Shown piece after piece: positions 1-64,000 of a stretch of 64,000 bases of DNA. Position numbers and translations under genes: made by a program. The notes below the pieces were generated by a model. It was given only the letters and a program-made list of their open reading frames with translations. It had not been told where the DNA came from and ran no database searches. Position 1 is the first letter of the stretch, and every line of letters begins with the position of its first letter. Origin of the DNA: Methanospirillum stamsii (GTDB taxonomy: Archaea > Halobacteriota > Methanomicrobia > Methanomicrobiales > Methanospirillaceae); assembly GCF_003173335.1 (NCBI RefSeq), contig NZ_QGMZ01000011.1, positions 62,001 to 126,000 on the forward strand. Direction: 5' to 3'.

Positions 1-1
1 G

Positions 2-439
2 AAAATTCTTTCCAGTTCAATAAGAGCAGAAGATGTAACTGAAGAATATATCGACCTTGTTGCGCAAAAAAATTCTCTTTCGAATCAACTTGAACAATAT
101 AACCGGTTACTGGTTAAAGGACAAAATGTATCTGAAATTCTTGAAGTTCAAAAAGAAATTGAACGTGTTCAGGTTCAACTTGATCGAATTGTGGGTCGAA
201 TGAAATACCTTGATAATAGGACTTCATTTTCCACAATTACTATAAATCTTTTAGAGCCTGCACAGGTTGAAACACCATCAGGTTATTCTATTCCAGAAGT
301 TATCAGCGAGGGGATAGAAGGGTTTTTTAATACCGTAGTATGGCTATTCATTGTAATTCTTACTCTTTTACCTCTCATTCTGGTTGGAGGGGCAGGGTTT
401 TTTGTATTCAAAAGATGGAAAAAGAACCGGATATCATAA
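2..439 (+). CDS. DUF4349-like membrane protein, C-terminal part (5' truncated by window edge)
   Basis: The reading frame is open from the first bases of the window, so the gene begins outside it. The visible 145 residues hold a charged coiled-coil-like stretch with regular leucines, then a VSEILEVQKEIERVQ segment and a short beta-rich part (STITINLLEP), then one strong transmembrane helix and a basic tail (KRWKKNRIS). This order matches the C-terminal half of DUF4349 proteins, which carry a periplasmic or extracellular coiled coil followed by a membrane anchor. The function of that family is not established. The stop overlaps an inverted repeat at 425-445. Confidence 0.65.
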   Translation, partial: KILSSSIRAEDVTEEYIDLVAQKNSLSNQLEQYNRLLVKGQNVSEILEVQKEIERVQVQLDRIVGRMKYLDNRTSFSTITINLLEPAQVETPSGYSIPEVISEGIEGFFNTVVWLFIVILTLLPLILVGGAGFFVFKRWKKNRIS

Positions 440-445
440 CCGGTT
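425..445 (+). terminator. Possible terminator hairpin after the DUF4349 gene
   Basis: AACCGG at 425-430 is complementary to CCGGTT at 440-445 around a 9-base loop that contains the stop codon, and an A/T run follows. It could end the upstream transcript, but it also lies next to the pyrC promoter region and could be an operator. Only the inverted repeat is seen; the role is inferred. Confidence 0.3.
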
Positions 446-461
446 AAAAATTTTAAATATA
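444..461 (+). promoter_or_regulatory. TATA-like promoter of pyrC
   Basis: An AT tract (TTAAAAATTTTAAATATA) lies 12-29 bases before the pyrC ATG at 473. No Shine-Dalgarno-like motif precedes that ATG, so a leaderless or nearly leaderless transcript is plausible. This rests on base composition and spacing only. Confidence 0.4.
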
Positions 462-472
462 TGGTATAAAAT

Positions 473-1810
473 ATGATCTCCGAGCATAACAATCTGGTTT
501 TACGGGATGTATTAATTCCAGGCGGAAGGATTGCGGATATTACCATTGAAAATGGAATTGTTACCCATATTGGATCTTCTGAAAATTGTAATGATAATAT
601 AGCCTGTAAAGGAAAAATTGTTCTACCTGCAGGAACCGATGTTCACGTTCATATGAGGGACGGTCCCCAGCATGAGAAAGAGACTTGGAAAACCGGAACG
701 AAAAGTGCTCTTGCAGGGGGAATTACCGTTGTTATTGACCAGCCAAATACCATCCCTCCTTTAACTACCCCGGACCGGATAAAGGATCGGGTTAAACTTG
801 CTCACGAACAGGCCTTTTGCAGATTTGCGATAAACGGAGCTGTAACTGCTGATACAGATTTGGCTGGAATATGGAAAGAAGGGGTCTTTGCCTTTGGCGA
901 AACATTCGCTGCAGCTTCCAGTTATGGAGAAGCAATTGACAAAACTACCCTGCAAAATGCAATGACCCGGATTTCTGCCTGGGATGGACTCATGACCATT
1001 CATGCAGAACAGGTAACTGATGGAGTAGATGATACCCTTATCTCTCATGATTTACTGAGATCTGAAAATGGAGAAAAAGAATCAGTATTGAGTGTTATTC
1101 AGCAGAATAAATCTAAATGCAGACTTCATTTTTGTCATCTCTCCTCACCTCTTGCAATAGACGCAATTTCCGCAAATGCAGCAACAATTGAAGTGACTCC
1201 TCATCACCTTTTCCTTTCCCGGGATCTTTTTTCTCCCGATGATACCAGAGGAAAAGTAAATCCTCCTCTCAGATCAGAAAAAACCAGAAAATCATTATTT
1301 TCTTATTGGGATAGGATACAGATTATCGCTTCAGATCATGCCCCTCACACTGCCAAAGAAAAAAATCAGGCATTTCATCAGGCACCTTCTGGTATTCCAG
1401 GTATAGAGACAATGATACCTCTGCTCATGGGTTGGTATCATGAAAAGAAAATACCACTAACAGAAATAATTGAAAAAACTTCTTTCAACCCTTCACAAAT
1501 GTTAGGAATAAAAAGTGCAGGGTTTTCACCTGGTTGTAGGGCTGACTTCGCAATTTATCCAGATGAAGTAACAAAAATTGAATCTGAATCCCTTCACAGT
1601 GCCGCGAACTGGACTCCTTATGAGGGTATGACTGCCATTTTTCCTGAAAAAACAATTCTGGGAGGTATGGTTGTATTTAATGAAGGAGATTTTTATAAAA
1701 TGCATAAAACTGAAATAAATAATAATACAGATCCTTTTACATCGGTTCTGAATAATAACCCATCACTATGGATCCCAGGAAGAGGTTATAATCTCATAGA
1801 ACATATGTAG
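473..1810 (+). CDS. pyrC: Dihydroorotase
   Basis: This 445-residue protein is an amidohydrolase that cyclises carbamoyl aspartate to dihydroorotate in pyrimidine synthesis in the cytosol. The metal-binding motif DVHVHMRDG (about residues 57-65) is followed by the family's QPNTIPPLT segment, then HAEQ, a CHLSS/TPHHL region with further metal-ligand histidines, and ASDHAPHT near residue 287. Length and motif order fit the long type I dihydroorotases. The start ATG at 473 sits just after a TATA-like tract. pyrE lies about 5 kb downstream at 7080, so the two pyrimidine genes are near but not in one operon. Confidence 0.93.
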   Translation: MISEHNNLVLRDVLIPGGRIADITIENGIVTHIGSSENCNDNIACKGKIVLPAGTDVHVHMRDGPQHEKETWKTGTKSALAGGITVVIDQPNTIPPLTTPDRIKDRVKLAHEQAFCRFAINGAVTADTDLAGIWKEGVFAFGETFAAASSYGEAIDKTTLQNAMTRISAWDGLMTIHAEQVTDGVDDTLISHDLLRSENGEKESVLSVIQQNKSKCRLHFCHLSSPLAIDAISANAATIEVTPHHLFLSRDLFSPDDTRGKVNPPLRSEKTRKSLFSYWDRIQIIASDHAPHTAKEKNQAFHQAPSGIPGIETMIPLLMGWYHEKKIPLTEIIEKTSFNPSQMLGIKSAGFSPGCRADFAIYPDEVTKIESESLHSAANWTPYEGMTAIFPEKTILGGMVVFNEGDFYKMHKTEINNNTDPFTSVLNNNPSLWIPGRGYNLIEHM

Positions 1811-1826
1811 TAGGAGTGCCTTCTCC

Positions 1827-1900
1827 TCGTTTCCATAGGTCCCCGGGTGATACGATGAGGAATCATAGAGTGATCCATGGGACAACCCGGAAACGGTACA
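1827..1900 (+). ncRNA. Candidate H/ACA guide RNA hairpin 1
   Basis: The flanks 1827-1834 (TCGTTTCC) and 1889-1896 (GGAAACGG) form a lower stem, and ACA follows at 1898-1900. An upper stem pairs 1839-1843 with 1879-1883. Between the stems is an open pocket (1835-1838 and 1884-1888) whose top lies 14 bases before the ACA, as in archaeal pseudouridylation guides. The apical part has GG-TGA at 1846-1850 facing TGAT-CC at 1871-1876, which looks like a kink-turn, capped by ATGA-GGAA-TCAT. The region has no convincing ORF. The rRNA target was not identified. Confidence 0.5.
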
Positions 1901-1912
1901 AATTTATGGCAC

Positions 1913-1989
1913 CGCCTGGCTGAGGGCGTTTAATAGGTGAAGAACGGCAAAAGCCACTTGTGATCCATATTTGTTAGTGCCAGGCGACA
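1913..1989 (+). ncRNA. Candidate H/ACA guide RNA hairpin 2
   Basis: A perfect 8-pair lower stem joins 1913-1920 (CGCCTGGC) and 1979-1986 (GCCAGGCG), and ACA follows directly at 1987-1989, the hallmark of archaeal H/ACA RNAs. An AT-rich upper stem (about 1932-1937 with 1965-1971) leaves an internal pocket whose top is 15 bases from the ACA. The apical half repeats the pattern of hairpin 1: GGTGA at 1936-1940 facing GTGATCCAT at 1960-1968, with a GGC-AAAA-GCC cap. The two hairpins are 12 bases apart and may belong to one two-hairpin transcript. Confidence 0.58.
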
Positions 1990-2121
1990 ATCATTCATAA
2001 AGTCTTGTTTTTTACGATTCATTGTTTATCACAATGTGCAATGTTTATCCTTTTTTAATATCTGTTTAACAACAAAATTTTGTTTCCTTAAGAGAACAAA
2101 ATATAAGATGGGTGATTCAAT

Positions 2122-2454
2122 CTGACATTATCATCATCGGATATAGAGAAAACAATACAAGATACTGATGATGGAATTATTTTTAGCATTGAGGTTACAA
2201 CCAACTCAAAAAATCCCGGATTCCCAATTGGATTTAATATATGGAGAAATGCTTTTGGTATTGCAGTAAAAGCATCGCCAATTGAAGGAAAAGCAAATAA
2301 GGATATTATCGCGCTCATTGCTGAAACACTTAAAATACAGAAAAATACTGTAACTATTATTTCAGGCCATACTTCTACGATTAAGAAGGTGAAAATTTCC
2401 GGAATATCGCGTGAAGATATTTTAACCCTCTTTCAAAAAGCTGAAAGAGATTAA
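2122..2454 (+). CDS. DUF167 (YggU/UPF0235) protein, apparent CTG start
   Basis: The frame gives about 110 residues with the DUF167 signature: the strand FGIAVKASP, then the EGKANKDIIALIAE helix and ISGHTSTIKKVKISG. The family is small, widespread and of uncertain function. The frame is closed upstream by TGA at 2113-2115 and has no ATG, GTG or TTG before the conserved domain. CTG at 2122 lies 5 bases after GGGTGAT (2110-2116), which matches an archaeal Shine-Dalgarno core, so I place the start there. A start-codon change or a weak non-canonical start are the alternatives. Confidence 0.75.
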   Translation: MTLSSSDIEKTIQDTDDGIIFSIEVTTNSKNPGFPIGFNIWRNAFGIAVKASPIEGKANKDIIALIAETLKIQKNTVTIISGHTSTIKKVKISGISREDILTLFQKAERD

Positions 2455-2547
2455 AACCCAGAACCCGGATACCAATACTTATATAGTTTCTGGTAGATGA
2501 ATCTCCGGTACATATGATTCATTTTATTATTAGTGGAGGGTTTTTGA

Positions 2548-3825
2548 GTGTATGAACAGGATACTACTAAATATCGTATTCATCTGGCTGTCCAGACAGA
2601 CGGGGTGGTAGACCGTTCAGACGTTGTTGGAGCAATTTTTGGTCAGATCGAAGGATTACTGGGTTCGGAACTGGAACTAAGAGAACTCCAGAGGCAAGGA
2701 AAACTCGGACGAATTGATGTGAAAGTATCAAGTAAACTGGGTAAATCTTTAGGAGAAATTATCATTCCAACATCAATTGACAGAGCGGAAACAGCCATCC
2801 TTGCTGCATCCATGGAGACAATAACCAGAGTCGGCCCCTGTACATCAGAAATTTCGGTAATTCAAATTGAAGATGTAAGAATAACGAAGAGAACACAGAT
2901 AATTGAGCGTGCAAAAGTATTACTTTTAGAATTTGAAGAACCAGGTATTGATCCGGAATCTTTAATTGATGCCGTTCGGGAAAGTCAACGAATAGAGAAA
3001 ATTGCAACAATTGGACTGGATAATGTTCCCGCAGGGCCAAATGTTCTGTTATCAGATGCAATTATAGTCGTTGAAGGAAGAGCAGATGTGATAAACCTTC
3101 TCAAATCCGGTATCAAAAATGCAGTTGCTGTAGAAGGGACAAGTATCCCAAAGACTATCATTGACATGTGCAGGAAAAAAACTACAACCGCATTTTTTGA
3201 TGGAGACAGGGGGGGAGACTTAATCTTACGTGAACTCCTGGAAGTCACTGAGATTGATTTTGTAGCATACCCTCCCAGGGGAGAATCGGTTGAAGATTTA
3301 ACCAGAAAAGAGATAATAAAAGCACTCAGGAATAAAGTTCCAATTGAATATGTTCAGGAAGATAGAATCGCTGAATACCTGGCATCTCATAATGAACAAA
3401 AAGTTGTAGAGTTCAGAAATTATCCTGAACAAAAAGAACAACCATTACCGGTAGAAGATAATACTGAATTAGAAAGTCCAGTAGAAATTCTTACTGAAGA
3501 AGAAAAAATTCAGGAAAAACCGGATGATATCATTCCAGAAGAGCGTCCAAGAACTGTTTTCGCCCATATCAGAGAAGTCAGGAATAATGGAACTGCGAGA
3601 TTTATTGGTCCGGAAGGAGAGAAAATTGTTGAGATGCAGGCAGGAGAGATTGAAGATTCAATTGACATACAAGGGAAAACCATTGAAGGACTGGTAATTG
3701 ATCAGGAAGTAAACCAACAACTTCTGGATCTTGTATCCCTGCAAGGTATCAGGTATCTTGCTGCACCCGCATTTACGGGCATAGTAAGGACGCCTGCAAC
3801 ATTGCGACTGATCCCATTTAAATAA
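2548..3825 (+). CDS. dnaG: Archaeal DnaG-type primase
   Basis: This 425-residue protein is the archaeal DnaG homologue, a TOPRIM-domain protein that can make primers and is also found with the archaeal exosome. The N-terminal part ([24 protein letters not shown]) is typical of the archaeal group. The TOPRIM core lies at about residues 165-250, with the catalytic Glu in IIVVEGRAD (near residue 176) and the Asp motif FFDGDRGG (near 218). The region 285-345 is acidic and low in complexity, before a conserved C-terminal block. The start is GTG, 8 bases after GTGGAGGGT. A TATA-like CTTATATAG lies near 2476. Confidence 0.92.
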
Positions 3826-3884
3826 CACCGACCATCCTATTTTTTTTTATAGATCTCTCACCAAACAAATAGTGGAGATACAGT

Positions 3885-4169
3885 GTGCATAAAGAAGAAC
3901 TGATATCACTTCATACTATGCTCTCGGATGTCCGAGTTTACCTGCAGGAACAAAACCCGGAAGCTGATTTTTCTGAATATGATGCTTTGGAAATAACTCC
4001 CTCTCAAAGTCATCGGAGTAAAGTAGAGCATAAATATGCAATATTCGTGCTTGGAAATGCTATTGCAAAAGCAATGCGAGAAGTAGATAATCCATCTGCT
4101 GCCCGGATGGCTGATAGAATGCATGAACTTGCAGAAAGAACATTAAAAGAAATAGAAATGGGTGCCTGA
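3885..4169 (+). CDS. UPF0058 family protein
   Basis: The 94-residue helical protein starts MHKEELISLHTMLSDVR and matches the archaeal UPF0058 family in length and in its conserved core (HRSKVEHKYAIFVLGNAIAK). The function is not known to me. The start is GTG, with GTGGAGA about 6 bases upstream. It follows dnaG on the same strand with a 59-base gap that contains a T-run at 3840-3850, so it may have its own promoter. Confidence 0.75.
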   Translation: MHKEELISLHTMLSDVRVYLQEQNPEADFSEYDALEITPSQSHRSKVEHKYAIFVLGNAIAKAMREVDNPSAARMADRMHELAERTLKEIEMGA

Positions 4170-4184
4170 AAAGGCACTTTGTTC

Positions 4185-4967
4185 TTATTTTACCTGTGAT
4201 ATCAGGTATTCTGCAAGAAATTTCGGGATTGGCGCCTGCATACAATGCCAGTTTGGTGTTCCGTTGACTTCCAGAACCGTATATGATCCATTATAACACA
4301 AGAGGTCAACACCACCATAATCTACTCCTACACATTTCGCTGCCTGTACTGCAATTCTTTCCATTTCTTCAGGTATCTCAATAGCGAAGCCACAACCTCC
4401 CTGATGAATATTATGGGTAAGGTGATCAGAGACACGCATAATTGCTCCAACAGCCCGATTGCCTATAACAAAAACGCGAAAGTCTCTATCATTTGGTATA
4501 TATTCCTGTAGATAGTAGGGCGGATCTCCAAGATCATTCAACTTTTCAACCAGGTGAATTCCAACTCCATCAAATCCATACACCGGCTTTGATACAGCCC
4601 GGGAGAATTTTTTTATAAAATTCCCTGCTATAATTTTCGATTCAGTAAAAAATGTTTTAGGTGTAGGAACGTTATTTTTTATCAATAATGCTGAAGTCAT
4701 CACCTTACTGGCACAGGTAACAATTGCCTCAGGAGAATTTATAATCCGGTTTTTAAGTGAAAGAGCCTGCAATGATTCAAAGTTGTGTCCATTCTGCCTT
4801 ATACCACAAATCCAGATAGTTTCATTAGATAAATCATCAGAAAAAGGATCAATTGCTTCAAGGAACCGAACCTTATAGGGATATCCCATTCGGTCCAGTT
4901 CATCCATGACCATCCGGGTTGAATTATCTGAGGGTATGTCAGTTGGTTTAGGAATAATTGTTAGCAT
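4185..4967 (-). CDS. RimK-like ATP-grasp glutamate ligase (MptN/CofF group)
   Basis: The 260-residue protein has the ATP-grasp core: VSKPVYGFDGVGIHLVEK (nucleotide binding), LQEYIPNDRDFRVFVIGN, and the magnesium site VLEVNGTPNW near the C-terminus. In methanogens such ligases add glutamate to tetrahydromethanopterin (MptN) or coenzyme F420 (CofF); the sequence alone does not tell me which. It lies 16 bases after the tes gene on the same strand and is probably co-transcribed with it. It is slightly shorter than most RimK proteins, but all ATP-grasp blocks are present. Confidence 0.72.
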   Translation of the reverse strand: MLTIIPKPTDIPSDNSTRMVMDELDRMGYPYKVRFLEAIDPFSDDLSNETIWICGIRQNGHNFESLQALSLKNRIINSPEAIVTCASKVMTSALLIKNNVPTPKTFFTESKIIAGNFIKKFSRAVSKPVYGFDGVGIHLVEKLNDLGDPPYYLQEYIPNDRDFRVFVIGNRAVGAIMRVSDHLTHNIHQGGCGFAIEIPEEMERIAVQAAKCVGVDYGGVDLLCYNGSYTVLEVNGTPNWHCMQAPIPKFLAEYLISQVK

Positions 4968-4983
4968 AAATAAAAAATGAAAA

Positions 4984-6483
4984 TTAATCTAACGGCTGAC
5001 TATATTTTTTCCACACTTGTTCTCTGAAAACCGGGCCACTGTTATAGGAACAGAATGGAATTAATGTTCCATCTGGTGTTGCATAATGTATACAACATCT
5101 GCTCACTCGTTCGATATCATAATTATAATTATCCATAAAATGCATCATTCCAATAAAAAGTGCATTCCAATGGAATTCTCTAAGAGAATCAAAATTATGT
5201 GTAATAAGTGCCTTTCCAAGACTGGTCCAGAGTTCTTTTCCTCCCTCTTCACTCTTTTTGATAGAGGAATAGAGTTCCTTAATACCGTTTATTGCAACCA
5301 TCTTCCGGCTAATTGGCCCCGCGGAGGAAAGTTGTGATGTCAGACGGTCTATTGATTCAAAAAATGCATCAACATCTATCATCCGGTTAATCGGAACAAT
5401 TTTTTTATCTCTGACAAATACGTAAGTAGCTGCACCACAATGTTGATGTGCAGTAAACCGTAACTGTGGTTTTCCCGTGTATGCTTCAACAAAATCACTG
5501 ATTGGAACAACACAAGGTACCGGATAGAAATCTTCCTTTTCTACTTCTCTTTTAGTTTGTGATTCTATTCTATCGAGTAATTCAGGAATCGTAATTCTCT
5601 CACGGGTAATATCTTCAAGGGAAGCTGCTCCGGTAAATGAAACCGGCTGGAAATTTACTCCCCTGATGACATCAATGTTTTCAGCTGCAAATCTGACAAT
5701 GTCACCAAGCTCATGATCATTTTTCCCTTTGATAATTGTGGGAACAAGAACAATTCCCTGTTTAGCTTTTCTCAGGTTTTCAATTGCCTTTAGATCATGG
5801 GTTAATTTAAAATTTGTCTCCTTTGAAACACCATCAAAATGAAGATAAACAGTAGAAAGGCCGGATTGTCTTAATTTTAAAGCAAATTCCGGATCTTTGG
5901 CAATCAAAATACCATTTGTTGCAAGTTGTACCTGCATGAAACCCATAGATTTGGCCAAAGCAATAATCTCAAAGAGATCTTCCCTGAGCGTTGGTTCCCC
6001 ACCTGCAAACTGAACTGCTGGAGCAGGAGTTGGCTTTTCTGAACGAAGCAGTTCAAGCATGGATTTAACCTGCTCAAAAGTGGGTTCGTAAATATAACCA
6101 CACGCACGTGCATTGGCAAAACAGAAATCACAATTAAGATTGCATCGGTTTGTTAAATCGATATTCGCAAGCAATGTTGTAGATTTATGGTTATTACAAA
6201 GACCACAGTCAAAAGGACATGTGCTATTATCACGAATAACCTGGGGGTTACTCACACCATTCCCTTTAATATCAAAGTCTTCATATCTGCGCCATGCCTC
6301 GGCATCATCCCAGTACAAATACGAAAAGAATCCATGATCAGGACAGGTCCTATCAATATACACCTTTCCGTTTTTTTCCACAATCTCTGCTTCCAGTATT
6401 TTTTTACAAATTGGACAGAGACTTTTCGTTTTCTTGAGGAGTATACTATCACCACCAATTGGTATTTCCATACCCTGAACCAT
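4984..6483 (-). CDS. tes: Radical SAM tetraether lipid synthase (Tes)
   Basis: This radical SAM enzyme of about 499 residues resembles the archaeal tetraether lipid synthases (MJ0619 group), which join archaeol phytanyl chains into membrane-spanning tetraethers. The N-terminus has a cysteine-rich part (LCPICKK, RTCPDHGFF), then TCPFDCGLCNN, and the radical SAM motif CNLNCDFC. SAM-binding features follow (QFAGGEPTLRED). A late CCIHYATPDGTLIPFC holds extra cysteines for auxiliary iron-sulfur clusters. I place the start at 6483 (MVQGMEIP) or 6471, because the longer frame to 6798 runs antisense through carS. The gene faces carS, another enzyme of lipid synthesis. Confidence 0.82.
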   Translation of the reverse strand: MVQGMEIPIGGDSILLKKTKSLCPICKKILEAEIVEKNGKVYIDRTCPDHGFFSYLYWDDAEAWRRYEDFDIKGNGVSNPQVIRDNSTCPFDCGLCNNHKSTTLLANIDLTNRCNLNCDFCFANARACGYIYEPTFEQVKSMLELLRSEKPTPAPAVQFAGGEPTLREDLFEIIALAKSMGFMQVQLATNGILIAKDPEFALKLRQSGLSTVYLHFDGVSKETNFKLTHDLKAIENLRKAKQGIVLVPTIIKGKNDHELGDIVRFAAENIDVIRGVNFQPVSFTGAASLEDITRERITIPELLDRIESQTKREVEKEDFYPVPCVVPISDFVEAYTGKPQLRFTAHQHCGAATYVFVRDKKIVPINRMIDVDAFFESIDRLTSQLSSAGPISRKMVAINGIKELYSSIKKSEEGGKELWTSLGKALITHNFDSLREFHWNALFIGMMHFMDNYNYDIERVSRCCIHYATPDGTLIPFCSYNSGPVFREQVWKKYSQPLD

Positions 6484-6522
6484 CTTCTGCTCATATGTAT
6501 GCAGAAACCTAACCTTATAGGT

Positions 6523-7086
6523 ATGGTGAATTTTGTATCTTTTGTCATAGAAGGAGCGGTTCTTATCGGCTCTGCAATATGGCTGATGCTGCCCGCGTAT
6601 CTTCCTAATAATATTGCAGCAATTGGAGGAGGGGGGACCCCCATAGATTTCGGCAAGAAATGGACAGATAATAAACGCATCTTTGGAGACGGAAAAACAA
6701 TACGGGGATTTATTTTGGGAGTGTTCGCAGGAATTCTGATTGGCTTTTGTCAAATATTTGCCGAGAATTCTGGAATGGTTCCCTGGTTTTTCCCTCATTC
6801 AATTATTGCAGTTATTACTCTCGCGTTTGGTTCATTATTAGGTGATATGATAAAAAGTTTTTTTAAACGACGAAAAGGGATTGAACGCGGGGGTGAATGG
6901 TTTCTTATAGACCAATATGATTTTGTGATAGGAGCTCTTTTGTTGACACTATTATGCGATCCTGAATGGATGATTAATACGATGAATTTTTCTTTATTAA
7001 TCACCATACTTGTAATAACTCCTCTTCTGCATCGAACAGTGAATATTATCGGGTATAAAATGGGACTGAAGAAGGTACCATGGTAA
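6523..7086 (+). CDS. carS: CDP-archaeol synthase
   Basis: The protein of about 187 residues is the integral membrane enzyme that activates the unsaturated archaetidic acid with CTP to give CDP-archaeol (formerly DUF46). The signature LPAYLPNNIAA-GGGTPIDFG lies near the N-terminus, followed by GDGKTIRGF and the RGGEWFLIDQYDFVIGA block, with four to five membrane helices. The frame is open back to 6187, but homologues start just before the first helix, so ATG at 6523 (or 6499) is preferred. The gene is divergent from tes with about 39 bases between starts and overlaps pyrE by 7 bases. Confidence 0.88.
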   Translation: MVNFVSFVIEGAVLIGSAIWLMLPAYLPNNIAAIGGGGTPIDFGKKWTDNKRIFGDGKTIRGFILGVFAGILIGFCQIFAENSGMVPWFFPHSIIAVITLAFGSLLGDMIKSFFKRRKGIERGGEWFLIDQYDFVIGALLLTLLCDPEWMINTMNFSLLITILVITPLLHRTVNIIGYKMGLKKVPW

Positions 7087-7598
7087 CACAAACATTAAAA
7101 GAGATGCTTATCTCTGCTGAAGCAATAAAATTTGGAGACTTTACTCTTGCTTCCGGGAAAAAAAGTTCAGTATACATAGATATCAAAAAAGCGATTACAA
7201 ATCCGGAGATACTAAAAAAGATTGCATCAGAAGTAATTGATATCGAAAATAATTTTGATGCTGTTGCCGGAGTCGCAGTCGGGGCTGTACCCCTTGCTGT
7301 ATCAGTATCACTTGCCTGTGGTAAACCCTATATAATTATTAGAAAGGAACAAAAGGGACACGGATTAGCAAGTCTTTTCATCGGAGAAGTATCTGGGAAA
7401 AAAATACTTCTGGTTGAAGATGTGACAACTTCAGGGGGATCTGCTATTTTTGGTATTGAACAGATAAGAAATGCTGGTGGGATCATAGAAAATGTGATTT
7501 CTGTCGTAGATCGAAATGAAGGAGCAACTGAAACAATGAATAAAATGGGAATCAACCTTGTTCCATTAGTCAGAATGGAAGAACTGATTCAAAACTGA
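7080..7598 (+). CDS. pyrE: Orotate phosphoribosyltransferase
   Basis: This 172-residue type I phosphoribosyltransferase forms OMP from orotate and PRPP. The PRPP-binding motif VLLVEDVTTSGGSA-type block appears as KILLVEDVTTSGGSAIFG, and the orotate/loop residues lie in IIRKEQKGHG. The length matches archaeal PyrE. The start overlaps the carS stop, which suggests translational coupling. The 3' end overlaps the convergent gene 7570-8061 by 29 bases. Confidence 0.92.
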   Translation: MVTQTLKEMLISAEAIKFGDFTLASGKKSSVYIDIKKAITNPEILKKIASEVIDIENNFDAVAGVAVGAVPLAVSVSLACGKPYIIIRKEQKGHGLASLFIGEVSGKKILLVEDVTTSGGSAIFGIEQIRNAGGIIENVISVVDRNEGATETMNKMGINLVPLVRMEELIQN

Positions 7599-8061
7599 TT
7601 TTACCTTTTTCTCTGGGGATAATATTTACCTGTGCATCATCAGTTATACCGGAAATAGTAACTCCATCTTCAGTTTTCTGAATAACAATTCCGGTCATTT
7701 TTTCTGAACCACAAAGTAGATGTTGTTCCGGATGAGTACCACGCTCAATTGAACAGTTAAGTTCAATCATATCACCAGCAGAAACTACCATCCTCAATCT
7801 TTTACTCCCGGGGTGATTCTTTGGTAGAACGATTAATGGTGAATGATATTCACGGATTAGTTCTAACAAAATTATTGCCTGACCGATATCTCCATCTTCA
7901 GGAGCTGATACAATTACCAGTTCACCATATTCCAGATATTGACAATATTCTTCAGAATACGTTTCAATAAAAAGAGTAAAAGGGCTGAGAACCCTCCCTA
8001 TGAGGATAAACGCATTCTCTTTACGAACACAAAGATATTCATCCGTGAACTTAAAAATCAT
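7570..8061 (-). CDS. Conserved-looking protein of unknown function (163 aa)
   Basis: I do not recognise this family. The 163-residue soluble protein has an alpha/beta first half (ELVIVSAPEDGDIGQAIILLELIREYHSPLIVLPK) followed by a beta-rich second half (MIELNCSIERGTHPEQH, GITDDAQVNIIPREKGK). It has no membrane segment or signal peptide. Its ATG overlaps the stop of the zinc-ribbon gene 8058-8213 in an ATGA arrangement, so the two are probably translated together. The last 29 bases lie over the 3' end of pyrE on the other strand. Confidence 0.6.
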   Translation of the reverse strand: MIFKFTDEYLCVRKENAFILIGRVLSPFTLFIETYSEEYCQYLEYGELVIVSAPEDGDIGQAIILLELIREYHSPLIVLPKNHPGSKRLRMVVSAGDMIELNCSIERGTHPEQHLLCGSEKMTGIVIQKTEDGVTISGITDDAQVNIIPREKGKISFESVLPF

Positions 8062-8213
8062 GCATCTTCAGTGCAATTATCTGAACCACAGGTGGGGCAG
8101 CGAATGTTTTTTCCGATAGTATTAAAACTACTGCCGCAATCCTTACACTTATAACTTTTCGCTTTAAGCCCTTCATCAAAATCAATATCCACGGGTCCGC
8201 CAACGGTGCACAT
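8058..8213 (-). CDS. Small zinc-ribbon protein (51 aa)
   Basis: This short gene encodes 51 residues that begin MCTVGGPVDIDFDEG and carry a zinc ribbon, CKDC at residues 23-26 and CPTC at 39-42. The ATG at 8213 has a strong Shine-Dalgarno-like AGGTGAT 6 bases upstream, and the stop overlaps the next ATG (ATGA). This supports a real gene despite its size. Zinc ribbons of this type often act in transcription, translation or protein contacts, but no specific role can be given. Confidence 0.72.
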   Translation of the reverse strand: MCTVGGPVDIDFDEGLKAKSYKCKDCGSSFNTIGKNIRCPTCGSDNCTEDA

Positions 8214-8286
8214 GCTCTATCACCTGATAGAATACTCTTCCTGCATAGTAATAAAACCGATCATCTTTCTATGAAAAAAAAGATAA

Positions 8287-10095
8287 TTATAACTCAACAC
8301 GGGTAATTACACCGTGTACCTTGTGAGAAGGTAACCGATGATATTGTACAAATGAAGGGCAGAGTCTTTTTAAAGCATTAAATATTTTCCAGATAATATT
8401 GTTGGTAACAATTTCTTCCATGCCATAAAAGATGGTCTTCTCCTGGATATCTGCATCACGAATGATTCGCATAAGATCAATAATCTGCATGTATCCATAC
8501 TGAATAGAAAGATGTGAGAGACCTTCCTCAATTTTTTTATCAAAATGCCAGGAGAAACCATATGGTTCTTCTTTAATATCAAGAGAAATTATCACATTTT
8601 CTTCGTAGATAATCTCATTATTAAACATGGTCCGGGAGATATATGCAGGAACCTGATCAAGAGATCTGGCAAAATAAAGTGCCGTTCCTCTGAGATGCCT
8701 GGCATTTTTGTAAGCGCGAGTGTATTTTTTTATAAACTGATCGTAACTCATTGGTTTCATAGCCTTATACAGAGCCTTCTGACCATTGATATAAATCAAA
8801 ATTATTGAAAAGGGAACGGCTGCGATCACCAGGGAGAGATATCCGCCATGAGGTATCTTTGAAACCGTTGATAAGAAAAATGAAATATCAACAAGAGTTA
8901 CCAGCATCGCAAGACCCACATAGAGATATTTTCGCTTACAAAGAAAAATCGCAATCATGAAAGAACCGGTAATTGACATTGTTCCGGTGACTGCAAGACC
9001 ATACGCATTTGCAAGACGTTCAGAGTACTGAAAGATTATCAAAACACAAATTACTGCAAAACAAAGCAACCAATTTACCGTATTAATATAGATCTGGGTT
9101 CGTAATTCATCGGAGGTATAATCCACTGGAAGCATAGGGAGAAGATGAGTAGTAATAGCCTGATAAATAATAGAGAAAATTCCACTTATTACTGCTTGTG
9201 ATGCGATAATTGTTGCCAATATCATAAGGATTAAAAATGGAATATAAAGAATTTGTGATTCAGAAAAGATCATCTCAAATAAGGGATTAGATACATCAGT
9301 ATTTCTTAATAAAAATGCCGCCTGACCGAGATATGAAAATAATACCGCAATAAAAACAAAACCCCAGGCATACTGAATTGGTTCACGGCCAAGATGGCCC
9401 ATATCAGCAAACAGAGCTTCTGCACCAGTGGCACAAAGGACTATCAAAGAAAGAGAAAAAAATCCCATTGCTCCATTATTAAGAAAAAATTGTATTGCAT
9501 AATAAGGATTCAATGCACCAAGTATTTCAGGACTATATGAAACAGATATTGCTCCGGTTACAAACAGGGTAATAAACCAGACTACCATTACAGGACCGAA
9601 GGTTTTTGATACTCCCTCAGTACCTCGTTTTTGAAATAAAAACAATCCTAATGCTATAATAATTGCAAGAAATATCAACCAGTCCTGTGAGATTAATTCA
9701 AGACCTGGAATTTGCCTTATTCCTTCTACGGCGGAAAGTATTGAGATAGCAGGAGTAATAACACATTCACCAATCATCAGTGAAATTCCAAGAGTGGCTA
9801 AAAGTGTGAATATCGCCAGAACACTGGGCTTTTTTAACAAGGGCAGAAGGATTCCTTTCAAAACCAGAGTTCCTCCTTCACCTGTTTCAGAAAGTCGCAT
9901 CGCAAGAATAGTGTACTGAATTGTTACCATGATAATGAGTGTCCAGAATACGAGAGAAATTGTACCCATAATATTTTCCGGACTGGCTGGAAGAAAAAGA
10001 AATAAAACGGCAAGAGTATAAATCGGGCTGGTTCCGATGTCACCAAAAACCAGACCTGCTGCTTTAATTATTGAGTTACCTGATGGGTGAACCAT
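8287..10095 (-). CDS. kup: Kup-type potassium uptake transporter
   Basis: The 602-residue protein is a KUP/HAK potassium permease. It starts with the family signature GLVFGDIGTSPIYTL (residues 14-28), contains GEGGTLVLKG and the GECVITPAISILSAVEG block, and shows about twelve membrane helices up to residue 450. A cytosolic domain of about 150 residues follows. It probably imports potassium as compatible solute or for pH and voltage control. It is preceded on the same strand by the symporter gene, with 83 bases between them. Confidence 0.92.
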   Translation of the reverse strand: MVHPSGNSIIKAAGLVFGDIGTSPIYTLAVLFLFLPASPENIMGTISLVFWTLIIMVTIQYTILAMRLSETGEGGTLVLKGILLPLLKKPSVLAIFTLLATLGISLMIGECVITPAISILSAVEGIRQIPGLELISQDWLIFLAIIIALGLFLFQKRGTEGVSKTFGPVMVVWFITLFVTGAISVSYSPEILGALNPYYAIQFFLNNGAMGFFSLSLIVLCATGAEALFADMGHLGREPIQYAWGFVFIAVLFSYLGQAAFLLRNTDVSNPLFEMIFSESQILYIPFLILMILATIIASQAVISGIFSIIYQAITTHLLPMLPVDYTSDELRTQIYINTVNWLLCFAVICVLIIFQYSERLANAYGLAVTGTMSITGSFMIAIFLCKRKYLYVGLAMLVTLVDISFFLSTVSKIPHGGYLSLVIAAVPFSIILIYINGQKALYKAMKPMSYDQFIKKYTRAYKNARHLRGTALYFARSLDQVPAYISRTMFNNEIIYEENVIISLDIKEEPYGFSWHFDKKIEEGLSHLSIQYGYMQIIDLMRIIRDADIQEKTIFYGMEEIVTNNIIWKIFNALKRLCPSFVQYHRLPSHKVHGVITRVEL

Positions 10096-10178
10096 GTCTC
10101 TTACTTATTCTAATCCATATTTCAGTTAATAGTTACTCATGCTATGGTACAATAATAAAAAAAATTGGATACAAAAAA

Positions 10179-11687
10179 TTATTTTTCAGGACAGCGGATA
10201 AACCAACCGGTCTTGGTTTCATCCAGAATTTTTTCACTTACTGGTTCTGTTGCAAGGCTTACAATTATCATCGCAATTAATGATACAAGGACTGCATAGA
10301 AACTGAAATGAAGAGGTAATTTCTCGATGTATTGGTAGTATGCACCAAAAATTCCTGCAGATATAAGACCTAAAGCCATACTCACAATTGCTGCTGTACC
10401 TGTGGCACGCCGCCAGTATAATCCGGCAAGTAGTGGGACTGCAAATGTTGAGAGCATGATTCCAATTCCCATCCATATCAGGAAAGCCAGCATTTCAGGT
10501 GGATTTAAGGCAAGAATCATGGTTACTAAAGCTGAAAGAACCACTACAACTTTGCTGATTAATAGTACCTGTTTATCAGGAGCATCAGGACGAATTATCT
10601 TTTTGTAGATATCCCATGAAAACATTGCCCCAATCGTGAGCATCAGCCTGTCAGTAGTGGACATGACAGCAGCAAGAACTATTACTGCAAAAATTGACCA
10701 GAGTGCAATATGGGGAATGGCATTTTGTATCCCATATAAAATTACAAAGTCCTGTGCATTGGCAACATCAGGAAGGGTAAATACTCCTTCTTTTACCAAT
10801 ACTATTCCTGCAAAACCAGCAAATTTTAACAAGAACATGACTACTCCATATATCAAAAATCCTAAAAGCGGAGCCCATTTAAATAACCGTGCATCTTTCA
10901 CCGCCAGGACATTGTTAATAACGTGAGGAGCACAGGCAAGACCTATCATTAACAAAATTCCAAAGGATACCAGATATGATGGTGTGAAAACCATACCTCC
11001 CGGCATCCAGGGCTGGACAAGGTTTGGATCAACTGATGCCATGAATTCATTAACATGGGTAAAACCACCAGCATAAAAAATAATGATCGGGGCCATTATC
11101 AAAACACCACCGATAAGAATCAGTGACTGGATTAACGCAGCCCATGCCACTGCATATAGACCCCCAATAGTAGTGTATATGGTGACTACCAGTGTAGCAA
11201 TAATAAGGGCCAGCCAGAGTGGAATTTCGAAAAGCCACATGAGTACGATAGCAATTGCAGTATACTGACCAACCAGATATACAAATGAGACAATTATTCC
11301 TGCAATGGCTGATAATGTTCTGAGTGTCATCGGACTGTCATAGCGATGTGCGAGATAGTCCTGGACAGTAATATACCCGGTTTCTCTCGTTATTGCATGT
11401 AACTTTACCCCAAAGAAAATGATACAAAATGCAATAGAAAGAGGTACGAAAATCTGTTCCCAAATTGTGGGCCAGCCAAATTTAAATCCTAAACCAGAAA
11501 CTCCAAGGAGTGACATCCCTGAGCATACCGTCCCCACCATGAGCAGGACAAAAACCCAGAATCCCAGTGATCTTCCGGCGACAAGGTAATCTTCTGTATT
11601 CTTCACTTTTTTTGAAGCCCAGCCCCCAATACCAATCATCAAAAGACAGTATATCGTTACAATGGCGATAGTTGTGATATCCGCCAT
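10179..11687 (-). CDS. Sodium/solute symporter (SSS family)
   Basis: The 502-residue protein has about thirteen membrane helices and the SSS features: an early GGWASKKVKNTEDYLVAGR, GYITVQDYLAHRYDS and AVMSTTDRLMLTIGAMFSWDIYKK, where the serine/threonine pair is typical of a sodium site. The substrate cannot be told; proline, pantothenate, acetate and sugars are all possible in this family. Its ATG overlaps by one base (TGATG) the stop of a 46-residue membrane protein, a layout known for SSS transporters with small partners. Confidence 0.88.
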   Translation of the reverse strand: MADITTIAIVTIYCLLMIGIGGWASKKVKNTEDYLVAGRSLGFWVFVLLMVGTVCSGMSLLGVSGLGFKFGWPTIWEQIFVPLSIAFCIIFFGVKLHAITRETGYITVQDYLAHRYDSPMTLRTLSAIAGIIVSFVYLVGQYTAIAIVLMWLFEIPLWLALIIATLVVTIYTTIGGLYAVAWAALIQSLILIGGVLIMAPIIIFYAGGFTHVNEFMASVDPNLVQPWMPGGMVFTPSYLVSFGILLMIGLACAPHVINNVLAVKDARLFKWAPLLGFLIYGVVMFLLKFAGFAGIVLVKEGVFTLPDVANAQDFVILYGIQNAIPHIALWSIFAVIVLAAVMSTTDRLMLTIGAMFSWDIYKKIIRPDAPDKQVLLISKVVVVLSALVTMILALNPPEMLAFLIWMGIGIMLSTFAVPLLAGLYWRRATGTAAIVSMALGLISAGIFGAYYQYIEKLPLHFSFYAVLVSLIAMIIVSLATEPVSEKILDETKTGWFIRCPEK

Positions 11688-11827
11688 CAGTTACCCTCCT
11701 GGTAAAAAAAGCCCCAAAACAATAGCAGTAACGTAATAATAATCACAGCTCCTCCAACTGCAAGGAGCGTTATTGCAGGTAAGCCAAACATATTCCTGCT
11801 ACTATGAGCCATGCTAACATTTAACAT
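11687..11827 (-). CDS. Tiny single-helix membrane protein coupled to the symporter
   Basis: A 46-residue protein with one long hydrophobic helix (ITLLAVGGAVIIITLLLLFW) and a short polar tail (YQEGN) ends exactly at the symporter start in TGATG. The start is taken as ATG at 11827; ATG at 11812 is also possible, and the frame extends to 11902. Small one-helix or two-helix proteins encoded with SSS transporters act as accessory subunits in several cases, which I infer here from position and shape only. Confidence 0.6.
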   Translation of the reverse strand: MLNVSMAHSSRNMFGLPAITLLAVGGAVIIITLLLLFWGFFYQEGN

Positions 11828-11919
11828 GCTCGATTTATTCTCGCTACAAATATTTGAATACCTAAAATAGTCCTTGTTTAGACGATAATAGCATATAATC
11901 ATGAAACGGATTAATAACG

Positions 11920-12597
11920 ATGATAAAAGAATTTCTAAAAGCGCATTTGCTCTTTACTTTATCAATTTTATTTTTCATGGGATTATTTTTCACACCTGCT
12001 TATGCCGGACAAATGGAAGGTCCACTTGTGGATGCTGTTTCATATTATAATCAGGCTGTTGATGCAGCATCTCAGGGATCTGATCAAATGGCAATGGATT
12101 TTCTCGATAAAGCACTCTCCCTTCAACCTGATTTTTATCTCGCACAAATCACAAAAGCGGGACTTCTCTCTAAAAATGGTAATAATTCGGAGGCAATGCA
12201 GCTACTCGAGGATGTAAACAAAACACATCCGGATAATAAATATTACCTTGCTACCATGACATCAGTTTTTATTAACACCGGACAATTTGAAAAAGCAATA
12301 ACAAGCGCAGATGCCGCTTTATTAAAAGATCCAACATTAATTGAAGTATGGATATTGAAAGGAACAGCTCATGGTGCTCTTGGAGAATTTGAAGAAGAAA
12401 TTATTGCATCCGAACAGGCATTAAAAATAGATCCGGAGAATATTAATGCAATATCCAATTTAAATTATGCCCGTGAAATGATTACCGTTAAACAGAATAA
12501 AACCCATCAAGGTGGTGTTGAGACGACTCCGATTTCAGTATTTTTTGTTTTGACGGGCGTCCTCGTCTCTTTTTTATTATTTCGGCTTCGGGATTGA
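11920..12597 (+). CDS. Secreted TPR protein with C-terminal membrane anchor
   Basis: The 225-residue protein begins with a signal peptide (LLFTLSILFFMGLFFTPAYAG), followed by about four TPR-like helical repeats (AMDFLDKALSLQPDFYLA; AITSADAALLKDPTLIEV; EIIASEQALKIDPENINA) and ends TTPISVFFVLTGVLVSFLLFRLRD-like, a TP dipeptide followed by one helix and a basic tail. It probably sits on the outside of the cytoplasmic membrane as a protein-binding scaffold. The last 110 bases overlap the 3' end of the convergent methyltransferase gene. Confidence 0.78.
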   Translation: MIKEFLKAHLLFTLSILFFMGLFFTPAYAGQMEGPLVDAVSYYNQAVDAASQGSDQMAMDFLDKALSLQPDFYLAQITKAGLLSKNGNNSEAMQLLEDVNKTHPDNKYYLATMTSVFINTGQFEKAITSADAALLKDPTLIEVWILKGTAHGALGEFEEEIIASEQALKIDPENINAISNLNYAREMITVKQNKTHQGGVETTPISVFFVLTGVLVSFLLFRLRD

Positions 12598-13843
12598 TAT
12601 TCTTATTACTACTTTTTTTAATACCTTTATCACCATTTGAAGAATTTTTTGTAGTTAATCCGGAGATCCGATCACGGGCAATCTCACAATATTCAGAAGA
12701 TATATCAATCCCCAGATAATTTCTTCCAGTCTTCGCTGCAACAAGAGTACTTGTTCCGGCCCCGTTAAAAGGATCCAGCACAATGTCACCTTTAAAACTG
12801 AATAATTTTAGACACCGTTCAACCAGTTCTTCAGGAAACATAGCCGGATGATTAAATTGTTTCATTCTTCTTTCAGGACCCATTGACCATTTCGCAACGA
12901 CCCATGATTTAAATTCTTCGTCACTTATATCAGCATTTTCAGATTTTCCTGGTTTTTTTAATGTCCCTTTACAAAAAATTTCGATAAATTCCCAGGTATA
13001 CTTGAGATAAGGACTACTTGGGCTTTTCCAGCTCCCCCACGAGGTGTATTTACAGTTATAATTATTTTTTTCCCATAAAATTTCACCTTTCCAAATCATT
13101 TTATTATTCATAAAGAAATTCGAAAGAAGATGATGTAAAGGAATATAATCAGAAAAAAGAGGCTGGACATTTACAATAAAACGCCCTCCATACTTTAAAA
13201 CCCTGATTCCTTCTGAAAATACACAATATAATTTTTCTAAGTATTGATCCCATTTTTTGCTATCTCCTGAAGATGAATATTCAAGTCCAAAATTGTATGG
13301 CGGAGAAGTAATAATTATATCAATACAATTATCCGGAAGGGTCGATAGAACAACCTCGCTATCACCACAGAGAACCTTATTCATGTATTCTGCAGGCAAT
13401 TGATTTATATTACTGGAAAAAGAGTTATTGTTTGCATAAAAAAAAGAACCACGATCAGAAGATTTTTCCTTTCTTCCGATAACTTTCCGTTCATCTGCAT
13501 ATCCTGCATATACTCTTTTTCGATATCTGATTCCATAACTTTTAATAGAGAATATTTTTTGTATCAGTAAATGAAACGGGTTATTCAGTTCATTTTGATA
13601 TCGTTCATTTAGACCGGATAAAAGGATCAGTTCATCGATAACTTTTTGAAAATGATCCGGATCGAGTTTAAATAAAAATGCATTTAGGGATCTTCCATCT
13701 GGTGACAAAGAAATTTCAGCTGAAGAGATTTTTTTATTTATTTTTGAAATTATTTGTAATTCTTCTGAAAAAAAATCCCTGTCCAATTCAATTGTTACAA
13801 TGACTGGTTCAATATTTGACGATTTTTGAATATCACTAGTCAT
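12488..13843 (-). CDS. Orphan site-specific DNA methyltransferase with AT-hook tail
   Basis: The 451-residue protein is an amino-methyltransferase of DNA. Catalytic motif TSPPYNFGLEY (near residue 180) precedes the SAM motif LDPFNGAGTSTLVAAKTG (about 355-372), the order of beta-class N6-adenine or N4-cytosine enzymes. The first 150 residues match nothing I know. The C-terminus is basic with an AT-hook-like KKRRGRPSKQK. No nuclease gene is nearby, so it looks like a solitary methylase. Its 3' end lies over the TPR gene on the other strand. Confidence 0.87.
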   Translation of the reverse strand: MTSDIQKSSNIEPVIVTIELDRDFFSEELQIISKINKKISSAEISLSPDGRSLNAFLFKLDPDHFQKVIDELILLSGLNERYQNELNNPFHLLIQKIFSIKSYGIRYRKRVYAGYADERKVIGRKEKSSDRGSFFYANNNSFSSNINQLPAEYMNKVLCGDSEVVLSTLPDNCIDIIITSPPYNFGLEYSSSGDSKKWDQYLEKLYCVFSEGIRVLKYGGRFIVNVQPLFSDYIPLHHLLSNFFMNNKMIWKGEILWEKNNYNCKYTSWGSWKSPSSPYLKYTWEFIEIFCKGTLKKPGKSENADISDEEFKSWVVAKWSMGPERRMKQFNHPAMFPEELVERCLKLFSFKGDIVLDPFNGAGTSTLVAAKTGRNYLGIDISSEYCEIARDRISGLTTKNSSNGDKGIKKSSNKNINPEAEIIKKRRGRPSKQKILKSESSQHHLDGFYSV

Positions 13844-13967
13844 GCATAATACCTTAAATGATAAGCAGTCGAATCATTTACTTGTATCTGGAAGTTTTAG
13901 AAATTTATTAGGATTTACCAACAGACTTATTTTCAAAATTACGATTTTTAAATCAGGTGAACAGGTA

Positions 13968-16157
13968 GTGTCTGACATAAATAAAATTACCCGTAATCCG
14001 GAAAAACAAGAATTATCTGAAGATATGTCTTCTCATGATCAAACAGAAATTACAACATTATTAAAATTAATTCTGGAAATTACCGGATCACATGTTTTAG
14101 ATTATCACCCGGAAGAGAGAATTCAACAAATTATCAGCCGGGTAGGTAAGGTAATGAATATAAGATACTCTTCATTTTTAGATATCCAAACCGAATTTGA
14201 GAAGATAAAAATCCGGGAAAAATACCTCTGGTCTAACAAATATGGATATCTTATCGGATCTGATTTTGATAATATCGAAACAGATCCTTGTTTTATGACG
14301 CTTTTGTTACAATTGCAAAAGCATCATCCAATAATCATTAAACAAAATGATACTTCGGGAATAATAAATGAACTCATGAGGGAAAGGCAATCAGGTTCAA
14401 TGATCATGGTTCCTCTGATTCATAATAATATTATAAGTGGAATTCTGGTTTTTTTTAATGAATCAGATACCAGGTCATGGATACACACTGAAATTACCAC
14501 CCTGAAAATTCTTGCCAGTGTGATAGAAACAGGGATTTCCAAAAAACAGATTGAAGACATCTTAAAGAGAAGTGAAAAAAAATTTCAGGGTCTTATCGAT
14601 CAAATTGGGGACATGTATTTTATGACCGATAAATCCGGATTTTTAAAAACGGTAAATCGATCCATGGTCAAGACCCTGGGTTATGAAACATTTCATGATT
14701 TAGAAGGAATTTCATTTGAAAATATTATTCATCCTCCGGAATACTGGCCAATTTTTTTATCTGATATCATCAGTAATGAAGGAGTAAAGGATTATGAGAT
14801 TCAGCTCCTCACCTCGGATAACCATATTTTATATTCTTCAATTAGTTGCAGATTAATTTATGATGACGAAGGAATGCTACAAGGCATTGAAGGGGTCATA
14901 AGAGATATTTCCAGAAGAAAACAATATGGAGATCTCCTTTCTGACATTGAATGGAAACTCGAGGAGGCGCAAAAAATTGCCAGAATGGGAGTCTGGTCCT
15001 ATGATTCTTCGTTAAATCTTTTTAGAGTTTCTCCTGAAGTATTCACCCTTTTAGGAATTCCAGCGGAACAAAATTATGTGAATCTTGAAGATTTTATTCA
15101 GCGTTCATACCCCCAGGACAAAGAAAAATTACAAAAATATTTCCCTAATGCATTAAAATTAGGTTCCGATTTTGATTTTGAATTTAGGGTTAGTCTTCAG
15201 GAAAGAAAATTTAAATATCTACGGATAAAAGGTAAACCCTTAATAAAAAAAGGCATTAAACAGGGTTCTTTTGGAATTTTACAAGATATCACGGAGAGAA
15301 AAGATGTAGAAAAACATCTGATGAAATATGCTACAGAACTAGAACAAAAAACTCTTGAACTGGATGCAATGAGAACTCAGCTTCTTGATATGAACCGTGA
15401 ACTTGATATCAGGGTACGGAGAAGAACAATCCAGATTGAAGAACTTCTCAAACAAAAAGATGAATTTATCCAGTTAATCGGACATGATATAAAAACCCCT
15501 CTGACACCTTTAGTTGCTATTCTTCCATATATCAGAAAGAAGGTATCAGATCCGGAAATTGGAGAACTTCTTGATAATTCTATTGAAGATGTCGCTACTA
15601 TTCGAAAGTTGGTCTCGAAAATTCTCGAACTCGCTCAGATGAACAGCCTCTATATGATTTCTGATATTCAGGAAATTGCAATATGGGAAATGGTCAACCA
15701 GGTAATCAGCGATAATGCATATCTTATTCATCAAAAAAGTCTTGAAATTATAAATATTATTCCAAAAAATTATAAAATCATGATGTCACCAATGCATTTT
15801 GAAACGGTGGCAGGAAATCTTATTGGAAATGCAATAAAATATTCATTTATTGAAGGAAAAGTAACTATCCAGGCACAAGATATCGGTGATTCTATCGTAA
15901 TTACCATTGAAGATATTGGAATAGGTATAGAAAAAGAACACATTACCCGAATATTTGATGAATTTTATCGTGCAGACAATTCAAGACATGAACGGGGATC
16001 TCATGGTCTTGGTCTGGCAATTGCCAAACGGGTGGTAGAAATATATTCAGGAAAAATTTCTGTGTTTAGTGATGGGGCAGGGAAAGGAACCACATTTCAG
16101 GTACAACTAAATAAAAATCCGGACGTTAATATTAAAAGAAAATCTGGTTTATTATAA
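13968..16157 (+). CDS. Sensor histidine kinase (GAF-PAS-PAS-HisKA-HATPase)
   Basis: With the GTG start at 13968 this is a soluble kinase of 729 residues. A GAF-like part (about 45-190) is followed by two PAS domains (about 205-320 and 325-440), a coiled coil, the phospho-acceptor H506 in IGHDIKTPLTPL, and the ATPase domain with NLIGNAIKYS, DIGIGIEKEH and GSHGLGLAIAKR. The frame reaches an ATG at 13842, but that codon overlaps head-to-head with the start of the methyltransferase. GTG at 13968 has AGGTGA 7 bases before it. The response regulator follows after 16 bases. Confidence 0.88.
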   Translation: MSDINKITRNPEKQELSEDMSSHDQTEITTLLKLILEITGSHVLDYHPEERIQQIISRVGKVMNIRYSSFLDIQTEFEKIKIREKYLWSNKYGYLIGSDFDNIETDPCFMTLLLQLQKHHPIIIKQNDTSGIINELMRERQSGSMIMVPLIHNNIISGILVFFNESDTRSWIHTEITTLKILASVIETGISKKQIEDILKRSEKKFQGLIDQIGDMYFMTDKSGFLKTVNRSMVKTLGYETFHDLEGISFENIIHPPEYWPIFLSDIISNEGVKDYEIQLLTSDNHILYSSISCRLIYDDEGMLQGIEGVIRDISRRKQYGDLLSDIEWKLEEAQKIARMGVWSYDSSLNLFRVSPEVFTLLGIPAEQNYVNLEDFIQRSYPQDKEKLQKYFPNALKLGSDFDFEFRVSLQERKFKYLRIKGKPLIKKGIKQGSFGILQDITERKDVEKHLMKYATELEQKTLELDAMRTQLLDMNRELDIRVRRRTIQIEELLKQKDEFIQLIGHDIKTPLTPLVAILPYIRKKVSDPEIGELLDNSIEDVATIRKLVSKILELAQMNSLYMISDIQEIAIWEMVNQVISDNAYLIHQKSLEIINIIPKNYKIMMSPMHFETVAGNLIGNAIKYSFIEGKVTIQAQDIGDSIVITIEDIGIGIEKEHITRIFDEFYRADNSRHERGSHGLGLAIAKRVVEIYSGKISVFSDGAGKGTTFQVQLNKNPDVNIKRKSGLL

Positions 16158-16173
16158 ATCTGAGGAAATTAAA

Positions 16174-16560
16174 ATGAATGAAATAAAAGGAGATATAATG
16201 ATTGTCGATGACGATGCACATGTAAGAATCGCCGTCAGAACAATCCTGTCAGATGCCGGGTTTAATGTTATTGCTGCAAGTAGTGGAAAAGAATGCATTA
16301 ATTTTTTAAAAGATGGCTTTAGCGGAGTTTTATTACTTGATATTATGATGCCTGAAATGGATGGATGGGATACCATTTCTGCAATTCTTGAAAGCGGGCT
16401 TGAAAAAAGAATCGTGATTGTAATGCTTACTGCAAAAAATAATCCGGATTCAAAAATGATTGGGCTTCAGGAATATGTTATCGATTATCTGACCAAGCCA
16501 TTTGATAATGAAGAACTGATAGAAAAAGTAGGGTTTTTTTTGAGATATATCCCAAAATAA
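16174..16560 (+). CDS. Single-domain response regulator
   Basis: The 128-residue protein is a lone receiver domain. The acidic pair lies in MIVDDDAH near residues 9-15, the phosphorylated Asp is D56 in LLLDIMMPEMDG, the switch Thr is in MLTAKNN and the conserved Lys is in LTKPF. No output domain is present. It sits 16 bases after the histidine kinase and 22 bases before a CheB-type esterase gene, so it probably takes phosphate from that kinase and acts through protein contact. Confidence 0.92.
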   Translation: MNEIKGDIMIVDDDAHVRIAVRTILSDAGFNVIAASSGKECINFLKDGFSGVLLLDIMMPEMDGWDTISAILESGLEKRIVIVMLTAKNNPDSKMIGLQEYVIDYLTKPFDNEELIEKVGFFLRYIPK

Positions 16561-16582
16561 TTTATTTCAGGTAAATACTTTC

Positions 16583-17134
16583 ATGAAGATTGTAATAATT
16601 GGATCATCTACCGGGGGCCCTTATATTTTAGAGAAAATACTCGCAGGTTTTCCTCTCCTTAAAGTGGCAATCATCATTGTTCAGCATCTTCCTCCGACAT
16701 TTACCAGAACCTTTAGAAACCATATTGCAGCACTCACACAAATGGAGGTAATCATAATTAATGAAAATTTACCATTAACCGAAGGAAAAATTTTTATTGC
16801 TCCAGCAGGTTCCCATTTGTTATTAGAAAAAAACAGGATATTTAAACTTGATAATAATGAAAAAATTCATGGTGTCCGTCCAGCTGTTGACATGACCTTG
16901 CTCAGTATCCAAAAAAGAACCGAGGATAAGATTATGGGGATAATTCTGACAGGAATGGGAAGGGATGGAGCAAATGGATTATACCATCTGCATAAAATTG
17001 GCGGGATCACTATTGCCCAGGATCCTCTTACATCACCCATTAAAAGCATGCCACAGGCTGCAATTGAGACCGGAGAAATAGATCATATACTAAATCCGGA
17101 ACAAATTCGTGAAAAAATTATCTCATTTTCTTAA
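16583..17134 (+). CDS. CheB-type methylesterase domain without receiver
   Basis: The 183-residue protein is the catalytic half of CheB, the enzyme that removes methyl groups from chemoreceptors. The active-site residues are present: Ser9 in IGSSTGGP, His35 in VQHLPPTFT and Asp128 in TGMGRDGA. The usual N-terminal receiver domain is absent; a separate receiver gene lies just upstream. No cheR or receptor gene is in the window. It may be a split CheB controlled by the neighbouring regulator, or an esterase serving another pathway. Confidence 0.88.
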   Translation: MKIVIIGSSTGGPYILEKILAGFPLLKVAIIIVQHLPPTFTRTFRNHIAALTQMEVIIINENLPLTEGKIFIAPAGSHLLLEKNRIFKLDNNEKIHGVRPAVDMTLLSIQKRTEDKIMGIILTGMGRDGANGLYHLHKIGGITIAQDPLTSPIKSMPQAAIETGEIDHILNPEQIREKIISFS

Positions 17135-17221
17135 AAATAAAAAAAGATATCCCAAATACCACAAACAATTCATTATAATAAAAATAATGCATAATTACAT
17201 AATAAAAAACCTGGAAAAAAC

Positions 17222-17599
17222 ATGAAACAAAATTTCTCAATTTTTATAATTATCTTAAGTCTGATTCTTGCAGGGATAATGCAGGGAGTTCTTGCTGAAG
17301 AGTCAAATCTGACTAATTCTACAAATATCTCAGTAAATAACCTGACAAATGGAACGAAAGATATCGAATATCCACTCAATGGAGATGAGTTAGCAGAAGG
17401 TATTGAATATGATATATCTGCTAAAGATTATGCTGTTGCTGGAAAAATAAGTTCAGGGTTTTCCGGATCATCAATTGAGGGATCGGAATCAAATCAGAGT
17501 CCTTCAGTAGTAATGTCTTTCTCTGATAAAAGTTCTGTAAGTGGTTTTATCCATAATTTTATGAAATCTTTCCAATATGAAAGTGGAGTAGATCTGTAA
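17222..17599 (+). CDS. Small secreted protein of unknown function
   Basis: This 125-residue protein has a clear signal peptide (FSIFIIILSLILAGIMQGVLA). The mature part is rich in Ser, Asn and Thr, with several N-glycosylation sequons close together (NLTNSTNIS, NLTNGT). It has no C-terminal membrane helix and no domain that I recognise. It is likely an exported, glycosylated surface or extracellular protein. It stands alone between cheB and ppk1 with AT-rich gaps on both sides. Confidence 0.6.
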   Translation: MKQNFSIFIIILSLILAGIMQGVLAEESNLTNSTNISVNNLTNGTKDIEYPLNGDELAEGIEYDISAKDYAVAGKISSGFSGSSIEGSESNQSPSVVMSFSDKSSVSGFIHNFMKSFQYESGVDL

Positions 17600-17658
17600 A
17601 TTCTCCACAGCCCGTCAAGTACTTATTCTTTTTTCTCCTTATTATTCTGGAAATATTT

Positions 17659-19827
17659 ATGAATCCTGACTCAGACAATCCAAATCCTATTAATCAAAAA
17701 GACAGACTATACCGGGATTCATCCCTATATATAAATAGAGAAATTTCATGGATACAATTTAACAACCATGTCCTGAATGAAGCAAAAGATACTAGTCATC
17801 CATTACTTGAGCGGGTAAAATTTCTCGCAATTTTTGCAAATAATCTCGATGAATTTTTTATGATTCGAGTTTCCGGGCTTCACCAGCAATTGCGTGAAGG
17901 AGTACTTAAAGCACCTCCGGATGGCCTGACACCGGGCCAACAGCTTGATGCAATATATCAAAGCATCCTGCCACTACTGCAAGAATCTGTTTCTATCTGG
18001 AATGATGACATTATACCGGAGCTCAAAAGAGCCGGAATCATAATTCACTCCTATGATACATTACACGAAAACCAAAAACGATATTTAAGAAATTATTTTA
18101 TAAAAGAAATATTTCCGGTTTTAACCCCATTGGCCTTTGATAAATCCCATCCTTTTCCCTTTATTTCTAACCTGGCATTAAATCTTGCAGTTATTTTGCG
18201 TGAACGCGGAGAAACAGAAGACCTTTTTGCCAGAATAAAAATACCAAACCGGTTATTTCCAAGACTTATTCCAGTTCATTCAGAAGAAAATAATGAAGAT
18301 ACTGAAATCTCTGAATTTATTTTTCTTGAGGAAGTAATATCTGAAAATCTGGACATTCTTTTCCCTGGAATGGATGTCAGGGCATCATATCCATTCAGAG
18401 TAACCCGTGATGCCGACGTTGAAATTGAAGAAGATGAAGCAGACGATCTCCTTACTGCAGTACAAGAGTCTATTGGAAGAAGGTGGATTGGAAAACCGGT
18501 ACGTATTGAAGTTTCCTCCTGGATGGATCAATCAGTTTGTGCCATGATGGCTGAAAAAATTGCGGGATATCCTCATATGTTCTATCGTATGAACGGTCCG
18601 ATAGGAATGTCAGATCTTATGTGTCTGTTCGAACTGGACCGACCGGATCTGAAAGATATTCCATTCATACCATCGGTCCCGAAATTTCTTGAGAATGAAA
18701 AACAGATTTTTAACAGAATAAGAACACGGGATGTTATTCTGTTCCATCCTTATGAGAGTTTTCAACCGGTTATCAATTTTTTACATCAGGCAGCACATGA
18801 TCCGGATGTCCTGGCCATAAAAATGACATTGTATCGGTCAGGATCGAAATCACCAATAATAAGAGCATTACTCGACGCCCGTGAAAATGGGAAAGCAGTT
18901 TCTGTTGTTGTAGAATTAAAAGCAAGATTTGATGAAGAAAATAATATTGGCTGGGCCAGAGCACTTGAACATGCCGGAGTTCATGTTGTCTATGGAATCA
19001 TGGGACTCAAAGTTCACGCAAAATTATGTCTTATAGTCAGACGTGAACGTGATGGAATAATCCGTTATGTTCATATGAGCTCTGGAAATTACAATGACAC
19101 AACTGCACGTATATATACAGACATCGGACTTTTTACTGCAGATCCGGAGATCGCATCTGATGTTTCCAATCTTTTCAACACCCTTACAGGTTACTCAAAT
19201 TACATGTCATATAATCACCTGATGGTTTCTCCAAAATATATTCGAAGAGGAGTTCTTTCTCTTATTGACCGGGAGATTCAAAGACAAAAAGAACACCATG
19301 ACGGACATATAATTTTTAAACTCAATGCCCTTCAGGATCCGGAAATGATTAGGGCACTTTATAAAGCTTCTGAAGCAGGGGTGAAAATAGACCTTCAGAT
19401 ACGTGGAATATGCTGCTTAAGACCCGGACTACCAGGTATTTCGGATAATATCACAGTGAGTTCAATTGTTGGAAGATTTCTGGAACATTCACGAATTTAC
19501 TATTTCCATAACGGAGGGGATGAAATTATTCTTATGGGTAGTGCCGATCTCATGCCGAGAAATTTAAATCGGCGTATCGAAGTTTTATTCCCGATTCTTG
19601 ACAAAGAAATTCGAACCCAGATTATATCAACCATCTTGCCGATTCATTTAAGGGACACTACAAAGAAACGGATTTTAAAACCTGATGGTACATATGTCAG
19701 GGTTATTCCTCATATGGAAGATGATAAAATAAATGCCCAGGAATGGTTAATTACTCATAAGGGTATCTGGAATGAACATCAGGTTGATGAAGAAAAAATA
19801 ATCCGGAAACATCCCGCGGATATTTAA
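17659..19827 (+). CDS. ppk1: Polyphosphate kinase 1
   Basis: The 722-residue protein is Ppk1, which moves the terminal phosphate of ATP onto polyphosphate chains reversibly. The N-terminal domain starts with YINREISWIQFNNHVLNEA. The central and C-terminal phospholipase-D-like halves hold the catalytic histidines: HMSSGNYNDTTARIYTD (acceptor region near residue 475) and LEHSRIYYFHNGG (near 610). Length matches bacterial Ppk1. It is 12 bases before ruvC on the same strand. Ppk1 is mainly bacterial and scattered in archaea, so transfer is plausible. Confidence 0.94.
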   Translation: MNPDSDNPNPINQKDRLYRDSSLYINREISWIQFNNHVLNEAKDTSHPLLERVKFLAIFANNLDEFFMIRVSGLHQQLREGVLKAPPDGLTPGQQLDAIYQSILPLLQESVSIWNDDIIPELKRAGIIIHSYDTLHENQKRYLRNYFIKEIFPVLTPLAFDKSHPFPFISNLALNLAVILRERGETEDLFARIKIPNRLFPRLIPVHSEENNEDTEISEFIFLEEVISENLDILFPGMDVRASYPFRVTRDADVEIEEDEADDLLTAVQESIGRRWIGKPVRIEVSSWMDQSVCAMMAEKIAGYPHMFYRMNGPIGMSDLMCLFELDRPDLKDIPFIPSVPKFLENEKQIFNRIRTRDVILFHPYESFQPVINFLHQAAHDPDVLAIKMTLYRSGSKSPIIRALLDARENGKAVSVVVELKARFDEENNIGWARALEHAGVHVVYGIMGLKVHAKLCLIVRRERDGIIRYVHMSSGNYNDTTARIYTDIGLFTADPEIASDVSNLFNTLTGYSNYMSYNHLMVSPKYIRRGVLSLIDREIQRQKEHHDGHIIFKLNALQDPEMIRALYKASEAGVKIDLQIRGICCLRPGLPGISDNITVSSIVGRFLEHSRIYYFHNGGDEIILMGSADLMPRNLNRRIEVLFPILDKEIRTQIISTILPIHLRDTTKKRILKPDGTYVRVIPHMEDDKINAQEWLITHKGIWNEHQVDEEKIIRKHPADI

Positions 19828-19839
19828 TAAAGGGATTTT

Positions 19840-20337
19840 GTGAAAGAACAATTAAAAATCATACTTGGAATTGATCCAGGATATGGCAGCTGCGGTTATG
19901 GAATTATTAAGAAAGATGATAAATTTCCGGATGTCCTAAAATGGGGTTGTATTAAAACAACCCCGAAAACCGGAGAACCTCAGGACAGACTACTGGTAAT
20001 TTTCCAAAAAATTGAGGAACTAATAATTAATTATGGTCCTACATCTATGTCCATTGAAAAACTTTTTTTTTCCCGAAATACCACAACAGCCCTTCAGGTA
20101 AGTGAGGCAAAAGGAGTGATTCTTCTAGCAGCTGCTAAACACCAGATTCCGGTTTTTGAATACACTCCAAAACAAGTAAAATTAGCCATTACCGGTTCAG
20201 GAAATGCTGATAAAAAACAGATGCAAATGATGATTACAAGAATTTTACATCTTACAGAAATCCCGACACCGGATGATGCTGCAGATGGATTGTCTCTTGC
20301 TCTCTGTCATATGAACTGGATACGTGACTTACGATGA
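19840..20337 (+). CDS. ruvC: Holliday junction resolvase RuvC
   Basis: The 165-residue protein is a bacterial-type RuvC, an RNase-H-fold nuclease that cuts Holliday junctions. The acidic catalytic residues are in place: Asp in LGIDPGYGSCGYG at the start, Glu in SIEKLFFSRN near residue 69, and the C-terminal acidic pair in PDDAADGLSLALCH. Start is GTG with AAGGG upstream. Its stop overlaps the ruvA ATG (ATGA at 20334). Archaea normally use Hjc, so a RuvC here is unusual. Confidence 0.92.
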   Translation: MKEQLKIILGIDPGYGSCGYGIIKKDDKFPDVLKWGCIKTTPKTGEPQDRLLVIFQKIEELIINYGPTSMSIEKLFFSRNTTTALQVSEAKGVILLAAAKHQIPVFEYTPKQVKLAITGSGNADKKQMQMMITRILHLTEIPTPDDAADGLSLALCHMNWIRDLR

Positions 20338-20921
20338 TTGCACGAATTCGTGGAGTTATTGTCCACAAAAGTGAAGGACATATAATTATTGAGACAGGGG
20401 GAATCGGATATAAAGTGCGGGTTACTGATAAGGTAATTAATACATCATTATCTGACCAGGAAACTATCCTTTATACTGAGTTAATAGTAAGACAGGATCT
20501 TCTCCAGTTATTTGGGTTTTCATCACCAATCGAAGCGGAGCTTTTTCGTCTGCTTATATCGGTTTCACATATCGGACCCCAAACAGGACTATCAATAATA
20601 AACAAACTTTCAATACCTGAAATCTATTCAGCAATTTTTAATAAAAAAACGGATGTTCTAGCAAAAGTTCCAGGATTAGGTAAGAAAGGAGCAGAAAGAA
20701 TAATTCTCGAACTGCAAAATAAAATATCTGATGTTATTACTGAACATGATATAACAGATGATGAATCTGTTCCGATGCAGGATGCATTATTAGCTCTGAT
20801 ATCCTTAGGTTACTCCAGCGATGAAGCGGAACGGGCATTACTTACAGTCAGAAAAGAAATTGATCAGGAAAATTCCACAGATATTGTGAAAAAGGCTCTC
20901 GTTGAACTTAGGAAAAAATAA
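20334..20921 (+). CDS. ruvA: Holliday junction DNA-binding protein RuvA
   Basis: The 195-residue protein matches RuvA, the tetramer that holds the four-way junction. Domain I is the OB fold (MIARIRGVIVHKSEGHIIIETGGIGYKVRV). Domain II has two helix-hairpin-helix motifs (ISVSHIGPQTGLSIINKL and KVPGLGKKGAERIILELQNK). Domain III at about 148-195 (QDALLALISLGYSSDEAERAL) is the part that binds RuvB. All three domains are complete. It is translationally coupled to ruvC and lies 12 bases before ruvB. Confidence 0.95.
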   Translation: MIARIRGVIVHKSEGHIIIETGGIGYKVRVTDKVINTSLSDQETILYTELIVRQDLLQLFGFSSPIEAELFRLLISVSHIGPQTGLSIINKLSIPEIYSAIFNKKTDVLAKVPGLGKKGAERIILELQNKISDVITEHDITDDESVPMQDALLALISLGYSSDEAERALLTVRKEIDQENSTDIVKKALVELRKK

Positions 20922-20933
20922 TCTGATTTTTTT

Positions 20934-21950
20934 ATGCAGACAAAACACATTAATCCGGCTATACAGGAAGAAGACCATGATGAACCCTCTATACGACCAG
21001 GATACCTTACAGAATTTGTTGGTCAGGAATCTGTAAAAGATGCTCTTTTAGTTGCTATTGAATCTGCTCGAAAAAGAAACCGTCCTTTGGATCATATTCT
21101 CTTTTCCGGACCTCCAGGACTTGGAAAAACCACGCTGGCCAATATTATTGCAAAAGAGATGCAATCAGGAATTGAAACAACGAGTGGACCTGTGCTTGAC
21201 CGTCCGGGTGATCTGGCAGCACTTCTGACACCATTAAAGGAGAAAGATATCCTTTTTATTGACGAGATTCACCGTCTTTCTCCTGTCATTGAAGAGATAC
21301 TCTATCCGGCAATGGAAGATTATTCTATTGATCTTCTCATAGGTGAAGGGCCATCAGCACGAACAATTCAATTACCACTGGAACGTTATACTCTTGTTGG
21401 AGCAACAACCAGACTTGGACTCCTGGGATCCCCGTTTAGAGACAGATTTGGAATTATACTCAGATTAGATCTCTATGATCCGGTTGATCTGAAGGTCATC
21501 ATAATTCGCTCTGCTTCAATCCTTAACATTCCCATTACAGAAGAAGGAGCTTCAGAAATTGCCTGCAGGTCAAGAGGGACACCAAGAATTGCCAATCGTT
21601 TACTAAAGCGAGTTTATGACTATGCGATTGTCCGGGGTACCGGGTGTATTGATAAGAATATTGCAGATACTGCTCTTATCGCACTAGGTGTGGATTCAAA
21701 AGGTCTTGATATCCTGGATCGCCGGATTCTTGAAGTAATTGCCCGTGATTTCGGGGGAGGTCCGGTAGGACTTAAAACGATTTCTATTTCAGTTGGAGAA
21801 GAACCAAGAACAATTGAAGATGTTTATGAACCTTATCTTATTCAGATGGGTTTTATCAAACGCTCACCTCAAGGCAGAATAATAACTGAAGCGGGAAAAG
21901 GGCATCTGGGATCAATATTTCAGGGTCCGCTTTCATCATTTCTTGAATAG
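20934..21950 (+). CDS. ruvB: Holliday junction branch-migration ATPase RuvB
   Basis: The 338-residue protein is the AAA+ motor that drives branch migration with RuvA. It has the RuvB entry motif RPGYLTEFVGQE, Walker A SGPPGLGKTTLAN, Walker B ILFIDEIHRL, sensor 1 LVGATTRLGLL, the arginine finger in SPFRDRFGI, and the winged-helix C-terminus with GGGPVGLKTIS and PYLIQMGFIKRSPQGR. No key residue is missing. The complete ruvCAB order suggests that the set works as a unit. Confidence 0.96.
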   Translation: MQTKHINPAIQEEDHDEPSIRPGYLTEFVGQESVKDALLVAIESARKRNRPLDHILFSGPPGLGKTTLANIIAKEMQSGIETTSGPVLDRPGDLAALLTPLKEKDILFIDEIHRLSPVIEEILYPAMEDYSIDLLIGEGPSARTIQLPLERYTLVGATTRLGLLGSPFRDRFGIILRLDLYDPVDLKVIIIRSASILNIPITEEGASEIACRSRGTPRIANRLLKRVYDYAIVRGTGCIDKNIADTALIALGVDSKGLDILDRRILEVIARDFGGGPVGLKTISISVGEEPRTIEDVYEPYLIQMGFIKRSPQGRIITEAGKGHLGSIFQGPLSSFLE

Positions 21951-21987
21951 ATTTTGCAGAGATTTTAAAAAAAATCATAATTATCAT

Positions 21988-23337
21988 ATGATAGCAAGAA
22001 AAAATTTTATCATACATACCTTTCTCCTAGTAATTTTTTTTATCAGTTTTCCAGTTTCTTCAGATATCTCAAATCAAACGTCCTTATTAACAGAAGGTTC
22101 CCTGATTTTTGCGGATTTGGAATTATCTGATTTGAACATCATATCTTATGGAAAGGCAGGACAAGACCTTGCAGGTTCATTTATTGTAAAAAATAACGGA
22201 CCAGTACCTGCTACAGATATACATACAGAATTTGTGCTCATTAATTATCAATCAGGTAATTATTCTCCGATATGGATTGGAAGTAAATCAACAGAAATTT
22301 TACCCCCCGGGATACGGGGAAAAGTCCCATTTTCCTTTACAATTCCTAAAGGAATGCCGCCGGGAGAATATATTCTGGAAGCTACGATCTATTCTAATGG
22401 GAAAGAAATTGTAATTGATGACAATACCATCACCTCACTGAGACCCTTAACTATTTTTGAAGGTGAACCCTGGAAAGGAGAGTATCCAGATCTTTCAATA
22501 ATAATTGATTCGGTGAATCCAACCAACACTTCTGTGGGATATCCTCTGATTATTACATATACTCCGGTCAATAACAACAACAATAATGCAGGATCATACC
22601 ATATTGGGTTTTTTTTGAGTTCAGATCAAAAGATATCATCAAAGGATTACCTCATTCGTGATGTGAAATCTTACCAGGTTTATTCCAATATGAGCGATAC
22701 GGTAAGTTCAATTGACATCATCCCAACTGAAATTCCTTCAGGTCAATATTACCTGATAGCAGTAACTGACTATACCGGAATGATACCAGAAACGGATGAA
22801 TCAAATAATTTAGATATCTATTCCAATCCAATTCTTATTTCAAAAAATTATAATCTTAATTCAGAAGAATATGCAAATGAAATTTCAGGGCTCATATTTT
22901 TAAAAACTAATAAATATCGTAATTTTAATGGATTAAATTCTCTCATTTATGATCCTCTGCTGAGTGATATTGCATATGGACATACATCTGATATGATTGA
23001 GAGAAATTATTTTTCACATTACACCCCTGAAGGAATTGATCCCAAAGGAAGATCTGACATGGCTGGTTATCCTACCACTAAACAAATGGATGATGGCAGT
23101 ATCAGAACGGGAATTGCAGAAAACATCATTCGCATTGCTGCCGGACATATTATTGGAAAATCATATTCAGGTTTTGTAGACCCTGCCACTCCGGAAGAAA
23201 TTGCTGACGTTATAATGATAGATTGGATAAATAGTCCTGAACATAATAAAAATCTCATCAATCCGGATATCGAAAAAATTGGTATCGGGACAAAATTTGA
23301 TGGGGAGTTTTTTTATGCTACTCAGAACTTTTTTTGA
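21988..23337 (+). CDS. Secreted CARDB-like and CAP/SCP-domain protein
   Basis: From ATG at 21988 the product has 449 residues with a signal peptide (FIIHTFLLVIFFISFPVSS). Two immunoglobulin-like CARDB-type modules follow (about 35-155 and 160-280), each with the pattern of a non-terminal domain ending in DDNTI or DESNNL. The C-terminal 150 residues form a CAP/SCP domain with HTSDMIERNYFSHYTPEG, GIAENI and WINSPEHNKNLINPDIEKIGIG. CAP proteins of microbes are secreted and of uncertain activity. The stop abuts the stop of the opposite-strand gene with no base between. Confidence 0.8.
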   Translation: MIARKNFIIHTFLLVIFFISFPVSSDISNQTSLLTEGSLIFADLELSDLNIISYGKAGQDLAGSFIVKNNGPVPATDIHTEFVLINYQSGNYSPIWIGSKSTEILPPGIRGKVPFSFTIPKGMPPGEYILEATIYSNGKEIVIDDNTITSLRPLTIFEGEPWKGEYPDLSIIIDSVNPTNTSVGYPLIITYTPVNNNNNNAGSYHIGFFLSSDQKISSKDYLIRDVKSYQVYSNMSDTVSSIDIIPTEIPSGQYYLIAVTDYTGMIPETDESNNLDIYSNPILISKNYNLNSEEYANEISGLIFLKTNKYRNFNGLNSLIYDPLLSDIAYGHTSDMIERNYFSHYTPEGIDPKGRSDMAGYPTTKQMDDGSIRTGIAENIIRIAAGHIIGKSYSGFVDPATPEEIADVIMIDWINSPEHNKNLINPDIEKIGIGTKFDGEFFYATQNFF

Positions 23338-24759
23338 TTATTTTTTCTTAGCATTATCCATTGCTTGAAAAATAGTTACTATATCAGCATAATCTGCACG
23401 TCCATTTTTATTAAAATCAACACGAGTTGATATATTACTCTCCCCAATCCACCGGAAATTCTGGAATAGTAATACCAAATCATGCATGTCCAAATGTCCA
23501 TTTCCATTCAAATCTTCAAATTTACCATCATCATCAGTATCTTTCATTTCCTGAACCATTGATTTGTTAAACCCGATTGGTATAGAAATATCTGCACGAT
23601 ATTCAAGGTTTTTCATATCAGAAACGGATGGGTTCCCAATAACTGTTGTGCTAATAATCATGGCTGAACTTACTCCGGAAACTCCCGTTTTTGCTGATGA
23701 TTCTTTATATGGTGAAGAAATACCAGAATCATGGGGCGCTGGGGTGGGTCCGGCAAATACACATACCGGATTTCCATATCCCATTTCTGGTAACTGGAAC
23801 CGGGAAGTGATAGCATGCTCGGAAACCTGAATCGAACGGTCACCTTCAGAATTATAAGTAATCATTCTTTCTGCAGTAATCCCATCGGACCCGGTAACCT
23901 GTTTTTGTACACTCGTATTACCTCCATTGGTTAACATATCTGATGAATATACAGATGTTCCAAATACTATTGATCCGGGTATGGAAACATTTGAGATATA
24001 CTTCTCTGTCATTACTGTTTTTTCTGATATCGAACCTTTTGCGCTAGTCAGTCCTGTCATCTCAAAAGTATCTCCTCCATGATATGTCCGATAAAATTTA
24101 CTAATAAGACCTGAAACCAAAGACCTGTCATATAGAGTTTTCACATCACTTGCGGATTCGGTTTTGCCTTCAAACCGGGTCCTGATCGTTCCATCTAATC
24201 CAATAATTGTATCATTCCCTGGTTGTCCGGTTTGAATAGAATAATCTAAAATCCCATCTGAATATCGTCCACCTGATGAGAAAATTAATTCCTTGGCATT
24301 TGATACAGAGGTGGAAGCTAGTTGTACCTGTGCATAAAATGAAGATCCATTGTAAGGATCTTTAAAACATATCGAATCTGAAGATATATTTGAAAGAGAA
24401 TCTGATGAAGATAATAGCAATTCATTAGCACTCAAATGTGCTCCATCGACAGAAGAGTACTGCATCAATTTCTGTGTTTCGAATTTCGGAGATGTCGATG
24501 TACTACCAGTCAATCCGATATTTTTATAGATTGAGAAATTTCCCCCATTAGTAATTTCTGAATCCGTATAAACACCAGAAATATTCGTACTATTATCTTC
24601 CTGACTGTGCCAGTTTCCGGAAAATTTCTCATGAACCATACCGGTAGTTTCAATTACCGTCCCTATTGAATAATCTGCTGAGGATATTGTTATAACCAAA
24701 CCAGTAACTAGTACAAACAATAAAATTGCTACAGGTATACCGGATTGATTGGTGGTCAT
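23338..24759 (-). CDS. Secreted protein with C-terminal dockerin-like module
   Basis: The 473-residue protein has an N-terminal signal or anchor helix (AILLFVLVTGLVITISSA) and a long Ser/Thr-rich region of beta-type sequence. The last 65 residues hold two calcium-binding loops, DLNGNGHLDMHDLVLLFQNF and DFNKNGRADYADIVTIFQ, which have the spacing of a type I dockerin. No cohesin is visible in the window. In archaea dockerin-like modules may act as calcium-stabilised interaction domains rather than cellulosome parts. A TATA-like tract lies at about 24783-24795 on this strand. Confidence 0.75.
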   Translation of the reverse strand: MTTNQSGIPVAILLFVLVTGLVITISSADYSIGTVIETTGMVHEKFSGNWHSQEDNSTNISGVYTDSEITNGGNFSIYKNIGLTGSTSTSPKFETQKLMQYSSVDGAHLSANELLLSSSDSLSNISSDSICFKDPYNGSSFYAQVQLASTSVSNAKELIFSSGGRYSDGILDYSIQTGQPGNDTIIGLDGTIRTRFEGKTESASDVKTLYDRSLVSGLISKFYRTYHGGDTFEMTGLTSAKGSISEKTVMTEKYISNVSIPGSIVFGTSVYSSDMLTNGGNTSVQKQVTGSDGITAERMITYNSEGDRSIQVSEHAITSRFQLPEMGYGNPVCVFAGPTPAPHDSGISSPYKESSAKTGVSGVSSAMIISTTVIGNPSVSDMKNLEYRADISIPIGFNKSMVQEMKDTDDDGKFEDLNGNGHLDMHDLVLLFQNFRWIGESNISTRVDFNKNGRADYADIVTIFQAMDNAKKK

Positions 24760-24932
24760 TATCTCAATTCAATTATTGATATAATTAGTATAAAATTCGT
24801 TGGATAAATATCATCCTTCCTTCAGAAATTAAATAGTAATTAAAACCCACTCTCTTGTAAGATAATATAACTTAATAGATAATGGCAGAATAAATATTTG
24901 GTATTATATAATATTATACCTATAAATTTGAT

Positions 24933-25826
24933 TCAATTATTATCGAGATAGTATAATTCTACCATGTGATCAGGATGATATCGTTCTTTTGCTTCCCGAA
25001 GTCCTGGAATGCCCATATCACTTTCCCGATTGATATAGGTATATTGATTTTGAAGGAAGATTGCAGTTTGCATATTAATTTCCTTGTAAATACCTTCACA
25101 ATCAGGTAAAGCTTTCTCATAATGAACAACAGCAGTTGAAGGATTGAGTTCTTCAAAAATTGAGATAGCTCCTACAGAATCTTTAGTATTTATCGTTAAA
25201 CCGGAAAGACCAATCTCTTTAAAATTTGATATCGCTTCTTTAATGGCTTCTTTCTCATGTTTTAAAATAGTATACTTATCACATTCTCGCTGTTGACACC
25301 ATTTCATTAAAAATTCAAGTACTTCATCCATATTTGATTCATCAATCTGATTTACAGTTGATGGACATTTTTTTCTGAACTTATTCAGATGTTTCCGTAA
25401 TGTAAGATAATCCTGTCCGGGGAGTGTTGCAAGAATATCAGTCCTGTAGACATAATCAAAAAAATTTCTATCAGGCTTTAATTTTAATTCAGGTTTATTT
25501 TTTTGCATCCACTGGTATTGGCCGGGTTCCAGAATAATTAAGGGAGCCTCCTCATCAAGATCCAACGCAAGATTAATTGTAGCTTCTATCACATCCGGAC
25601 AAATATGACCAAGCGGAAAACGATAAGACCGATAATCTTCTGTTTCTCCTTTAATGATAAGACAACCGTCGTGCTCACATAATGAATAATGTCCGTACTT
25701 TCTCCAGCAAAAAAGTGTCGCGAAAGTATTCTCAGAATGAAAAATAGGATTCCTGGAATAAATTCTATCAAAAATTTTCTTATCTTCCAGTGAAATAGGG
25801 TGAAAGTCATCTTCATGGATTTTCAT
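24933..25826 (-). CDS. DUF2156 domain protein
   Basis: The 297-residue protein matches the DUF2156 family, a GNAT-fold domain related to the catalytic part of lysylphosphatidylglycerol synthases and FemAB-type ligases. Recognisable blocks are HSENTFATLFCWRKYGHYSLCE near the N-terminus, the central FLMKWCQQRECD and the late YTYINRESDMGIPGLREAKERYHPDHMVE. Substrate is unknown. It is 3 bases from the GNAT gene upstream on the same strand, so the two acyl- or aminoacyl-transferase-like genes likely form an operon. Confidence 0.82.
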   Translation of the reverse strand: MKIHEDDFHPISLEDKKIFDRIYSRNPIFHSENTFATLFCWRKYGHYSLCEHDGCLIIKGETEDYRSYRFPLGHICPDVIEATINLALDLDEEAPLIILEPGQYQWMQKNKPELKLKPDRNFFDYVYRTDILATLPGQDYLTLRKHLNKFRKKCPSTVNQIDESNMDEVLEFLMKWCQQRECDKYTILKHEKEAIKEAISNFKEIGLSGLTINTKDSVGAISIFEELNPSTAVVHYEKALPDCEGIYKEINMQTAIFLQNQYTYINRESDMGIPGLREAKERYHPDHMVELYYLDNN

Positions 25827-25829
25827 GAG

Positions 25830-26261
25830 TTATTCCTGATATGTATGTAAAAGAAATATCTGGTTTCTATCAGAGATAAAACCTGATTTTTGATAAAGAA
25901 ATTCAGTGCCCGGTTCTGCAACAAGAATTATCCGGAATAATCCGGCATTTTTTGCAGAATCTATCATAAAATCGATGAGTAATTTACCGATTCCTTTTCC
26001 CCTGTATTTTTTCAGTACGCATAGATCCTGAATAATCCCATAAAACCCATCAGAAATCACGCGACCCATGGCTATTATTTCCTGTGTCTCTTTTGATAAT
26101 CCAATAATAAAAATAAAACTTGATTCTATCAGACGGGGGATTTCCTTCGGATCATATTCCTCTTTCCACCACCCTGCGTCTCTATATAGTTTTAATATTG
26201 AATCAATATCTGCGTTTTTTACTGAAATAAATGACACCTGATTAAATTTTTTATTCTCCAT
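25830..26261 (-). CDS. GNAT family N-acetyltransferase
   Basis: With the start at ATG 26261 this is a 143-residue acetyltransferase. The acetyl-CoA loop is seen in LKKYRGKGIGKLLIDFMI, and the C-terminal strand-loop FLYQKSGFISDRNQIFLL is typical for GNAT enzymes. The frame extends to 26318 but would then start inside the promoter region shared with the PhoU-like gene. The substrate is unknown. Confidence 0.82.
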   Translation of the reverse strand: MENKKFNQVSFISVKNADIDSILKLYRDAGWWKEEYDPKEIPRLIESSFIFIIGLSKETQEIIAMGRVISDGFYGIIQDLCVLKKYRGKGIGKLLIDFMIDSAKNAGLFRIILVAEPGTEFLYQKSGFISDRNQIFLLHTYQE

Positions 26262-26315
26262 GTTACTATTTCCAGTAAAATTTTTATGAATAATTTTCCA
26301 TATAAACCTAAAGAC

Positions 26316-26331
26316 CAATATATATATTTGG
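26316..26331. promoter_or_regulatory. Shared TATA region between GNAT and PhoU-like genes
   Basis: A near-symmetric CCAATATATATATTTGG element (from 26315) lies between two divergent starts, 29 bases before the PhoU-like ATG (26360) and 54 bases before the GNAT ATG (26261). The TATA core fits archaeal promoters in both directions. Two-way use is inferred from geometry. Confidence 0.5.
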
Positions 26332-26359
26332 CTTTACCTATACATATACGATAGTAAAT

Positions 26360-27376
26360 ATGGAAATACGACGGGTTCAAATGACTGGAGGATCATCATA
26401 TGTGATTACTCTTCCAAAAGACTGGGTCGAATCTACTCACATAAAGAAAAATGATCCACTCGGAGTTATTGTTCAACCTGATGGAACACTGCTTATTACA
26501 AAAAATACAACTGGTGACCAGGTTCAAAGAATTAAAACACTGGAAATAAATTCAGGAATCGATCCAGACTTTTTTTTGCGAATTCTCATTGGAGTGTACA
26601 TAGCCGGATATAATGCAATTCATATTACAACAAAAGACAGGATAACCGGTTTAATCAGAATGAAACTTCGTGAATTTTCTAATATGGTTATTGGGCCAGA
26701 ATTCGTAGAGGAAACTGATTCCAGCATAATAATAAAGGATCTCTTAAATCCTCTGGAAATGCCAATTCAAAACTCCTTAAAAAGAATGTTTGTAATTGTT
26801 AAAGGCATGCATACCGATGCAATTGATGCTTTCATCGCGCATGATAAAGACCTTATTACAGATGTGATTGAACGTGATAATGACGTAGACCGACTTTTCT
26901 GGCTAATCGCACGACAAACAAATATGATAATGCATAATGTTCATCTTTCAAAAAAGATGAATGTCAACATTTCTGAAATGCTCCCTCATTTTCAAATTGC
27001 CAGGATAATTGAAAGAGTTGGTGATCACAGTGTTCGAATTGCGAAAAATGCGAATAGAATTATGAATGAACAAATACCCAATGAAATCCACAATCACGTC
27101 AAAACTGCATCAACAGGAGCACTAAACACTTTTGAAAAAAGCATTGAATCATTCTTTACTCATGATCTCAAAAAGGCCAATAAAACAATAGAATACATGT
27201 ATCAACTTGAAGATACGTATTCAATAATTAATACAGAAATATTATCTCTTCCTGTAAATCTAGCCGTTCCAATCAGGAATATTACAGATAGTATCAGAAG
27301 GTCTGGAGAATATTCTGCAGATATAGCCGAAAATGTAATAAATTATGAGATGATGATGGAGAAAAATACCCTTTAA
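26360..27376 (+). CDS. AbrB-PhoU phosphate-signalling regulator
   Basis: The 338-residue protein joins an N-terminal SpoVT/AbrB-type DNA-binding domain (VQMTGGSSYVITLPKDWV, residues about 5-50) to PhoU-type helical repeats (about 115-330), with VIERDNDVDRLFWLIARQ and ARIIERVGDHSVRIAKNA as characteristic metal-binding helices. Archaeal members are thought to link phosphate uptake to transcription. No pst transporter genes lie in the window. The ppk1 gene about 8 kb upstream is the only other phosphate gene. The stop abuts the CheW gene stop on the other strand. Confidence 0.87.
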   Translation: MEIRRVQMTGGSSYVITLPKDWVESTHIKKNDPLGVIVQPDGTLLITKNTTGDQVQRIKTLEINSGIDPDFFLRILIGVYIAGYNAIHITTKDRITGLIRMKLREFSNMVIGPEFVEETDSSIIIKDLLNPLEMPIQNSLKRMFVIVKGMHTDAIDAFIAHDKDLITDVIERDNDVDRLFWLIARQTNMIMHNVHLSKKMNVNISEMLPHFQIARIIERVGDHSVRIAKNANRIMNEQIPNEIHNHVKTASTGALNTFEKSIESFFTHDLKKANKTIEYMYQLEDTYSIINTEILSLPVNLAVPIRNITDSIRRSGEYSADIAENVINYEMMMEKNTL

Positions 27377-27940
27377 TTATATATGACCCATATTCCGGAG
27401 TAATAATTTTACATCAAGCCAAATCACAAGTTCAGTACTATCCTTATCCCTATCTTTTATCTTCTTTTTTATAATTCCCAGAATATGAGATGATTCATCA
27501 CCCGCAGTTGCAGTCTGATCTATCTGACTTGCATAATATGTAGAAACAGTAAGAACATCATCTACCATTATTCCTATTTTTGCATGAGTAAGCCGGTCGT
27601 CAAGAACAATTATTCTGGTTTCCTCTTCAGACAAAACAGTACTTGAAGTAATTGCAAGTTGTTGTTTGAGATCAATAATTGTAGTAATTTCTCCTCTTAA
27701 ATCAATAATACCTTTTATATAGACCGGACTGTTAGGAAGTTTAGTAATCCGGGTATATTCAACTACTACCTTGACATCAAATAGTTCTATCGCAAAATGC
27801 TCATTTCCAAGTAAAAATTCAACAACCTGAAAAGATTCTTCCGTTGAATCATTAGAAGAGTTATGATTTTTTTTCGATCCAAATAATCCATTCGTATCAT
27901 CAGAAATTATCGATGATGATCCTGGAATACTGACTGCCAT
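27377..27940 (-). CDS. CheW-like chemotaxis coupling protein
   Basis: From ATG at 27940 the protein has 187 residues. After a Ser/Asn-rich leader of about 35 residues comes a CheW domain: QVVEFLLGNEHFAIELFDV, RITKLPNSPVYIKGIIDLRGEI and TTIIDLKQQL, ending KLLLRNM. CheW links receptors to CheA. No cheA, receptor or flagellar genes are near, so it could belong to a distant Che system. The frame extends to 28018 but would overlap the upstream CARDB gene. Confidence 0.87.
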   Translation of the reverse strand: MAVSIPGSSSIISDDTNGLFGSKKNHNSSNDSTEESFQVVEFLLGNEHFAIELFDVKVVVEYTRITKLPNSPVYIKGIIDLRGEITTIIDLKQQLAITSSTVLSEEETRIIVLDDRLTHAKIGIMVDDVLTVSTYYASQIDQTATAGDESSHILGIIKKKIKDRDKDSTELVIWLDVKLLLRNMGHI

Positions 27941-27996
27941 AAGATAGTATTTGAATGTCTGAATTGAAATACTCTTTTTAAAAAAAATAAAAAAAG

Positions 27997-29667
27997 TTAA
28001 CAGTAACCAAAAACACAAGGGCCGATTACAAATCTTCCAACATTTATATTATTTGATTTATCAAGTTCAGGCATCTCATCACCACAATATGACATAAATG
28101 AACAGGGATCGATAACAGAATACCAATAATATACACCATTTTTTAGTTCTGAAAGAATTGTGACCGGGGTGGTTTTTACTAACTGTTCACCGACACATAT
28201 CCTGTCAACGTTCCATACACCAAGATATGTTGCAGTTGACGGATCAAAATCTGAATACGGTGAAAGGTAGTATGCAACTGCAACATTATTGGCACAGGCG
28301 TTACCAATATTTGTTATTGTATCGATAATTTCAACTGTATCTCCCGGAATGCCACGGGGAAATTTTGTATTTATGTGTGTTAGATCAGGTATTTTTGCTG
28401 TCGGACTATATTCCACACGAACAGGACGGTTACCAGTCCAGTAATTATTATCAGTGTTTACTTCCGGGGGATTTGATGTTACAGAAATTTTTTTAGAAAA
28501 ATAATATATTCCGGGTCTAATATTGGAAGGGATTCCTAATGTTTCCTCTGAAGATCGAATTTCGCCAGGTTTTACATTATGCATAGTCCACCAGGCAAGA
28601 TGAGTTCCTTTGGAACCATCATCATAAGAAGAGAGCAAATATTCGACCCGGACTATTCCTGCTACTGTGCCCCCGATATTCTGAACTGAATCACTTATTT
28701 GAAAACTTTCTCCGATATTCATAATATCCGGATATTCAGTTTTTACGGTAGTTAAATCTGGTTCACTCGTAGTTTGAACCTGATTAATTGTCACAACAGG
28801 AGTCACTAGGGGTTTTGCATTTTCCACAAAAACAGGATTCTCAGAAACCCAGTAAAGTTCTGAATAACCTTCGGATACTCCAATAGGTAGGAAAGAGGCA
28901 ATAAGGTAATAATCACCTTCGGGAATTTGTTCATGTACTATGATTCTGCTATCTTCGTACGACTCTCCCATATTGGCTATCGTAATTTCAGGACTTTCTC
29001 CCAAAAAAATCAGATTTTCATCAATAAGACCGGTAGCAGATAAATAATAAGATAATTTTGAGATAACGGGATATGTCTCATTTGTATTTCTAATCCAGGA
29101 TTTTATTGAATATTCCTCTCCTAACGGTAAAGAAGAATCAAAAGACTCAAAAAACCCAGATAGACTTCCCTCCTCTAAACCCATAATAGTAATATCGGAG
29201 AGTAATCCGGAAACTTCCATTTCAGATCCAGAGGAAAGAACAATATCATTTACCTGTATGATTCGGATGACATGATATGTTCCAGGAGCCATATCTGCTG
29301 GAACAGGAGATGAAAAATTGAGTGTTTTTTGTCCGCCAGGGACTAAATTGTCAACTATCTGAGTACTAATGTAGGTATCAGAATCCGGATCTGATTCTTT
29401 TTCTAAATAATATTGAAGACTGAACGGACCTGTTGATGTAGAACCTTTGTTTCGAATCGTATCGAGAATATGAAGATAGGTTCCTGCCTGAATCACAGAA
29501 GGTATCTCCATTTTTATTCCGGAAATTTCAGGTATTTCATTAATTTTATCATCTGCTCTCACAAATGACGAAAATAATGAAATGTTATGATATCCAGGAA
29601 TAGAAAAGATTATTCCACTAATTAAAAGGAAAAAAATGATAAAATTTATGCGTTTTTTAAAATTCAT
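27997..29667 (-). CDS. Secreted CARDB-repeat protein
   Basis: The 556-residue protein has a signal peptide (FIIFFLLISGIIFSIPGYH) and four tandem Ig-like CARDB modules of about 120 residues. Each has a phrase such as GTYLHILDTIRNKGS, GESFQISDSVQNIGG or GDTVEIIDTITNIGN, followed by YYLS and a VPGG/KPGE turn. The C-terminus has paired cysteines (SYCGDEM and CVFGYC) but no membrane anchor. It is likely an extracellular adhesin-like or scaffold protein. It is followed by the CheW gene on the same strand. Confidence 0.8.
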   Translation of the reverse strand: MNFKKRINFIIFFLLISGIIFSIPGYHNISLFSSFVRADDKINEIPEISGIKMEIPSVIQAGTYLHILDTIRNKGSTSTGPFSLQYYLEKESDPDSDTYISTQIVDNLVPGGQKTLNFSSPVPADMAPGTYHVIRIIQVNDIVLSSGSEMEVSGLLSDITIMGLEEGSLSGFFESFDSSLPLGEEYSIKSWIRNTNETYPVISKLSYYLSATGLIDENLIFLGESPEITIANMGESYEDSRIIVHEQIPEGDYYLIASFLPIGVSEGYSELYWVSENPVFVENAKPLVTPVVTINQVQTTSEPDLTTVKTEYPDIMNIGESFQISDSVQNIGGTVAGIVRVEYLLSSYDDGSKGTHLAWWTMHNVKPGEIRSSEETLGIPSNIRPGIYYFSKKISVTSNPPEVNTDNNYWTGNRPVRVEYSPTAKIPDLTHINTKFPRGIPGDTVEIIDTITNIGNACANNVAVAYYLSPYSDFDPSTATYLGVWNVDRICVGEQLVKTTPVTILSELKNGVYYWYSVIDPCSFMSYCGDEMPELDKSNNINVGRFVIGPCVFGYC

Positions 29668-29712
29668 ATATCTGGGTATATTCTGTCTGATAAAAGTCTT
29701 TTGGGATAAAAA

Positions 29713-30231
29713 TTATTTATCTCCCATGTACCTTTGTGCGATACCAAGTACGGTTATAAGAGCTAAAAATGCAGACAGGGGAGACATTGGTGTTTCTTCC
29801 TTTGTGCCACCTTTAAGAAGAAGTTCTTTGTCAATCCGATACTTAACAACATCAGGATCAATTGCTATTGCCATATCATAGGCATAAGCTGCTTCAGGAT
29901 ACTTTCCAAGAAGTCCATAAGCGGTTCCCATGTTATCGTAGGCCATAGAGGAATTAGGAACGAGAGTTACCGTCTCATTCCATGCCATTATGGCTTTTTC
30001 ATAATCTTTAAGTCCCGCGTACGCAAGACCAACATTATACCACGCATTTGCTGAGAGAGTCGGATCGATATTTTTTGCCTGGAGCCAATATTCTATGGCG
30101 TGTTCTAATGATCCATTGGCATAATATGCATTTCCCGTATTAAATAAATCCTCTCCGGCCTGCATGGGTGTTGCAGAAACACCCAGTATAAGCATGGGAA
30201 TCAAAATAAGGATTAGTATTTTTTTATGCAT
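29713..30231 (-). CDS. Secreted TPR protein with C-terminal anchor
   Basis: The 172-residue protein has a signal peptide (ILILILIPMLILGVSATPMQ), three to four TPR units (LFNTGNAYYANGSLEHAIEYW; AWYNVGLAYAGLKDYEKAI; AYDNMGTAYGLLGKYPEAAYA) and a C-terminal helix preceded by EETPMSP and followed by a basic tail. The layout mirrors the TPR protein at 11920-12597. It is probably a membrane-attached outside scaffold. Confidence 0.8.
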   Translation of the reverse strand: MHKKILILILIPMLILGVSATPMQAGEDLFNTGNAYYANGSLEHAIEYWLQAKNIDPTLSANAWYNVGLAYAGLKDYEKAIMAWNETVTLVPNSSMAYDNMGTAYGLLGKYPEAAYAYDMAIAIDPDVVKYRIDKELLLKGGTKEETPMSPLSAFLALITVLGIAQRYMGDK

Positions 30232-30304
30232 CCTGATACTCTTAACTATCTGTATTCAGCCTTTGTTAAGATTCTTCTCATACCAGGAAAAAATCGAAAA
30301 AAAA

Positions 30305-31018
30305 TTATGATGATCCTGCTGCCCCGGTTACAATACTTAAAGACGATACTATTTCAGAAAGCATCTCAATTGGAATGCCCATTACCATCTCTCCATCTTC
30401 AATTCCGGAGAATTTTCTTGAACCATCACATCCCAATGAGTAATTTGGTGTACCACTCAGATAGACCTGCGCACATGCATCTGAACAGACTGATTGTATT
30501 CCGGAGAAATTTGAAGTGATTCTTCCTCCCAGACGATACAGATTACTTTGAGCCAGTTTTAACATTGCTTTTGGATTTGTTACAATTAAAACAAGAGTTG
30601 GATCAAAGGGAGTATTTTCAAGGGGAGAGTACAATGTTGCATGCGTGGTCAGAGATTCAACATGTGGAACACGATCAATTGTTCTTTTACATGCAGGCCA
30701 GCTTTCAAATTTACCAAGTTTGTAATAAAATTCTCCGGTTTTCAGACTTGGAGTTAACTCACGAAGACCAAGAGCCCATGATCCACCCATACAGGCATGG
30801 TTTTCAACCGTTGCATAGAATATTTTCCCTTCTTTTCTTGCAAGTCCCACCATCTGACAATGTCTCATATTTTCAGAAATGTGGGTCATTCCCTGGGGGA
30901 TATCTTCTGCAGTTTTACAAAATTTAAATGCAACCGGAGATCCTTCAAGATTTAGAGTATTCTTTAAAATTTTCGATGCCGCTACATAATCAATCCTGGT
31001 TCTGATAGTGTCCTGCAT
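30305..31018 (-). CDS. DUF169 family protein
   Basis: The 237-residue protein fits DUF169, a family common in methanogens and anaerobes. Typical blocks are GSPVAFKFCKTAEDIPQGM, CQMVGLARKEGKIFYAT, NHACMGGSWALGL and the late SDACAQVYLSGTPNYSLGCDGSRK. The several conserved cysteines suggest a metal or redox role, but the function is not established. It ends in SSLSIVTGAAGSS. No partner gene is close. Confidence 0.85.
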   Translation of the reverse strand: MQDTIRTRIDYVAASKILKNTLNLEGSPVAFKFCKTAEDIPQGMTHISENMRHCQMVGLARKEGKIFYATVENHACMGGSWALGLRELTPSLKTGEFYYKLGKFESWPACKRTIDRVPHVESLTTHATLYSPLENTPFDPTLVLIVTNPKAMLKLAQSNLYRLGGRITSNFSGIQSVCSDACAQVYLSGTPNYSLGCDGSRKFSGIEDGEMVMGIPIEMLSEIVSSLSIVTGAAGSS

Positions 31019-31076
31019 AATAATCAGTCCTCTTGACCATATCTGATGAAGAATAAGTTATAGTTTTCTTAAATGA

Positions 31077-31898
31077 TCAGAGGTGTCGAAGTTTGTGATT
31101 AATTTTTTCAAAAAAATTCTGTCCGGCATCGATGAATTGTGCAGGGGTTGGAGATTTTGATAATTCTATCTTACAACTTTCATCCAGATGAATCTCAGTC
31201 TGACCATCAATAACCAGTTTAACGGGCTTTACTCCTTCGAGTGAAACACAGACTATGCGGGAAGAATCAATCAGATGCGGACGATTGGACAACATAAAAG
31301 GAGCGAGAGGAACCATAAGAAATCCTTCAACCCTTGGATCTACAATTGGCCCACCTGCGCTCATGGCATATGCAGTTGATCCAGTCGGAGTGCTGATTAT
31401 CAGACCATCTGATCTAAACCTCTCAGCAATATTTCCATTAATAAAAATGGAAAATTTTAACATTTTCGCAGGTCTTTCAGTTACGATTAGCGCTTCATTC
31501 AGGGCATTCCCTATTATTTTACCATTTAACCGGAATTCAATCCTCATGCGAGTTTCTATTGGAAGAGGTTTAGAGAGACCAAGAATAAATGAACTGGCAT
31601 TTTCCGGTTCAATATCAGCTAAAAATCCTACTTCACCATAATTAATACCAAGAATTGGTATCTGTACGGGCATTCTCTGAGTTGCCAGCAGAATCGTTCC
31701 ATCTCCACCAACGACAACTAAAAGATCAGGAATATTTTCTGGATTGAAAAGTAAAATTCCAGGATCCGCAATGTCTTTTTTACATATTCGGACACGATTT
31801 CCATTCCGGATTAAATCATCCCGCAAACTATCTGAGAAAGTGGCGGCTCTATCATCAGCAAATCTGGGCAGAATTAAAATATCCATAGAACTTGCCAT
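31077..31898 (-). CDS. nadK: NAD kinase
   Basis: This ATP-NAD kinase makes NADP. The diagnostic motif VVVGGDGTILLATQRM is near residue 60, and the second block STPTGSTAYAMSAGGPIV is central. With ATG at 31898 the protein has 273 residues, and GGTGA lies 4 bases before that ATG. The frame opens earlier with TTG at 31919 inside the upstream gene. It is 4 bases after the IMPase/FBPase gene. In Methanocaldococcus the two activities are fused in one protein (MJ0917, NAD kinase plus NADP phosphatase). Confidence 0.9.
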   Translation of the reverse strand: MASSMDILILPRFADDRAATFSDSLRDDLIRNGNRVRICKKDIADPGILLFNPENIPDLLVVVGGDGTILLATQRMPVQIPILGINYGEVGFLADIEPENASSFILGLSKPLPIETRMRIEFRLNGKIIGNALNEALIVTERPAKMLKFSIFINGNIAERFRSDGLIISTPTGSTAYAMSAGGPIVDPRVEGFLMVPLAPFMLSNRPHLIDSSRIVCVSLEGVKPVKLVIDGQTEIHLDESCKIELSKSPTPAQFIDAGQNFFEKINHKLRHL

Positions 31899-31902
31899 TG
31901 AT

Positions 31903-32679
31903 TCACCGTAGATATTCAATTACTTTTCTATGCAGGCATTTATTTGTCCCGACCAGACAGTTACCAATACTTACTTCATCAGGAAGTATGAGACGGTTAC
32001 CATCCCGGTCTGTCACAATTCCTCCTGCTTCTTCAAGGATTAATATACCCGCTGCAGCATCAGTTGCTCTGAGTGTCTGCCTTAGATCAACAAAACCATC
32101 AATCTTTCCGGCACCCACATAAGAAAGTTCCAGAGCGGATGCTCCAAACTGCCGGAATCTTCTGATTTTTCTGATTAAATTTACAACCCGATCATATTGG
32201 AAATGTTTTCCATAAATACTCATTGCGCTTGTATGCAATTCATTGGTATCAGAAACTCGTATCGGTTTACCATTTAATGTTGCCCCTTTGCCACATGAAG
32301 CAGTAAAAATATCACCATTTGCCAAATTTCCTACAAACCCGTGTAAAATTCTTCCTTCTTCAGCATAAGCAATTGAAACGGCAAAAAAAGGGATATCCAT
32401 TATTGCATTATATGTCCCGTCAACAGGATCCAGAAATATTGTCCCTTTATTTCCGGTTACTTCTACTTTTCCGGCTTCTTCACTAATAATCAGACGACAC
32501 AATTCATTTTTTCGGAGGAGTTCAATTGCGATATCCTCTGCAATTTTATCTATAAATTTTGTCGGAGTTCCGTCAGCCCCTAATCCAGTAACCAGATTTC
32601 CCTGTTCAGTACCAACCAGAGGAATGATAGCAGAGCGAATCGAAGAAAAGATGTTTAAGCTTACTGAATTAAAGTCCAT
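31903..32679 (-). CDS. IMPase/FBPase-type phosphatase (possible NADP phosphatase)
   Basis: The 258-residue protein belongs to the lithium-sensitive phosphatase superfamily. The metal motifs are EEAGKVEV, FLDPVDGTYNAIMDIPFFA and RATDAAAGILILEEAGG. Archaeal members act on inositol-1-phosphate and fructose-1,6-bisphosphate, and some remove the 2'-phosphate of NADP. The neighbour nadK favours the last role in addition. The start at 32679 is 85 bases from the divergent aIF5A gene. Confidence 0.88.
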   Translation of the reverse strand: MDFNSVSLNIFSSIRSAIIPLVGTEQGNLVTGLGADGTPTKFIDKIAEDIAIELLRKNELCRLIISEEAGKVEVTGNKGTIFLDPVDGTYNAIMDIPFFAVSIAYAEEGRILHGFVGNLANGDIFTASCGKGATLNGKPIRVSDTNELHTSAMSIYGKHFQYDRVVNLIRKIRRFRQFGASALELSYVGAGKIDGFVDLRQTLRATDAAAGILILEEAGGIVTDRDGNRLILPDEVSIGNCLVGTNKCLHRKVIEYLR

Positions 32680-32731
32680 AACTTTCTCCGGTATTAAAAA
32701 AATCGTGCGGTGTATTTATGTAAGGGAGATA

Positions 32732-32741
32732 CATAAATATA
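32732..32741 (+). promoter_or_regulatory. TATA-like box of the aIF5A gene
   Basis: CATAAATATA lies 24-33 bases before the ATG at 32765, a fitting distance for a very short leader. The sequence AAGGTG at 32755-32760 just before the ATG could be a Shine-Dalgarno site if the transcript starts earlier, for example from the AT tract near 32712. Confidence 0.4.
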
Positions 32742-32764
32742 ACCAGCTTTTCCCAAGGTGTTTT

Positions 32765-33148
32765 ATGAAAGAACAGACCGAAGTAGGCAAACTGAAAGAA
32801 GGTAAATATTTATTAGTCGAAGATGAACCGTGCAAGATCCTTTCAATATCAGTATCCAAACCTGGGAAACATGGTGCAGCAAAGGCTCGTCTTGACGTTA
32901 TGGGAATTTTTGACGGTGTCAAGCGTTCAATCGTTCAACCGGTTTCAGCAAAGGTATATGCTCCTATTGTAGAGAGGAGAAATGCGCAGGTAATATCGAT
33001 TGCTGGTAATGTTGTCCAGATGATGGATCTTGAAGATTTTTCAAACTTTGAAGTAACTGTCACAGACGATGTTGTCGGGAGAATTGAAGCGGGTAAAGAG
33101 ACAATGTATATTTATTCTATGGAAAAAAGAAAAATCGATTTTCTTTAA
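32765..33148 (+). CDS. eif5A: Translation factor aIF5A
   Basis: The 127-residue protein is archaeal IF5A, which helps peptide-bond formation at stalled ribosomes. The hypusine loop SKPGKHGAAKARL holds the modified lysine (in PGKHG). The N-terminal SH3-like part is followed by an OB fold (RRNAQVISIAGNVVQMMDLEDF). Start ATG 32765 gives the normal length; the frame is open back to 32624 but overlaps the divergent phosphatase. It ends 6 bases before the convergent gene at 33155. Confidence 0.95.
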   Translation: MKEQTEVGKLKEGKYLLVEDEPCKILSISVSKPGKHGAAKARLDVMGIFDGVKRSIVQPVSAKVYAPIVERRNAQVISIAGNVVQMMDLEDFSNFEVTVTDDVVGRIEAGKETMYIYSMEKRKIDFL

Positions 33149-33154
33149 CTTTTT

Positions 33155-34465
33155 TTAAAATCTTATCGTTGGAAATGTATTAATTTTCCAGTATCCGTTT
33201 TCAATAATAAAAGATATTTCATAGGGTGTTTCATATTCTCTGGAATTTGTGTTCCACAAAAATGATCCTTTGACATTGCCCTCATCTAACCGATAAAAGG
33301 AATTATCAATCCTATAAGAAGTAATATTCACACCAGATTGTTTCATCAGATATAAATTACGAATAATTGTATCCTTTCCATTTTTCTCAATTATCTCATT
33401 AGAGAATAAATTAATAATTTCATTTTTAATTGGATCAGTTAAAAAATCTGAATTATACAAATTCACATAATAATCCATCATGTTTTTAAAATGTGAGGCC
33501 GGTTTATTTTCAGAATTTTGCTGTGTAATATTTGTATCCTTGCTTAACTGATAAGCAGGATCTGGCAATTTAATCTCTATTTGATATGATTTAATGTTTT
33601 GAGAAATGACTTCAACGCTATATGAATGATAACCTTCAAAGAATTTTTCTTTCCAAGGCCTTGGATCCCAATTTATTTGGATTTCATCCCCTTCTTCAGT
33701 CTTAATTTCATCCAATTCAGCCTTGCCACCACTATATGTTTCTTTATATGGGATTTCATCATCTCCTCTCCCGAATGTTCCCTTCCAAACTTTTGGATCT
33801 AGACCTCCTTCGGGTATGATTGTTTTAACTTCATTGGTATCGAGGTTTTTTACAATTATTTTAAAATATGGATTAAGGGCTGAAAGAGATTGAACGATAT
33901 TTTCATCTTCATCAACTTCTTCAAGAATGGGGTTTTGCAAATTTTCTGGCAGATCAACGGTATACCAAAGTTCCCAATATTTTGAGGGAATAAAAACAGG
34001 ACTTGAGAGTTGAGAATATTGACCATTAATAGTAGAAAATGTTTTTAAATTAACTGCAGGTTCTTTAAACGAATATCGTTGATATGAGGCAATATATTCC
34101 CGGGGAACGATTTTTTGACGAGTATCAATTCCAGGTTGCAACGTAACGGGAGATCCATTCCATGGTTCAAAACCCGGAGATGAAAAGTTTATATTTTTAG
34201 AATCATTTGTCAGATTACTTTCATCAAAAGAGAGATTCTGCAAATTAATTGTTTCATTAATTTCACTCGTATTATTAGAGTAAAAAGTCCCATTGTATGA
34301 TGCATTATCAAGAATAAGAGATTCATTCTTGCCCCCGAATAATCCGGATATTTCATCCGGAATTAATTTTGCTTCTTTTCCGGTTACAAGAGGTTTGATA
34401 TACATTGCCATTATCATAACGATAAGTATCGCCACGACGATAACAATCATATCCCGTTTTTCCAT
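33155..34465 (-). CDS. Membrane-anchored surface protein, paralogue A
   Basis: The 436-residue protein starts with MEKRDMIVIVVAILIVMIMAM, a short cytosolic tail and one membrane helix, with the remainder probably outside. The next 90 residues are rich in Asn and Ser with many glycosylation sequons. A beta-rich part near 150-290 (YWELWYTVDLPEN) and a C-terminal NTF2-like or lipocalin-like region follow. No known domain is clear. The anchor and the YWE(L/I)xY beta part are shared with the next gene upstream, so the two are tandem paralogues. Confidence 0.68.
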   Translation of the reverse strand: MEKRDMIVIVVAILIVMIMAMYIKPLVTGKEAKLIPDEISGLFGGKNESLILDNASYNGTFYSNNTSEINETINLQNLSFDESNLTNDSKNINFSSPGFEPWNGSPVTLQPGIDTRQKIVPREYIASYQRYSFKEPAVNLKTFSTINGQYSQLSSPVFIPSKYWELWYTVDLPENLQNPILEEVDEDENIVQSLSALNPYFKIIVKNLDTNEVKTIIPEGGLDPKVWKGTFGRGDDEIPYKETYSGGKAELDEIKTEEGDEIQINWDPRPWKEKFFEGYHSYSVEVISQNIKSYQIEIKLPDPAYQLSKDTNITQQNSENKPASHFKNMMDYYVNLYNSDFLTDPIKNEIINLFSNEIIEKNGKDTIIRNLYLMKQSGVNITSYRIDNSFYRLDEGNVKGSFLWNTNSREYETPYEISFIIENGYWKINTFPTIRF

Positions 34466-34471
34466 ACCTAC

Positions 34472-35122
34472 CTAGGTATCGCGTATGTACTTTAAAGGTA
34501 TCTGGATAGTGATGCGATATTCATCCAGTTGATTTGCATTAATATTCAGGAGATATTCTTTTCCACCTTCAAAAAACCGATAATCCTGGGGATTTTCTTC
34601 CTTTCCTTCTTTCCAGGTAATTGTCCGGATTGTCTTGAAAGCCCCATCAGATACCTCCTGAACATCCATGGAAAAAACTGCCTGCTGATTTGACGGAGTC
34701 ACATTATAATGAATTTCCCAGTAGGGTGTAGGAATCCTAAAAGAGGAAGTACTTCCTGCATATTTGCCTACAATTTCAGCATAATTTGTCATTTGAACTG
34801 CAGGCATTGGATTATCTGGCTCCGGTTGCCAGGTCATTGGTGTAATTTCTGGAGTTGGTTCAAGCGCAGATGTTTCTTTCACAACAGGACTTGCTATTGA
34901 CTCAACAAACTCCTGCTTCTCAGGTGTTTTTTGTTCAACCGGAGTTGAAACCGGTTCACTTGGAAGAGGTGTTTCAAACTGTTCTATTGGCGTAATTTCC
35001 AGAACAGGAGATTCTGGAAGAAGAATTACCGGTTGGCCGGTAAGCATTGGTTTCACCACGACAGCCATTATGAGTACTATAATTATTGCTGCGAAAATGA
35101 CAATTATATCCCGCTTTTCCAT
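34472..35122 (-). CDS. Membrane-anchored surface protein, paralogue B
   Basis: The 216-residue protein begins MEKRDIIVIFAAIIIVLIMAV, nearly the same anchor as paralogue A, then has a proline- and glutamate-rich linker (ITPIEQFETPLPSEPVSTP) and a beta domain (PYWEIHYNVTPSNQQAVFSM; FFEGGKEYLLNINANQLDEY). That domain matches the middle of paralogue A. It lacks the last 150 residues of A. A TATA box lies at 35156-35170 on this strand, and the gap between the two genes is 6 bases, so both are likely in one transcript. Confidence 0.68.
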   Translation of the reverse strand: MEKRDIIVIFAAIIIVLIMAVVVKPMLTGQPVILLPESPVLEITPIEQFETPLPSEPVSTPVEQKTPEKQEFVESIASPVVKETSALEPTPEITPMTWQPEPDNPMPAVQMTNYAEIVGKYAGSTSSFRIPTPYWEIHYNVTPSNQQAVFSMDVQEVSDGAFKTIRTITWKEGKEENPQDYRFFEGGKEYLLNINANQLDEYRITIQIPLKYIRDT

Positions 35123-35155
35123 CAGGTACCCCTCATCTGATAAAACTTGGGTGAC

Positions 35156-35170
35156 TTAAATATATATGTA
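35156..35170 (-). promoter_or_regulatory. TATA box of the paralogue pair
   Basis: The AT block TTAAATATATATGTA (plus-strand reading) lies 34-48 bases upstream of the start at 35122. It fits an archaeal promoter for the two tandem membrane-anchored genes, with a predicted short leader. Confidence 0.45.
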
Positions 35171-35282
35171 TCGTGAACCTCTCCTTGTCAAAAAAAAATC
35201 TCCATTTCAACAATTGAATCATGATCGTATTTATGCTAAAGAGAAGTGAATAATATGGAATCACTGATGAGGAAGAAGAATA

Positions 35283-36158
35283 ATGGCAGATAGTAATAAA
35301 CCAAATCCTGAAACCTGTGATAATAACTGTTCATCATGTCCCTCCGGGGCAACCTGCCCGTCAGCAGGAGGAAAACTCCCACCCAAGGCAAATATTGATG
35401 CGAAGCATACAATTCTTGTTTTATCCGGAAAAGGAGGAGTGGGAAAATCGACTGTCGCAGTAAACCTTGCATATGCCCTGTCAAATCATGGAAAAAATGT
35501 AGGTCTTCTTGATCTCGACATTCATGGACCGAATGTCCCAAAGATGCTTGGTATTGAAGATCACAAACTCCTGGCAGATCAGAATAAAATCGTACCGGTA
35601 AAAGTTACCGGAACCCTTCAGGTTGTTTCAATGGCTTTTCTCCTTCCGGAAAAACATTCTCCGGTAATCTGGCGTGGAGCGATGAAATCAGGTGCAATTA
35701 AACAATTTCTTGAAGATACCGAATGGGGTAGTCTTGATTATCTCGTAGTCGATCTTCCCCCGGGAACAGGAGATGAAGCTCTTACAATTGCACAACTCGC
35801 GCCTAATGTTCGTGGTGCAGTAATTGTCACAACCCCGCAGGAGGTTTCCACTCTGGACTCGACCAAGGCCATTACCTTTGTTGAACAACTTAATCTGAAA
35901 GTTATCGGTGTTATTGAAAACATGAGCGGATTCATATGTCCGCATTGTGGTGAATCAGTAGACCTCTTTGGAAAAGGTGGCGGAGAACGTATTGCAAAAG
36001 AACACAATGTTCCATTTCTTGGCAGCCTGCCATTAGATCCAGAAGTCAGAAAAGCAGGAGATGAAGGCAGACCATTCATTATCCGACAAAAAGATTCTCT
36101 GACCTGGAAAGCAGTAGATAATGTTATGGAACAACTGGTAAAAATTGTTGAAACTTAA
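35283..36158 (+). CDS. Mrp/NBP35 family Fe-S cluster carrier ATPase
   Basis: The 291-residue protein is a P-loop ATPase of the ApbC/Mrp/NBP35 group that carries and transfers iron-sulfur clusters. An N-terminal cysteine region (CDNNCSSCPSGATC) can bind a cluster as in NBP35. The deviant Walker A LSGKGGVGKSTVAVNLA is at about 44-60, then LDLDIHGPNVPKMLG, VDLPPGTGDEALT, and the bridging CPHC motif FICPHCGES near residue 220. Such carriers are important in methanogens, which have many iron-sulfur enzymes. Confidence 0.93.
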   Translation: MADSNKPNPETCDNNCSSCPSGATCPSAGGKLPPKANIDAKHTILVLSGKGGVGKSTVAVNLAYALSNHGKNVGLLDLDIHGPNVPKMLGIEDHKLLADQNKIVPVKVTGTLQVVSMAFLLPEKHSPVIWRGAMKSGAIKQFLEDTEWGSLDYLVVDLPPGTGDEALTIAQLAPNVRGAVIVTTPQEVSTLDSTKAITFVEQLNLKVIGVIENMSGFICPHCGESVDLFGKGGGERIAKEHNVPFLGSLPLDPEVRKAGDEGRPFIIRQKDSLTWKAVDNVMEQLVKIVET

Positions 36159-36159
36159 T

Positions 36160-36468
36160 ATGGATTATGTAAGAGTTCTCTGTGGGAAAGAAGAAAAACT
36201 TCCCATTTATTCAGATATTGCACATTGTCTTGAAAACATTACACAATTTCCTGACCTGATAGAACCCATATACCGTGATGCTATCACCCAGAATGAAATC
36301 ACATTAGAAAAACTTCGGTTTGCGCTACTACGATTGCAGTTATATTCAGAAATACATCGGAATAGTGACATGGAAGAAGCACAAAAAATGCGATTTGTTT
36401 CGGAAATGATAGAACGCACAATTTTTGGGGGGTTATTTATCGAACGGGAAAGTTATGTATCAGAGTAG
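36160..36468 (+). CDS. Small protein of unknown function (102 aa)
   Basis: I do not recognise this 102-residue protein. It starts MDYVRVLCGKEEKLPIYSDI and is mostly helical, with an acidic middle (NSDMEEAQKMRFVSEMIERT). It has no membrane segment. Its ATG lies 1 base after the Mrp ATPase stop and its end is 5 bases before the ACT-MBL gene, so all three are probably one transcript. Confidence 0.55.
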   Translation: MDYVRVLCGKEEKLPIYSDIAHCLENITQFPDLIEPIYRDAITQNEITLEKLRFALLRLQLYSEIHRNSDMEEAQKMRFVSEMIERTIFGGLFIERESYVSE

Positions 36469-36473
36469 ATATC

Positions 36474-37988
36474 ATGTCCTCGGATAGGAATGAATTTTTT
36501 ATAATCAGAATTCCTGATACCGGTTCAATTTTAGAAGCAGTTCATATTATTGCCTCAGCAGGTCTGACCATTACCCGGTGCCATTATAACCGATCCTTAG
36601 ATCCCGACACTGCTTTTTTTTCTGTATCCGGCAATGATGACGGTTATAAAAAAGGCGCCCAGGTATTATCTGATAAAAGCTATCTTCAGAAAACCATCAC
36701 ATATCCAAGAAACATTCGTTTTACTATAAAAGTCCCTGAAATACCAGGAACCCTGCATAATATCCTAACGATATTGAACCGATATCATGCTGAAATCAAT
36801 TCACTTTCATTTGATAATCGTGGCAGGTATCCAGACCTTCTACAGGTAACTCTCCGGGTCAGAGAATCAGAAAAAATTGAAGATCTTATAGAAGAAATCC
36901 AATCTACCTATCCTGTTGAAATTGACGGATATGATTGTGGTGATAGTTGTGATGATGGCAGTCAGTTTTATGTCAGATATGCTGCTCGTGTAAGTGAAAT
37001 ACTACAGATATCAGATGAACCACATCTATTAAAATTATTAAACCAGTTCAGTCATCTGGCCCAGCAACTTACTGAATATGGAAAAGAATATCAGGACACC
37101 CTTGAACAGATCCTACAAAATGGGATACGTCTGAAAGAAACAACAAATGATGGCTTTTATGCCGATGTTCAAATTTTTGAAATATCTGATACTCTCACCC
37201 TCTATTGTTTCCAACTTCCAGGAGGGGGTAGTATTTTTGTCATTAATGCCCCGAACGAACGGGTAATGATTGATACCGGATATGGTATCTACCATACAGA
37301 TGTTCTCCGGATGTTTGAGCATTATCATCTTGGTGGCATTAATGATTTTACTCGTATAATTCTCACTCATGGAGATACTGATCACTGTGGCGCGTCCGGA
37401 TTTTTCAATGCCCCCGTTTATACTCATGAAGGGACATGGAAAATTATTGAAACAAATAACCGGGCCTTTGGAGCAACATCGCAGGATCAGGTTTTAGAGC
37501 AGGTTTATACTGTTATGATAAATCTGTTTGCACACATGACCCCTCCAAAAGTCTGTGAATTATTACCTCCCACAGGGGAAAGGAAACGCGGAGAATTTCC
37601 AATTTTGACAACTTTTTCAGCGGGCGGTTATGAATTTGAAATACTTGAAGGGCATGGCGGTCACCAACACGGATTGATTTACATTTTATGCCAGGAAGCA
37701 GGGTTGTTATTCACATCAGATACAATTTTAAATCTGAAATATTTAAGTCCCGAGAGAAGTGAATACAACAATTTTGCAGTTTATCTGGTCACAACGGTCA
37801 ATGTGGATCCAGAATTAGTGAAAAGTGAACGAAAAGCATTATCCTCTCTTGCCATTACTCTTGATTCAGAACTTCAACAACAAGGAAAACGGCTTCTTCT
37901 TTGTTGTGGTCATGGACCGGTTTCTATAATGGATAAAGGGGAGATGGTGCCCGCAACAGAACCTGTTGTATATCACCATAAACCCTGA
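36474..37988 (+). CDS. ACT-ACT-metallo-beta-lactamase fusion protein
   Basis: The 504-residue protein has two ACT-type ligand-binding domains (about 6-75 and 82-155; the second reads TIKVPEIPGTLHNILTILNRYHAEI) followed by a helical linker and a metallo-beta-lactamase hydrolase domain (about 235-490). Metal ligands are in ILTHGDTDHCG, GHGGHQHG, FTSDT and CCGHGP. ACT domains usually sense amino acids, so the hydrolase may be controlled by one. The substrate is not known. Overlap with the small gene before it is nearly total in spacing (5 bases). Confidence 0.8.
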   Translation: MSSDRNEFFIIRIPDTGSILEAVHIIASAGLTITRCHYNRSLDPDTAFFSVSGNDDGYKKGAQVLSDKSYLQKTITYPRNIRFTIKVPEIPGTLHNILTILNRYHAEINSLSFDNRGRYPDLLQVTLRVRESEKIEDLIEEIQSTYPVEIDGYDCGDSCDDGSQFYVRYAARVSEILQISDEPHLLKLLNQFSHLAQQLTEYGKEYQDTLEQILQNGIRLKETTNDGFYADVQIFEISDTLTLYCFQLPGGGSIFVINAPNERVMIDTGYGIYHTDVLRMFEHYHLGGINDFTRIILTHGDTDHCGASGFFNAPVYTHEGTWKIIETNNRAFGATSQDQVLEQVYTVMINLFAHMTPPKVCELLPPTGERKRGEFPILTTFSAGGYEFEILEGHGGHQHGLIYILCQEAGLLFTSDTILNLKYLSPERSEYNNFAVYLVTTVNVDPELVKSERKALSSLAITLDSELQQQGKRLLLCCGHGPVSIMDKGEMVPATEPVVYHHKP

Positions 37989-38042
37989 TGGCAATTTTTT
38001 TCGATATTATGATGACTCTTTGACAAAAATGTATAGAGAGGT

Positions 38043-38642
38043 ATGAATCAGCACCGTGTACAGGATATGATGCAACTGATGGCATCCCGCATTGATGCCA
38101 TTGCGGATCATATTTCAGACCAGGAAGTATCCGCATTCATTTCAGAACTACTCAATGCAAAACGGATCTATGTTATGGGTGCCGGAAGATCAGGACTTGT
38201 TGCCAAAGCATTTGCAATGCGTCTCATGCATCTTGGAATGACAAGTTATGTCGTTGGAGAAACAATTACGCCGGCTCTTCAAAAAGGTGATCTGATAGTT
38301 GTATTATCCGGTTCAGGAAAAACAAAAACTATCATCGAGATTGTCCAAACTGCAAAGGAAATAGGAGGACGGATTTGTCTGATTACATCCAATCCGGATT
38401 CTTCAATCGGTAAAATCGCAGTTTCCACGGTTATGATTGAAAATTACCGAGATAATATTCCGGATGAAAGCAGGGAATATGACACCAGACAAATGCTTGG
38501 TGAACACCGATCCTTTGCTCCTTTAGGAACCCTGTTTGAAACCGCAGCAATGACTTTTTGTGATGCGGTCATATCAAGGCTGATGGAAATCACACAGACT
38601 GATGAATCCGAACTAAAAGGCAGACATGCCAATATTGAGTAA
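38043..38642 (+). CDS. hxlB: 6-phospho-3-hexuloisomerase
   Basis: The 199-residue SIS-domain protein converts hexulose-6-phosphate and fructose-6-phosphate. In archaea it works in the ribulose-monophosphate route to make ribulose-5-phosphate. The signature is RIYVMGAGRSGLVAKAFAMR (about 40-60), LSGSGKTKTIIE and the late EHRSFAPLGTLFE. The hps partner is not in the window. GAGAGGT precedes the ATG closely. Confidence 0.87.
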   Translation: MNQHRVQDMMQLMASRIDAIADHISDQEVSAFISELLNAKRIYVMGAGRSGLVAKAFAMRLMHLGMTSYVVGETITPALQKGDLIVVLSGSGKTKTIIEIVQTAKEIGGRICLITSNPDSSIGKIAVSTVMIENYRDNIPDESREYDTRQMLGEHRSFAPLGTLFETAAMTFCDAVISRLMEITQTDESELKGRHANIE

Positions 38643-38649
38643 ATATATT

Positions 38650-39756
38650 ATGAAAAAGATATCACAACGAGCCCTGGATATCGAGATGTCAGGTATCAGG
38701 AAATTTTTCCAGGCTGCAAAACCAGACTCGATAAATATGACACTGGGTCAGCCTGATTTTGATACACCCGAACATGTAAAAAACGCTGCAATTCAGGCAA
38801 TACATGAAGGGAAAACAGGATATACTTTTAATGCAGGTCTTCCCGAATTACGTGAGGCAATTTCAGAAAAATTTGAGCGTGAAAATTCACTAAACTATAA
38901 TCCGGATCAAATTATTGTGACCGCAGGTGCCGGTGAAGCGCTTTTTATTGCAATGCAGAGTCTTGTGGATTCCGGAGATAGAGTTCTTCTGACAAATCCT
39001 GGTTTTGTCTCTTATGAAGCTTGTATCCGCCTTGCAGAAGGAAAGCCGGATTATATTCCTTTAACAAATGATCTCCATATTAACCAGGAAATATTACAGG
39101 AAAAAATATCCGGCGCCAGATTGCTCATCCTGAATTCACCGAACAATCCAACAGGTGCAGTAGAATCACCTGAAAACATCAGAGCCATTGTTGAAACCGC
39201 TATGGATGCCGGAGTGACTGTACTTTCAGACGAAGTGTATGAACATATCATTTATGATGCAGTCCATAAAAGTGCGGGAACCTATGGTGATGATATCATT
39301 ACGGTTAATGCTGCAAGTAAAACCTATGCAATGACCGGATGGAGACTTGGTTATCTTGCCGGACCCGATGAATATATGGAACAATGTCTGAAAGTTCACC
39401 AATACTGTCAGACATGTGCTACATCTATCAGTCAGTATGCAGGCCTTGCGGCATATACGGGGGACCAGTCATGTGTAAAAACCATGCAGGATGAATACAA
39501 AGCAAGACGGGACATCCTGGTTTCAGGTCTGAAAGAGATGGGTGTTAAATTCCCGGTACCCGAAGGTGCATTTTATGTTTTTGCCCCTCTTGGAAAAGAG
39601 ATAACTAGTAAGATTATGGATGCAGGGGTAATAATAGTCCCCGGAGATGCATTTGGAGATGCCGGAGCGGAGTATGCCCGATTTAGTTATGCTACATCAA
39701 GACAAAATATTTATGCTGCAATTGAACGAATGAAACCGGTTTTTGGTGAAGATTAA
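38650..39756 (+). CDS. Class I/II pyridoxal-phosphate aminotransferase
   Basis: The 368-residue enzyme (ATG at 38650) is an aspartate-aminotransferase-like protein. The sugar-fold residues are MTLGQPDFDTPEHV, LNSPNNPTGA, SDEVYEHI, and the PLP lysine in VNAASKTYAMTGWRLGY. The late RFSYATS holds the substrate-binding Arg. Substrate is likely aspartate, alanine or an aromatic amino acid. The frame also opens at 38626 inside hxlB. It overlaps the M42 peptidase by one base (TAATG). Confidence 0.9.
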   Translation: MKKISQRALDIEMSGIRKFFQAAKPDSINMTLGQPDFDTPEHVKNAAIQAIHEGKTGYTFNAGLPELREAISEKFERENSLNYNPDQIIVTAGAGEALFIAMQSLVDSGDRVLLTNPGFVSYEACIRLAEGKPDYIPLTNDLHINQEILQEKISGARLLILNSPNNPTGAVESPENIRAIVETAMDAGVTVLSDEVYEHIIYDAVHKSAGTYGDDIITVNAASKTYAMTGWRLGYLAGPDEYMEQCLKVHQYCQTCATSISQYAGLAAYTGDQSCVKTMQDEYKARRDILVSGLKEMGVKFPVPEGAFYVFAPLGKEITSKIMDAGVIIVPGDAFGDAGAEYARFSYATSRQNIYAAIERMKPVFGED

Positions 39757-40793
39757 TGGTTTATAATTTATTAAAACGTCTTTCAGATGCCCACGGACTT
39801 TCAGGATTTGAAAGTAACATCAAGGATATTGTTAGAAAAGAACTTGATGGCTATGTAGATGAAATTTCCGAAGATAAACTTGGAAACCTGATCGCAGTTA
39901 AAAAAGGATCAGAGACCTCCGTCATGATTGCATCACATATGGATGAAATCGGTCTGATGGTCCAGTATATTGATGAAAAGGGATTTATAAAATTTGTAGG
40001 GATTGGTGGCTGGTATAACCCCACCCTGCACACACAACGAGTAGTTCTCCATGGAAGAAAAGGACCGGTTCCTGGAGTTATTGGTTCCAAACCCCCTCAT
40101 GTAATGACACCAGAAGATCGGAAAAAGGAAATTAAAATTGAAGATCTTTTTATCGATGTAGGTGCTTCATCAGCAGAAGAGGTAGATTCACTAGGAATAG
40201 AGATAGGAACTCCAGTAACTATTGAACAGGAGTTAATCAGACTTGCAAATGATAAAGTCACGGGAAAAGCACTAGACAATCGTGTGGGTGTTCTGGTTCT
40301 CATTGAAACGATGAGAAAGATGAAAACTTCCATGACGGTATATGCTGTTTTTACCGTACAGGAGGAAGTTGGTCTGAAAGGAGCAAAAGTTAGTGCCTTT
40401 GCATTAAACCCTGATTTTGCTATCGCTACTGATGTTACAATTCCGGGCGACCATCCAGGGGTTTCTAAAAAAGAAGCATCTCCGGAGATGGGTAAAGGAC
40501 CGGTTCTTGTTCTTGCAAGTGCATCAGGAAGAGGACTATTGGCAGATTCCAGGCTTAGTTCCTGGCTTAGAAATGCCGGGGATAAAATGAAAATTCCATA
40601 TCAGTTAGAGGTCGGAGATGGAGGAAATACTGATGCCTCCATTATCAACATGGTCAGAGATGGAATACCGAGTATCCCTCTTTCTGTTCCTTCAAGATAC
40701 ATTCATTCACCAGTTGAAGTAGTAGATCTGAAAGACGTTCAGGCTACAATTGACTTGCTGATTGAAGCATTAAAGAAAAAACCAAAGTTCTAG
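39756..40793 (+). CDS. M42 family metallo-aminopeptidase
   Basis: The 345-residue protein is a tetrahedral-type M42 aminopeptidase. Metal ligands are seen in IASHMDEIGLMV, the ALDNRVG block, VQEEVGLKGAKV and ATDVTIPGDHPG, with the late SRYIHSPVEVVDLKD holding the last histidine. It degrades peptides released by the proteasome and is cytosolic. It is translationally coupled to the aminotransferase upstream, so the pair may handle peptide-derived amino acids. Confidence 0.92.
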   Translation: MVYNLLKRLSDAHGLSGFESNIKDIVRKELDGYVDEISEDKLGNLIAVKKGSETSVMIASHMDEIGLMVQYIDEKGFIKFVGIGGWYNPTLHTQRVVLHGRKGPVPGVIGSKPPHVMTPEDRKKEIKIEDLFIDVGASSAEEVDSLGIEIGTPVTIEQELIRLANDKVTGKALDNRVGVLVLIETMRKMKTSMTVYAVFTVQEEVGLKGAKVSAFALNPDFAIATDVTIPGDHPGVSKKEASPEMGKGPVLVLASASGRGLLADSRLSSWLRNAGDKMKIPYQLEVGDGGNTDASIINMVRDGIPSIPLSVPSRYIHSPVEVVDLKDVQATIDLLIEALKKKPKF

Positions 40794-40832
40794 GTTTTCA
40801 ATCTTCCTTTTTCAGACCAACCTTTTTCAGGT

Positions 40833-40849
40833 CTATGAACATTTCATAG
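40833..40849 (+). repeat. 7-base inverted repeat before the TPR gene
   Basis: CTATGAA (40833-40839) and TTCATAG (40843-40849) form a perfect stem with a 3-base loop, ending 4 bases before the ATG at 40854. It could hide the ribosome site or be an operator. A second weaker repeat (AGACC at 40815 with GGTCT near 40829) lies just upstream. Confidence 0.35.
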
Positions 40850-40853
40850 TAAT

Positions 40854-41696
40854 ATGAAAAATCTAATTTTGTTCAACTTATTCATCTTACTCATTATCAT
40901 AGTTGGTTATGGAAATGCAGAGGATTCTAACAAAACGTATTTCAACCGTACTATGGGATTAAATCTAATTCAAAATGGTTCATATGAAGAAGGAGTGACA
41001 CTATTACACGAATACGCCTCGATAAATAATTCAGATGTAGAAGTATGGAATGCAATAGGTTTTGCATATAACAATCTTGGGCAATTCAATCAATCTTTAG
41101 ATCTCTTATCACGCGCCACCTCTCTGGATCCTGATCATGGGTTTGCATGGACAAATACCGGCTGGGCCCTAAACGAACTGGACCGATACGATGAAGCAAA
41201 AATTGCACTCAATAATGCCGTTCTGGTTGATCCGGATAATAAATATGCCTGGAGTACATTGGGGTACACTCTTATCAGAACCGGTAATTATAAAGAAGCA
41301 ATAATAGCGCTGGATAAGGCTTTACTTATTGATCCGAAATTTTCTGATGCCTGGAACAACCTGGGTTGGGCATATGGGGAACAAAAAAATTATCATCTGG
41401 CTATTTCTGCCTTGGAAAACGCTACAATATTCGATCCGAAAAATGGATATGCATGGAATAATCTTGGACGCCTCTATTATCTGCTAGGAGATAAAAACAA
41501 AGCAATGGAAGCATTATATACAGCAACCGACACCAGGCCCGACTTTGATCAGGGTTGGTATAATCTTGGAAATGTATTATATGCCGTGGGTAATTCTAGT
41601 GGATCAATAGAAGCATATCGAAAAGCAATCAAATTAAATCCTGAAAATAATATTGCAAAAGAAAACCTCGAAATCCTGGAAAATAATTTAATATAA
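40854..41696 (+). CDS. Secreted TPR protein
   Basis: The 280-residue protein has a signal peptide (LFILLIIIVGYGNA) and seven tandem TPR units of 34 residues, each with a strong consensus such as GFAWTNTGWALNELDRYDEA and DAWNNLGWAYGEQKNYHLA. The C-terminus has no membrane helix, unlike the other two TPR proteins here. It is probably exported and binds other surface proteins. Confidence 0.82.
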   Translation: MKNLILFNLFILLIIIVGYGNAEDSNKTYFNRTMGLNLIQNGSYEEGVTLLHEYASINNSDVEVWNAIGFAYNNLGQFNQSLDLLSRATSLDPDHGFAWTNTGWALNELDRYDEAKIALNNAVLVDPDNKYAWSTLGYTLIRTGNYKEAIIALDKALLIDPKFSDAWNNLGWAYGEQKNYHLAISALENATIFDPKNGYAWNNLGRLYYLLGDKNKAMEALYTATDTRPDFDQGWYNLGNVLYAVGNSSGSIEAYRKAIKLNPENNIAKENLEILENNLI

Positions 41697-41730
41697 AAAA
41701 ATAGCATTCAACAAAATTAGATACAGATAA

Positions 41731-42282
41731 TTAAACAAAAACAGACACTTTCTTTTTATTCATTTTTGCCAGACAAGAAGGACATAACATGGATTTCTTG
41801 ATATCAAGATCATCAAGAGTGCTTGGATTTGCCATGATACACGAAGGATTACTGCAATGATCAAGAAATAACAAATGCCCTAATTCGTGTGCACCCTCGC
41901 GTGATAAACGATCAATCAGCATCATTTCATCATATGGAAGTCCCCAGTATTCATTATTTAATCTGGCTGAAGAAATTACAGCGGTTTTGGTTTTTGGTCT
42001 TGACAATCCGAAAACATACCGTGTATGTGGCCTGAAAATATCATCACCGGTGACCAGTAAAATCAAACGGTTTTCTTCATTCCGGCGGGAAAAGACATCA
42101 AGACAGGTAAGTATTTCAGTAGCATCAAACTGATTTCTGCTTCTGTCAAACCCGTTATAGAGCACGGGGCTTTTACATACTTCGACCGGAATATCCAGGA
42201 TTTGAGAAATGATCCGGGAAACAGGCATTTCAAGACCGACCGGTGCCCCGCGATCCCAAAAAATAAGGATATTCATCTCCAA
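41731..42282 (-). CDS. amzA: Archaemetzincin metalloprotease
   Basis: The 183-residue protein is an archaemetzincin. The zinc motif HELGHLLFLDHC is followed by the family-specific CIMANPSTLDDLDIK and a CPSCLAKM zinc-binding pair, giving the extended Hx3Hx5HCx4Cx(n)Cx2C form. Archaeal AmzA lacks a signal peptide and is cytosolic; its substrate is unknown. The start is divergent from the UPF0146 gene with 11 bases between. Confidence 0.93.
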   Translation of the reverse strand: MEMNILIFWDRGAPVGLEMPVSRIISQILDIPVEVCKSPVLYNGFDRSRNQFDATEILTCLDVFSRRNEENRLILLVTGDDIFRPHTRYVFGLSRPKTKTAVISSARLNNEYWGLPYDEMMLIDRLSREGAHELGHLLFLDHCSNPSCIMANPSTLDDLDIKKSMLCPSCLAKMNKKKVSVFV

Positions 42283-42293
42283 TAAACTGGGTA

Positions 42294-42698
42294 ATGAGCG
42301 GGTATAAACATATTGAGACAGTTATTGCCCGATACATTGCCGGACGATACAACTCTGTAATAGAAACTGGTGCCGGCTCAAATCTTCATGCGGCAAATCT
42401 TCTATTTAGAGCAGGAGTGTTAATTCGTTGTTCTGATATCGTCGTACCGCAATTATCACTCTCGATACCATACGTGTATGATGATGTTTTTCATCCAAAT
42501 CTCTCATATTATTCAGACAGTGATTGCATCTATGCAATTCGTCCTACTGAAGAGATGATACCTGCGCTCATCCGACTTGCAAAAAAGGTACGAACTGATT
42601 TGTATATTTACCATCTAGGGTTTGAGGGGACAGATTGTCCGGCTCCGGTAAAGGGTTGCGAAGTGCCCCTTCATCATTATGTAAAAATTAAAAATTAA
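42294..42698 (+). CDS. UPF0146 family protein
   Basis: The 134-residue protein matches archaeal UPF0146, with an N-terminal methyltransferase-like start (NSVIETGAGSNLHAANLLF) and the IYAIRPTEEMIPALIRLAK block. The fold looks like a Rossmann core without a full SAM domain, and the function is not known. Its last 11 bases overlap the 3' end of rfcL on the other strand. Confidence 0.85.
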   Translation: MSGYKHIETVIARYIAGRYNSVIETGAGSNLHAANLLFRAGVLIRCSDIVVPQLSLSIPYVYDDVFHPNLSYYSDSDCIYAIRPTEEMIPALIRLAKKVRTDLYIYHLGFEGTDCPAPVKGCEVPLHHYVKIKN

Positions 42699-44142
42699 AT
42701 AGGGTCGATTGCGATGATTTTTTATCTTTATTTACGTTAGTTTCGGATTCTTTCTCATTATCATCTATCATAACAAGGGCGCTGTCTGTCTCATTACATG
42801 AAGACAACTGAACCTTTATGTCAGGTTCGGTTTTTTTGAGAGTTCGGTTTTTTTTCGCTAAGGCTTCTTCTTCTTTCTTTTTCTTTTTCAATTCTTTTTC
42901 AAGACTTTTCTTTTCTTCATCAATTGATTTTACTATTGATTTCGCTAGATCTGGGTCATGAATTAAGATATTTAATTGATCAGCATCAAAACTGTAATCC
43001 TTCACAAAAGATTGAGGAAATTGGCGTGCAAGCAGAGAAACAGGACACAAATAAATATTTCTTACAGATGCAGATGACATATGCATCGAAATGCCAAGTT
43101 GTGAAAGAAGGTGTTCACGCATTAATTTCTGGCGCTTTGCAGTAGACATCTGTCTCCATCTTGTAGGAGGCATTATCTTTGCATACCCTGAAGGTCTTCC
43201 CTTCATCACATCATGTACGCCATATAGCATCAGAATATTTGCATACCGCCATAACGTATAATATTGAGTTTTGTATGTATATCCGAGGTACATGTCTGCA
43301 CGTGACAGAGCCTGGTATGCAGCAGCATTTTTTTTCGTATCCGGTAGAACTCCGAGGTTTCCTTCAATCCATTGAAGAACGGTATCAGGAGTTTCATCCA
43401 CAGTCATATTCAAATCCTGTAGAGATGTTACCTGACGATATCCAAGAGTAGCTGCCACCAGGTCAAAAATTGTGCTTCTGCTGTCTTTAGAAGATATTGA
43501 TACATCATCTTCGCCCACTTTATCTTTGCCGATAGCACTGGCATAGAGCATTGTTACTGCAGACCTGATATCTCCGGATGCCTGTTCCGCAATATCATTC
43601 AAAGCAGGTAATGCACAGGTAATCCCTTCCATGGAACAAATTTCCCGGAGCCTGGGAACCAGAGATTTAGCAGGTAAGGCTTTAAATTGAATTTTAGTAC
43701 AAAGATTTCTTATCGTCCCATCAAGCCCATATAAATCATTTGCGATGAGAATCAGAGGTTGCTTTGCCTGTCTGATAACCTCGGCAATTGCCCGGGCACC
43801 ACCTCTGTCAGCATTTCCCTGAAGATTATCTGCTTCATCTAAAATGATGAGTTTTCGAAAAGCCCCTGAAAGTGATCCGGTACTGGCGCTTCCGCCTGCT
43901 ATTTTTTCTATCACTCCCTTAGTCCGCTGATCACTGGCATTTAATTCCACCACTTCCCAGTTCATATCATTGGCCAAAGCCCATGCGCTGGATGTTTTTC
44001 CTATACCCGGTTTTCCATATATAATAAGGGGAGGAGTTTCAGTGGTCCATTGACGGGCCCATTCACTCATCTGGCGTAATGATTCACGGTTCCCAACCAG
44101 TTCAGACAGATGGCGGGGACGGTATTTTTCAGCCCAGTCCAT
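42688..44142 (-). CDS. rfcL: Replication factor C large subunit
   Basis: The 484-residue protein is the large clamp-loader subunit that opens PCNA. It begins DWAEKYRPRHLSELVGN, has Walker A IIYGKPGIGKTSSAWALAN, Walker B LIILDEADNL and sensor regions up to about residue 210. A helical collar domain and a highly charged Lys/Glu tail follow, and the protein ends with a PIP box QSTLFNF that binds PCNA. The small subunit gene is not in the window. Confidence 0.95.
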   Translation of the reverse strand: MDWAEKYRPRHLSELVGNRESLRQMSEWARQWTTETPPLIIYGKPGIGKTSSAWALANDMNWEVVELNASDQRTKGVIEKIAGGSASTGSLSGAFRKLIILDEADNLQGNADRGGARAIAEVIRQAKQPLILIANDLYGLDGTIRNLCTKIQFKALPAKSLVPRLREICSMEGITCALPALNDIAEQASGDIRSAVTMLYASAIGKDKVGEDDVSISSKDSRSTIFDLVAATLGYRQVTSLQDLNMTVDETPDTVLQWIEGNLGVLPDTKKNAAAYQALSRADMYLGYTYKTQYYTLWRYANILMLYGVHDVMKGRPSGYAKIMPPTRWRQMSTAKRQKLMREHLLSQLGISMHMSSASVRNIYLCPVSLLARQFPQSFVKDYSFDADQLNILIHDPDLAKSIVKSIDEEKKSLEKELKKKKKEEEALAKKNRTLKKTEPDIKVQLSSCNETDSALVMIDDNEKESETNVNKDKKSSQSTLFNF

Positions 44143-44240
44143 TTCACATACTTTAACCTGCTTTATTGATAAATCACTTGAACTCTTACTGTCATTAAAG
44201 GGTATTGCTTGCCAGAATTTTAACCAAAATAAGACATTTT

Positions 44241-45281
44241 ATGACTAATGAAACAAAAAAAAGAATGAGATTTTCGCCCATGGCCGAATACACCTGCTCA
44301 ACCGAACAAATAGCACAAGCCGTCAGAATGTATGATGGAGTGAGAAGAAAGAGTGAAATTGGTGCAATGGTTCGGGACCTCCGGATTGATTCACAAGAAG
44401 TAATAGCATCCTTTGGAGAAGATGCTGCAGTAATCAGGAACCATAATGATGCATTGCTTTTAGCAGCGGATGGAATCTGGAGTAAATTAATGGATGCTGA
44501 TCCTTATTGGGCCGGATATTGTTCTGTCCTTGTTAATGTTCATGATATTGCAGCAATGGGGGGAAAACCCCTGGCAATGGTTGACATCTTTTCTATATCC
44601 GATATAACAATAAGAGATCTGGTAATTCAGGGTATGCATGATGCATCCCGGCAATTTGGTGTTCCAATTGTCGGAGGACATCTTCACCCGGACACACCTT
44701 ATAGTGTAATTGATGTTGCGATTCTTGGCATTGCACCCATTGATGGTGTAATCTACAGTAATACCGCCCAAGTCGGAGATACCATTCTGGTTGCCATCGA
44801 CCTGCATGGAAGAGTTCATCCATCATGTGTTTTGAACTGGGATTCAGCAACACTTCGTTCTGCAGAAGAAGTGAGATCTCAGATTGCAGTGATGCAGGAA
44901 ATCGGGACAAAAAAACTGGTTACTGCAGCTAAAGATATTTCTAACCCAGGATTATTAGGTACCCTTGGAATGCTTCTTGAAGTATCAGGAAAAGGGGCAA
45001 AGGTAGATCTTGAAAAAATTCCCAAGCCGGATCTTTTAGCGAATAATATTTCTTTTGATCACTGGATCAGAATGTATCCGGGAATGGGTTTTATCCTGAC
45101 CTTAAAATCCGAAAAAATAGATTTGGTAAAGGAACTGTTTGAAAAAACGGGGATGACTGTAGCTCCGATTGGAACAGTTGATAATTCGAATGAACTTACC
45201 ATCCATTATCAGAATTCTTCATCCCGTGTATTTGACTTTTCAAAAGATGGGGGCGTAATGCATCTTGGTTCTTACACATAA
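44241..45281 (+). CDS. Methanogenesis marker protein 2 (PurM/AIR-synthase-like)
   Basis: The protein of about 346 residues is of the PurM/HypE/SelD fold: ATP-binding FGEDAAVIRN, NVHDIAAMGGKPLAMVDI and GGHLHPDTPYSVIDVAI. In methanogens this group is annotated as methanogenesis marker 2. Its role is not settled. The frame opens with TTG at 44205; ATG at 44241 is preferred and 44280 is possible. It overlaps mtxX by 17 bases on the same strand. Confidence 0.82.
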   Translation: MTNETKKRMRFSPMAEYTCSTEQIAQAVRMYDGVRRKSEIGAMVRDLRIDSQEVIASFGEDAAVIRNHNDALLLAADGIWSKLMDADPYWAGYCSVLVNVHDIAAMGGKPLAMVDIFSISDITIRDLVIQGMHDASRQFGVPIVGGHLHPDTPYSVIDVAILGIAPIDGVIYSNTAQVGDTILVAIDLHGRVHPSCVLNWDSATLRSAEEVRSQIAVMQEIGTKKLVTAAKDISNPGLLGTLGMLLEVSGKGAKVDLEKIPKPDLLANNISFDHWIRMYPGMGFILTLKSEKIDLVKELFEKTGMTVAPIGTVDNSNELTIHYQNSSSRVFDFSKDGGVMHLGSYT

Positions 45282-46044
45282 ATATCAGAAGATAATCGGC
45301 ATCGGTATTCAGGAAGATTCAGAACATATTTTTCGTGATATTGTAACCTATGCGGGACCTTGTACAATTCAGTGTTATGTATCCTCGGAGATTAGTGTTC
45401 CTCCGGAATTAAAAATTCATACCAATATATCAGATAATCCTGAAGAATCCCTGATTACCGATCTTTTCTCTGGACAGATCCATGCTGCAATCAGAGGAAC
45501 ATTGGAATCGCATAAAACTCTGAAATTTTTGAAAGAAAAGGCAGGAGTAAAGGAACTTGAACGAATTGTTCTTCTTGAAACCCCTGATGGGCATAAATTT
45601 TTTCTAGCTCCGGTTGGTGTTGATGAAGGTTGGTCAGTAGAACAAAAAATTTCGATAATTAATCGTTCAAAAATTTTTTGTAAAATGTTCGGGCTTTCAG
45701 ATACCGTCGCAATCCTATCCGGCGGAAGATTGACAGATATTGGCAGACATCCAGTAGTTGATCAGACACTTACTGATGGAGAACTCATTGCACGCCTTAC
45801 CGGAGCCATTCACTATGGTATTCTGATAGAAGAGGCAGTAAAAACATCAGGTCTTATCATTGCACCAGATGGAATTTCAGGCAACCTGATATTCAGAACC
45901 CTGTTATTTCTCGGTAGAGGGCTTTCTCATGGGGCACCGGTCATAAATATCGGGAAATCTTTCGTAGATACTTCGCGCGTCAACCCGGATTACCATTACG
46001 CGCTAAATCTTGCATGTACACTGATGAATGGAAATTTTTTCTAA
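45265..46044 (+). CDS. mtxX: Methanogenesis marker protein 4 (MtxX)
   Basis: The 259-residue protein matches MtxX, a methyltransferase-associated protein with a phosphotransacetylase-like fold that is kept across methanogens. Recognisable blocks are IHAAIRGTLESHKTLKFLK, VAILSGGRLTDIGRHPVVD and IAPDGISGNLIFRTLLFLG. Start is TTG at 45265 inside the mmp2 end; no better ATG is present. The pairing with mmp2 suggests a shared role in methanogenesis enzyme maturation. Confidence 0.82.
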   Translation: MVLTHKYQKIIGIGIQEDSEHIFRDIVTYAGPCTIQCYVSSEISVPPELKIHTNISDNPEESLITDLFSGQIHAAIRGTLESHKTLKFLKEKAGVKELERIVLLETPDGHKFFLAPVGVDEGWSVEQKISIINRSKIFCKMFGLSDTVAILSGGRLTDIGRHPVVDQTLTDGELIARLTGAIHYGILIEEAVKTSGLIIAPDGISGNLIFRTLLFLGRGLSHGAPVINIGKSFVDTSRVNPDYHYALNLACTLMNGNFF

Positions 46045-46178
46045 ATATCAATAAATTACGGGTTTTTTCTTATCTTTACGTTAATCCTTTCAATTGTTTT
46101 TCTCTTTATTCAAAATGCATGAAAAGAGAAAATATACACTTATCATGTCTGAAAATCGAAAATCTCGGGATTATCTCG

Positions 46179-46190
46179 AAATATTTAAAT
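46179..46190 (+). promoter_or_regulatory. Histone gene TATA box
   Basis: AAATATTTAAAT lies 36-47 bases before the histone ATG, which puts the predicted transcript start near 46210. A Shine-Dalgarno-like GAGGT follows at 46213-46217. This is the clearest strong promoter in the window, as expected for an abundant histone. Confidence 0.6.
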
Positions 46191-46225
46191 AGATATCAAT
46201 ATACTTTGTTTTGAGGTAGAGGACT

Positions 46226-46432
46226 ATGGCAGACTTACCTATTGCAGCAGTTGTAAGAATTGCAAAGAAGAATGGGGCTGAGCGTGTGGGAAGCGATGCA
46301 GCAGCAGCTCTTGTGGCAAAGGCAGAAGATTACATTGCAAACCTTACCAGGGAAGCAAATCGTCTTGCACAACATGCAGGCAGAAAAACAATTAAGGAAG
46401 AAGACGTTAAAATGGCAGCAGAGAATGCCTAA
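46226..46432 (+). CDS. HMf-type archaeal histone
   Basis: The 68-residue protein is a single histone fold without tails: helix 1 ADLPIAAVVRIAKKNGAERV, the long central helix with DAAAALVAKAEDYIANLTREA, and AGRKTIKEEDVKMAAENA. It forms dimers and longer stacks that wrap DNA. It stands alone with its own promoter, not next to other chromatin genes, although an HDAC-fold enzyme is encoded at 52765. Confidence 0.96.
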   Translation: MADLPIAAVVRIAKKNGAERVGSDAAAALVAKAEDYIANLTREANRLAQHAGRKTIKEEDVKMAAENA

Positions 46433-46514
46433 AGCATTCTCCACCTTTAAAAAATAAAACAGTTATTCTTTACCTCACAGATAGATTTTGTGTGGTTTTG
46501 ATGTTTTCACTATT

Positions 46515-47096
46515 TTAGAGAATGCCTTTTGTGCTTGGTATTGAGGCATTATTATCTGTTATTATTATTGCATATCGAAGTGCCCTGCCAAAGGCCTTAA
46601 AAAGAGCTTCACATTTGTGGTGATCTGAATTACCACTAACCTGCATATGTGCTGTAATTTTTGCATTTTGAATAAAACTTTCAAAAAAGTGACGAACCAA
46701 CCACGGTTCTAAAATCCCCTCAACAGGTCCACTGAAAGAACCATCAAACACAAGATATGATCTCCCTCCCACATCAACAATTACCTCAGCTTTTGCTTCA
46801 TCCATAGGGACAGAAATGTTTGCAAATCGCTCTATGCCTTTACCATCACCAAGAGCCTGAAGAAAAGCCTGTCCAAGAACGATTCCAATATCTTCAACGG
46901 TATGATGAGGACCGACTAAAAGATCTCCTTTCGCTTTCAGGGTAAGATTAAATCTTCCGTGCCTTGAAAAGGAATCAATCATATGATCAAAAAAGGGAAG
47001 TCCGGTATCAATGACTGATTTTCCTTCCCCATCAAGGATAAAATTTACAAAGATATCTGTTTCTTTTGTCTTCCTTGCAATTTCTCCAATCCTCAT
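46515..47096 (-). CDS. hisB: Imidazoleglycerol-phosphate dehydratase
   Basis: The 193-residue enzyme makes imidazole-acetol phosphate in histidine synthesis. The metal-binding repeats are FFDHMIDSFSRHG, GPHHTVEDIGIVLGQAF and NSDHHKCEALFKAFGRAL. It has only the dehydratase domain, as in archaea. The ATG overlaps the hisA stop (ATGA), which points to coupling. Confidence 0.95.
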   Translation of the reverse strand: MRIGEIARKTKETDIFVNFILDGEGKSVIDTGLPFFDHMIDSFSRHGRFNLTLKAKGDLLVGPHHTVEDIGIVLGQAFLQALGDGKGIERFANISVPMDEAKAEVIVDVGGRSYLVFDGSFSGPVEGILEPWLVRHFFESFIQNAKITAHMQVSGNSDHHKCEALFKAFGRALRYAIIITDNNASIPSTKGIL

Positions 47097-47803
47097 ACTG
47101 CAACCTCCAGTGCTTTCTGAAGAGATATTTTTCCGGAATATAGCGCAGACCCTAAAACAATTCCCGCTGCATCTGTATTTTTAATTGTAATGATATCTTC
47201 TTCAGTAGTTATTCCTCCTGCCACAATAACAGGAACACTGACTTTACTCAGAAGATCGCGAACAGGTTTTGGATCAATTCCTTTACACAAACCTTCAACG
47301 CTGACATTGGTGTACAAAAGAGAACCAGCTCCCTTTTTTATAAAAAGGTCAGACCATTCCAGAAAATTTCCTGCTGAATGTTCCCATCCATGGGTGACTA
47401 AATTTCCGGCTCGTGCATCAACACCAGCCATAATTCTTTCACTCCCATATTCATCCGCGAGTATTGTCAGACAATCAGGATTCTCCACTGCATATGTAGA
47501 GATAATAATCCTGTCTACCCCACAGTCAAGCCATGATTTTGCATCTTCAATGGACCGGATACCCCCACCTAATTGGGTATCAACACCAGTTTTAATAACT
47601 ATTTCAGTAATTTTCTCAGCATTTAATTTGGAAGTTCCAAATGCTCCATCAAGATTAACGATATGAAGAGCTTCAGCTCCCTGATTAATCCAGGATTCTG
47701 CACAGGAGAGGGGATCTCCATAACTAGTGGCACTTTCACGTTTCCCCTGTACAAGTTGAACACATCGGCCACCAAGAATATCTACTGCTGGGAAGACAAT
47801 CAT
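47093..47803 (-). CDS. hisA: ProFAR isomerase
   Basis: The (beta/alpha)8 enzyme of 236 residues starts MIVFPAVDILGGRCVQLVQG and includes GGGIRSIEDAKSWLDCGVD, RIMAGVDARAG and VIVAGGITTEEDI, with the catalytic Asp residues of HisA. ATG at 47803 is preceded by GGTGA and lies 4 bases after the hisG stop. A longer frame to 47827 would overlap hisG. Confidence 0.94.
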   Translation of the reverse strand: MIVFPAVDILGGRCVQLVQGKRESATSYGDPLSCAESWINQGAEALHIVNLDGAFGTSKLNAEKITEIVIKTGVDTQLGGGIRSIEDAKSWLDCGVDRIIISTYAVENPDCLTILADEYGSERIMAGVDARAGNLVTHGWEHSAGNFLEWSDLFIKKGAGSLLYTNVSVEGLCKGIDPKPVRDLLSKVSVPVIVAGGITTEEDIITIKNTDAAGIVLGSALYSGKISLQKALEVAV

Positions 47804-47807
47804 AATT

Positions 47808-48710
47808 TCACCGAATAAGACGTTCAATATTCATAACAAGAATATCTTTTGCACCCGCTTGTTTCAACCGGTTAATGAGTTGATAGACTTTCTCCTCATC
47901 TACTACCGCATGAACTGCTACAATGTCCGATGATGAAGCGACTTCCATTATCGTCGGACCACCCATTCCTGGAATAATAGTCCTTATCGTATCTACTGAA
48001 GTTCGCTTCACATTCATCATCAGATAACATTTCCCTTTTGCATTAATTACACTCTCAAGGGCCAGGTGAATCTCATCAATTTTTTCTTTTTTACTCGTGC
48101 AGGAAAGAGGATTTGCAATAAGAAATGTACTGGTATCAAGAACCGTATCAATTACCTGCAAATGGTTTTGTCTTAGAGTCGTTCCTGAACTTGCAAGGTC
48201 TACAATAGCATCTGATATTCCAAGAGAAGGTGTCGCTTCACATGCCCCTCCGACCGGGATAATTTTTGGAATAACACCAATTTTTTTAAAATATTTTCTG
48301 GTTATTGCAGGAAATTCTGTGGATACTCTTTTTCCTTCCAAGTCTTTTGGAGTCTTTAATGCGGAATCATCCGGAACAGCAAGTACAACTGAAGCGTTAC
48401 CAAATCCAAGATCGAGTAATTCAGTAACATGAGAACTTCTCTCAATTACCATATCATGGCCGGTAATACCAAGATCAGCTACTCCTGAAGCTACATATTC
48501 AGGTATATCAATTGGTCTTGCATAAAGAATTTCAACATGTGGATCACGGGTACGTGCAATAAGAGTCCGTTCTCCGTTATCGAAAATTCCAAGCCCTGAT
48601 TGTTCTATTAATTCTCTGATAGGGATGGAAATTCTTCCTTTATTAGGAATAGCAATACGGATTGAAAAAATTTGGTTCCGATCCTGAATCGGATTCGTGC
48701 TATATGTCAT
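47808..48710 (-). CDS. hisG: ATP phosphoribosyltransferase
   Basis: The 300-residue protein is the long form of HisG, the first and feedback-controlled step of histidine synthesis. Blocks are IAIPNKGRISIPIRELIEQ, GVADLGITGHDMV, the PRPP loop VDLASSGTTLRQN, and a C-terminal ACT-like regulatory domain (about 225-300, ending VYQLINRLKQAGAKDIL). No hisZ is needed for this form. The ATG overlaps the mat stop by one base (TAATG). Confidence 0.94.
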   Translation of the reverse strand: MTYSTNPIQDRNQIFSIRIAIPNKGRISIPIRELIEQSGLGIFDNGERTLIARTRDPHVEILYARPIDIPEYVASGVADLGITGHDMVIERSSHVTELLDLGFGNASVVLAVPDDSALKTPKDLEGKRVSTEFPAITRKYFKKIGVIPKIIPVGGACEATPSLGISDAIVDLASSGTTLRQNHLQVIDTVLDTSTFLIANPLSCTSKKEKIDEIHLALESVINAKGKCYLMMNVKRTSVDTIRTIIPGMGGPTIMEVASSSDIVAVHAVVDEEKVYQLINRLKQAGAKDILVMNIERLIR

Positions 48711-49912
48711 TAAAATGTCTTCAATTCGCCTTTGATTACCCGCTCAGTTACTGAGGAGATATTCTCAAGACCTGAATCAAATATCTCATAAACATCTTTT
48801 TCAATGTCTTTAAGGGTAAAGGAGGGTTTCGGAATTATCTGAGCGCTTGCAATGAGAGGCTCATCAATAGGCATTCCAATCTGGGACAATAACCTGACCT
48901 GAATCTCTGCAATCCCGTCAACCTTCTCAACACATTTATGTGCAAGTTCATTTGAGAGAAGATTGTAAATTTTTCCGATGTGGTTTATTGGATTCTTCCC
49001 ACTGGTAGCTTCCATGCTCATCGGGCGGTTAGGAGTAATAAGACCATTTGCCCTGTTCCCGCGACCAACAGAACCATCATCACCCATCTCAGCAGATGTT
49101 CCGGTGACTGTTAAAAACAGGCTGCATTCAACATCACAATCTGCAGTGTTAACATTGATAACAACCTGTTTGTCAGTACAGGTCTTTGCAATTTTGAGAG
49201 CTTCTTCAGCAAGTTTTTCACGATAGTCAATGTAATCTGACAAAGATGATACATACCGGTCAACCATTGCACAACATATGGTGAGATTGATAGAATTTCC
49301 CTGACGAAGTCCCATGATTTTAATATCCTGACCATAAACCGGATATTTTGGTCGGAGGGTATTATCAATATAGGATGAAATTTCCCTAATGCACCGTTCA
49401 ATATCTGAGAACGGTGCATAAGACACACCAAAAGAGGTATCGTTTGCCCGGGGAATCTTTCCGGTTTCAGGTTTAAAAACATCGCGAAGATCAGTTGATC
49501 CAGTGCCAAGTCTGCAATCCATTATCAATTCTTTTTCAATGTCAAGTTCAGGCAGGATGGTTTTCAAATAATCTTTAGCAGCTTTCAGTGCTACTGTTTC
49601 AGCAGATATCTTTTCACCGTTAAAATCTTTTGTTGCCCGACCGTCAAGAAGGATAAAAATTGGTTTAATAATTTTTCCTCCTCCAAATTGAGGCAAAGAC
49701 TCACCAGCGACAATCTCACCCTGATCAGTGTTATGATGAAGAACACCACCAAACTGATCGATATAGGTATTACATAACGCACGACTGACTGATTCTGCAA
49801 TACCATCAGCAATGCTATCAGGATGGCCAAGGCACTTACGTTCCACCAATTCTATCTGTTGATCGTGAACCGGAATCTGGTTCAACATCTCAATTGCAAT
49901 ATTTCTACTCAT
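48710..49912 (-). CDS. mat: Archaeal S-adenosylmethionine synthetase
   Basis: The 400-residue enzyme is the archaeal type of methionine adenosyltransferase. It starts with [12 protein letters not shown] and has [43 protein letters not shown] and [23 protein letters not shown] is needed by the many radical SAM enzymes and methyltransferases of this genome. It heads the mat-hisGAB unit, with a TATA box and an inverted repeat upstream. Confidence 0.95.
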
Positions 49913-49938
49913 TAAAGACCTCTGTAGAACTTAATCAT

Positions 49939-49973
49939 GAATATATACCAAGCACTGGTACAGAATACTGTAC
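49939..49973 (-). promoter_or_regulatory. mat-his promoter with adjacent inverted repeat
   Basis: On the minus strand TGGTATATATTCA (49939-49950) is a TATA box about 30 bases before the mat ATG. Directly upstream a perfect inverted repeat, GTACAG-AATA-CTGTAC (49958-49973), could bind a regulator next to the TBP/TFB site. The regulatory role is inferred from position and symmetry. Confidence 0.45.
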
Positions 49974-50014
49974 TGATTCGGTGAGAATTAAATAAGAGAT
50001 TACCGGAATATCTG

Positions 50015-50350
50015 ATGATAAGCATATTTGGTAACTCTATCAGCATAAAGGAAAATTATGATAAATACGGAAAAAAACAAGATGAATTATGTTATTCTTT
50101 GCAGGAGTACCTTTTGGTTCCCCCGGAATATATTTTTAATACTATTCATTATCTGACTCACAGCGCGAGATTACTCTGCCTCATCACACCATCTATAAAT
50201 CTTCATTTTTTTGATTACTCGAATTTATCGAAAAAACCTCATGAAATATCCCAATTATCATCAAAAATTTTTTTTACTGAAAAAATATTCATGGGACTGG
50301 TTCTTCAGGGTTTCTGGAATATGAGAATAGAAAAATCAGAAACACGCTAA
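50015..50350 (+). CDS. Uncertain small ORF (111 aa)
   Basis: The stretch 49913-50446 has no recognised gene. It holds this one ORF of 111 residues, which has no known domain, no signal peptide and no clear Shine-Dalgarno site. Part of it is aromatic and hydrophobic (KIFFTEKIFMGLVLQGFW). It may be a real orphan gene or chance in an AT-rich spacer. Apart from it and the mat promoter, I see nothing in the gap. Confidence 0.3.
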   Translation: MISIFGNSISIKENYDKYGKKQDELCYSLQEYLLVPPEYIFNTIHYLTHSARLLCLITPSINLHFFDYSNLSKKPHEISQLSSKIFFTEKIFMGLVLQGFWNMRIEKSETR

Positions 50351-50446
50351 TATCCGGTACGTATCTTTCTCGAAAATACCTCACTTTTCAGGGAACATTT
50401 CTTAATTAAACCATTCAATATAAAAACCTTATGACAAAATAATTCA

Positions 50447-51478
50447 TTAATCCAACGCACGAATGTTAAGAATAGAAGAAGGAATGGATAATTCAAACCT
50501 TGCTCCCTGACCCGGAAGTCCTTTTTCACAGATGGTAATACCAAAAACCGACAACAGTTTTTCCGCGAGAAAAAGACCGTAACCGCTCCCTGAACCAAAC
50601 CCTAAGTCAAAAATCCGATTCTTCTGTTGTTCCGGGATACCACAACCATTATCCTCAATTACAAGAATTCCCCCGGATTCTAAAGCACTGAATGATACTG
50701 TGACAATAGTTGCTCCTTTGGCATGTTCAGGAATATTCATAAAAATTTTTCCCAAAGCGAGATAAAAATTTTTATCAACAAATAGTGCAGCATTATTACA
50801 ATTTATTGAGAGATTTATAGGATTTAGGACAATTTCATTTAAAGATTCATGGATTGCATCATCTATTGGCACCCATGAAAATTCATACAGACCGATTTTT
50901 TGATATTCACGAGTAAATATTAATCTGTCCCTGATTTTTTCAGCAGCGTTCTGCTCTTTTTTTGTAAATTCAATTAACATCGGATCTGAAATTAAATCTC
51001 CGGATAATTCCAGGTAACCAAGAATTGCAGTAAGCTGATTCAGAATATCGTGCCTTACTTTAGAATTCAAAGTATTCCAGGTTTCTGAACCTTTTGATAA
51101 AAGTGCCCATTCAACTGGAAGAACACTCATCCACAGATAACTTGTAGCTTTTAAAAGTGCCCCGGTTTCAGAGTATGATAAGGAACAATGCTCTTCTATC
51201 CATCTAAATGAGGAAGATGTCTTCAATCGGTATCTAAGTTGCACACTATCCTTATACTGAAGAATCGCTGCACCCAGTTTCCTGCTCACGAGGTTTTGAT
51301 CATCCGGAAAAACATCAGAGAGGTAATCAGTTTCATGACCTGAATAATTTATGAGGATCCCATGAAGTATGTGATTCCGTGAAATATTCCTTATCTTCCA
51401 GATATCGTCTGGATTTCTCTCAAAAACTACAACCGGAGCAGAATCAGAGAGTTCACCTGTAGATGTTTCAAAGGTCAT
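50447..51478 (-). CDS. Histidine kinase-like protein (RHDILNQL type)
   Basis: The 343-residue soluble protein has a PAS-like sensory part (about 1-125), then the acceptor region VRHDILNQLTAILGYLELS with His near residue 147, typical of one archaeal kinase group, and a HATPase domain with IEDNGCGIPEQQKNRIFDLGF and GSGYGLFLAEKL. The N box is weak (LGKIFMNIPEHAK), with the usual NLxxNA altered. No regulator gene is adjacent. Confidence 0.8.
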   Translation of the reverse strand: MTFETSTGELSDSAPVVVFERNPDDIWKIRNISRNHILHGILINYSGHETDYLSDVFPDDQNLVSRKLGAAILQYKDSVQLRYRLKTSSSFRWIEEHCSLSYSETGALLKATSYLWMSVLPVEWALLSKGSETWNTLNSKVRHDILNQLTAILGYLELSGDLISDPMLIEFTKKEQNAAEKIRDRLIFTREYQKIGLYEFSWVPIDDAIHESLNEIVLNPINLSINCNNAALFVDKNFYLALGKIFMNIPEHAKGATIVTVSFSALESGGILVIEDNGCGIPEQQKNRIFDLGFGSGSGYGLFLAEKLLSVFGITICEKGLPGQGARFELSIPSSILNIRALD

Positions 51479-51541
51479 CTTCTAACCGGTATTTCTTTAT
51501 TTGAAAATATTATACATTAATGCAAGATAATTTTCGATTCA

Positions 51542-51883
51542 TTAGGCAGCCATTTCACGTAAAATTGCCTCACGAATTGGTTCCAGGGAGATCCTCCCTA
51601 CCGGAATAATCGCACCCTGAACAAGAACCATGGGAATAGCCGGATGATCACGTTCATAAATATCTTTGATATAATCAGGAATATAGTCGTCCAGAAATGT
51701 AAGCTTCATACTGATGCTGTCACCAAATTCCTTTTTTAATTCATCTTTCAGAGCATCAAATGCTCTCTCAAGGCTTGCTGAAGGGGCACAGGAAGTAAGA
51801 CCGCATGTCCGGTTTTCATCACATGGAAAGGGGGAGCATTCTGAATTTTTATAACCAACAATTTCAAGTGTTACCAAAGTCAC
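51542..51883 (-). CDS. Thioredoxin-fold-like protein, third gene of the redox unit
   Basis: With a GTG start at 51883 the protein has 113 residues. It has a cysteine cluster (NSECSPFPCDENRTCGLTSC), a helix (LERAFDALKDELKKEFG) and a strand-Pro-strand ending AIPMVLVQGAIIPVGR that resembles the cis-Pro loop of thioredoxin-fold proteins. The frame extends to 52015 over the upstream gene, so the true start is after its stop. GGAGAA lies about 10 bases before the GTG. Function is inferred only from fold hints and neighbours. Confidence 0.55.
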   Translation of the reverse strand: MTLVTLEIVGYKNSECSPFPCDENRTCGLTSCAPSASLERAFDALKDELKKEFGDSISMKLTFLDDYIPDYIKDIYERDHPAIPMVLVQGAIIPVGRISLEPIREAILREMAA

Positions 51884-51929
51884 GAAACTTAATTTCTCCA
51901 GATAAGAATAAGATGATATTGGTTTTCGA

Positions 51930-52433
51930 TCAGATGAAGATCTCAAATCTATCCTTGTCTGCTTTACATATCGGACATTTTTCCGGAGGACTGGTTCTGG
52001 CGCAGAGATAACCACATACCTTACATCGGAAAACAGGATATGGCAACTGACCTGGAATTGTGGCGTTTACTGGTTGCAGGTTTCTATCATGTAAAGAAGG
52101 TCTTCGTTCCGGTACAACCGGGGCAGGTGAATTTTTATTTATGAGTGATTCAGAAAGATAAAGCCCGCAAAAACATGCACCATATTCAGATAAATCATCA
52201 TCACGATAATCGCATGGACAAATAATATCCAGATCCTTCTCTTTCTCACCAAAAGACAGCCTGCAGGGACATGACTCATATCCATATCGCTCAGCATTCA
52301 GTATGAGCCCTTCAACAAGACCACGAGTAAAATCCATATCCGGGTTTAAAAAATATCCCGATTGTTTTGCCTCACTATCCAGAATTTTTAATCGGCGTTC
52401 AACTTTCTCCGGAGAAACGACGGTAGATATCAT
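51930..52433 (-). CDS. Ferredoxin:disulfide reductase (FTR catalytic domain plus rubredoxin domain)
   Basis: The 167-residue protein joins the catalytic subunit of ferredoxin:thioredoxin reductase (CPC at 55-57, CPC at 72-74, CFC at 87-89) to a rubredoxin-like domain (CKVC 137-140 and CPIC 153-156). The FTR part moves electrons from ferredoxin through a [4Fe-4S] cluster to a disulfide. The usual CHC is CFC, so the active-site histidine is replaced by phenylalanine. Its start overlaps the end of the glutaredoxin gene. Confidence 0.86.
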   Translation of the reverse strand: MISTVVSPEKVERRLKILDSEAKQSGYFLNPDMDFTRGLVEGLILNAERYGYESCPCRLSFGEKEKDLDIICPCDYRDDDLSEYGACFCGLYLSESLINKNSPAPVVPERRPSLHDRNLQPVNATIPGQLPYPVFRCKVCGYLCARTSPPEKCPICKADKDRFEIFI

Positions 52434-52714
52434 CCCAATGCTTCCTTTATCTCATCAAGCCTGCTTCCTACGATGACTTTACTATTATTAATTACCAATG
52501 TCGGAAAAGAACCTCGCGGATTGAATTTTTCGATATCCATGAGAACTGAATTCATATCCTCTTTGTTTAACTTGTCAACATACAGGTAATCATACGCAAC
52601 ATGCAATTCATCAAGTAAATTTCGTGTCTGCTTACAATGAATACAGGTTGAAAGGGCATAGAGCATTATCTTACCCTTATCAATTCCATCCACATGATCC
52701 GGATTTATGGTCAT
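52430..52714 (-). CDS. Glutaredoxin/NrdH-like protein
   Basis: The 94-residue protein has a glutaredoxin fold with the active-site motif CIHC at residues 24-27, a YLYVDKLNKED strand-helix, cis-Pro region GSFPTLVINNSKVIVGSR and a final helix. It is the likely electron acceptor of the FTR-rubredoxin protein encoded next, with which it overlaps by 4 bases (ATGA). A role in reducing ribonucleotide reductase or other thiol targets is inferred. Confidence 0.87.
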   Translation of the reverse strand: MTINPDHVDGIDKGKIMLYALSTCIHCKQTRNLLDELHVAYDYLYVDKLNKEDMNSVLMDIEKFNPRGSFPTLVINNSKVIVGSRLDEIKEALG

Positions 52715-52764
52715 AATATGTCTCTCATACGTTATTCGGTATAAATAGTACAGTTATTTTTCTT

Positions 52765-53853
52765 TTAATATGAACGATGAATAAAGTACCAATGATTAGA
52801 TAATTTCTTTTTTAAATTAGAAACCATTTTTAAAACTTTAGGAAAAGCTTCCTCTGATACTGACTTTTGTAATAATTCCTGATAAATAGCAGGCTCACGA
52901 ATACCGGAGATATCAAGTCCGGCCATTGCTGCAATTAGACCTAGATTAGTATAGGGAAGACCCCCCTCTACACTATAACCACCTTCTAGTACTGCGATCA
53001 GTCTTCCATAACAAATTGAATCAGCAACAATACACATCTCCTGCATAAGTCGGGCATATCCTTGCGCGGTTAATGCAAGACCTGTGAGCGGATCAGAAAA
53101 ATGATTGTCCTGACCCGCTGAAACTGCAATGACATCAGGCATATACTCTTCAGCCAGGGGAATAATTATCTCTTCAAGAAGATATCGGTAAACTTTATCT
53201 GAACTTCCGGCAGGAATCGGAAGGTTAATATTGTATCCTTTTCCGTCACCAACACCAATATCGTCAATCCTTCCTGAACCCGGGTAAAAGGGGTACTGAT
53301 GAACTGAACAAAAAAGAACAGTCGGATCATCATAGAATATTTCCTCAGTACCATTCCCATGATGAGCATCCCAATCAAGGATCATGATCCTTCTCATGCC
53401 GCGTCTTTGCAGATGCCGAACCATAATGGCAACATTATTTAGATAACAAAAGCCTGCCCCACTGGCTTTTCCCGCATGATGACCGGGGGGTCTTGCGAGA
53501 ACAAATGCATTTTTGACTTCCTGATTTAATACTGCATCAGCTGCTTGTATTGCTCCTCCTGCAGCGAGTAATGCATCATGAATGAGATCTTTCGGAATAA
53601 TCGTATCAGCATCAATTATTCCACCATGAACAGAAGTTTCTTCTAAAAATCGCAGATATTCTGCGGAATGAACTAACAGAACATCATCCCTTTTTGCAGG
53701 TACCGGAGAAATGAGTTTAATCTCAGGAAGATCAAAAATTCCTTCTTCTTCTAATTGATCCAAAGTATATGACAGACGCTCTCTTCGTTCCGGATGAGTG
53801 TGACTTTGTTCATGCATAAGATAGGCATTATCATAAACAATACCGCAGATCAT
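52765..53853 (-). CDS. HDAC-fold deacetylase
   Basis: The 362-residue protein belongs to the arginase/deacetylase superfamily of zinc amidohydrolases. The active site is complete: ARPPGHHAGKASGAGFCYLNN, the zinc ligands in ILDWDAHHGNGT and GQDNHFSDPL, and the late LEGGYSVEGGL. It could act on acetyl-lysine of proteins or on acetylpolyamines. The tail-less histone of this genome offers few obvious targets, so small substrates are at least as likely. Confidence 0.9.
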   Translation of the reverse strand: MICGIVYDNAYLMHEQSHTHPERRERLSYTLDQLEEEGIFDLPEIKLISPVPAKRDDVLLVHSAEYLRFLEETSVHGGIIDADTIIPKDLIHDALLAAGGAIQAADAVLNQEVKNAFVLARPPGHHAGKASGAGFCYLNNVAIMVRHLQRRGMRRIMILDWDAHHGNGTEEIFYDDPTVLFCSVHQYPFYPGSGRIDDIGVGDGKGYNINLPIPAGSSDKVYRYLLEEIIIPLAEEYMPDVIAVSAGQDNHFSDPLTGLALTAQGYARLMQEMCIVADSICYGRLIAVLEGGYSVEGGLPYTNLGLIAAMAGLDISGIREPAIYQELLQKSVSEEAFPKVLKMVSNLKKKLSNHWYFIHRSY

Positions 53854-55295
53854 AATGCCTCCACAGTAATTCCGGGAGTTATTCCTAAAATTATATCAGT
53901 AATTTTTGCAGTCACTTTCCATCCACGAATTACATCATACGAGGAAAAATGAAAGACTGTAACATCTTTAACATCCTCTTCCGGTGCCCCTTCTGAAATA
54001 GCCAGATTCTGCACCAATTCTTTTGCATATGCCAATAAATCCTCATTATCCATGATATGAACATAGGGACTTTCTTTTCCATTCACCGTCATGCGTTTTT
54101 TTTCAGTATCCACGTGAATATGAACTTCAAGACATAACCGTGATACTGCAGCACCAACTGCATTTGCCGAACCAGCATGCTCTGGAACAATTCCGAGGAC
54201 CTGTGCGCGTTCGGATATATCCGAGAGAAGATAATGAGCTAGATATCCGGTTCCAATAATCGCAGAAGGCCGGTATTCCCTTACTGCTGATGAAACCATT
54301 TCCAGATAATATTGAACAATTTCATGGGCAAGGTCAGGATCTATCACATGAGATCTACTCTCGTCTCCAATCCGTGCTCCACATACATTCAGTGCATCAG
54401 TCAGCGTGGGCTCACCTCCCCCAAATGAGCGTGAATTACCGACCCTGAATGAACACAGGTTCTCTCTTATACAGGAATCACCACCATACGGTATACTCCG
54501 TGCCTCAACTGCGTTAATCAGGGTTTTAGAATTTTCAACAATTACAGTATTAAAAAGAGGTTTTCCGTTTACAAGAGGCACTAACTCGGTAGTAGTCCCA
54601 CCAATATCAATAACAAGACAGTTTTTATTCCGGGTCAGATAATATGCCCCGTTCGCAACAGTTGCCGGACTTGAATGATAAAGTAATGAAGGATTCTGGA
54701 TGGCACGCTCCGGAGAAGTAAGACCTCCGGTTGAAGTTACAAAGAAAAAATCCTTTCTTGTTTGCTTTATTTCTTTAATTAATCCAGCAACTTTATTTTT
54801 TATTCTCGCATTCAGAATTGTTGTCTTTATTCGGGCAGGAAAATTTAACGCTCCAATCGGCGCACTTACAGCAATCTTATCTGGAGAGATATAATCAGAA
54901 ACAATAGAAAATACCTGTTGTTCAAGAGAATCATTTCTTACTGAAAATTTTCCGGAGATTGCAACTGCTTGAGCATGTGAACTTTTCATAAGGGTTTTAA
55001 TTTCTTCAGGATTAACAGGTTCAACCACATCACCTCTATGTGATACAGCACCCTGAATTGCACCAGGATACACGAGACCCGGACCCGGTATGGTAATACT
55101 CTTTATCATTGCAGGGGGACCCGTGAGTATTTCATTGAGCGGCTGAGAAGAACTAACGGCAAGGCGCCCATTTGATGAAATATTCTTTAGAGCAGCACTT
55201 ACACCTTTAGAATTAGGAACTTTATATGTCTGAATAAGAGAATCGATGATAGCAATATCAGTATTTGTCCCCCCAATATCAATTCCGGTAAACAT
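53850..55295 (-). CDS. Hydantoinase/oxoprolinase-type ATPase
   Basis: The 481-residue protein has the N-terminal FTGIDIGGTNTDIAIIDS nucleotide site, a second phosphate loop CLVIDIGGTTTELVPLVNG near residue 230 and RSFGGGEPTLTDALNV, as in the HyuA/oxoprolinase ATPases of the actin-like fold. The enzyme opens five-membered ring amides with ATP in characterised relatives. No HyuB partner is found. The stop overlaps the deacetylase start by 4 bases, so the two are made together. Confidence 0.85.
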   Translation of the reverse strand: MFTGIDIGGTNTDIAIIDSLIQTYKVPNSKGVSAALKNISSNGRLAVSSSQPLNEILTGPPAMIKSITIPGPGLVYPGAIQGAVSHRGDVVEPVNPEEIKTLMKSSHAQAVAISGKFSVRNDSLEQQVFSIVSDYISPDKIAVSAPIGALNFPARIKTTILNARIKNKVAGLIKEIKQTRKDFFFVTSTGGLTSPERAIQNPSLLYHSSPATVANGAYYLTRNKNCLVIDIGGTTTELVPLVNGKPLFNTVIVENSKTLINAVEARSIPYGGDSCIRENLCSFRVGNSRSFGGGEPTLTDALNVCGARIGDESRSHVIDPDLAHEIVQYYLEMVSSAVREYRPSAIIGTGYLAHYLLSDISERAQVLGIVPEHAGSANAVGAAVSRLCLEVHIHVDTEKKRMTVNGKESPYVHIMDNEDLLAYAKELVQNLAISEGAPEEDVKDVTVFHFSSYDVIRGWKVTAKITDIILGITPGITVEAL

Positions 55296-55378
55296 CTGTT
55301 ATCACGGTTTTTTAGATTCCCAAAATATATCAGATGATGCATATACTTCTGGGAGAAAAACACAATAGGATCATCGCA

Positions 55379-56503
55379 ATGAGCAGCAACTGTCAGGAAG
55401 GGGAAAAATTGCTCAAAAAAGGAGTTGCTGCAGTATTTTTTACTCCTAAGACCCGGTTTATTACCAAATTTTATATTACAAACTTCCGACTTATCATAAA
55501 AAATCAAAAACAACAATATATTAAACTCTCTTATGAACACATCCATGAAATTTACGTAGAGAATGAACGCTACCTCTGCATACGATGTAATACTCCTATG
55601 CGATTTTTTAATGGGAAAGAAGAATACGTCCGCATTTTTATGCATGGCCTAAAGAGAAAAGAAGGTGGAGGTCTGACTCTGCTTGATGATTCCAAATGGC
55701 CGAAATACTGGAAAAAATTCATCAATATTCAGATAAATCAATATCAATCAGAAATTGCCCGAAAAAAACATCAAATGCAGGAGGAAGAAGAAGACCTCTT
55801 TCTTATTGAAGGTGTGGTCCGATCAAAAGAAGGGCTTGATCAATTTGAAATAGTCAAAACACGTGAAAGACTGAATCTCTGGTTCGATGATTTCTATTAT
55901 GAAAACTGCATGTTATATGCAACAAATAACCGGCTTATTATAAAAATTAAATCAGGAGATTTTGTAATAGTTCCTTATTCGGTTATTTATACATTCCAGA
56001 CAGATAAAGACTATAAAATTACTATTAATTTCTCTTTTCCCCAGGTTGTTGAGGGGTTCGATAACGAAATCTCAAAAATGTCCATCAAAAGAATTCCTAA
56101 AGATGGGGAAGATTATCCGGCAAAAATTCAGGAGAGGTGGATAGAGGAATGGAATGAATTCTTCAAAAAAGTAACATCTCAGTTTCAAGAGCACAAAGGA
56201 GCAGTCAGCAGAGATGAGATGCTCGAAATGCTGATTGAAATGAAACACAGCCCCACAAAATATACGCTTTCCACCTATGCCAAACAGGGATGGGATAGAG
56301 CATGCGGCCTTGCACTTGAACGTTTTGGATACGATAGTGCAGATTTGTTCATTTATATGAATTTTGTCCTGAAAGAATACGAAGAGATGAAAACACGTTC
56401 GATGGCTGAACCAGACCCGGCAAGACAGGAAGCATACAGGGGCTCTGAGATGGCATATAGTTCAATTCTTGCGTATATTAATCACCATACAAAAGCCCGC
56501 TGA
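55379..56503 (+). CDS. Protein of unknown function with two PH/GRAM-like parts
   Basis: From ATG 55379 the protein has 374 residues. I do not recognise the family. Two similar beta-rich segments (about 10-80 with TKFYITNFRLIIKNQKQQYI and about 130-215 with CMLYATNNRLIIKIKSGDFV) look like PH/GRAM or CheF-type modules, and a helical C-terminus of about 100 residues follows. It is 3 bases before the DUF2148 gene, hence in the same transcript. The frame also opens at 55334. Confidence 0.6.
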   Translation: MSSNCQEGEKLLKKGVAAVFFTPKTRFITKFYITNFRLIIKNQKQQYIKLSYEHIHEIYVENERYLCIRCNTPMRFFNGKEEYVRIFMHGLKRKEGGGLTLLDDSKWPKYWKKFINIQINQYQSEIARKKHQMQEEEEDLFLIEGVVRSKEGLDQFEIVKTRERLNLWFDDFYYENCMLYATNNRLIIKIKSGDFVIVPYSVIYTFQTDKDYKITINFSFPQVVEGFDNEISKMSIKRIPKDGEDYPAKIQERWIEEWNEFFKKVTSQFQEHKGAVSRDEMLEMLIEMKHSPTKYTLSTYAKQGWDRACGLALERFGYDSADLFIYMNFVLKEYEEMKTRSMAEPDPARQEAYRGSEMAYSSILAYINHHTKAR

Positions 56504-56506
56504 TCA

Positions 56507-57091
56507 ATGGAGATATATACTCGCCCGGATATTTTGGTTATGGATCCTGAACAGGATGGCCTGATGATGATAGCATCACTCATGGCAGTTTCTGCACGGA
56601 CGGCACCTAAAGGTAAAGGTGTTGACACAATCGTAACGAGAATAATATCAGGAGATGACTTAAACCGCCTTGCTGATGAAATGATTACTTTAGGAGAAAA
56701 AACCGGACTTCCTCCTTTTCCTCGTGATGCAAAAAATGTCCGTAATAGCGGTTTATGCGTTCTCATTGGATGTCGGGGAACAGAAGATCTTGGCCTGAAC
56801 TGTGGAGGCTGTGGTTTTCAGACATGTAAAGAAATGCGGGACAAATGTAAACAAAATCCAGTGAAATCTCTTTTTTATGGCCCTAATTGTGTTATCCGGA
56901 TGGCAGATTTGGGAATTGCAGTTGGATCAGCTGCAAAAACGGCACAAATACACAATGCTGATAATAGAATTCTATTCACTGCAGGTGTTGCTGCGCTTTC
57001 ACTACAAATGTTAAGTGATTGTACCTGTGCGTATGGCATCCCGTTATCAATAACCGGGAAAAATATCTTTTTTGACAGGAAGATAAACTGA
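56507..57091 (+). CDS. DUF2148 ferredoxin-like protein
   Basis: The 194-residue protein fits DUF2148. It has the conserved ASLMAVSARTAPKGKGVDTI and the cysteine block LNCGGCGFQTCKEM with further cysteines (CVLIGCRG, CKQNP, CVIRM), which suggests an iron-sulfur cluster. The role is not known. Its stop overlaps the next ATG by one base. Confidence 0.87.
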   Translation: MEIYTRPDILVMDPEQDGLMMIASLMAVSARTAPKGKGVDTIVTRIISGDDLNRLADEMITLGEKTGLPPFPRDAKNVRNSGLCVLIGCRGTEDLGLNCGGCGFQTCKEMRDKCKQNPVKSLFYGPNCVIRMADLGIAVGSAAKTAQIHNADNRILFTAGVAALSLQMLSDCTCAYGIPLSITGKNIFFDRKIN

Positions 57092-58158
57092 TGACAATTT
57101 TAAAAATCCGGGGGGGAGATCTTGATCTGGTTGAATATGACTTTACCTCTTTTCATCCAGGTGAAAACATCAATACCTGCGGATATGAAAAAAAATATTT
57201 TTTAAATCCCTCTGCAGAGCCAATCAAAACACGAGTTCCGGGTAGAATTCATCTCACTGTACTTGATATGAACCGTTTTGCACCAGGACATGCAGGTGGA
57301 GGAGGTATTGGTTTTGCGATTGAAGTTTATGCAGAGGTTGAACTTTCCTGCATTTCAGGGGAACATATTATCCATTATTCAAGACCGGCTATTATCAGAC
57401 ATTTCCTGGAAGTATTTTGTAAAACCGTCGGATATTCAGAGGGTTTTGAAGTAAAAGCAACAGATCATGATTATAAACATGTTGGTCTTGGATCTACCTG
57501 TACTATCCTTACTGCTCTTGCAAATGCAGCAAACCGTGCTATTGGGAATCCACTAACTCAGGATCAACTCCGGATACTAATCGGAAACAATTATGTTGAA
57601 GAGACTGAAGGTGGACTGATAGCATATGGATTTGAAACCGGTGTCGGGCCTGCAGTAAGCACACGAGGAGGTATGGCAATTCTGGGAGATAACCTGACTG
57701 TTGTTCATCAACATTCATTCGCTCAGGGAAAAAATGTCCACATTGTCATCCCTCCTTCCTCGATTTCATCAGCAGGAGAAGAAGAATTTTCACTTCTCAT
57801 GAACAAAGCACGCTCTCTTGATTACCGTGACAGAGAGCTTAAGGCATATATTATTCTGATGGATTTTATCCCCGCATTAAATAATAATGACATAAAAAAA
57901 ATGGGAGATGTTATGTGGGAGATTGAATTTCGGGGATCTAAAAGAGCAGAAATTGAACACCATTCATTTGAACTTTATCAATATATGCACCAGCTACGAA
58001 AAGCAGGTCTTGAATTTGTCGGGATGAGTTCTGTCGGGCCTTCAATTGCAGTGATTACAGATCTCTCAAAAGAAGCATTATCAAAAATATTAGACCCGTT
58101 GGATCTGAAAATCGCGGTTAGTACCCATGTTGATAATGCTGGTGTGATATATCTTTGA
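57091..58158 (+). CDS. GHMP protein of the beta-RFAP synthase family
   Basis: The 355-residue protein has a GHMP fold. RVPGRIHLTVLDMN and GGGGIGFAIEVYAEVEL match the beta-ribofuranosylaminobenzene-5'-phosphate synthases, which start methanopterin synthesis from 4-aminobenzoate and PRPP, and KHVGLGSTCTILTALANA is the GHMP phosphate loop. An extra N-terminal region of about 50 residues precedes the core. A diverged paralogue with another substrate remains possible. Confidence 0.72.
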   Translation: MTILKIRGGDLDLVEYDFTSFHPGENINTCGYEKKYFLNPSAEPIKTRVPGRIHLTVLDMNRFAPGHAGGGGIGFAIEVYAEVELSCISGEHIIHYSRPAIIRHFLEVFCKTVGYSEGFEVKATDHDYKHVGLGSTCTILTALANAANRAIGNPLTQDQLRILIGNNYVEETEGGLIAYGFETGVGPAVSTRGGMAILGDNLTVVHQHSFAQGKNVHIVIPPSSISSAGEEEFSLLMNKARSLDYRDRELKAYIILMDFIPALNNNDIKKMGDVMWEIEFRGSKRAEIEHHSFELYQYMHQLRKAGLEFVGMSSVGPSIAVITDLSKEALSKILDPLDLKIAVSTHVDNAGVIYL

Positions 58159-58172
58159 ATGCCCCCGAATAA

Positions 58173-58184
58173 TTTTATATAAAT
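58173..58184 (+). promoter_or_regulatory. TATA box of the export protein gene
   Basis: TTTTATATAAAT lies 19-30 bases before the TTG start at 58203. At this distance the transcript would begin at or near the start codon, so leaderless translation from TTG is likely. Confidence 0.5.
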
Positions 58185-58202
58185 TTAATCTGGTGTCCTG
58201 TT

Positions 58203-58922
58203 TTGAGAGATATTAAACCACTTGGCTGCTATATTTCCGGAGGACTTATATGGTTTTCTCCGGTTATAAGCAGGATTCTTCGAATCCTTATTCCTTTTTT
58301 ACTTGCAGGGTGCCTGACCGGAGCAATATTTTATTTTTATGAATATTCTTCTGCACTTGAACTGGGTGGTCTGCTTTTATTATATTTCATTCCTCCAGCA
58401 GGAAAAGAGAGTATTATTCCTACAGCAATTGCTTTGGGATTTCCATTTCAGATAGTATGTACATCAATTGTACTGATAGACATCGCTTGTTGTCTTTTTA
58501 TGATATGGAATTTTGAGTTGATCTGCAGAATTACTTATCTTGGCTCAATAATTCAGCATCTCATCAGGAAAGGTGAACAATACCTCTCAGAACACCAGTG
58601 GGTTGAACGTCTCTACTTCGTCGGACTCATTTTATTCGTTTTTTTTCCACTTCAAGGAACCGGATCGGTTTCAGGATCGATAATCGGAAAAATGCTGGGT
58701 ATGAAACCCTTGGAAATTCTTGGATCGATCACAATCGGTTCAATTATGTCCAGTTTTTTAATTGGTTATTCAGTATATGCGCTAAATGAATATCTTGACA
58801 TTAATATCTGGTATATTGTGGGAGCGATTGTACTTCTGCTTGTGGTAATCCCCGTGATTTCATATTTTATTATCAGGAGAGATAAAAAACCCGATAATAA
58901 AAAGAATATTAAAAACAAATAA
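58203..58922 (+). CDS. Small multidrug-export-type membrane protein (COG2426)
   Basis: The 239-residue protein has about six membrane helices and resembles the Sm_multidrug_ex (COG2426) family, with LLLLYFIPPAGKESIIPTAIALG and FVFFPLQGTGSVSGSIIGKMLGM as the paired re-entrant-type motifs. Transport is inferred from the family; the substrate is unknown. It starts with TTG after a close TATA box. The C-terminal tail is basic (RRDKKPDNKKN). Confidence 0.78.
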   Translation: MRDIKPLGCYISGGLIWFSPVISRILRILIPFLLAGCLTGAIFYFYEYSSALELGGLLLLYFIPPAGKESIIPTAIALGFPFQIVCTSIVLIDIACCLFMIWNFELICRITYLGSIIQHLIRKGEQYLSEHQWVERLYFVGLILFVFFPLQGTGSVSGSIIGKMLGMKPLEILGSITIGSIMSSFLIGYSVYALNEYLDINIWYIVGAIVLLLVVIPVISYFIIRRDKKPDNKKNIKNK

Positions 58923-58967
58923 GAGTATTTATCCTAAATCACTTGTTAAAATAAGGTTTTTTCAAAT

Positions 58968-58992
58968 ATTAAAAATCAATCAGATTTTTAAT
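58968..58992 (+). terminator. AT-rich hairpin between export gene and hypA
   Basis: ATTAAAAATC (58968-58977) and GATTTTTAAT (58983-58992) are perfectly complementary with a 5-base loop. It lies 46 bases after the export gene stop and 97 bases before hypA. It may end the first transcript or be an operator of hypAE. Confidence 0.4.
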
Positions 58993-59088
58993 AATATTAA
59001 AAAAATCCATTCAGACAATATCAAACCATTTAATTTGTTGTGAGTGTACCTTGGATCCTGCATTACTGCTCAAAGGAGTCCTTTTCTA

Positions 59089-59424
59089 ATGCATGAATAT
59101 AGTATAGCATATGACATTGTTGTTACATCCCGGAAAGCAGCACTTGAAAACAATGCACAGTACATCAGCAGTATATATGTGGATTTTGGTGAGTTAGCAA
59201 TCATAAACCCAGAACAAGTAGAATTTTTATTTAATACAATCGTTGAAGATGAACCTTTGTTTAAAAATACTAAACTTGTTTGTACTATTGTTCCTCCATT
59301 AACCCGTTGTTCCTGTGGATATGAAGGAAATGAAATATTTGTCTGCCCAAAATGTGGTCAGTTACCGGTATTAGAAAAAGGAAGAGAAGTAGTTGTTACG
59401 AAAATCGAAGTTGAGGCTGAGTAA
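59089..59424 (+). CDS. hypA: Hydrogenase nickel-insertion protein HypA
   Basis: The 111-residue protein starts at the invariant MHEYSIAYDIV (nickel ligand His2) and has the zinc ribbon CSCG-x-CPKCG (RCSCGYEGNEIFVCPKCGQ). It delivers nickel to hydrogenases. AAAGGAG lies 10 bases before ATG 59089; the frame extends to 59044 but the family start is clear. hypE follows at once with no gap. Confidence 0.94.
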   Translation: MHEYSIAYDIVVTSRKAALENNAQYISSIYVDFGELAIINPEQVEFLFNTIVEDEPLFKNTKLVCTIVPPLTRCSCGYEGNEIFVCPKCGQLPVLEKGREVVVTKIEVEAE

Positions 59425-60420
59425 ATGAAAATATCATTAATGCATGGTGCTGGAGGAGAAGTGATGGGAGAAGTCATAGACCTTTTCTTAAAAATTTCTA
59501 ATACCAATGCCGGAGGTATAGGCCTTGAATCCCTGGATGATGGTGCAGTTATCCCTATAGGAAATAAACAATTAGTATTTACCACAGATTCACATGTTGT
59601 CCGGCCATTGTTTTTTCCTGGCGGGGATATTGGGAGAATATCTGTTTGTGGTACCATCAATGATGTTGCTATGATGGGCGGTAAACCCATTGCCTTATCC
59701 TGTGGACTTATCCTTGAAGAAGGATTTGAATTTGATGATCTATCCAGAATTATTGATTCTATGGATAAAGCATTAAGTGAAGAAAATGTTTCCCTTGTCA
59801 CAGGAGATACAAAAGTTCTTGAAAAGGGTGCTCTGGATAAAATTGCCATTAATACGGCAGGAATTGGGGTAGCAGACACCATCATTCGTGATAATGGACT
59901 AATGCCAGGCGATAATATTATTGTTTCCGGAACGCTTGGAGATCACGGATTTGCAGTACTTGCCAGCAGAGAAGAATTTGATTTCGCGGATCAGATTATA
60001 TCCGATGTGGCACCTCTCTCCGGTATGGTGCAATCCGTTTTAAAAATTGGAAAAATCAATGCAATGAAAGATCCTACCAGAGGAGGATTTGCAAGTGCCA
60101 TAAATGAAATGGCAAAAAAATCCGGGGTGATGGTCAGGATCCATGAAGAAGAGGTTCCGATCAGATCATCTGTCCGAGCAGCATCTCAGTTACTGGGTAT
60201 CGATCCTTTGGAAGTTGCAAATGAAGGGAAAGTTGTAATGGGTGTCCCTGCAGAAGACACTGAAGCCGTTTTAAAGGCACTTCGGTCACACCGATATGGT
60301 CGTGATGCTGCAATAATCGGAACGGTTACGAAAGGAAAGGGAGTCATTATGGAAACCACTGCAGGAGGAGAACGCTTTATTGAGACTCCTATCGGTGATC
60401 CCGTTCCTCGTGTCTGTTAA
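59425..60420 (+). CDS. hypE: Hydrogenase maturation protein HypE
   Basis: The 331-residue PurM-like protein makes the cyanide ligand of NiFe hydrogenases by dehydrating a carbamoyl group on its C-terminal cysteine. It begins MHGAGGEVMGEVI, has the ATP part in LDDGAVIPIG and VCGTINDVAMMGGKP, DPTRGGFASAINEMA, and ends in the required PRVC. hypF/hypC/hypD are not in the window. Confidence 0.95.
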   Translation: MKISLMHGAGGEVMGEVIDLFLKISNTNAGGIGLESLDDGAVIPIGNKQLVFTTDSHVVRPLFFPGGDIGRISVCGTINDVAMMGGKPIALSCGLILEEGFEFDDLSRIIDSMDKALSEENVSLVTGDTKVLEKGALDKIAINTAGIGVADTIIRDNGLMPGDNIIVSGTLGDHGFAVLASREEFDFADQIISDVAPLSGMVQSVLKIGKINAMKDPTRGGFASAINEMAKKSGVMVRIHEEEVPIRSSVRAASQLLGIDPLEVANEGKVVMGVPAEDTEAVLKALRSHRYGRDAAIIGTVTKGKGVIMETTAGGERFIETPIGDPVPRVC

Positions 60421-61638
60421 TTATTTTCTTTTTTTACTGATTATTAGAGAAAGACCAATACTCATCAGAACCAGCCAGAATGGAAGAGGAGTTTCCTTAC
60501 CTGCCCCATCATCAGAATTTCCATATCGTGGAGGAACACCAAACGCCTTAGCTGCTTTATCAGATAATTCAATAGAACTACCGGAATCTGTGCTTATTGT
60601 GACTTTTTCAGATGATTTGTAACTGTACGGATAGACTTTAAGATATATTTCTGATACTGAATCCGAAATTGTAATGGTTTCAGGAACTTTTCCCATTTCG
60701 TCGTTTACTTTAACAACAGCCCCATCTTCTGTCGTTTTATATTCTAATACATAATCTTCATTATCAGAACTCTGTATAGAAATCGGAGTTGAATTCGTTA
60801 AAATAAGGAAATATGCAGGAGAATCTCGGGAAACTTCAGTGCTTGCGGAAATACCGGTAATTTTTCCGGATTTTTCCTTTGATATTTCTTTTTTTTCATT
60901 ACCTTCATCAGTGTTGATTTTTGTTGGTTCGGTAGTAATTTCAGCGGTTTTTTCCGGGGTTTGAACTTGCTCAGTATCAAGTTGACGATAGTTATCTTTC
61001 TCTTCTGAAACTATTGTATACGTTCCGATAAAACCATCATAATCAGAAAAAGAAATTGAATATGAACCTGGTTCTTCTATGGGCAATTCATAGTCAACTG
61101 CCCCATGGGATACCGGAATCGACTCCGGACCAAAAAGAGTCACTTCATCCTTCTTAACTTCCATTTGAATGGCATTTTCTTTATAGCCGGAAATTTTTGC
61201 TTCGATATCCAGTTCTTTCTCAAATTCCTGCCAGGTAGGAGAAGTAAATGTAATCAGGTCAGATCTGTCTACCAGTTTTATTACCCTGAGTGAACGTGAA
61301 CCTGCCGAAAAATCGCGTTTGGATTCAGAAAGACCCTCAACCTTATAATTGCCCTTTTCAAGTCCTGTTGTTTGAAATGTAACATTAAAAGAATTATCAC
61401 CTTTTTCAGTTATCTCTATTGATTGCCTCTCAATTTCTACCGGAACATTAATAGATTTCGAAAAAACGATGTCAACTCTATCAGGTGGAGGGGTGTTCGT
61501 AGATCCAGAGACATTAATAGGTTCACCTACCTTTACCTGTGCTGGCGCATCGATGGTAAGATAATATGCGCTTACCGGACTGGAAAATATAACAAATAGA
61601 ACCAGTATTATTAATGTTAGAACAAATCGGTAATTCAT
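60421..61638 (-). CDS. Secreted, C-terminally anchored surface protein
   Basis: The 405-residue protein has a signal peptide (FVLTLIILVLFVIFSSPVSA), two to three beta-sandwich-like parts (YLTIDAPAQVKVGEPINVSG near the start), an acidic and threonine-rich linker (about 215-265), a PEGA-like part (DGAVVKVNDEMGKVPETITI) and a C-terminal helix after KETPLPF with a KKRK tail. It is probably an extracellular structural or adhesion protein. Its stop abuts the hypE stop with no base between. Confidence 0.75.
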   Translation of the reverse strand: MNYRFVLTLIILVLFVIFSSPVSAYYLTIDAPAQVKVGEPINVSGSTNTPPPDRVDIVFSKSINVPVEIERQSIEITEKGDNSFNVTFQTTGLEKGNYKVEGLSESKRDFSAGSRSLRVIKLVDRSDLITFTSPTWQEFEKELDIEAKISGYKENAIQMEVKKDEVTLFGPESIPVSHGAVDYELPIEEPGSYSISFSDYDGFIGTYTIVSEEKDNYRQLDTEQVQTPEKTAEITTEPTKINTDEGNEKKEISKEKSGKITGISASTEVSRDSPAYFLILTNSTPISIQSSDNEDYVLEYKTTEDGAVVKVNDEMGKVPETITISDSVSEIYLKVYPYSYKSSEKVTISTDSGSSIELSDKAAKAFGVPPRYGNSDDGAGKETPLPFWLVLMSIGLSLIISKKRK

Positions 61639-61702
61639 GAGTAATAACCTCTGAAAAGGATGGTGAATATTGTGGAACTCAACAACCTAATTAATTGTTG
61701 GT

Positions 61703-62743
61703 ATGTGCAATGAATATCCATCTACTAATGAGAAGATTCCAGGAACAACCATCATGAAACCTATTAAAAAACCCGAAGACCCACTGGCAATTTGGAATGG
61801 CCAGGATCGTATCGCAGATAATATTCTTACCAGTGTGACAGCAATTATCCGTTCGGGAGGCTGTTCCTGGAACAGGTGTAAAATGTGTCAATACAGACAC
61901 GAACGCTTTGTAGGAATAGAAACTGGAGAATTAATCAGACTCATGTCAGCCCAGTTAAATAAACTTGAAGAAGAAATCAACAAGGTAAAACCTCAGGTAA
62001 TAAAATTATACACATCGGGTAGTTTTCTTGATCCTGCAGAAGTTCCATCAGAAATACAGGACAAAGTCATCAATCTGGTAAAAGGAAAAACCCTGATTGT
62101 TGAATCGCGATGTGATTACATTAATAAAGACAAACTGAAAATGATGGTTGAAACCCTTAAAGAAGAGAATGATTCAGCAGATCTTTTTATTGCAATAGGT
62201 CTTGAAACCACATCAGACATTATCAGAGAGAAATGTATTGACAAGGGGCTTTTATATAGCGATTTCCAGAAAATGACTGAAGTTATCCATGCCTGTGGAG
62301 CAAAGGTAAAAACATATCTTTTGCATAAACCGCCATACCTTACCGAATCAGAAGCTCATTCAGACATGATGAAATCAATAAAAGAAATTATTCCAATAAG
62401 TGACCTTATATCAATGAACCCCTGCACAGTCCAGAGAAATACTCATGTCGAATCCATGTGGAAACAACAGGCATACAGACCCCCATATCTTTGGAGTGTA
62501 GCTTCAATCCTGGCAGGTTCTAATGCACATGTTACCTGTGACCCGATTGGAGGAGGGCAAACCAGAGGCCCGCACAACTGCGGCAGATGTGACTCAGTAA
62601 TTCTGGATGCAATTAGAGATTATAATTTGAGTGCTGACCGGGATCTGATGCAATCAGTTATGGAGATGGACTGTTCCTGTAAAAAAGAATGGGAATATAT
62701 AATGAGTGAAGAAAAATCCTGGACTATGCCCCTAACCAGGTAA
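61703..62743 (+). CDS. Archaeosine-type radical SAM protein (RaSEA)
   Basis: The 346-residue radical SAM protein matches the archaeosine synthase partner RaSEA, which acts with ArcS to finish archaeosine in tRNA. The cluster motif is GGCSWNRCKMCQYRHERF (C-x4-C-x2-C), followed by IKLYTSGSFLDPAEVP and LIVESRCDYI, and a second cysteine block near the end (HNCGRCDS, DCSCKKEW). The start may be 61703 or ATG 61754 (MKPIKKPEDPLAIW), which fits the family better. No arcS is in the window. Confidence 0.85.
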   Translation: MCNEYPSTNEKIPGTTIMKPIKKPEDPLAIWNGQDRIADNILTSVTAIIRSGGCSWNRCKMCQYRHERFVGIETGELIRLMSAQLNKLEEEINKVKPQVIKLYTSGSFLDPAEVPSEIQDKVINLVKGKTLIVESRCDYINKDKLKMMVETLKEENDSADLFIAIGLETTSDIIREKCIDKGLLYSDFQKMTEVIHACGAKVKTYLLHKPPYLTESEAHSDMMKSIKEIIPISDLISMNPCTVQRNTHVESMWKQQAYRPPYLWSVASILAGSNAHVTCDPIGGGQTRGPHNCGRCDSVILDAIRDYNLSADRDLMQSVMEMDCSCKKEWEYIMSEEKSWTMPLTR

Positions 62744-62749
62744 GTTTTT

Positions 62750-63979
62750 TTATTTTTTTTGCAGGTCGTGGAGTTGTTCAAGTAACATGGGAAAGAAAGC
62801 TCCGGCATCACTCACTACACCAATTGCCTGGGAAGTGCCTCTATCCATTAATTTAGTTAAAGTTGACGGATTAATATCAACACAGACTGTCATCACATAA
62901 GACGGCAGACAGTTCCCAACTGCTATTGAATGTAACATCGTCGCAATCATCAGGACCATTCCAATCTCCGGAACATATCGGCGCATTTCATCCTGTGCAA
63001 TCATGCTGTCAGTGATAACATCAGGAAGAGGTCCGTCATCCCTGATTGATCCTGCAAGAACATAAGGAACATTACGTTTGACACATTCATACATGATACC
63101 GGAATTCAGAACACCAATCTCTACAGCTCTTTTAATGGAACCAGCTCTCATTATTTCACTGATAGCATACAGATGATTTTTATGACCGGCCGAAACTAGT
63201 TCCCCGGTTCTGATATCCATTCCAAGAGAGGTCCCATATAAATTAAATTCTACATCATGGGTTGCCAGAGCGTTGCCTGCGAATAGAATATCAATATAGC
63301 CTTCATGAAACATGGATGCAGCTGCGGCATCAGCTCCGGTGTGTATAATTGCCGGACCTCCAACCAGTGCAACTTTCAGACCTTTTTTATGAGTATCAAG
63401 TATCTCACGGGCAATCTTGCGAATCGTTGTTACGGTTGGTCGTTCAGATGAAACAGAACCTCCCATGAATTCAAATTCTTCATGGGACCGGGAACGTTCG
63501 GGAGGATGAATTTTGACACCATGTTCACCAATCACCACGAGGGATCCTTTATCCAATTTAGACATTGGGGTAGCCCTGGCACTTTGTTTATCTGGTGAAA
63601 CTACGATTAGACAATCCATTTCGATCTGTTCTACCGGTATCCATTCGTTGTTAATCCTTATCTCAGTCGGATAATTTGTGGTCGAATAGAATCCTTTAGG
63701 AACAATACGATTTCCTTCAGCAGGAACGAGTTTCACATCATCTGAATCAACTAATCTCGCCCCATGCCTGTGAAGTGTGCTGATAATTGAATCCAGGTTA
63801 TCTGCACCAGTTCCGGTGATGCGAATACGTGCATAACTGGTATCTGTTTTTCTTTTACCTACAGAAAATTCAAGAATCTCGAAATCTCCACCCATATCAA
63901 GGATGGAATCAAGGACATGTTCCATGATCCCTGAGTCTATAATGTGCCCATCAAGCTCTATTTCCCGGGAATCATTCAT
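62750..63979 (-). CDS. TIGR00300 family protein (LOR/SDH, ornithine cyclodeaminase-like)
   Basis: The 409-residue protein fits the archaeal TIGR00300 group. It has an N-terminal ACT-like part (GHIIDSGIMEHVLDSIL), a central ERSRSHEEFEFMGGSVSSERP block and a nucleotide-binding C-terminal half (VALVGGPAIIHTGADAAAASM; FAGNALATHDVEFNLYGTSLG). Characterised methanogen relatives are NAD-dependent ornithine cyclodeaminases that form proline. The ATG lies 21 bases before the window end, so the gene is likely complete. Confidence 0.87.
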   Translation of the reverse strand: MNDSREIELDGHIIDSGIMEHVLDSILDMGGDFEILEFSVGKRKTDTSYARIRITGTGADNLDSIISTLHRHGARLVDSDDVKLVPAEGNRIVPKGFYSTTNYPTEIRINNEWIPVEQIEMDCLIVVSPDKQSARATPMSKLDKGSLVVIGEHGVKIHPPERSRSHEEFEFMGGSVSSERPTVTTIRKIAREILDTHKKGLKVALVGGPAIIHTGADAAAASMFHEGYIDILFAGNALATHDVEFNLYGTSLGMDIRTGELVSAGHKNHLYAISEIMRAGSIKRAVEIGVLNSGIMYECVKRNVPYVLAGSIRDDGPLPDVITDSMIAQDEMRRYVPEIGMVLMIATMLHSIAVGNCLPSYVMTVCVDINPSTLTKLMDRGTSQAIGVVSDAGAFFPMLLEQLHDLQKK

Positions 63980-64000
63980 AACAGAAACGTTAGTCTTAGG

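Follow-up and report, generated by a model that had tools for sequence, protein, structure and literature searches.

A conserved two-hairpin RNA behind pyrC in Methanomicrobiales, a probable box H/ACA guide of the HgcG/Pab40 family

What occupies the gap behind pyrC in Methanospirillum stamsii, an archaeon with a 3.74-Mb genome, is the question raised by this locus. In the window, by which we mean the whole stretch of 64,000 nucleotides that was analysed, the dihydroorotase-like pyrC gene (473-1810, called on its amidohydrolase match) is followed by an open frame (2119-2454) that matches DUF167, and a first-pass annotation had placed two adjacent H/ACA-guide-like hairpins at 1827-1989, 3' of the former and 5' of the latter. 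Homologs of this region are found by blastn throughout the Methanomicrobiales. As predicted from an alignment of 50 homologs (A1), positions 1816-1989 of the forward strand are a conserved two-hairpin archaeal box H/ACA guide RNA that keeps the same place after pyrC across the order. The hairpins are upheld by their conservation and compensatory changes in the 50 homologs, and they are better read as one two-hairpin guide gene; the proposed end stands, whereas the start moves to 1816, where a conserved GUGCC/GGCAC helix lies. A covariance model built from the 50 aligned sequences (R1) covers 1816-1989 with 162 bits, the window itself being among its training sequences.

A conserved two-hairpin RNA behind pyrC

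The outer helix joins GUGCC (1816-1820) to GGCAC (1908-1912) and encloses both hairpin 1 and its ACA box. It is conserved in the Methanomicrobiales, with 96% of its cells paired and little covariation. Hairpin 1 has a lower stem of UCGUUUCC (1827-1834) and GGAAACGG (1889-1896), in which seven of the eight pairs show compensatory changes, and a pocket formed by two putative guide regions, AUAGGUC (1835-1841) on the 5' side and the nearly invariant ACAACCC (1882-1888) on the 3' side. Above it, the 5' strand of the upper stem and K-turn, CCCCGGGUGA (1841-1850), faces UGAUCC of the K-turn and AUGGG of the upper stem (1871-1881), and one U separates the lower stem from the ACA box (1898-1900). In hairpin 2, a perfect 8-pair lower stem, CGCCUGGC (1913-1920) with GCCAGGCG (1979-1986), is directly followed by ACA (1987-1989), as the first-pass annotation had it, and six of nine pairs carry compensatory changes. 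Its candidate guides are GAGGG (1922-1926), the complement of 23S CCCUC (E. coli 1920-1924), and GUUA (1973-1976), the complement of 23S UAAC (E. coli 1911-1914). GGG of the former is conserved in much of the phylum, the whole being broken up by a CG insertion in Methanospirillum, and in the latter GUU is invariant and A nearly so. The pocket and upper stem with the K-turn strand GGUGA (1927-1940; compensatory changes in four of the five pairs of helix 6) are closed by UGAUCC and the 3' strand of the upper stem (1961-1972).

Both ACA boxes are invariant (50/50 each), as are UAGGUCCCC in the 5' guide region of hairpin 1 and the UGA of its K-turn, and GGGACAACCC is all but invariant. The kink-turn-like GGTGA/TGATCC pattern, noted earlier at the apex of each hairpin, is indeed present in both as GGUGA/UGAUCC, its G-A residues being invariant or nearly so among the 50 homologs. 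A pocket top lying 14-15 bases from ACA had also been claimed. This is right for hairpin 2 (14 nt), whereas hairpin 1 gives 16 nt with an upper stem of ten layers and 14 nt with twelve, that is, if two lower pairs are counted. Published productive H/ACA folds have a ten-layer upper stem and 14-15 nt from the pocket top to ACA (PMC4652768), a standard to which hairpin 1, with ten layers and 16 nt, is an imperfect fit. At one locus (L222:294-682, genome G037), a spacer of about 200 bases separates hairpins 1 and 2, which are adjacent in a genus mate (L221), suggesting that the hairpins are independent units.

It might be argued that the hairpins have come together by chance in this intergenic region, which as a whole is indeed unremarkable in folding energy (z of -0.9 for 1800-2010; taken singly, the hairpins have z of -2.3 and -1.4). 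Since these energies are only modestly better than those of shuffles, the case rests on comparative evidence. Here, 94.2% of the cells are paired, against 85.8% in shuffled alignments; 23 of the 39 pairs have changed on both sides (13.7 in shuffles), as have 178 cells (52 in shuffles), and none of 500 shuffles came up to the observed values. Sliding the structure along the alignment left no more than 43% of the cells paired. There is hardly any variation in the upper stem of hairpin 1; the remaining hairpin helices, namely both lower stems and the upper stem of hairpin 2, all covary. These compensatory changes refute the chance reading, the probability of which we consider negligible in view also of the order-wide conservation and of model matches across the phylum, and they bear out the original remark that a design shared by otherwise different hairpins is poorly explained by chance.

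A second alternative is that the RNA acts in cis, as a leader or riboswitch that controls the downstream DUF167 gene or the pyrC transcript. Its position is in keeping with this: it comes straight after pyrC, and the DUF167 start follows 20-30 nt downstream in most genomes. At the loci examined within the order a pyrC-length open frame always precedes the RNA, and at some of them this frame extends into it, so the guide RNA may be cut out of a longer precursor. However, the RNA is kept at several loci with no DUF167 frame in the stretch examined (L003, L005-L007 and L044), and at one Archaeoglobus locus the nearest listed ORFs resemble neither pyrC nor DUF167. Cis-regulation of DUF167 is therefore rejected on synteny. 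A cis-acting element would, moreover, leave the ACA boxes, the K-turns and the rRNA complementarity unexplained, and it is at odds with a guide sequence that tracks 23S rRNA, as described below. We thus regard a cis-acting role as very unlikely, and favour a trans-acting guide RNA.

Three details of the setting may be recorded. At six loci (L024, L028, L030, L032, L041 and L049), the pyrC frame enters hairpin 1 and its stop codon is the UAG of the conserved UAGGUCCCC. A TATA-like TTATAATC is found at 1786-1793, about 26 bases upstream of 1816, and its alignment in relatives is not evident. The DUF167 frame at 2119-2454 is without ATG, GTG or TTG upstream of its conserved part, whereas the frames of relatives begin with ATG; the frame may use a rare start codon, or the sequence may contain an error.

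Relation to HgcG/Pab40 and to haloarchaeal guides

To which known RNA does this one correspond? Rfam searches of the window and of 1780-2030 gave no relevant match, and RF00064 (HgcG/Pab40) gave none in the window up to an E-value of 10. The search with archaeal H/ACA models that had been proposed for this region was thus negative for the window itself, yet a connection emerges through other genomes. R1 matches 127 of the 247 genomes of the phylum; many other families reach E-values of about 1e-10 to 1e-15, and the matches in haloarchaea-like genomes are weak (0.001-0.7). In the Archaeoglobi, R1 finds three named loci with E-values of about 1e-15, and RF00064 overlaps these matches over its model positions 1-276. 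At one locus (L123), the only such case among them, the RF00064 match of 88.9 bits exceeds the gathering score of 77. Further lineages match both models and bridge them, R1 spanning the part equivalent to the second and third HgcG/Pab40 hairpins. Since both models fall on the same loci, the window RNA is homologous to Pab40 minus its first hairpin, as in haloarchaea. From these model matches, we take it to be the two-hairpin Methanomicrobiales counterpart of HgcG/Pab40, which is also known as Pf7 in P. furiosus and Afu4 in A. fulgidus. At one further locus (L225:178-309, reverse strand), a sub-threshold match to HgcE (Pab105) overlaps the HgcG match, which hints at a distant relatedness of H/ACA families. 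The papers searched contain no description of this guide RNA from Methanomicrobiales.

The known members of the family share much with the window RNA and differ from it in instructive ways. HgcG/Pab40 has three hairpins, the last two of which correspond to the window RNA, whereas the latter has two, with the pyrC coding sequence directly upstream. The last hairpin, Pab40.3, has been assigned to U1915 (PMC4652768), and the U1915 equivalent is likewise the proposed target of hairpin 2; the middle hairpin has a different listed target in Pyrococcus, L1932. In haloarchaea, the targets given for the hairpins HP1 and HP2 (Hvo1/Hvo2) are the equivalents of U2586 and of U1915/U1917, respectively (PMC2584109; PMC4652768), the same two sites as proposed here. 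A long spacer lies between the haloarchaeal hairpins, while those of the window are adjacent, and the haloarchaeal RNA has lost the AUAGGU/ACAACC complementarity to U2555 that the window RNA has. The U2555 site does occur as a guide target elsewhere: hairpin 1 of HgcF/Pab35, a different RNA family, is listed for P. abyssi L2672. By the offset that equates U2669 with E. coli 2552 (PMC2584109), this position is U2555, the site proposed here as a second target for hairpin 1.

Guide/target complementarity and co-change in 23S rRNA

The pockets match 23S sites known or proposed as pseudouridines in other archaea, target sequences having been examined in the species' own and 24 other 23S genes. Its own 23S rRNA reads GGGUAAC-U-A-U-GACCCUCUU around U1886 and pairs there with GUUA and GAGGG of hairpin 2; around U2548 it reads GAGCUGGGUU-U-A-GACCG and pairs with AACCC and GGUC of hairpin 1, AACCC being 14 nt from ACA. 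A second fit of hairpin 1 brings ACAACC and AUAGGU together with GGUUGU-U-C-GCCUAU at U2555 (own U2517), and in this fit both guide strands directly adjoin the ten-layer upper stem. These sites cannot be picked out by complementarity alone. With assumed guide borders, a first rRNA scan gave too much noise for targets to be named; for the window RNA, other rRNA sites score equally well or higher, and the best of all is one in 16S rRNA. In a blind scan of hairpin 1 with family means, U2586 came first, followed by U2555, both only slightly above 16S sites, and U1915 was absent from the top eight sites for hairpin 2 in blind rRNA scans. The assignment comes from homology and from co-change of guide and target. 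On this footing, the most likely target of hairpin 2 is U1915 and/or U1917 of 23S rRNA (E. coli numbering), and that of hairpin 1 is U2586; in a second register, hairpin 1 probably also guides U2555.

Position 2586 lies near the peptidyl transferase centre. In a pattern search it was C in 4 of the 247 genomes. These are the four sampled members of a single genus of the order (g29), which belongs to the family of Methanocalculus and is probably Methanocorpusculum. In this genus (L220, L228, L262 and L263; 23S loci L243-L245) the base is thus C, as against the U of all other 23S genes that were examined. The guides of the four genomes have AACAC, AACAC, AACAU or AACAG in place of AACCC, and GGCC in place of GGUC; a sister genus (g22) retains both AACCC and GGUC. 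Hairpin 1 persists in the C2586 genus together with the U2555 guide bases ACAAC and UAGG, at a spacing of 15 nt to ACA for this guide, and the change to GGCC turns a U-G wobble with the U2555 target into C-G. This coincidence of a lost U2586 with a broken U2586 guide and a retained U2555 guide supports the assignment of both sites. At the U2555 site itself, one family (f12) has GGGGAGU on the A-loop side of its 23S rRNA instead of GGUUGU, and both of its guides read ACUACC instead of ACAACC, giving one compensatory change (guide A to U, target U to A); one guide/target mismatch at this site is uncompensated. In haloarchaea, GUC and AACCC are kept while the internal partner GAC has become GCG or GAG, and 5' GUC is also kept in lineages beyond the haloarchaea in which GAC has changed. 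Since GUC stays where its partner does not, it must be retained for a reason other than the internal helix. These cases amount to few independent events, and the C2586 case counts as just one of them. Altered forms of AACCC also occur in a few other lineages, at least one of which (G211) retains U2586.

It is possible that hairpin 1 guides U2586 only, like its haloarchaeal counterpart, and that the match to U2555 is a coincidence. HP1 is indeed assigned to the U2586 equivalent alone, and the 14 nt between AACCC and ACA obey the spacing rule. However, the UAG of the pocket is conserved though pairing with U2586 does not need it, the C2586 genus maintains hairpin 1 and its U2555 guide, 15 nt from ACA, with no U2586 to modify, and the matched guide and target change in f12 would be unexplained. 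We consider this single-target reading a live possibility, short of an even chance. Another scenario, about which we are evenly divided, is that hairpin 1 is one pocket used in two registers, for U2555 and U2586, and that lineages later kept one of the targets: U2586 in the haloarchaea, and U2555 in one methanogen genus once C2586 had appeared in its 23S rRNA.

A predicted guide for three ribosomal sites

Taken together, the evidence makes it very probable that the window RNA is a box H/ACA guide acting in trans, which represents HgcG/Pab40/Pf7/Afu4 in Methanomicrobiales in a two-hairpin form. Once transcribed, each of its hairpins would carry one set of Cbf5, Nop10, Gar1 and L7Ae, with L7Ae sitting on the K-turn and Cbf5 on the ACA and pocket, and would present one uridine of 23S rRNA for isomerisation. 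Genes for Cbf5, Nop10 and L7Ae are found above cut-off in the same genome, and Gar1 has a match below the Pfam cut-off. In hairpin 2, GUUA would bind UAAC and GAGGG(U) would bind (A)CCCUC, around U1915/U1917 in helix 69. In hairpin 1, AACCC would bind GGGUU and GGUC would bind GACC, around U2586 in the peptidyl transferase centre; with the register shifted by two bases, ACAACC would bind GGUUGU and AUAGGU would bind GCCUAU, around U2555 in the A-loop.

This RNA fills an annotation gap, as an H/ACA guide that Rfam misses in Methanomicrobiales, and it leads us to expect pseudouridines at three functional positions in the ribosome of the methanogen. The C2586 genus offers a rare case in which a natural change of the base predicted to be modified coincides with the decay of only the matching guide bases.

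Follow-up and report, generated by a model that had tools for sequence, protein, structure and literature searches.

A fusion of tandem ACT domains to a metallo-beta-lactamase-fold domain with a conserved, non-canonical metal site in Methanospirillum stamsii and other Methanomicrobiales

Threonine deaminase (IlvA), aspartokinase and the GcvR/PurU proteins carry ACT domains, often in tandem, on a catalytic domain or in its service, and in PurU it is a tandem pair that regulates the enzyme. Among proteins of the metallo-beta-lactamase (MBL) fold, the lactonases, methyl parathion hydrolase and AidC bear the metal motif HxHxDH. The protein studied here, from Methanospirillum stamsii, resembles the ACT-regulated enzymes in sequence (IlvA models) and in fold (GcvR-like, AHAS small subunit and aspartokinase regulatory structures), but its catalytic domain has the MBL fold. 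Lactonases, methyl parathion hydrolase and AidC are the best structural matches of that domain, in a model of low confidence, but share 11–16% identity with it, and the fusion differs from them by its HxDxDH motif and its added ACT domains. The ACT-ACT-MBL layout recurs in a Methanosphaera protein, WP_323737597.1, annotated 'MBL fold metallo-hydrolase', which however is plasmid-borne and belongs to a distant second subfamily. We found no description of the ACT-ACT-MBL architecture in the literature searched, which included few subscription journals; in passages of PMC1796856 and PMC7285479 its terms appear separately.

The window, that is, the whole stretch of 64,000 nucleotides analysed, contains the gene at positions 36474 to 37988 of the + strand, as an ORF of 504 aa with an ATG start and no internal stops; it is present in a single copy in the genome. 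The predicted protein is composed of ACT domain 1 (36486 to 36701, +, residues about 5–76), ACT domain 2 (36714 to 36935, +, residues about 81–154), a helical linker (36951 to 37148, +, residues about 160–225) and the MBL domain (37149 to 37943, +, residues about 226–490). A sequence-only reading of this DNA had proposed two ACT domains fused to an MBL domain; the ORF, the profiles of orthologues and a model of the ACT half confirm this proposal, and the domain combination is real.

In the window copy taken alone, ACT2 is the sole ACT domain visible to Pfam, and it lies below the cut-off (ACT_4, residues 82–145, E 0.0017, 19.4 bits against a cut-off of 27), while ACT1 is too degenerate to be seen. 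We scanned 11 diverse members of the family. PF01842 was present in 9 of the 11 (best E 2.8e-11), and ACT_4 and Thr_dehydrat_C were each present in 6. The cut-off of 27 was exceeded by an ACT match in L012 (34.4 bits) and L008 (30.3 bits), by ACT_4 in L036 (33.3 bits) and by Thr_dehydrat_C in L022 (27.2 bits). Both domains are visible in L022 (PF01842 at 8–65, Thr_dehydrat_C at 81–152) and in L036 (PF01842 at 5–65, ACT_4 at 77–146). The best NCBIfam models were those of threonine deaminase, with the IlvA model TIGR01127 found in 8 of the 11 members (best E 1.3e-8). The ACT assignment is safe, because the orthologue profiles match where the window copy falls short.

The structure models agree with this assignment. 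The AlphaFold2 model of residues 1–161 (mean pLDDT 73.7, from 6 closely related sequences) contains the beta-alpha-beta-beta-alpha-beta unit twice; the N-terminal part is thus modelled as two ACT-like units, against the alternative that it does not fold as ACT. With this model Foldseek returned 142 PDB matches at E ≤ 0.001, the top ones being mostly ACT proteins, and tandem-ACT proteins were among the top ten (GcvR-like 1u8s, E 9.3e-7; AHAS small subunit 2f1f, E 1.3e-6). In a second structure comparison the model aligned with 1u8s (Z 10.3, rmsd 7.8, 149 aligned) and with ThrA 6dzs (Z 10.2, rmsd 2.3, 76 aligned); NikR, EF2/EF-G and other ferredoxin-like folds matched at similar Z, so that the fold by itself does not single out ACT, which the sequence profiles do. 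TM-scores of about 0.4 across both ACT domains make their mutual placement uncertain.

The MBL domain is recognized by PF00753 (Lactamase_B) at residues 249–421 (E 1.2e-13, 51.9 bits against a cut-off of 22.7), which is present in all 11 diverse members. The putative ligands are located in the motif H299-x-D301-x-D303-H304 (37368 to 37385, +), at H397 of the third motif GGHxxG (37662 to 37664, +), at D416 of FTSDT, the expected bridging ligand (37719 to 37721, +), and at H480 of the last motif GHG (37911 to 37913, +), all placed from alignments. None of these seven residues (H299, D301, D303, H304, H397, D416 and H480) varies across the 33 aligned sequences (the window protein, L002, L003, L007–L035 and L036). 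The family signature is THxDxDHxG, where an Asp replaces the second His of HxHxDH, the motif that is usual, though not universal, in the superfamily. An Asp at this position also occurs in nucleases such as ComEC, and a Glu in redox diiron proteins. Among the 21 other MBL loci of the same genome, 18 had a readable motif once L104, L106 and L115 were set aside, and by hand count 15 of these were HxH, 2 were HxE (flavodiiron type) and 1 was HxD, which makes the Asp of the fusion protein at that place unusual. The 'full metal site' of the sequence-only reading holds for the number of ligand positions but not for the motif. The site is conserved and non-canonical, and judging from related families it would bind metal.

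Confidence is low in the model of the full-length protein (mean pLDDT 53.5, 6 sequences). Over residues 218–501 its closest structural counterparts were lactonases and methyl parathion hydrolase (Z 12.2–13.2), for instance 5hif (Z 13.2, rmsd 4.6, 211 aligned) and AidC 4zo2 (Z 12.4, rmsd 4.5, 197 aligned), B1 beta-lactamases ranking next at a Z of about 11. Given the low model confidence, we read these lactonase-type matches as evidence of fold and not of function.

From the families to which its domains belong, we consider it about an even call that the fusion is an amino-acid-regulated, soluble small-molecule hydrolase. The protein would be soluble and probably dimeric or larger; its tandem ACT domains would have an amino acid as their ligand, perhaps one of the branched-chain type, and the helical linker would relay the binding to the MBL domain, whose active site would open or close in response. 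The reaction there would be the metal-dependent hydrolysis of a small ester, thioester, lactone or phosphoester. Such control would resemble that exerted by the tandem ACT domains of PurU or aspartokinase. Whereas the fusion, its conservation and the metal-ligand residues are observed, the metal itself, the substrate, the ligand, the oligomer and the allostery are extrapolated from families. The amino-acid-controlled hydrolase suggested earlier thus survives as the likeliest reading, in keeping with the architecture, although the motif differs from that of canonical hydrolases. A broader version, in which an HxDxDH MBL enzyme specific to methanogens and common to the whole order destroys a metabolite or a signal according to amino-acid supply, is a speculation to which we lend limited credence. 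If true, it would be a regulatory logic undescribed for the MBL superfamily in the literature searched.

The most serious alternative, which we nevertheless find rather improbable, is that the ACT domains act only as an oligomerization scaffold or bind protein partners, the MBL hydrolase being constitutive. Two observations fit it: in g18 (family f3) the ACT half was lost, yet the MBL copies keep their metal motif, and ACT1 of the Methanospirillum copies lacks one residue of the xPG ligand loop (alignment A1). In contrast, the P91-G92 loop of ACT2 is invariant in the 11 sequences of A1, and purifying selection on both ACT domains is about as strong as on the linker. When the window gene was compared with five relatives 71–76% identical to it (L002–L006), differences per site were 0.12–0.22 at non-synonymous and 0.69–0.91 at synonymous positions in every domain (pN 0.14–0.22 and pS 0.69–0.91 for ACT1 and ACT2), the synonymous differences being near saturation and the pN/pS ratios therefore rough. 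All domains are under purifying selection.

The loss in g18, which we take to be Methanocorpusculum-like, was examined in a tree of 47 rows built on the linker and MBL part. There the ACT-less copies L057–L061 cluster together (100/100) and group next to L020, an f3 sequence that has the ACT domains (100/96), meaning that the ACT half was lost in g18, with duplication. Since these copies retain the metal motif, ACT control would not be indispensable. The linker is largely retained even in copies without ACT domains. As for the preferred reading, an amino-acid-regulated hydrolase, it can be tested on one protein of ordinary size, for which the natural ACT-less versions are built-in controls.

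A nuclease of the RNase J/Z or ComEC type, acting on RNA or DNA under the control of amino-acid supply, seems to us a poor candidate. When PDB sequences were searched with the family profile, RNase J (7pcr) did rank first (3.2e-5), with an aCPSF1 model match at 0.0049 and weak matches to Avs1a and LmuA (best 7.1e-5 and 2.5e-4); however, the RNase J and aCPSF1 matches span the first metal-motif region only, and, unlike the beta-CASP RNases (RNase J, aCPSF1), the window protein and the 11 members had no beta-CASP domain, nor KH or other RNA-binding families, in Pfam scans. RNA, one of the substrates envisaged by the sequence-only reading, is accordingly a weak suggestion.

It is equally doubtful that the protein is a non-hydrolytic diiron protein of the ODP/flavodiiron kind, an amino-acid-gated sensor or reductase of O2 or NO. 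With the MBL domain of those proteins the fusion shares the fold and an acidic second motif residue, but this is an Asp and not a Glu; PMC6033852 gives His83, Glu85, Asp87, His88, His149, Asp168 and His229 as the ligands in the C. difficile flavodiiron protein CD1623. PF19583 (ODP) gave weak matches in 4 of 11 members (best E 0.0013), which in the members shown stayed below its cut-off of 27.2 (14.8 to 18.1 bits, the window protein having 14.8), and Foldseek, given the poor model of the whole protein, listed the ODP structure 6qrq among its hits (E 2.9e-4). A profile-profile comparison with a flavodiiron alignment was positive (probability 77.7, E 1.9e-5), as is expected within one superfamily. 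The 18-residue spacing between H397 and D416 was rejected as a flavodiiron mark, since this spacing is usual in ordinary MBLs. No flavodoxin match was found by Pfam in the window protein or the 11 members. A panel scored with the family profile speaks against the idea: ordinary HxHxDH MBLs, the best four of them at 26.1 to 19.0 bits, outranked 28 flavodiiron proteins, which reached at most 14.2 bits.

We then looked at the distribution of the gene. Of the 199 Methanomicrobiales genomes covered, 180 had a relative in a profile search at E 1e-20, as did 125 of the 132 of good quality, the other 7 of these giving no match at this threshold. A single-protein search at E 0.001 matched 86 of 294 genomes of the phylum; by hand count 63 of these matches were strong (E 1.3e-47 or better), the other 23 being short and weak. 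The 63 comprise 54 of the 55 sampled genomes of the window's order and 9 of f8 (genera g67 and g78), another family of the phylum, probably Methanosarcina-like. A contig scan based on six short peptide patterns yielded five close relatives. In viral, phage and plasmid collections the Methanosphaera sp. ISO3-F5 plasmid protein WP_323737597.1 was the one full-length relative (24.8% identity over 95%), all other matches covering the MBL part only. Restriction to methanogens is a statement about these collections and the window's phylum, which together made up the search. The ACT-MBL link, called unusual by the sequence-only reading, is thus common within one methanogen order yet, as far as the literature searched goes, uncharacterized. 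The gene is near-universal among the genomes analysed of an order important in methane production, its domains point to amino-acid sensing and metal catalysis, and it is a concrete candidate for a step in methanogen metabolism.

In the tree most families stay together. Those of f8 group in a single clade (100/100) nested among sequences of the order, but support for the deeper branches is weak (87/88), and transfer is no more than a possibility. A second, deep subfamily comprises L036 and the ACT-less L064; its long branches leave its position uncertain. Decay of the gene is seen in two f4 genomes: it is broken over several frames in L062 (G276:C37, about 6337–7821), and an ACT1 fragment is all that remains in L065 (G062:C6, about 8805–8963). 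In L063 (G257:C8, ORF 7940–9655) ACT2 is lengthened by an in-frame insertion, some tens of residues long; the match in G351, which begins late (profile position 118), may reflect the same insertion.

The neighbourhood gave little further indication. On the + strand, a small ORF without Pfam match (36145 to 36468) lies between mrp and the fusion gene, and stands beside mrp in part of f1; downstream are genes for 6-phospho-3-hexuloisomerase (HxlB, 38043 to 38642, over the NCBIfam cut-off), a class I/II aminotransferase (38626 to 39756, profile match) and an M42 aminopeptidase (39756 to 40793, profile match). We compared 27 distinct f1 loci (28 rows, L002 and L136 being on the same contig) by hand count. 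Mrp and the small ORF were directly upstream in 11 and an HxlB-like gene directly downstream in 12, and at least one of the HxlB-like, aminotransferase and M42 genes was found downstream on the same strand within 5 ORFs in 24. No partner gene conserved across the order was found, other families having other neighbours, and the operon argument is weak since neighbours are not conserved beyond the family level.

All 12 of the f5 and f6 genomes have, upstream of the fusion gene and on its strand, a gene for a class I methyltransferase (PF13649, E 2.6e-9); the distance is 1.1 kb in G172 and at most about 100 bases in the 11 others. The loci with this arrangement include L149–L153 and the f5 loci L007, L012, L014, L016, L021 and L030. 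It was rejected as a general partner: across the 294 genomes, its copies in f2, f3 and parts of f1 are located apart from the fusion gene, a search at E 1e-25 finds no counterpart in the M. stamsii genome or the fusion-bearing f8 genomes, and it is also present in some genomes without the fusion gene. Elsewhere in the window, on the − strand, the adjacent proteins encoded at 33155 to 34465 and 34472 to 35122 carry similar membrane-anchor-like stretches near their N-termini (MEKRD-IVI...), which suggests a tandem family.
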